Source: an uncultured Blautia sp. (GTDB lineage Bacteria > Bacillota > Clostridia > Lachnospirales > Lachnospiraceae). From it: a DNA stretch of 12,345 nt. This document shows positions 1 through 12,345 of the stretch, piece by piece; position 1 is the first letter of the stretch; each line of letters opens with the position of its first letter. Location: NCBI GenBank assembly GCA_900552095.1, contig URYM01000031.1, forward strand, positions 1 to 12,345. The letters are read 5' to 3'. A program made the translations under genes and the position numbers. The notes under the pieces are model-generated. The model worked only from the letters and a program-made list of their open reading frames with translations, did not search any database and was not told where the DNA came from.

Positions 1-47
1 GAGATCTAGTACGGTCTCGTGGGCTCGGAGATGTGTATAAGAGACAG
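1..47 (+). other. Illumina Nextera i7 adapter remnant (non-genomic)
   Basis: Bases 1-5 (GAGAT) match the end of the P7 oligo. Bases 6-13 (CTAGTACG) sit where the 8-base i7 index belongs and match, from memory, the adapter-strand form of Nextera index N702 (read as CGTACTAG). Bases 14-28 are GTCTCGTGGGCTCGG, and bases 29-47 are the 19-base Tn5 mosaic end AGATGTGTATAAGAGACAG. Genomic sequence therefore starts at about base 48. This is library-preparation sequence retained at a contig end. It is not a natural transposon end, and no transposase is nearby. Confidence 0.98.
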
Positions 48-109
48 GTGCTATTATAACTCCATAATTTAGTGTGGTAGAGTGATAACACGAAGAAGGA
101 GAGGGTATT

Positions 110-982
110 ATGAAAAAGAAAACAGTGAGCGTGATTCTGGCGGCAGTGATGGGACTTGGTCTTCTGGCAGGCTGCGGCGGAGACAAAAAGGCAGAGGGCA
201 CCGACGCAAAGACAGAGGACAAGAAGGATGAAGCTTCTAAAGATGATGCGGAGAAAAAGGACGGAGAAGGGAAGACCTTCACCGTAGGGTTTGATGCAGA
301 GTATCCGCCCTACGGATATATGGATGACAATGGAGAATATACGGGCTTTGATCTGGAACTGGCACAGGCAGTCTGTGAACTGGAAGGCTGGGAGCTGGTA
401 AAGAAGCCGATTAACTGGGAGTCAAAAGATATGGAGCTGGATTCCGGTTCCGTAGACTGTCTCTGGAACGGATTTACCATGAATGGACGTGAGGATAAAT
501 ATACCTTCTCTGTTCCTTATGTGGATAACAGCCAGGTGATCGTGGTGGCCGAGGATTCCGGTATTGAGAAACTTACCGATCTGGCAGGAAAGACAGTAGG
601 TGTCCAGTCCGGATCTGCAGCCCTGGAACTTCTGCAGAATGAGGAGGAGGGCGGACAGAAGGCCCTGGCGGATACCTTTGGCAGCCTGAATCAGTTTGCA
701 GATTATAATGCGGCATTCACCGAGCTGCAGGCCGGGGCGCTGGATGCGCTGGCTATCGATGTTGGAGTGGCAAAATATCAGCTGAACTCCAGAGGAGAAG
801 GCTTCATGATGCTGGAGGAAGAGTTAAATACGGAACAGTACGCCATTGCATTTAAGCTGGGCAATGAGGAACTGCGGGATAAAGTAAATGAAGATCTGCA
901 GAAGCTGGCCAATGACGGAACTGTGGCTGAACTGGCAGAAAAATATGAGATCGCCGACATGGTTACCCTGAAGGCGGAATAA
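110..982 (+). CDS. polar amino acid ABC transporter, substrate-binding lipoprotein
   Basis: Extracellular, membrane-anchored binding protein (SBP family 3) that captures an amino acid and delivers it to the permease encoded next. Residues 1-22 form a lipoprotein signal peptide ending in the lipobox LLAGC, with Cys22 as the predicted lipidation site. Residues 23-55 are a highly charged Lys/Asp/Glu/Gly linker. The binding domain starts near residue 56 and shows FDAEYPPYGY (61-70), GFDLELAQAV (79-88), a GFTMNGRE segment (121-128) whose Arg127 is where this family holds the ligand carboxylate, and QSGSAALELL (166-175). Asp217 is a candidate contact to the ligand amino group. The length of 290 aa is normal with the linker. 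AAGGAG at 96-101 sits 8 bases before the ATG. The promoter is not visible because only about 60 genomic bases precede the gene. The precise amino acid (cystine, glutamine or other) cannot be read from the sequence. Confidence 0.93.
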   Translation: MKKKTVSVILAAVMGLGLLAGCGGDKKAEGTDAKTEDKKDEASKDDAEKKDGEGKTFTVGFDAEYPPYGYMDDNGEYTGFDLELAQAVCELEGWELVKKPINWESKDMELDSGSVDCLWNGFTMNGREDKYTFSVPYVDNSQVIVVAEDSGIEKLTDLAGKTVGVQSGSAALELLQNEEEGGQKALADTFGSLNQFADYNAAFTELQAGALDALAIDVGVAKYQLNSRGEGFMMLEEELNTEQYAIAFKLGNEELRDKVNEDLQKLANDGTVAELAEKYEIADMVTLKAE

Positions 983-1001
983 GAAGCGACGAAAAAGAAA
1001 A

Positions 1002-1056
1002 GGGCGGAAGCTGCTGCAAAAATAGCGTGAAAGAGCGAATGCGGCGGCTTCTGTTC
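1002..1056 (+). other. intercistronic stem-loop between binding protein and permease genes
   Basis: In RNA, bases 1007-1017 (GAAGCTGCTGC) pair with 1041-1051 (GCGGCGGCTTC) over 11 base pairs, two of them G-U. Outer pairs continue to 1002/1056 with more G-U wobbles, around a 23-base loop. No run of T follows, so it is not a canonical terminator. It ends shortly before the permease ribosome binding site (1065-1072). By inference it may protect or partly uncouple the upstream binding-protein message, which is usually needed in excess over the membrane subunits. Confidence 0.45.
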
Positions 1057-1077
1057 CTGCGTCTGGGAGGAGAACAA

Positions 1078-1725
1078 ATGAGCTTTGAAGTAATGCTGCA
1101 GCAGCTGGCAGCGGGATTTGGACAGACCTGTGCGATCTTCGCACTGACTCTGATCTTTTCCCTGCCTCTTGGGCTGCTTGTATATTTTGGGAGAAATACA
1201 AAGGTGAAACCCATCAGCTGGCTGGTGAAGATTTATATTTCCATCATGCGGGGAACTCCGCTGATGCTGCAGCTTCTGATCTGGTACTTCGGCCCCTATT
1301 ATCTCTGGGGGATGAACATTGGAGGGTACAAGTTTACAGCGATCATTGTGGGCTGTTCCGTGAATTATGCCGCATACTTTGCAGAGATCTACCGCTCCGG
1401 CATTGAGGCGATCCCGGTGGGACAGTATGAGGCGGCCCGCCTTTTAGGCTATACCAGAAGTCAGACCTTCTGCAGGATCGTGCTGCCCCAGATGATCAAA
1501 AATGTCCTTCCGTCCGTGACCAATGAGGTGATCACGCTGGTGAAGGATACTTCTCTGGTATATTCTATTTCCTATATCGAGATGTTTGCGGTGGCAAAGC
1601 AGATCGCAGCTTCTCAGACTACGGTGGTGCCATTCTTTATCGCCGGTGTATTTTACTATATCTTTAACTATGTGGTAGCTTTTATCATGGAGCGGATCGA
1701 AAAGCGGTTTAACTATTATCACTAA
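1078..1725 (+). CDS. polar amino acid ABC transporter, permease
   Basis: Inner-membrane permease of the HisM/GlnP type that forms the channel for the amino acid delivered by the preceding lipoprotein. The start at 1078 is preferred over an upstream in-frame ATG at 1027: GGGAGGAG at 1065-1072 sits just before it, and the protein then begins like the family (MSFEVMLQQL), giving 215 aa. The N-terminal extension from 1027 would be Arg-rich and would overlap the intercistronic hairpin. Hydrophobic segments lie near residues 15-37, 60-77, 86-105, 148-170 and 184-204. The family RGTPLMLQL motif is at 58-66. The EAA loop that docks on the ATPase is at 117-138 (YEAARLLGY...IVLPQ). The gap to the ATPase gene is 12 bases, so the genes are co-transcribed. 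Confidence 0.92.
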   Translation: MSFEVMLQQLAAGFGQTCAIFALTLIFSLPLGLLVYFGRNTKVKPISWLVKIYISIMRGTPLMLQLLIWYFGPYYLWGMNIGGYKFTAIIVGCSVNYAAYFAEIYRSGIEAIPVGQYEAARLLGYTRSQTFCRIVLPQMIKNVLPSVTNEVITLVKDTSLVYSISYIEMFAVAKQIAASQTTVVPFFIAGVFYYIFNYVVAFIMERIEKRFNYYH

Positions 1726-1737
1726 GGAGGAGCAGAC

Positions 1738-2499
1738 GTGAATCTGTTAGAAATGAACCATATCAAAAAAGAATTTGACGGTGTGGGAGTGATCCATGAT
1801 ATTTCTCTCGCTGTGAAAGAAGGAGAGATCCTTTCGATTATCGGTCCATCGGGAAGCGGAAAATCTACCATGCTGCGCTGCGCCACGATGCTGGAGCAGA
1901 TTGACGGCGGGGAGATCTGCTACATGGGAGAGAGGGCGGCCTGGGTGGATGAAAATGGAAAGCGCCACTATCCAAGAGGGGAGGAAGCGCGCAGGGTAGG
2001 ATCTTATTTTGGCCTGGTATTTCAGAATTACAACCTGTTTCCCCACTATTCCGTGCTGAAAAATATTACGGACGCCCCCATTCATGTGCAGAAGCGTCCG
2101 AAGGAGGAGGTCTACCGGGAAGCGAGACAGTGGCTGGCCAGGATGGGACTGGCGGATAAGGAAAAGGCATATCCCTGTCAGCTCTCCGGCGGACAGTGCC
2201 AGCGCGTGGCGATCGCCCGGGCGCTGACGCTTAATCCCAAGATCCTGTTTTTTGACGAACCCACATCAGCGCTGGATCCGGAGCTGACCGCGGAAGTATT
2301 AAAAGTAATAAAATCATTGGCGGAGCTTAATATTACCATGGTGATCGTCACTCATGAGATGGCTTTTGCCCGTGAAATTTCCGACAGGATCATCTTTATG
2401 GATCAGGGTGTGGTTGCTCTGGAAGGGACGCCGGAGCAGGTATTCCAGGCAGAACATACGCGAATGAAGGAATTTCTGGGAAAATTGAACGGGATGTGA
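1738..2499 (+). CDS. polar amino acid ABC transporter, ATP-binding protein
   Basis: Cytoplasmic ATPase of the GlnQ/HisP class that powers the importer. Walker A is GPSGSGKST (36-44), the Q-loop glutamine is Gln96 ([10 protein letters not shown]), the ABC signature is LSGGQ (149-153), Walker B is ILFFDEP (169-175) and the switch histidine is His206 (VTHE). All catalytic motifs are intact. The start is GTG. AAGGAGG at 1724-1730 overlaps the stop codon of the permease gene and lies 7 bases upstream, which suggests translational coupling. The protein is 253 aa, slightly longer than typical GlnQ. The extra residues, at about 63-83 (around [10 protein letters not shown]), lie between Walker A and the Q-loop. 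The stop codon directly abuts the next operon's promoter, and no terminator is visible between them. Confidence 0.94.
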
Positions 2500-2529
2500 T
2501 TGCTTTTTCCACTGGCGGTGTGCTACAAT
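2500..2529 (+). promoter_or_regulatory. extended -10 promoter for the riboswitch-controlled operon
   Basis: A candidate sigma-A promoter has TTGCTT at 2500-2505, an 18-base spacer, and TACAAT at 2524-2529 preceded by TGC (2521-2523), which is an extended -10 element. The -35 box is weak, but the TGn motif compensates. Transcription would start near 2536, about 40 bases before the first aptamer helix. The promoter begins directly after the stop codon of the upstream ATPase gene. Confidence 0.6.
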
Positions 2530-2576
2530 GGATTTGTGAGTTTTCACAGAACAACAGAATCCAAGATACAATACAC

Positions 2577-2736
2577 AAGGTACGCGGAGGTAATAGCCGT
2601 GTTTAATAGGGAATGCAGTGAACAATCTGCAGCAGCCCGCTTTACTGTGATAATTATGCTGTCTTCAGGATGCCACTGGCGCTTCGGGCGCTGGGAAGGC
2701 GAAGACAGTGAAGATTTCAGCCAGGAGACCTGCCTT
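2577..2736 (+). promoter_or_regulatory. cobalamin (B12) riboswitch aptamer
   Basis: Most conserved parts of the cobalamin aptamer are present in order. P1 is AAGGTA (2577-2582) pairing with TGCCTT (2731-2736). The core block is AATAGGGAA (2605-2613). A hairpin follows, TGCAG (2614-2618) with CTGCA (2627-2631), then CCCGC (2636-2640) and ACTGTGAT (2644-2651). An 8-bp helix, CTGTCTTC (2659-2666) with GAAGACAG (2701-2708), encloses an arm that opens GCCACTG (2672-2678) and closes TGGGAAGGC (2692-2700). The 3' end holds the B12 box AGCCAGGAGACCTGCC (2719-2734). In known cases cobalamin binding to this RNA switches off downstream expression, typically of B12 synthesis, corrinoid uptake or cobalt transport genes. 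Here the next genes are a Nik/Dpp-type importer and a methyltransferase. The terminator at 2833-2863 is the likely output. Confidence 0.95.
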
Positions 2737-2832
2737 ATGTATGCAATTGTTTTTTCGGTGGGGAAAAAGCGGTGCAGGGTAAAAGGCAGATTTTCAGGAG
2801 CAGAGAAAAAGGCTGCATTTATTTTGCATACG

Positions 2833-2863
2833 AAGACACTATCGGAAGGTAGTGTCTTTTTTT
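2833..2863 (+). terminator. intrinsic terminator, likely riboswitch expression platform
   Basis: AAGACACTA (2833-2841) pairs with TAGTGTCTT (2850-2858), and T2842-G2849 and C2843-G2848 can close a GGAA tetraloop. Seven T residues follow (2857-2863). It lies about 97 bases after the aptamer and 57 bases before the binding-protein start codon, where a B12-dependent transcription terminator would be expected. It would also stop readthrough from the upstream amino acid transporter operon. Confidence 0.88.
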
Positions 2864-2920
2864 CTTTCATAGGATTACATCCGATGAAACAGGTATCGAG
2901 CGAAATCAAAGGAGGAAAAC

Positions 2921-4486
2921 ATGAAGAAAAAACTGATGAGTGCAATTCTGGCGGCGGCGCTGGGGCTGTCTCTGCTGGCCGGCTGCGGACAGGAGAAGAC
3001 GGAGGAACCGAAAGCAAATGAGGAAAAGCAGATGGTTCTGGGATCTGTCCGGGACATGATCCCGGGAGAGGGGGACTGTTTCTATGTCAATCTTTCGGCC
3101 CATGTCTGGGAACCGCTGGTGGTGAACAACAATCATACGCTGGAGCCCTGCCTGGCAGAGTCCTGGGAGTACAATGATGACTGCACAGAGTGGACATTCC
3201 ATCTGGTGCAGAATGCGGAGTTTACGGATGGAGTAAAATTTAACGCAGATGTGTGCCTGCAGAACATTGAGCGCTATAAAAAAGGTCCTCTGACTTCCAC
3301 GTATACGTCTCTTAGCATTGATAAATCTTTCCCCAACCTGACCGGGATGGAGAAGGTGGACGACTATACCGTGAAATTTACCTTCGGTGAGCCGATCACT
3401 ACGCTGGATGCACTGCTGGGAGATTACGGAAGTCCCATGATCAGCCCGAACTGCTTTGACCCGGAGACGGGAGAAATCACATCCACAGTGATCGGAACAG
3501 GACGCTATATCATAGACGAGCATGTACAGGATCAGTATGCGACATTTAAGAGAAATGATAATTACTGGGGAGAAAATCCGGGCAAACTGGACAGCTATCG
3601 GGTCAACTGTATTCCGGACTCCGAGGCTCGCTATTCTGCGCTGGTATCCGGGGAGATTATGGGTCTGATGGATAACGGAGCGATTATGGTGGATACGGCA
3701 GTGAATTTAACCGAGTCAGATGATAATTTTGTAATCGAACCTACGAAGAGCCACATGACCCATTATATGTATGTGAACGGCTCCAAAGAGTATCTGGGAG
3801 ATGTGCGCCTGCGTCAGGCAATCAGCTATGCCATCGACCGGGATCTTTTAAATGAGACTCTCTACGCGGGACTCTGCTATCCGGCTTACAGTGCGCTCAG
3901 CAATCAGACTCCTCTTTATAAAGATATACAGGGGACTTATGATCTAGAGAAGGCAAAAGAACTGGCCAACGAGGTCCTTCAGGGGAAACGGCTGGAAACC
4001 ACAATGATCCTGGGACAGAGAGTGGTGGACGGCTATCCCTGTAAAGCAATGGCAGAGTATATTCAGTCAGCTCTGGCGGAGATTGGCATTGATATGAAGA
4101 TTGAGATCGTGGACAATGCGGTAAATACGGAGAGACTGAAATCCGGTGACTATGATTTCTGTCTGACGGTAACCGGATTAAACAGTGCGGATCCCTATGC
4201 GACGCTGTACAGCTGGATGGACAGCGAGGGAAGCTACGTGACGCAGTACCACTGGAATTATTCCAATGAAGAGGTGGATCAGCTGTTAGACCAGGTGCTT
4301 AATGAGAAAGATCCGGAGAAACGTGCAGAGATTTACGGCCGTCTGCAGGAAATCTCCGCAGAAGAGCTGCCGGTGATCCCGCTTCTTTACTATGTAAATG
4401 TAAATATTCATAATAAGGCAGTTACCGGATATACATCAGAACTGTTTGACGGGGTAAGCATTCCTACCCTGGAGTGGGCGCAGTAA
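2921..4486 (+). CDS. Nik/Dpp-type ABC transporter, substrate-binding lipoprotein (B12-regulated)
   Basis: Extracellular solute-binding lipoprotein of SBP family 5 (NikA/DppA/OppA group). The signal peptide ends in LLAGC with Cys22 as lipid anchor. AAAGGAGG (2908-2915) lies 5 bases before the ATG. Family landmarks are VWEPLVVNN (62-70), LAESWE (79-84), WTFHL (91-95), IGTGRY (191-196), NYWGE (214-218) and RLRQAISYAIDR (296-307). At 521 aa it fits the family. By eye it resembles NikA along its length, including IPDSEARYSAL (231-241). Against E. coli NikA as I remember it, the nickel-site residues (Arg137, Trp398, Tyr402, His416) are not kept: the TGLNSADPY stretch (418-426) replaces the one holding Trp398 and Tyr402. 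The ligand is therefore probably not the one NikA binds. The riboswitch points to cobalt, a cobalt chelate or a corrinoid. A peptide remains possible. Confidence 0.9.
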   Translation: MKKKLMSAILAAALGLSLLAGCGQEKTEEPKANEEKQMVLGSVRDMIPGEGDCFYVNLSAHVWEPLVVNNNHTLEPCLAESWEYNDDCTEWTFHLVQNAEFTDGVKFNADVCLQNIERYKKGPLTSTYTSLSIDKSFPNLTGMEKVDDYTVKFTFGEPITTLDALLGDYGSPMISPNCFDPETGEITSTVIGTGRYIIDEHVQDQYATFKRNDNYWGENPGKLDSYRVNCIPDSEARYSALVSGEIMGLMDNGAIMVDTAVNLTESDDNFVIEPTKSHMTHYMYVNGSKEYLGDVRLRQAISYAIDRDLLNETLYAGLCYPAYSALSNQTPLYKDIQGTYDLEKAKELANEVLQGKRLETTMILGQRVVDGYPCKAMAEYIQSALAEIGIDMKIEIVDNAVNTERLKSGDYDFCLTVTGLNSADPYATLYSWMDSEGSYVTQYHWNYSNEEVDQLLDQVLNEKDPEKRAEIYGRLQEISAEELPVIPLLYYVNVNIHNKAVTGYTSELFDGVSIPTLEWAQ

Positions 4487-4494
4487 AAGCGCCC
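4476..4494 (+). other. short GC-rich hairpin across the binding-protein stop codon
   Basis: GGGCGC (4476-4481) pairs with GCGCCC (4489-4494) around a 7-base loop that contains the stop codon. TTCCCC follows rather than a T-run, so full termination is unlikely. It lies between a binding-protein gene and its permease gene, as does the hairpin at 1002-1056 in the amino acid operon. A role in message stability or partial attenuation is inferred. Confidence 0.45.
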
Positions 4495-4522
4495 TTCCCC
4501 GGCCGGGATGAGAGGAAAAAGG

Positions 4523-5473
4523 ATGGAAATTATAAAATATATAGGGAAAAAACTTCTTACACTGATCCCGGTATTATTCGGAATTACGGTGCTGGCTTTC
4601 GTTTTGGGAGTCAGCGCCCCGGGGGATCCGGTGGAAGCAATCTTAAATCCGGATGGAACGCAGATCGTCAGCGAACGGGACTATGCCATTGTGCGGGAGC
4701 GCCTGGGACTTGACGATCCCATACCGGTGCAATATGTAAAATGGCTGAAAAATGCAGTGAGCGGTGAATTTGGACGCTCTTTTTTTACGAACAAAGAAAT
4801 TGAAGATCAGATTGCATACCGTCTGCCTTATACCGTGAAGCTGGCCTGTTTCGGGATGGCGCTCACGGTTCTTTTCGGGATTGGAGGAGGGCTTCTTATG
4901 GCAGTCTGCCGGGACACCTGGGTGGATCATCTGCTCCGCACAGTCAGTACCCTCTTTTTGTCAGTCCCGGGATTTTGGCTTGCGATCCTCATGATCCTGA
5001 TTTTCTGTGAACAGCTCCACTGGCTTCCCACCAGCGGGCTTCACGGTTTTTTGTCGTATATCATGCCGGGAATCACTGTATCTGTCTCAACAATAGGGGT
5101 CTGTGCCCGCCTGACTAGGACATCGGTGCTGGATGAGATTGGGAGGCAGTATGTGACGGTGGCCAGTGCAAAAGGGATGAAAGCCCGGATGGTTACGCTG
5201 CGTCATGCTTTCCGCAATTCCCTGATCCCGATCACCACATTTTTGGGGAATTATTTTGCGGGAATCCTGGGAGGCTCTTCGGTGGCGGAGGTGATTTTCA
5301 ACATTCCGGGAATCGGCAATTATGCTGTTTCTGCCGTGCAGTCCCGGGATTATCTGGTTGTACAGGCGTATGTACTTTTTACCGGTCTGGTGTACGTGGT
5401 GATGAATCTGGTCATTGACCTTTTATATCTGGTGATTAATCCGAAGATACGGGTGGGGGAGAAGGCAGGATGA
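4523..5473 (+). CDS. Nik/Dpp-type ABC transporter, permease 1 (NikB/DppB-like)
   Basis: First of two inner-membrane channel subunits. The start at 4523 is preferred over an in-frame ATG at 4508: AGAGGA (4511-4516) gives it proper spacing, and the protein then begins MEIIKYIGKKLLTLIPV as NikB/DppB proteins do, at 316 aa against about 314 for NikB. Segments include TM1 (10-31), the post-TM1 SAPGDP motif (31-36), WLKNAVSGEFGRSF (74-87), hydrophobic spans near 104-128, 138-162, 178-197 and 280-304, and the EAA-type cytoplasmic loop around 204-236 (SAKGM, HAFRNSLIP), which contacts an ATPase. The stop overlaps the next start (ATGA at 5470-5473), indicating translational coupling. It should pair with the permease encoded next to form the heterodimeric channel. 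Confidence 0.92.
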   Translation: MEIIKYIGKKLLTLIPVLFGITVLAFVLGVSAPGDPVEAILNPDGTQIVSERDYAIVRERLGLDDPIPVQYVKWLKNAVSGEFGRSFFTNKEIEDQIAYRLPYTVKLACFGMALTVLFGIGGGLLMAVCRDTWVDHLLRTVSTLFLSVPGFWLAILMILIFCEQLHWLPTSGLHGFLSYIMPGITVSVSTIGVCARLTRTSVLDEIGRQYVTVASAKGMKARMVTLRHAFRNSLIPITTFLGNYFAGILGGSSVAEVIFNIPGIGNYAVSAVQSRDYLVVQAYVLFTGLVYVVMNLVIDLLYLVINPKIRVGEKAG

Positions 5474-6294
5474 AGAAAAAAATGAAGATGGGCACGATTC
5501 TGGCTTTTGCCGTGCTGGGGATGATTCTGCTTATGAGTATTCTGGCACCCCTTATTGCCCCTTATGATCCGTTAAAGATTGATATGGCCAATGCTCTGGA
5601 GGGGCCCAGCCGGGAACATCTGCTGGGAACGGATAATATCGGGCGGGATCTTCTGAGCAGAGTGATCTATGGGGGCCGCCAGTCCATGGTGCTGGCTGCA
5701 GTGGCAACCAGCCTTTCCCTGGCTCTCGGCTGCCTCATTGGTATGGTAGCCGGATATTTCGGCGGATGGGTGGATCTGGTGATCACATCCATTTCCAATA
5801 TTTTTCAGGGGCTTCCCGGCATGACGATGATGATCGCCATTGCCGGACTGATGGGAAGCGGGGTAGAAAGCATGCTCCTGGCGCTTGTTCTTACTTCCTG
5901 GGTGAGTTTTTCCCGTCTGGTCAGGGGAGAAGTGATGAAGCTGAAGGAAGAAGCTTTTGTGGAAGGACTGCGGGGACTGGGGGCAGGTCATATCCGGATT
6001 CTTTTCTGCCATGTGGCGCCGAATCTGATCAGCAGCATAGTGATTATTTTTGCCACGAGGATCGCCAGTTCCATTCTGTCTGTGGCGTCCTTAAGTTTTC
6101 TGGGGCTGGGGCTTCAGCCGCCGGCACCGGACTGGGGCGTGATGATCAGCGATGCCCGGATGTACTACCGGAGCAGCCCGCTTCTGGCAATTGCGCCGGG
6201 GGTATGTATCGTACTTTTGTCCCTGAGCATTAATGTGATTGCAGATTGGCTGAGAGACTGTTTCGATGTGCGGCGTGACAGTATAAAGGAGTGA
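5470..6294 (+). CDS. Nik/Dpp-type ABC transporter, permease 2 (NikC/DppC-like)
   Basis: Second channel subunit, 274 aa (NikC is about 277). The N-terminal membrane segment spans roughly 8-30 and is followed by LAPLIAPYDP. The family motif LLGTDNIGRDLLSR is at 51-64. Further hydrophobic spans are near 72-96, 116-130, 134-148, 187-212 and 238-256. The EAA loop is at about 160-185 (EEAFVEGLRGLGAGHI, then HVAPN). The C-terminal APDWGVMI motif (219-226) is typical of DppC/NikC. Translation is coupled to the previous gene through an ATGA overlap. The gap to the next ATPase gene is 7 bases. Nothing in the sequence fixes the substrate. Confidence 0.92.
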   Translation: MKKKMKMGTILAFAVLGMILLMSILAPLIAPYDPLKIDMANALEGPSREHLLGTDNIGRDLLSRVIYGGRQSMVLAAVATSLSLALGCLIGMVAGYFGGWVDLVITSISNIFQGLPGMTMMIAIAGLMGSGVESMLLALVLTSWVSFSRLVRGEVMKLKEEAFVEGLRGLGAGHIRILFCHVAPNLISSIVIIFATRIASSILSVASLSFLGLGLQPPAPDWGVMISDARMYYRSSPLLAIAPGVCIVLLSLSINVIADWLRDCFDVRRDSIKE

Positions 6295-6301
6295 GGCGAA
6301 A

Positions 6302-7246
6302 ATGGGAAAAGATATTCGGGTGGAACATTTTAATGTCTGCTTTCAGACTGCTCTGGGGCCGGTTCACGCGGTGCGGGATGCCAGCACGGTGTTCGAGAGC
6401 GGAAAAGTGACGGGAATGATCGGGGAGAGCGGAAGTGGAAAGTCTGTTCTCGGCATGGGAATCCTGAAACTTCTGGCGGCCAATGCTTACACGGAAGGCA
6501 GCTGCTGGTACGGGGAGGATGAGATCAGCAGCTGGAGTGAAAAACAGATGGAAGGACTGCGGGGCGATCAGATTGCCCTGATCCCGCAGAACCCGGCGGA
6601 GGCGCTGGATCCGGTCATCCGGATTAAAAAGCAGCTGATCGAGGCAGTTACCGTTCACGGCAAAGGAAAAAGACAGGAGGCAGAGGCACAGTATGAGCGG
6701 CTTATGAAGCGGTTTGGTTTTCCGGACAGCGGGACGATAGGGAGGAAATATTCCTTTCAGCTAAGCGGCGGAATGAACCAGAGAGTCATTTCTGTGCTGG
6801 GCCTTATGAACCGGCCGGAGTGGGTGATTGCGGACGAACCGACCAAGGGGCTGGATGCCATTTTGCGCCGGCAGGTCTTTCAGGTTCTGCGGGAGATCGC
6901 AAAGCGGGATACGAAGAGTATGATTGTGATTACCCATGATGTTATGCTGGCGGGAAGGCTCTGCCAGAAACTGCTGGTGCTCTATAAAGGAGAGATTCTG
7001 GAGCAGGGGGACACGGATAAGATTATGGAAGATCCGCTTCATCCTTATACCCGGGGACTGATCGGCGCACTGCCCTCCAGGGGAATGAAGCCGATCCCCC
7101 TTCCGGCAAAAGAGAGGGAGGGAAAGGAGGCGGGCTGTGTTTTTTATCCCCGATGTGAGCGGGCCTGCCCGCGGTGTGCAGAAGAAAAGCCGGGAGACTT
7201 CCTGTGTGGAGACGGCCGGAAAGTGAGGTGCTTTCTTTATGCTTAA
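6302..7246 (+). CDS. Nik/Dpp-type ABC transporter, ATP-binding protein 1 (DppD/NikD-like)
   Basis: First of two cytoplasmic ATPases that drive the importer, 314 aa. Walker A is GESGSGKS (41-48), the Q-loop is Gln96 (IPQNPAEALDP), the signature is LSGGM (154-158), Walker B is WVIADEP (174-180) and the switch His is His212. The C-terminal oligopeptide-transporter domain begins at HPYTRGLIGALP (247-258) and carries six cysteines (279, 285, 289, 292, 302, 310). Some DppD-type proteins use the equivalent cysteines for an iron-sulfur cluster, so one is possible here; this is from family knowledge and not shown by the sequence alone. AAAGGAG at 6285-6291, at the end of the permease gene, is the ribosome binding site. 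The 3' end overlaps the next gene by 8 bases. Confidence 0.93.
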   Translation: MGKDIRVEHFNVCFQTALGPVHAVRDASTVFESGKVTGMIGESGSGKSVLGMGILKLLAANAYTEGSCWYGEDEISSWSEKQMEGLRGDQIALIPQNPAEALDPVIRIKKQLIEAVTVHGKGKRQEAEAQYERLMKRFGFPDSGTIGRKYSFQLSGGMNQRVISVLGLMNRPEWVIADEPTKGLDAILRRQVFQVLREIAKRDTKSMIVITHDVMLAGRLCQKLLVLYKGEILEQGDTDKIMEDPLHPYTRGLIGALPSRGMKPIPLPAKEREGKEAGCVFYPRCERACPRCAEEKPGDFLCGDGRKVRCFLYA

Positions 7247-8006
7247 AGTAGAAAAGCTGAACAAACATTTCATAAGCGGCGTGATAAAAAGGCACCGGAC
7301 AGATGCGGTAAAAGAAGTTTCCTTTGAGATACCGGAGGGGAAGATCCTGGGGCTTGCGGGAAACAGCGGCTGCGGGAAATCCACAGTAGCACGGCTGCTG
7401 ATGCGGCTCATTCAGCCGGATTCAGGGCAGGTTTTTCTGGATGGGGAAGAGATAAGCGCACTTTCCATGGCCCAGATGAAGGCCAGGCGGACGAAAATGC
7501 AGATTATTTTCCAGCATCCGGAGAGTTCTCTGGATCCTCATAAAAAAATTCTGAGCAGCCTTCTGGAACCGATGACGATCCACAGGATCGGTGCAAACCG
7601 GGAAGAAAGGATTGCCCGGATCGAGCAGCAGTTTGAGCGGGTTGGACTGAAAAATAATCTGTTTGACCGTTATCCGCATCAGATCAGCGGCGGGGAAGCG
7701 CAGAGGATCATTATTTCCCGGGCGATGACGCTGGATCCCCGGGTGCTGATTTTAGATGAGCCTACTTCCATGCTGGATGTGTCGATCCAGGCACATGTTA
7801 TGAACATTTTAAAAGATCTTCAAAAAGAAAAAAATATGACTTATCTCTTTATTTCCCACGACCTGGAGGTTCTGCACTGGTTCTGCGATGAAATCTGTGT
7901 GATGAAAGAAGGGGAGATCGTGGAGCGGGGCGGAAGGGATGAGATTGTAAAAAATCCGAAGCATCCGTTTACGAGAGAACTGGTGGAGAGCTTCTGCAGC
8001 TTTTAA
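7239..8006 (+). CDS. Nik/Dpp-type ABC transporter, ATP-binding protein 2 (NikE/DppF-like)
   Basis: Second ATPase, forming a heterodimer with the preceding one, 255 aa. Walker A is GNSGCGKST (41-49), the Q-loop is Gln92 (IIFQHPESSLDP), the signature is ISGGE (149-153), Walker B is VLILDEP (169-175) and the switch His is His207 (ISHD). It ends soon after HPFTRELVESF and lacks the C-terminal cysteine domain of its partner, so it is closer in length to NikE (about 268 aa) than to DppF. The start overlaps the previous gene by 8 bases with only a weak GTGAGG-like ribosome binding site, which suggests translational coupling. The methyltransferase gene follows after 16 bases. Confidence 0.92.
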   Translation: MLKVEKLNKHFISGVIKRHRTDAVKEVSFEIPEGKILGLAGNSGCGKSTVARLLMRLIQPDSGQVFLDGEEISALSMAQMKARRTKMQIIFQHPESSLDPHKKILSSLLEPMTIHRIGANREERIARIEQQFERVGLKNNLFDRYPHQISGGEAQRIIISRAMTLDPRVLILDEPTSMLDVSIQAHVMNILKDLQKEKNMTYLFISHDLEVLHWFCDEICVMKEGEIVERGGRDEIVKNPKHPFTRELVESFCSF

Positions 8007-8022
8007 GAAGAAGGAGAGAACG

Positions 8023-8694
8023 ATGATACAGGAAATCGATTTTGCGGGCCTCTGGAGGGAGGAATTAAAAAATCAGGAGGGAACGTACAGTCTTCGCATG
8101 ACGGATGACGCAGCAGAGCGGGCGTTCTGGCACAGCTTTATGGAAAAGAAAGACGTTTATAAACAGGATGGCTGGGCGGCCAGGATTACTCCCGTTCTGC
8201 GGGAACTGATTCTCCCCCGCTGCCCGGAGACTATCCTGGAGATCGGGCCGGGGTGGGGGAATTTTACAGCAGAGCTGGCAGAGTGCTGCAGGCAGCTTTC
8301 CTGTCTGGATATTTCCCCGGACGTACTTTCCTTTCTGAAGGAGAAGGTGCCACAGAAGGAGGGAAAACCGGAAATCCGTACTATCTGCAGCAAGTGGGAA
8401 GACTTTGTGCCGGAAAAGACATACGATGTGGTTTTTGGCTATAACTGCTTCTACCGGATGCTGGATCTGAAAGACTGCATCAGAAAAATGAATGCGGCCG
8501 CGGGAAAACTGTGTGTGATGGGGATGGGGACAGGAGAGAGAAAGATCTATCTTTATTTTGTAAATCTGCTTTTTCAGATGGGGATCGCAGCGGAGGTGCG
8601 CGTTATTCCTCTGGATGAGGAGGAGGGAAGCGGTTCCAGCCTTACAAGACGCCTGGGGGTGCTGGTGTACTGGGAGCCGGTGAAAGAGCCATGA
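8023..8694 (+). CDS. class I SAM-dependent methyltransferase, last gene of the B12-regulated operon
   Basis: Small soluble Rossmann-fold methyltransferase of 223 aa. The SAM-binding motif I is ILEIGPGWGNF (71-81). An acidic residue at the end of strand 2 (CLDIS, Asp96) should bind the SAM ribose. Motif IV lies near VVFGYNCFYRM (136-146). The N-terminal 60 residues are polar and helical-looking and may form the substrate lid. It lacks features of the tetrapyrrole methylases that build the corrin ring, so it is not a cobalamin-pathway precorrin methyltransferase. AAGGAG (8011-8016) gives good spacing from a gap of only 16 bases after the ATPase gene, so it belongs to the transporter operon. Its substrate is unknown. 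Modification of a metal chelator, a corrinoid or the imported ligand is a guess from context. Confidence 0.85.
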   Translation: MIQEIDFAGLWREELKNQEGTYSLRMTDDAAERAFWHSFMEKKDVYKQDGWAARITPVLRELILPRCPETILEIGPGWGNFTAELAECCRQLSCLDISPDVLSFLKEKVPQKEGKPEIRTICSKWEDFVPEKTYDVVFGYNCFYRMLDLKDCIRKMNAAAGKLCVMGMGTGERKIYLYFVNLLFQMGIAAEVRVIPLDEEEGSGSSLTRRLGVLVYWEPVKEP

Positions 8695-8752
8695 GCAAGA
8701 AAACAGCACTACGGGAAAAGGGAAAATCCGGGAATTTTCGGCAGATGGCTAC

Positions 8753-8781
8753 TTGTTTTTTTAGATGGGGCAGTATATAAT
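8753..8781 (+). promoter_or_regulatory. promoter of purC-purB
   Basis: TTGTTT at 8753-8758, a 17-base spacer and a perfect TATAAT at 8776-8781 make a convincing sigma-A promoter. Transcription would start near 8788, leaving a leader of about 60 bases before purC. That is too short for a purine riboswitch, and I see no aptamer-like core in it. No convincing terminator separates the methyltransferase gene from this promoter, so some readthrough into purC is possible. Confidence 0.75.
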
Positions 8782-8849
8782 TTTAGCGTAGCATACGGAC
8801 TTTTCCGGTGCTTGGCTTTTAATCTAAAGAAAAGAAAGGTGTCAGACTC

Positions 8850-9560
8850 ATGAAAAAGTTAGAACAGCTGTACGAAGGCAAGGCTAAGAAAGTATTTGCA
8901 ACGGATGTGGAAGGTATTGTGATCGTAGATTACAAGGATGATGCCACCGCTTTCAACGGTGAGAAGAAGGGAACCATCGTAGGAAAAGGCGTAGTAAACA
9001 ACCGGATGACTAATTATGTATTTCAGCAGTTGGAAAAAGAAGGCGTTCCCACACATTTCGTAGAGGAACTGTCTGACCGTGAGACGGCAGTAAAGAAGGT
9101 AAGCATTGTTCCCCTGGAAGTAATTGTGAGAAATGTGGCTGCCGGAAGCTTTTCCAAGAGAATGGGCGTGGAAGAGGGAAGAGAACTTCTCTGCCCGATC
9201 CTGGAGTTCAGCTATAAGAACGACGACCTGGGCGATCCCTTCATCAACGATGATTACGCACTGGCTCTCGGACTGGCTACCCAGGAAGAGATTGATACCA
9301 TTAAAAAATATACCAGAAAAGTGAATGAATGCCTGAAATCCTATTTCCTGAATGCGGGCATGAAACTGATCGACTTCAAGATCGAGTTCGGCAAACTGCC
9401 GGATGGAACCATCATTCTGGCTGACGAAGTATCTCCGGATACCTGCCGTCTGTGGGATGTGAATACCAATGAGAAGCTGGACAAAGACCGTTTCCGCAGA
9501 GATATGGGAAATGTGGAAGAGGCCTACAACGAAGTATTCAAGCGTCTGGGACTGGCGTAA
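8850..9560 (+). CDS. purC: phosphoribosylaminoimidazole-succinocarboxamide (SAICAR) synthase
   Basis: Cytosolic enzyme of de novo purine synthesis that joins CAIR and aspartate using ATP to give SAICAR. It is 236 aa, matching the bacterial single-domain form (E. coli 237). Family landmarks are [10 protein letters not shown] at the N-terminus for nucleotide binding, NNRMTNYVF (50-58), [14 protein letters not shown] (91-104), LIDFKIEFG (173-181) and [13 protein letters not shown] (191-203), the last carrying acidic metal-binding residues. No key motif is missing. The ribosome binding site is GAAAGGTG at 8834-8841. purB, which converts the product SAICAR to AICAR, follows after 27 bases, so the two consecutive steps are co-transcribed. 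Confidence 0.97.
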
Positions 9561-9587
9561 GGGAAACTGCCGGAAGGAGAAACAAAC

Positions 9588-11021
9588 ATGAGCAACGACC
9601 GTTATGTAAGCCCTCTGTCTGAGCGCTATGCCAGCAGAGAGATGCAGTATATTTTTTCGCCGGATATGAAGTTCCGCACCTGGAGAAGGCTGTGGATCGC
9701 TCTGGCTGAGACAGAAAAGGAACTGGGACTGCCCATTACCCAGGAGCAGATCGATGAACTGAAAAGCCATGCGGATGATATTAATTACGAGGTGGCAAAG
9801 GAGAGAGAGCGCCAGGTGCGCCATGATGTCATGTCCCACGTATACGCTTACGGCGTACAGTGTCCCAAGGCGAAAGGGATCATCCATCTGGGTGCCACTT
9901 CCTGTTATGTGGGTGATAATACGGATATTATCATTATGCGGGAAGCGCTGCAGCTGGTAAAGAAGAAACTGGTAAATGTGATCGCGGAACTGTCGAAATT
10001 TGCGGATCAGTGGAAGGCTCAGCCGACCCTGGCGTTTACACATTTTCAGCCGGCACAGCCCACGACGGTGGGGAAGAGGGCGACTCTGTGGACGCAGGAA
10101 TTCCTGATGGATCTGGAAGATCTGGATTATGTTTTAGACAGCTTAAAGCTTCTGGGCAGCAAGGGAACTACAGGAACGCAAGCCAGCTTCTTGGAGCTTT
10201 TTGACGGAGATCAGGAAACCATTGACCGGATCGATCCCATGATCGCAGAGAAGATGGGATTTAAGGCATGCTATCCGGTATCAGGGCAGACCTACTCCCG
10301 GAAAGTGGATACCCGCGTGGCCAATATTCTGGCAGGAATCGCAGCCAGTGCCCATAAGATGTCCAATGATATCCGCCTTCTGCAGCATTTAAAAGAGGTC
10401 GAGGAGCCTTTTGAGAAGAGCCAGATTGGTTCTTCTGCCATGGCATACAAGAGAAATCCCATGCGCAGTGAGCGGATCGCCTCTCTTTCCAGGTATGTGA
10501 TGATCGACGCGCTGAACCCGGCCATTACTTCGGCTACACAGTGGTTTGAGCGGACGCTGGATGACTCTGCCAATAAGAGACTGTCCATTCCGGAAGGATT
10601 CCTGGCGATTGACGGCATTTTGGATCTGTGCCTGAATGTGGTGGATGGCCTGGTGGTATATCCCAAGGTGATCGAGAAGCGTCTGCGCTCCGAACTGCCC
10701 TTTATGGCCACTGAAAATATCATGATGGATGCGGTGAAAGCAGGCGGTGACCGCCAGGAGCTTCACGAGCGGATCCGGGAATTGTCCATGGAGGCAGGAC
10801 GCATGGTAAAGGTGGAAGGAAAAGAGAACAATCTTCTGGAGCTGATCGCTGCAGATCCGGCCTTTAACATGACGCTGGAAGAACTGCAGAAGACCATGGA
10901 ACCCTCCCGCTATACGGGGCGTTCCGCGGTACAGGTGGAAGCATTCCTGAAGAATGTGGTAAATCCGGTTCTGAAAGAGAACGAAGCGCTGCTCGGCGTA
11001 AAAGCAGAGATTAATGTATAA
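9588..11021 (+). CDS. purB: adenylosuccinate lyase, human-like subtype
   Basis: Fumarase/aspartase-superfamily lyase that removes fumarate from SAICAR (giving AICAR) and from adenylosuccinate (giving AMP). It is 477 aa, longer than the B. subtilis enzyme (about 430) and close to human ADSL (484). Motifs are RHDVMSH (78-84), LGATSCYVGDNTD (101-113), THFQPAQP (151-158) with His152 as the likely catalytic His, and the mobile signature loop GSSAMAYKRNPM (281-292) with Ser283 as the likely catalytic Ser. The C-terminal half has WFERTLDDSAN and ELPFMATENI. Much of this closely follows the human enzyme as I remember it. AAGGAG (9574-9579) lies 8 bases upstream. A strong terminator follows the stop codon. 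Confidence 0.97.
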   Translation: MSNDRYVSPLSERYASREMQYIFSPDMKFRTWRRLWIALAETEKELGLPITQEQIDELKSHADDINYEVAKERERQVRHDVMSHVYAYGVQCPKAKGIIHLGATSCYVGDNTDIIIMREALQLVKKKLVNVIAELSKFADQWKAQPTLAFTHFQPAQPTTVGKRATLWTQEFLMDLEDLDYVLDSLKLLGSKGTTGTQASFLELFDGDQETIDRIDPMIAEKMGFKACYPVSGQTYSRKVDTRVANILAGIAASAHKMSNDIRLLQHLKEVEEPFEKSQIGSSAMAYKRNPMRSERIASLSRYVMIDALNPAITSATQWFERTLDDSANKRLSIPEGFLAIDGILDLCLNVVDGLVVYPKVIEKRLRSELPFMATENIMMDAVKAGGDRQELHERIRELSMEAGRMVKVEGKENNLLELIAADPAFNMTLEELQKTMEPSRYTGRSAVQVEAFLKNVVNPVLKENEALLGVKAEINV

Positions 11022-11036
11022 AATATAGAAGACAGG

Positions 11037-11073
11037 AAAACGCCCGGAAGGAAAGAAAGCTTCCGGGCGTTTT
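11037..11073 (+). terminator. strong intrinsic terminator after purB
   Basis: CGCCCGGAAG (11041-11050) pairs perfectly with CTTCCGGGCG (11060-11069) around a 9-base loop. Flanking AAAA (11037-11040) and TTTT (11070-11073) extend the pairing to 14 bp. The T-tract is short but the stem is very stable. It ends the purC-purB transcript and separates it from purA. Confidence 0.9.
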
Positions 11074-11099
11074 GACGTGAAAGGAATTGCAAGAAAAGG

Positions 11100-11128
11100 T
11101 TGAGAATTGCGGCAATCCGTTGTATACT
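11100..11128 (+). promoter_or_regulatory. distal candidate promoter of purA
   Basis: TTGAGA at 11100-11105, a 17-base spacer and TATACT at 11123-11128 give a good sigma-A promoter with a start near 11135. That would leave a leader of about 134 bases containing the AT-rich inverted repeat at 11176-11206. Confidence 0.6.
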
Positions 11129-11175
11129 TACAATGTATGTGATATTTATTAAAACAGATAATATGACAGAAGTAC

Positions 11176-11206
11176 TTTATAAGTAATAATAAGTTTTACT
11201 TATAAA
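11176..11206. repeat. AT-rich 11-bp inverted repeat in the purA promoter region
   Basis: TTTATAAGTAA (11176-11186) and TTACTTATAAA (11196-11206) are perfect inverted copies separated by 9 bases. A further ATAAGT lies in the spacer (11189-11194). The right arm overlaps the -35 region of the proximal purA promoter, so it could be an operator. In RNA from the distal promoter it would form a weak AU hairpin followed by a purine-rich run, so it is not a terminator on this strand. No known purine-regulator box is recognised. Confidence 0.5.
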
Positions 11207-11222
11207 AAAAGTATGGTACAAT
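11195..11222 (+). promoter_or_regulatory. proximal candidate promoter of purA (extended -10)
   Basis: TTTACT at 11195-11200, a 16-base spacer and TACAAT at 11217-11222 preceded by TGG (11214-11216) form an extended -10 promoter. The start would be near 11229, with a leader of about 40 bases. It lies within and just after the inverted repeat, so binding there would block it. Confidence 0.55.
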
Positions 11223-11268
11223 AAAAATATCTTTTTGATTGAATTGATACGTAGGAGGATGTAAAAGG

Positions 11269-12345
11269 ATGATTAAGGCAGTTGTAGGAGCAAACTGGGG
11301 AGATGAAGGTAAGGGTAAGATTACCGATATGCTGGGCAAGGAAGCAGATATTATCGTGCGTTTCCAGGGCGGTGCCAATGCCGGCCATACGATCATTAAT
11401 GATTATGGAAAGTTTGCGCTGCACACCCTGCCGTCAGGCGTATTTTATGACCACACCACCAGTGTGATCGGAAATGGCGTTGCGCTGAATATTCCGGTGC
11501 TTTTTCATGAGATCAAGAGCATTGTGGATCAGGGCGTGCCCATGCCGAAGATCAAGGTTTCCGACAGAGCTCAGATGGTAATGTCGTACCATGTGCTCTT
11601 TGATCAGTATGAGGAGGAACGTCTCGGAGGAAAATCTTTTGGTTCCACCAAATCCGGAATTGCACCGTTCTATTCTGATAAATATGCGAAGATCGGATTC
11701 CAGGTCAGTGAACTTTTCGAGGACGAAGAGGCGCTGAAAGAGAAAGTGGCAAGAGTCTGCGAGACTAAAAATGTGCTGCTGGAGCATCTGTACCACAAAC
11801 CGCTCCTGGATCCGGAGAAGATTTTTGAAGAACTGCAGACGTATAAAGAGATGGTTGCACCGTATGTCTGTGATGTTTCTTCTTTCCTCTGGAACGCGTG
11901 GAAGGAAGGAAAAGAAATTCTGCTGGAGGGACAGCTGGGGACACTGAAGGATCCGGATCACGGCATTTACCCGATGGTAACTTCATCCTCCACCCTGGCA
12001 GCTTATGGAGCGATCGGAGCCGGAGTGCCGCCCTACGCGATCGAAAAAGTAATCACTGTCTGCAAAGCCTACTCCAGCGCAGTGGGAGCAGGAGCTTTCG
12101 TATCTGAGATCTTCGGCGAGGAAGCCGATGAGCTGAGACGCCGCGGTGGTGACGGCGGAGAGTTTGGAGCGACTACAGGGCGCCCCAGAAGAATGGGATG
12201 GTTTGACTGTGTGGCTTCCAAGTATGGCTGCCGTCTGCAGGGAACTACTGACGTGGCTTTTACCGTTCTCGATGTTCTGGGTTATCTGGATGAGATTCCT
12301 GTCTGCGTGGGCTATGAGATCGACGGCCAGGTTACGACCGACTTC
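11269..12345 (+). CDS. purA: adenylosuccinate synthetase, divergent subtype, 3' end cut off
   Basis: Cytosolic GTP-dependent ligase that joins IMP and aspartate to adenylosuccinate, the first step to AMP; PurB completes it. The frame is open from ATG 11269 to the window end (359 codons), and about 60-70 residues are probably missing. AGGAGG (11253-11258) sits 10 bases upstream. The P-loop GANWGDEGKGK (7-17) keeps the catalytic Asp12 and Lys15, and GGANAGHT (34-41) keeps the catalytic His40. ATTGRPRRMGW (301-311) is the late Arg-rich loop. Compared with E. coli PurA from memory, several sites differ: GSTKSGIAP (125-133) for GTTGRGIGP, AKIG for ARRG (140-143), GQLGT (221-225) for GAQGT, and TVLDVL (332-337) for TKLDVL in the guanine-recognition motif. 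The retained catalytic Asp argues against the phage-type PurZ. Confidence 0.95.
   Translation, partial: MIKAVVGANWGDEGKGKITDMLGKEADIIVRFQGGANAGHTIINDYGKFALHTLPSGVFYDHTTSVIGNGVALNIPVLFHEIKSIVDQGVPMPKIKVSDRAQMVMSYHVLFDQYEEERLGGKSFGSTKSGIAPFYSDKYAKIGFQVSELFEDEEALKEKVARVCETKNVLLEHLYHKPLLDPEKIFEELQTYKEMVAPYVCDVSSFLWNAWKEGKEILLEGQLGTLKDPDHGIYPMVTSSSTLAAYGAIGAGVPPYAIEKVITVCKAYSSAVGAGAFVSEIFGEEADELRRRGGDGGEFGATTGRPRRMGWFDCVASKYGCRLQGTTDVAFTVLDVLGYLDEIPVCVGYEIDGQVTTDF

Follow-up and report, generated by a model that had tools for sequence, protein, structure and literature searches.

A cobalamin riboswitch ahead of a Nik/Opp-type importer and a class I methyltransferase in an uncultured Blautia: a possible cobalt-supply operon

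Importers of the NikABCDE family in Clostridium tetani and Desulfitobacterium hafniense have been predicted to be controlled by B12 riboswitches (PMC2667541, citing earlier work), and that article separates them from NikA orthologs that it calls Ni-specific. The ABC importer CbtJKL of Sinorhizobium meliloti, also under a B12 riboswitch, carries Co(II) although its sequence had suggested cobalamin (PMC7689651). Other relevant systems are CntABCDF, the staphylopine importer, in which an SBP_bac_5 importer takes up a metal-chelate complex; NikABCDE of E. coli (L111); and CpaM (NF043040, corrinoid protein-associated methyltransferase), a class I methyltransferase whose corrinoid link lies in its name.

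We analyzed a 12,345-nt stretch of DNA from an uncultured Blautia sp. (hereafter, the window). In arrangement it resembles the importers of C. tetani and D. hafniense, with a Nik-type operon coming immediately after a B12 riboswitch, but it includes a methyltransferase, which the accessible part of PMC2667541 does not mention for those importers. It shares with CbtJKL the pairing of an ABC importer with a B12 riboswitch, whereas the CbtJKL binding protein is BtuF-like and that of the window belongs to SBP_bac_5; again, the accessible part of PMC7689651 mentions no methyltransferase. SBP_bac_5 is common to the window and CntABCDF, but the window protein scores far under the CntA cut-off (190.8 bits against 800) and its operon has a B12 riboswitch instead; no opine metallophore gene was recognised among the window's genes. 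Gene order and family are shared with E. coli NikABCDE, but residues R97, R137, Y402 and H416 are lacking, and riboswitch and methyltransferase are added. The features of the locus are as follows.

2561-2751, + strand: Cobalamin riboswitch aptamer (RF00174, full length)
2832-2859, + strand: intrinsic terminator hairpin, 12 pairs, T-rich tail
2921-4486, + strand: solute-binding lipoprotein, SBP_bac_5 (Nik/Opp family; PF00496, 264 bits)
4508-5473, + strand: permease, NikB/Opp2B-like (PF00528, PF19300; BPD_transp_1)
5470-6294, + strand: permease, NikC/Opp1C-like (PF00528, PF12911; BPD_transp_1)
6302-7246, + strand: ABC ATPase with oligo_HPY C-terminus (PF00005, PF08352)
7239-8006, + strand: second ABC ATPase (PF00005)
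8023-8694, + strand: class I SAM-dependent methyltransferase, short form (PF13649, PF08242, PF08241; conserved motifs)

The aptamer matched the Rfam covariance model RF00174 over its full length (positions 1-189 of the 189 in the model; 101.6 bits, where the gathering score is 31.5 bits; E = 5.7e-25), and a pattern screen located the core and B12 box at 2672-2734 within it. The initial annotation, which had reported a near-complete B12 aptamer and terminator before the operon and had proposed this covariance-model check, is borne out; the coordinate at which it began, 2577, falls inside the aptamer. The terminator stem, followed by a T run, has a folding energy of -16.3 kcal/mol (z -5.3 relative to 200 shuffled sequences) and is likely the expression platform of the aptamer. 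A T-rich-tailed hairpin was found 3' of the aptamer in 11 of the 12 Nik-type loci scanned, a count made without shuffle control; the miss was L001 (Murimonas intestini DSM 26524), the closest relative by binding protein (81% identical). Anti-terminator pairings are possible between 2803-2813 and 2854-2864 and between the B12-box strand and ~2784-2795, and no single switching model stood out among them. A sigma-70 scan returned 6 sites where 6.2 were expected, so we claim no promoter.

Downstream of the terminator, Pfam confirmed the previously described operon (2921-8694) of six co-directional genes on the + strand, encoding the lipoprotein, two permeases, two ATPases and the class I methyltransferase, with intergenic gaps of 21, -4, 7, -8 and 16 nt in that order. 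The first permease scored 322.7 bits on the Opp2B model and the second 267.6 bits on the Opp1C model, both against a cut-off of 350.

Homology alone would file this importer as one for nickel or dipeptides. On the TIGR02294 NikA model the binding protein scored 202.7 bits, under the cut-off of 393, and on the DppA model 105.1 bits, under the cut-off of 1005. The column of DppA D408 holds N in the window protein, and none of the 17 riboswitch-linked Nik-type proteins in the alignment retains this aspartate, which argues against peptide cargo, given the role of the residue in DppA. PMC2667541 names Y402, R137, R97 and H416 of NikA as chelate residues; at these columns the window protein has A, G, T and V, or A, D, T and G in a second alignment, so that all four are absent either way, and none of the 17 riboswitch-linked proteins keeps them. 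Taken together, this supports the view that the window protein differs from standard binders of nickel or dipeptides. NikA proteins did rank first when solved structures were searched with a profile of the binding proteins, as would suit a nickel importer that has its B12 riboswitch through historical accident, but the sub-threshold NikA score and the missing chelate residues make that history very improbable.

The conservation of the riboswitch weighs against it as well. All 13 binding-protein relatives examined (at least 36% identity, the window included, with nine reached via the methyltransferase and three via the binding protein; 5 of the 13 turned up among 397 genomes from the family that includes L001's genome) have a B12 riboswitch at the start of the operon, and the layout is therefore not due to chance. 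Aptamer, terminator and operon, and the conservation of these, were established directly from the sequences. The riboswitch-methyltransferase co-occurrence that the initial annotation had suggested scoring proved uneven, strict for riboswitch and importer and less so for the methyltransferase. Where the methyltransferase lies inside a Nik-type operon, 12 of 13 loci have the riboswitch; in the exception, L030, the binding protein keeps R137, W100 and W398 of NikA. Conversely, G160 and G364 have riboswitch and importer with no methyltransferase match at E 1e-15, so the importer can do without the enzyme; only the best 3 (importer) or best 6 candidates per genome were scored in these genome samples, and such absences are not firm.

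The initial annotation had assigned the operon to cobalamin economy, partly on the grounds that no CbiMNQO or BtuFCD gene occurs in the window. That argument fails: in L001's genome, one Cobalamin riboswitch precedes CbiM, CbiN and CbiQ and a second precedes a PF01497/FecCD (Fec/Btu-type) importer, so absence from the window means nothing. What stands is a real, conserved riboswitch and a non-standard binding protein, and cobalt or corrinoid economy is the best reading of the operon's role.

Corrinoid-side cargo is possible, if on the doubtful side: the importer would carry a corrinoid or a precursor (cobinamide, a part of the nucleotide loop, a tetrapyrrole precursor) and the methyltransferase would act on corrinoids. 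The B12 riboswitch in front of the operon suits this, as does G008, where a riboswitch-led importer relative (L110, 39% identical) occurs with no CbiD and no CbiM match; if that assembly is complete, the L110 importer serves no ring synthesis. However, L001's genome, G003 and G006 each have a separate riboswitch for a PF01497/FecCD importer (PF01497 being assigned from the binding proteins tested), and CbtJKL shows that an importer once taken for a cobalamin system can carry Co(II) (PMC7689651).

The methyltransferase, which the initial annotation had passed over, is the more unusual part of the operon. It is 223 aa long, against a median of 280 in the 81 sequences aligned, and its AlphaFold model has a mean pLDDT of 91. 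We rejected its assignment to CpaM (25.8 bits, with the cut-off at 180); the methyltransferases of L070 and L080 scored 35.5 and 35.6 bits on that model, no better than on generic methyltransferase models. A genome scan confirmed 148 relatives, and the best 80 of these, which are the closest and not a random draw, were kept. The setting is of cobalt/B12 type in 64 of these best 80 loci: the gene neighbours an importer (Nik-type, FecBCD, NicO or CbiMQO), belongs to a cbi operon, or stands alone after a B12 riboswitch, as in L033 (Priestia abyssalis) and L031 (Paenibacillus chitinolyticus); the other 16 have no cobalt or B12 neighbour. These classes were assigned by hand from tblastn, ORF clusters and reading, with Pfam on examples only, and for L007 the FecBCD-type label has a single neighbouring ATPase ORF behind it. 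Rfam covered 34 of the 80 loci, none of them among the 23 cbi-operon loci, and the other 46 had the pattern screen only, which gave 14 matches in 1.55 Mb of base-shuffled sequence.

Individual neighbourhoods pull in both directions. The enzyme accompanies a NicO permease behind a Cobalamin riboswitch in L018 and L046, and CbiM-CbiQ-ATPase genes, with nitrile hydratase nearby, in L022; such metal-ion partners tell against corrinoid cargo and were counted for cobalt supply. In L070 (Lysinibacillus) it belongs to a cbi operon, 3' of cobyric acid synthase, which favours corrinoids, as does the finding that the FecBCD-type binding proteins tested belong to PF01497, BtuF's family. In L001-L003 a LysR regulator is fused in front of it.

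Methyltransferase genomes are mostly corrin makers. CbiD was found in 71 of 77 (L060, L062 and L063 were left out of the CbiD and CbiM counts). In the Bacilli sample, scored on the best 6 candidates per genome, CbiD was present in 14/14 genomes with the methyltransferase against 127/384 without it (Fisher p 3e-7), and in the sample of one family in 11/11 against 1/5 (Fisher p 0.003), both tests ignoring shared ancestry. The methyltransferase family is thus tied to cobalt/B12 genes and to corrin-ring makers. Among the 71 corrin makers, CbiM was missing in 9/14 genomes with a FecBCD-adjacent methyltransferase against 7/57 others (p 2e-4, ignoring shared ancestry; L019's genome was scored for CbiM on a fragment spanning positions 1-70 of 205). 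Riboswitch-led Nik-type genes occur in three of the seven others without CbiM (L010, L012 and L014), and a riboswitch-led NicO in a fourth (L018). The CbiD association and this loss of CbiM were counted for cobalt supply, the latter also against corrinoid cargo. Retention of the methyltransferase in six genomes without a CbiD match, five of which have it beside FecBCD-type genes, fits corrinoids better than cobalt.

The Bacilli result also bears on the idea that the importer supplies peptides or amino acids to offset lost B12-dependent metabolism, the methyltransferase being a B12-independent substitute enzyme. B12 riboswitch regulons are known to include isozymes of B12-dependent enzymes (PMC3766115), and G002 and G003 each have a second riboswitch-led SBP_bac_5 importer with no methyltransferase among the ORFs of the ~5 kb read. 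A methyltransferase confined, in the Bacilli sample, to CbiD genomes is, however, the opposite of a stand-in for missing B12, and we consider the idea improbable.

We tentatively favour, at close to an even chance, a B12-repressed cobalt-supply operon; repression by B12, the cobalt substrate and the methyltransferase reaction are what we infer. With ample corrinoid, the aptamer would fold and transcription would end at the terminator; in corrinoid shortage, importer and methyltransferase would be made. The cargo would most likely be cobalt for building the corrin ring, probably in complex with a small organic molecule, making the importer a further B12-controlled route beside CbiMNQO and the Fec/Btu-type importer, and the methyltransferase would most likely make or alter a small molecule for cobalt acquisition or handling. 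The cargoes first listed (cobalt itself, a cobalt chelate, or a corrinoid or its precursor) are narrowed towards cobalt, but no more than that, by the other partners of the methyltransferase. The nine clostridial Nik-methyltransferase genomes (L001-L006, L023, L055 and L061) all have CbiD (9/9), which we counted for cobalt supply. We counted against it that these nine all have CbiM as well (9/9) and so do not need a second cobalt route; G008; the six CbiD-less genomes; G160 and G364; the 16 loci with no cobalt or B12 neighbour; and G010, where a NicO permease behind another riboswitch means that the Nik-type operon is not the only candidate.

To our knowledge, cobalt acquisition by corrinoid-making gut bacteria beyond CbiMNQO is poorly known. 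A literature search covering titles and abstract openings, with most subscription papers outside it, yielded no description of this methyltransferase beside cobalt/B12 genes. Its sequence contexts suggest a little-noticed family tied to cobalt/corrinoid acquisition for B12 synthesis, a cobalt/B12 link that spans Firmicutes and Methanomassiliicoccales, and make it a concrete, testable candidate for a step still missing from our picture of how cobalt is acquired or corrinoids are metabolised. A bolder and rather unlikely proposal is that it founds an unrecognised family of cobalt-acquisition enzymes that make or finish a small cobalt-binding molecule or cytosolic cobalt carrier, with Nik-type, FecBCD-type, NicO and CbiMQO importers recruited separately, many under B12 riboswitches. 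If so, the LysR fusion in three relatives would be a sensor of that molecule and the window operon a B12-controlled uptake system for cobalt chelates.

The Cobalamin riboswitch aptamer (RF00174) of the window lies ahead of a terminator hairpin and a six-gene operon, an anatomy that the initial annotation had described correctly; aptamer, hairpin and all six genes were recovered, and Cobalamin was the only Rfam family whose covariance model passed its cut-off in the window.

Features of the window
110–2499: upstream flank, amino-acid-type ABC importer (SBP_bac_3, permease, ATPase)
2561–2751, plus strand: Cobalamin riboswitch aptamer (Rfam, full model length, 101.6 bits, E 5.7e-25)
2832–2859: terminator hairpin with T-rich tail (−16.3 kcal/mol, z −5.3, equalled by 0/200 shuffles)
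2921–8694: operon of six genes, in order SBP_bac_5 lipoprotein, two permeases, two ATPases and a class I methyltransferase
8850–12345: downstream flank, SAICAR synthetase, adenylosuccinate-lyase-type lyase, adenylosuccinate synthetase

Gaps between the operon genes are 21, −4, 7, −8 and 16 nt, and a hairpin with a T-rich tail lies 3' of the aptamer in 11 of the 12 Nik-type loci scanned. Positions 1–47 resemble what we take to be a Nextera sequencing-adapter end, so the contig edge at the window start is probably an artefact; a short minus-strand ORF (1–282) runs into this adapter-like sequence.

The riboswitch stood at the operon head in 13 of 13 relatives of the window binding protein (the SBP_bac_5 lipoprotein) examined, at 36–81% identity, these being the window itself and the loci L001–L006, L023, L055, L061 and L108–L110, of which L001 is the closest. 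Within the family of L001's genome, the binding protein was detected in 5 of 397 genomes (best three candidates per genome scored), and all five carried the riboswitch (L001, L002, L108–L110). The methyltransferase (MTase) was within the operon in two of these five; in genome G008 it lay elsewhere, adjoining a FecBCD importer, and genomes G160 and G364 gave no MTase match at E 1e-15. The co-occurrence of riboswitch and MTase that the initial annotation had proposed to score was uneven, the MTase being a looser partner of the importer than the riboswitch is. More distant Bacillaceae Nik-type operons (23–25% identity, binding protein) were likewise riboswitch-led with the MTase downstream, immediately so in L014 and with one intervening gene in L010 and two in L019.

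Labelling the transporter nickel or dipeptide by homology was unsupported. The window binding protein scored below cut-off against the models of NikA (202.7 bits, cut-off 393), CntA (190.8, cut-off 800) and DppA (105.1, cut-off 1005), and the permeases came closer to the nickel/cobalt Opp model cut-offs while remaining below them. The proposed NikA chelate site consists of Tyr402, Arg137, Arg97 and His416 (excerpt of PMC2667541). When 20 related binding proteins were aligned to E. coli NikA and DppA, each of these four residues, and DppA Asp408 too, was missing from all 17 Nik-type proteins that are linked to a riboswitch (window, L001–L006, L023, L055, L061, L010, L012, L014, L019, L108–L110), which leaves the homology label without support. 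The binding protein of L030, an MTase neighbour for which the Rfam riboswitch search was negative, retains R137 and two NikA tryptophans.

The earlier argument from the absence of CbiMNQO and BtuFCD in the window proved uninformative, because relatives carry such genes elsewhere in the genome. L001's genome has one Cobalamin riboswitch upstream of CbiM, CbiN and CbiQ (L089) and a separate one upstream of a PF01497 binding protein and FecCD permease (L087), making its operon at least the third B12-riboswitch uptake locus there. Riboswitch-led PF01497 binding proteins also occur in G003 and G006 (L096, L100, L101), and a second, different SBP_bac_5 importer lies behind its own Cobalamin riboswitch in genomes G002 and G003 (L091, 2745–4454, minus strand; L094, 210–2096, plus strand), with no MTase gene seen in ~5 kb of each. 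In L086, the nearest same-strand genes downstream of a Cobalamin riboswitch (5315–5501, minus strand) are >1 kb away; one encodes a protein resembling iron-only hydrogenase (PF02906), the other is a further large ORF.

The METHYLTRANSFERASE family of the window MTase matched 135 proteins, and scanning species genomes yielded 148 confirmed relatives, the best 80 of which were retained as loci. By our own reading of gene neighbourhoods, these best 80 of 148 comprised 13 loci with a Nik-type importer, 20 FecBCD-type, 2 with a NicO permease, 1 with CbiMQO, 23 in cbi biosynthesis operons, 5 solo behind a Cobalamin riboswitch and 16 with none of these, which places the MTase in a cobalt or B12 setting in 64 of 80. 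Rfam, applied to 34 of the 80, confirmed a head riboswitch in 12/13 Nik-type, 2/2 NicO and 5/5 solo loci. Since the solo MTase lies directly behind the riboswitch (L031, L033, L043, L047, L050, near 9464–10864), it looks like an independent member of the B12 regulon. Among 12 FecBCD-type loci tested with Rfam, six had a riboswitch upstream of the importer-MTase genes (L008, L009, L036, L059, L066, L076), L048 had one between MTase and importer genes, L069 had two, near position 2.4–2.9 kb, preceding an upstream co-directional importer cluster, and none was found in L026, L034, L041 or L054. A group II intron (RF02001, RF01998, RF00029; 482-aa ORF) separates riboswitch from importer genes in L076 (4214–8092); no intron ORF was seen at the corresponding place in L066, named as the same species. 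At six Peribacillus-type loci (L021, L024, L027, L028, L032, L035, near 9300–10800) a gene for a small protein (HEAT_2 match in L024) precedes the MTase, and none of the neighbours visible there relates to cobalt or B12.

A tree of 81 MTases placed the window MTase with four clostridial Nik-linked MTases (support 96/86). Well-supported branches of this tree call for four or more gains or losses of the Nik label; the pairing was therefore not simply inherited once and kept unchanged. In L001 (8981–10834), L002 (9071–10840) and L003 (9071–10843) the MTase forms the C-terminal portion of a single ~590–620-aa open frame at the end of the riboswitch-led operon, behind a full LysR-type regulator (LysR DNA-binding and effector domain). 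The window MTase is unfused and short (223 aa vs a median of 280) and retains the family motifs E-I-G-P-G-W-G-N and N-C-x-Y-R and residues R25, D29, E32, F35 and W36. Its model (mean pLDDT 91) has a standard class I fold, for which N-methyltransferases such as NodS and NTMT1 are the nearest structures.

We propose that a corrinoid bound to the aptamer would most likely favour the terminator and switch the operon off, and that importer and MTase would most likely be produced when corrinoids are scarce; the importer would probably bring in a cobalt complex for corrin ring synthesis, and the MTase would probably make or modify a small molecule for cobalt acquisition or handling. Of this scheme, the aptamer, the terminator, the operon, their conservation and the associations of the MTase family were observed directly, and the response to ligand, the cobalt substrate and the reaction of the MTase are inferred. 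CbiD, a marker of corrin ring makers, was present in 71 of 77 MTase genomes (25/28 and 46/49), the exceptions being those of L007, L008, L034, L037, L069 and L077. In tests that ignore shared ancestry, CbiD occurred in 14/14 MTase genomes vs 127/384 others in an even sample of Bacilli (n = 398, Fisher p 3e-7), in 11/11 genomes with MTase vs 1/5 without among 16 of one family (p 0.003), and CbiM, present in 55/77 MTase genomes, was absent from 9/14 CbiD-bearing genomes with a FecBCD-adjacent MTase vs 7/57 others (n = 71, p 2e-4). Those seven include L010, L012 and L014, with riboswitch-led Nik-type genes (in L012 no ATPase gene was seen and the MTase lies apart), and L018, with riboswitch-led NicO; NicO was above cut-off in 8/38 genomes, the G010 copy just behind a riboswitch. 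Two results count against cobalt supply: CbiM is present in all nine clostridial Nik-MTase genomes, and neither CbiD nor CbiM was found in G008 despite its riboswitch-led importer relative (L110).

The main rival explanation is that the importer carries corrinoids or precursors instead. In L022 (4449–10843) the beta and alpha chains of nitrile hydratase are followed by CbiM, CbiQ, an ATPase, a [2Fe-2S] thioredoxin-like protein and finally the MTase, with no riboswitch within the stretch searched by Rfam; as nitrile hydratases are frequently cobalt enzymes, this gene order speaks for metal over corrinoids. In L070 the MTase comes after cobyric acid synthase within a cbi operon, which points to B12 synthesis in general. 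CbtJKL, an ABC importer under a B12 riboswitch that was initially taken to import cobalamin, shows that such a system can carry Co(II) (excerpt of PMC7689651).

One survey lists B12 synthesis, transport of B12 and its precursors, cobalt transport and isozymes as the gene classes of cobalamin regulons (excerpt of PMC3766115), and terminators behind cobalamin riboswitches, with strong induction upon corrinoid starvation, are known (excerpt of PMC4285132). Like the window, Clostridium tetani and Desulfitobacterium hafniense have Nik-type importers behind predicted B12 riboswitches (excerpt of PMC2667541). Since such operons are already known, and no link between the MTase family and cobalt or B12 genes was found in the literature searched, the window operon belongs to a known type, to which the MTase adds a component that is new and recurrent.
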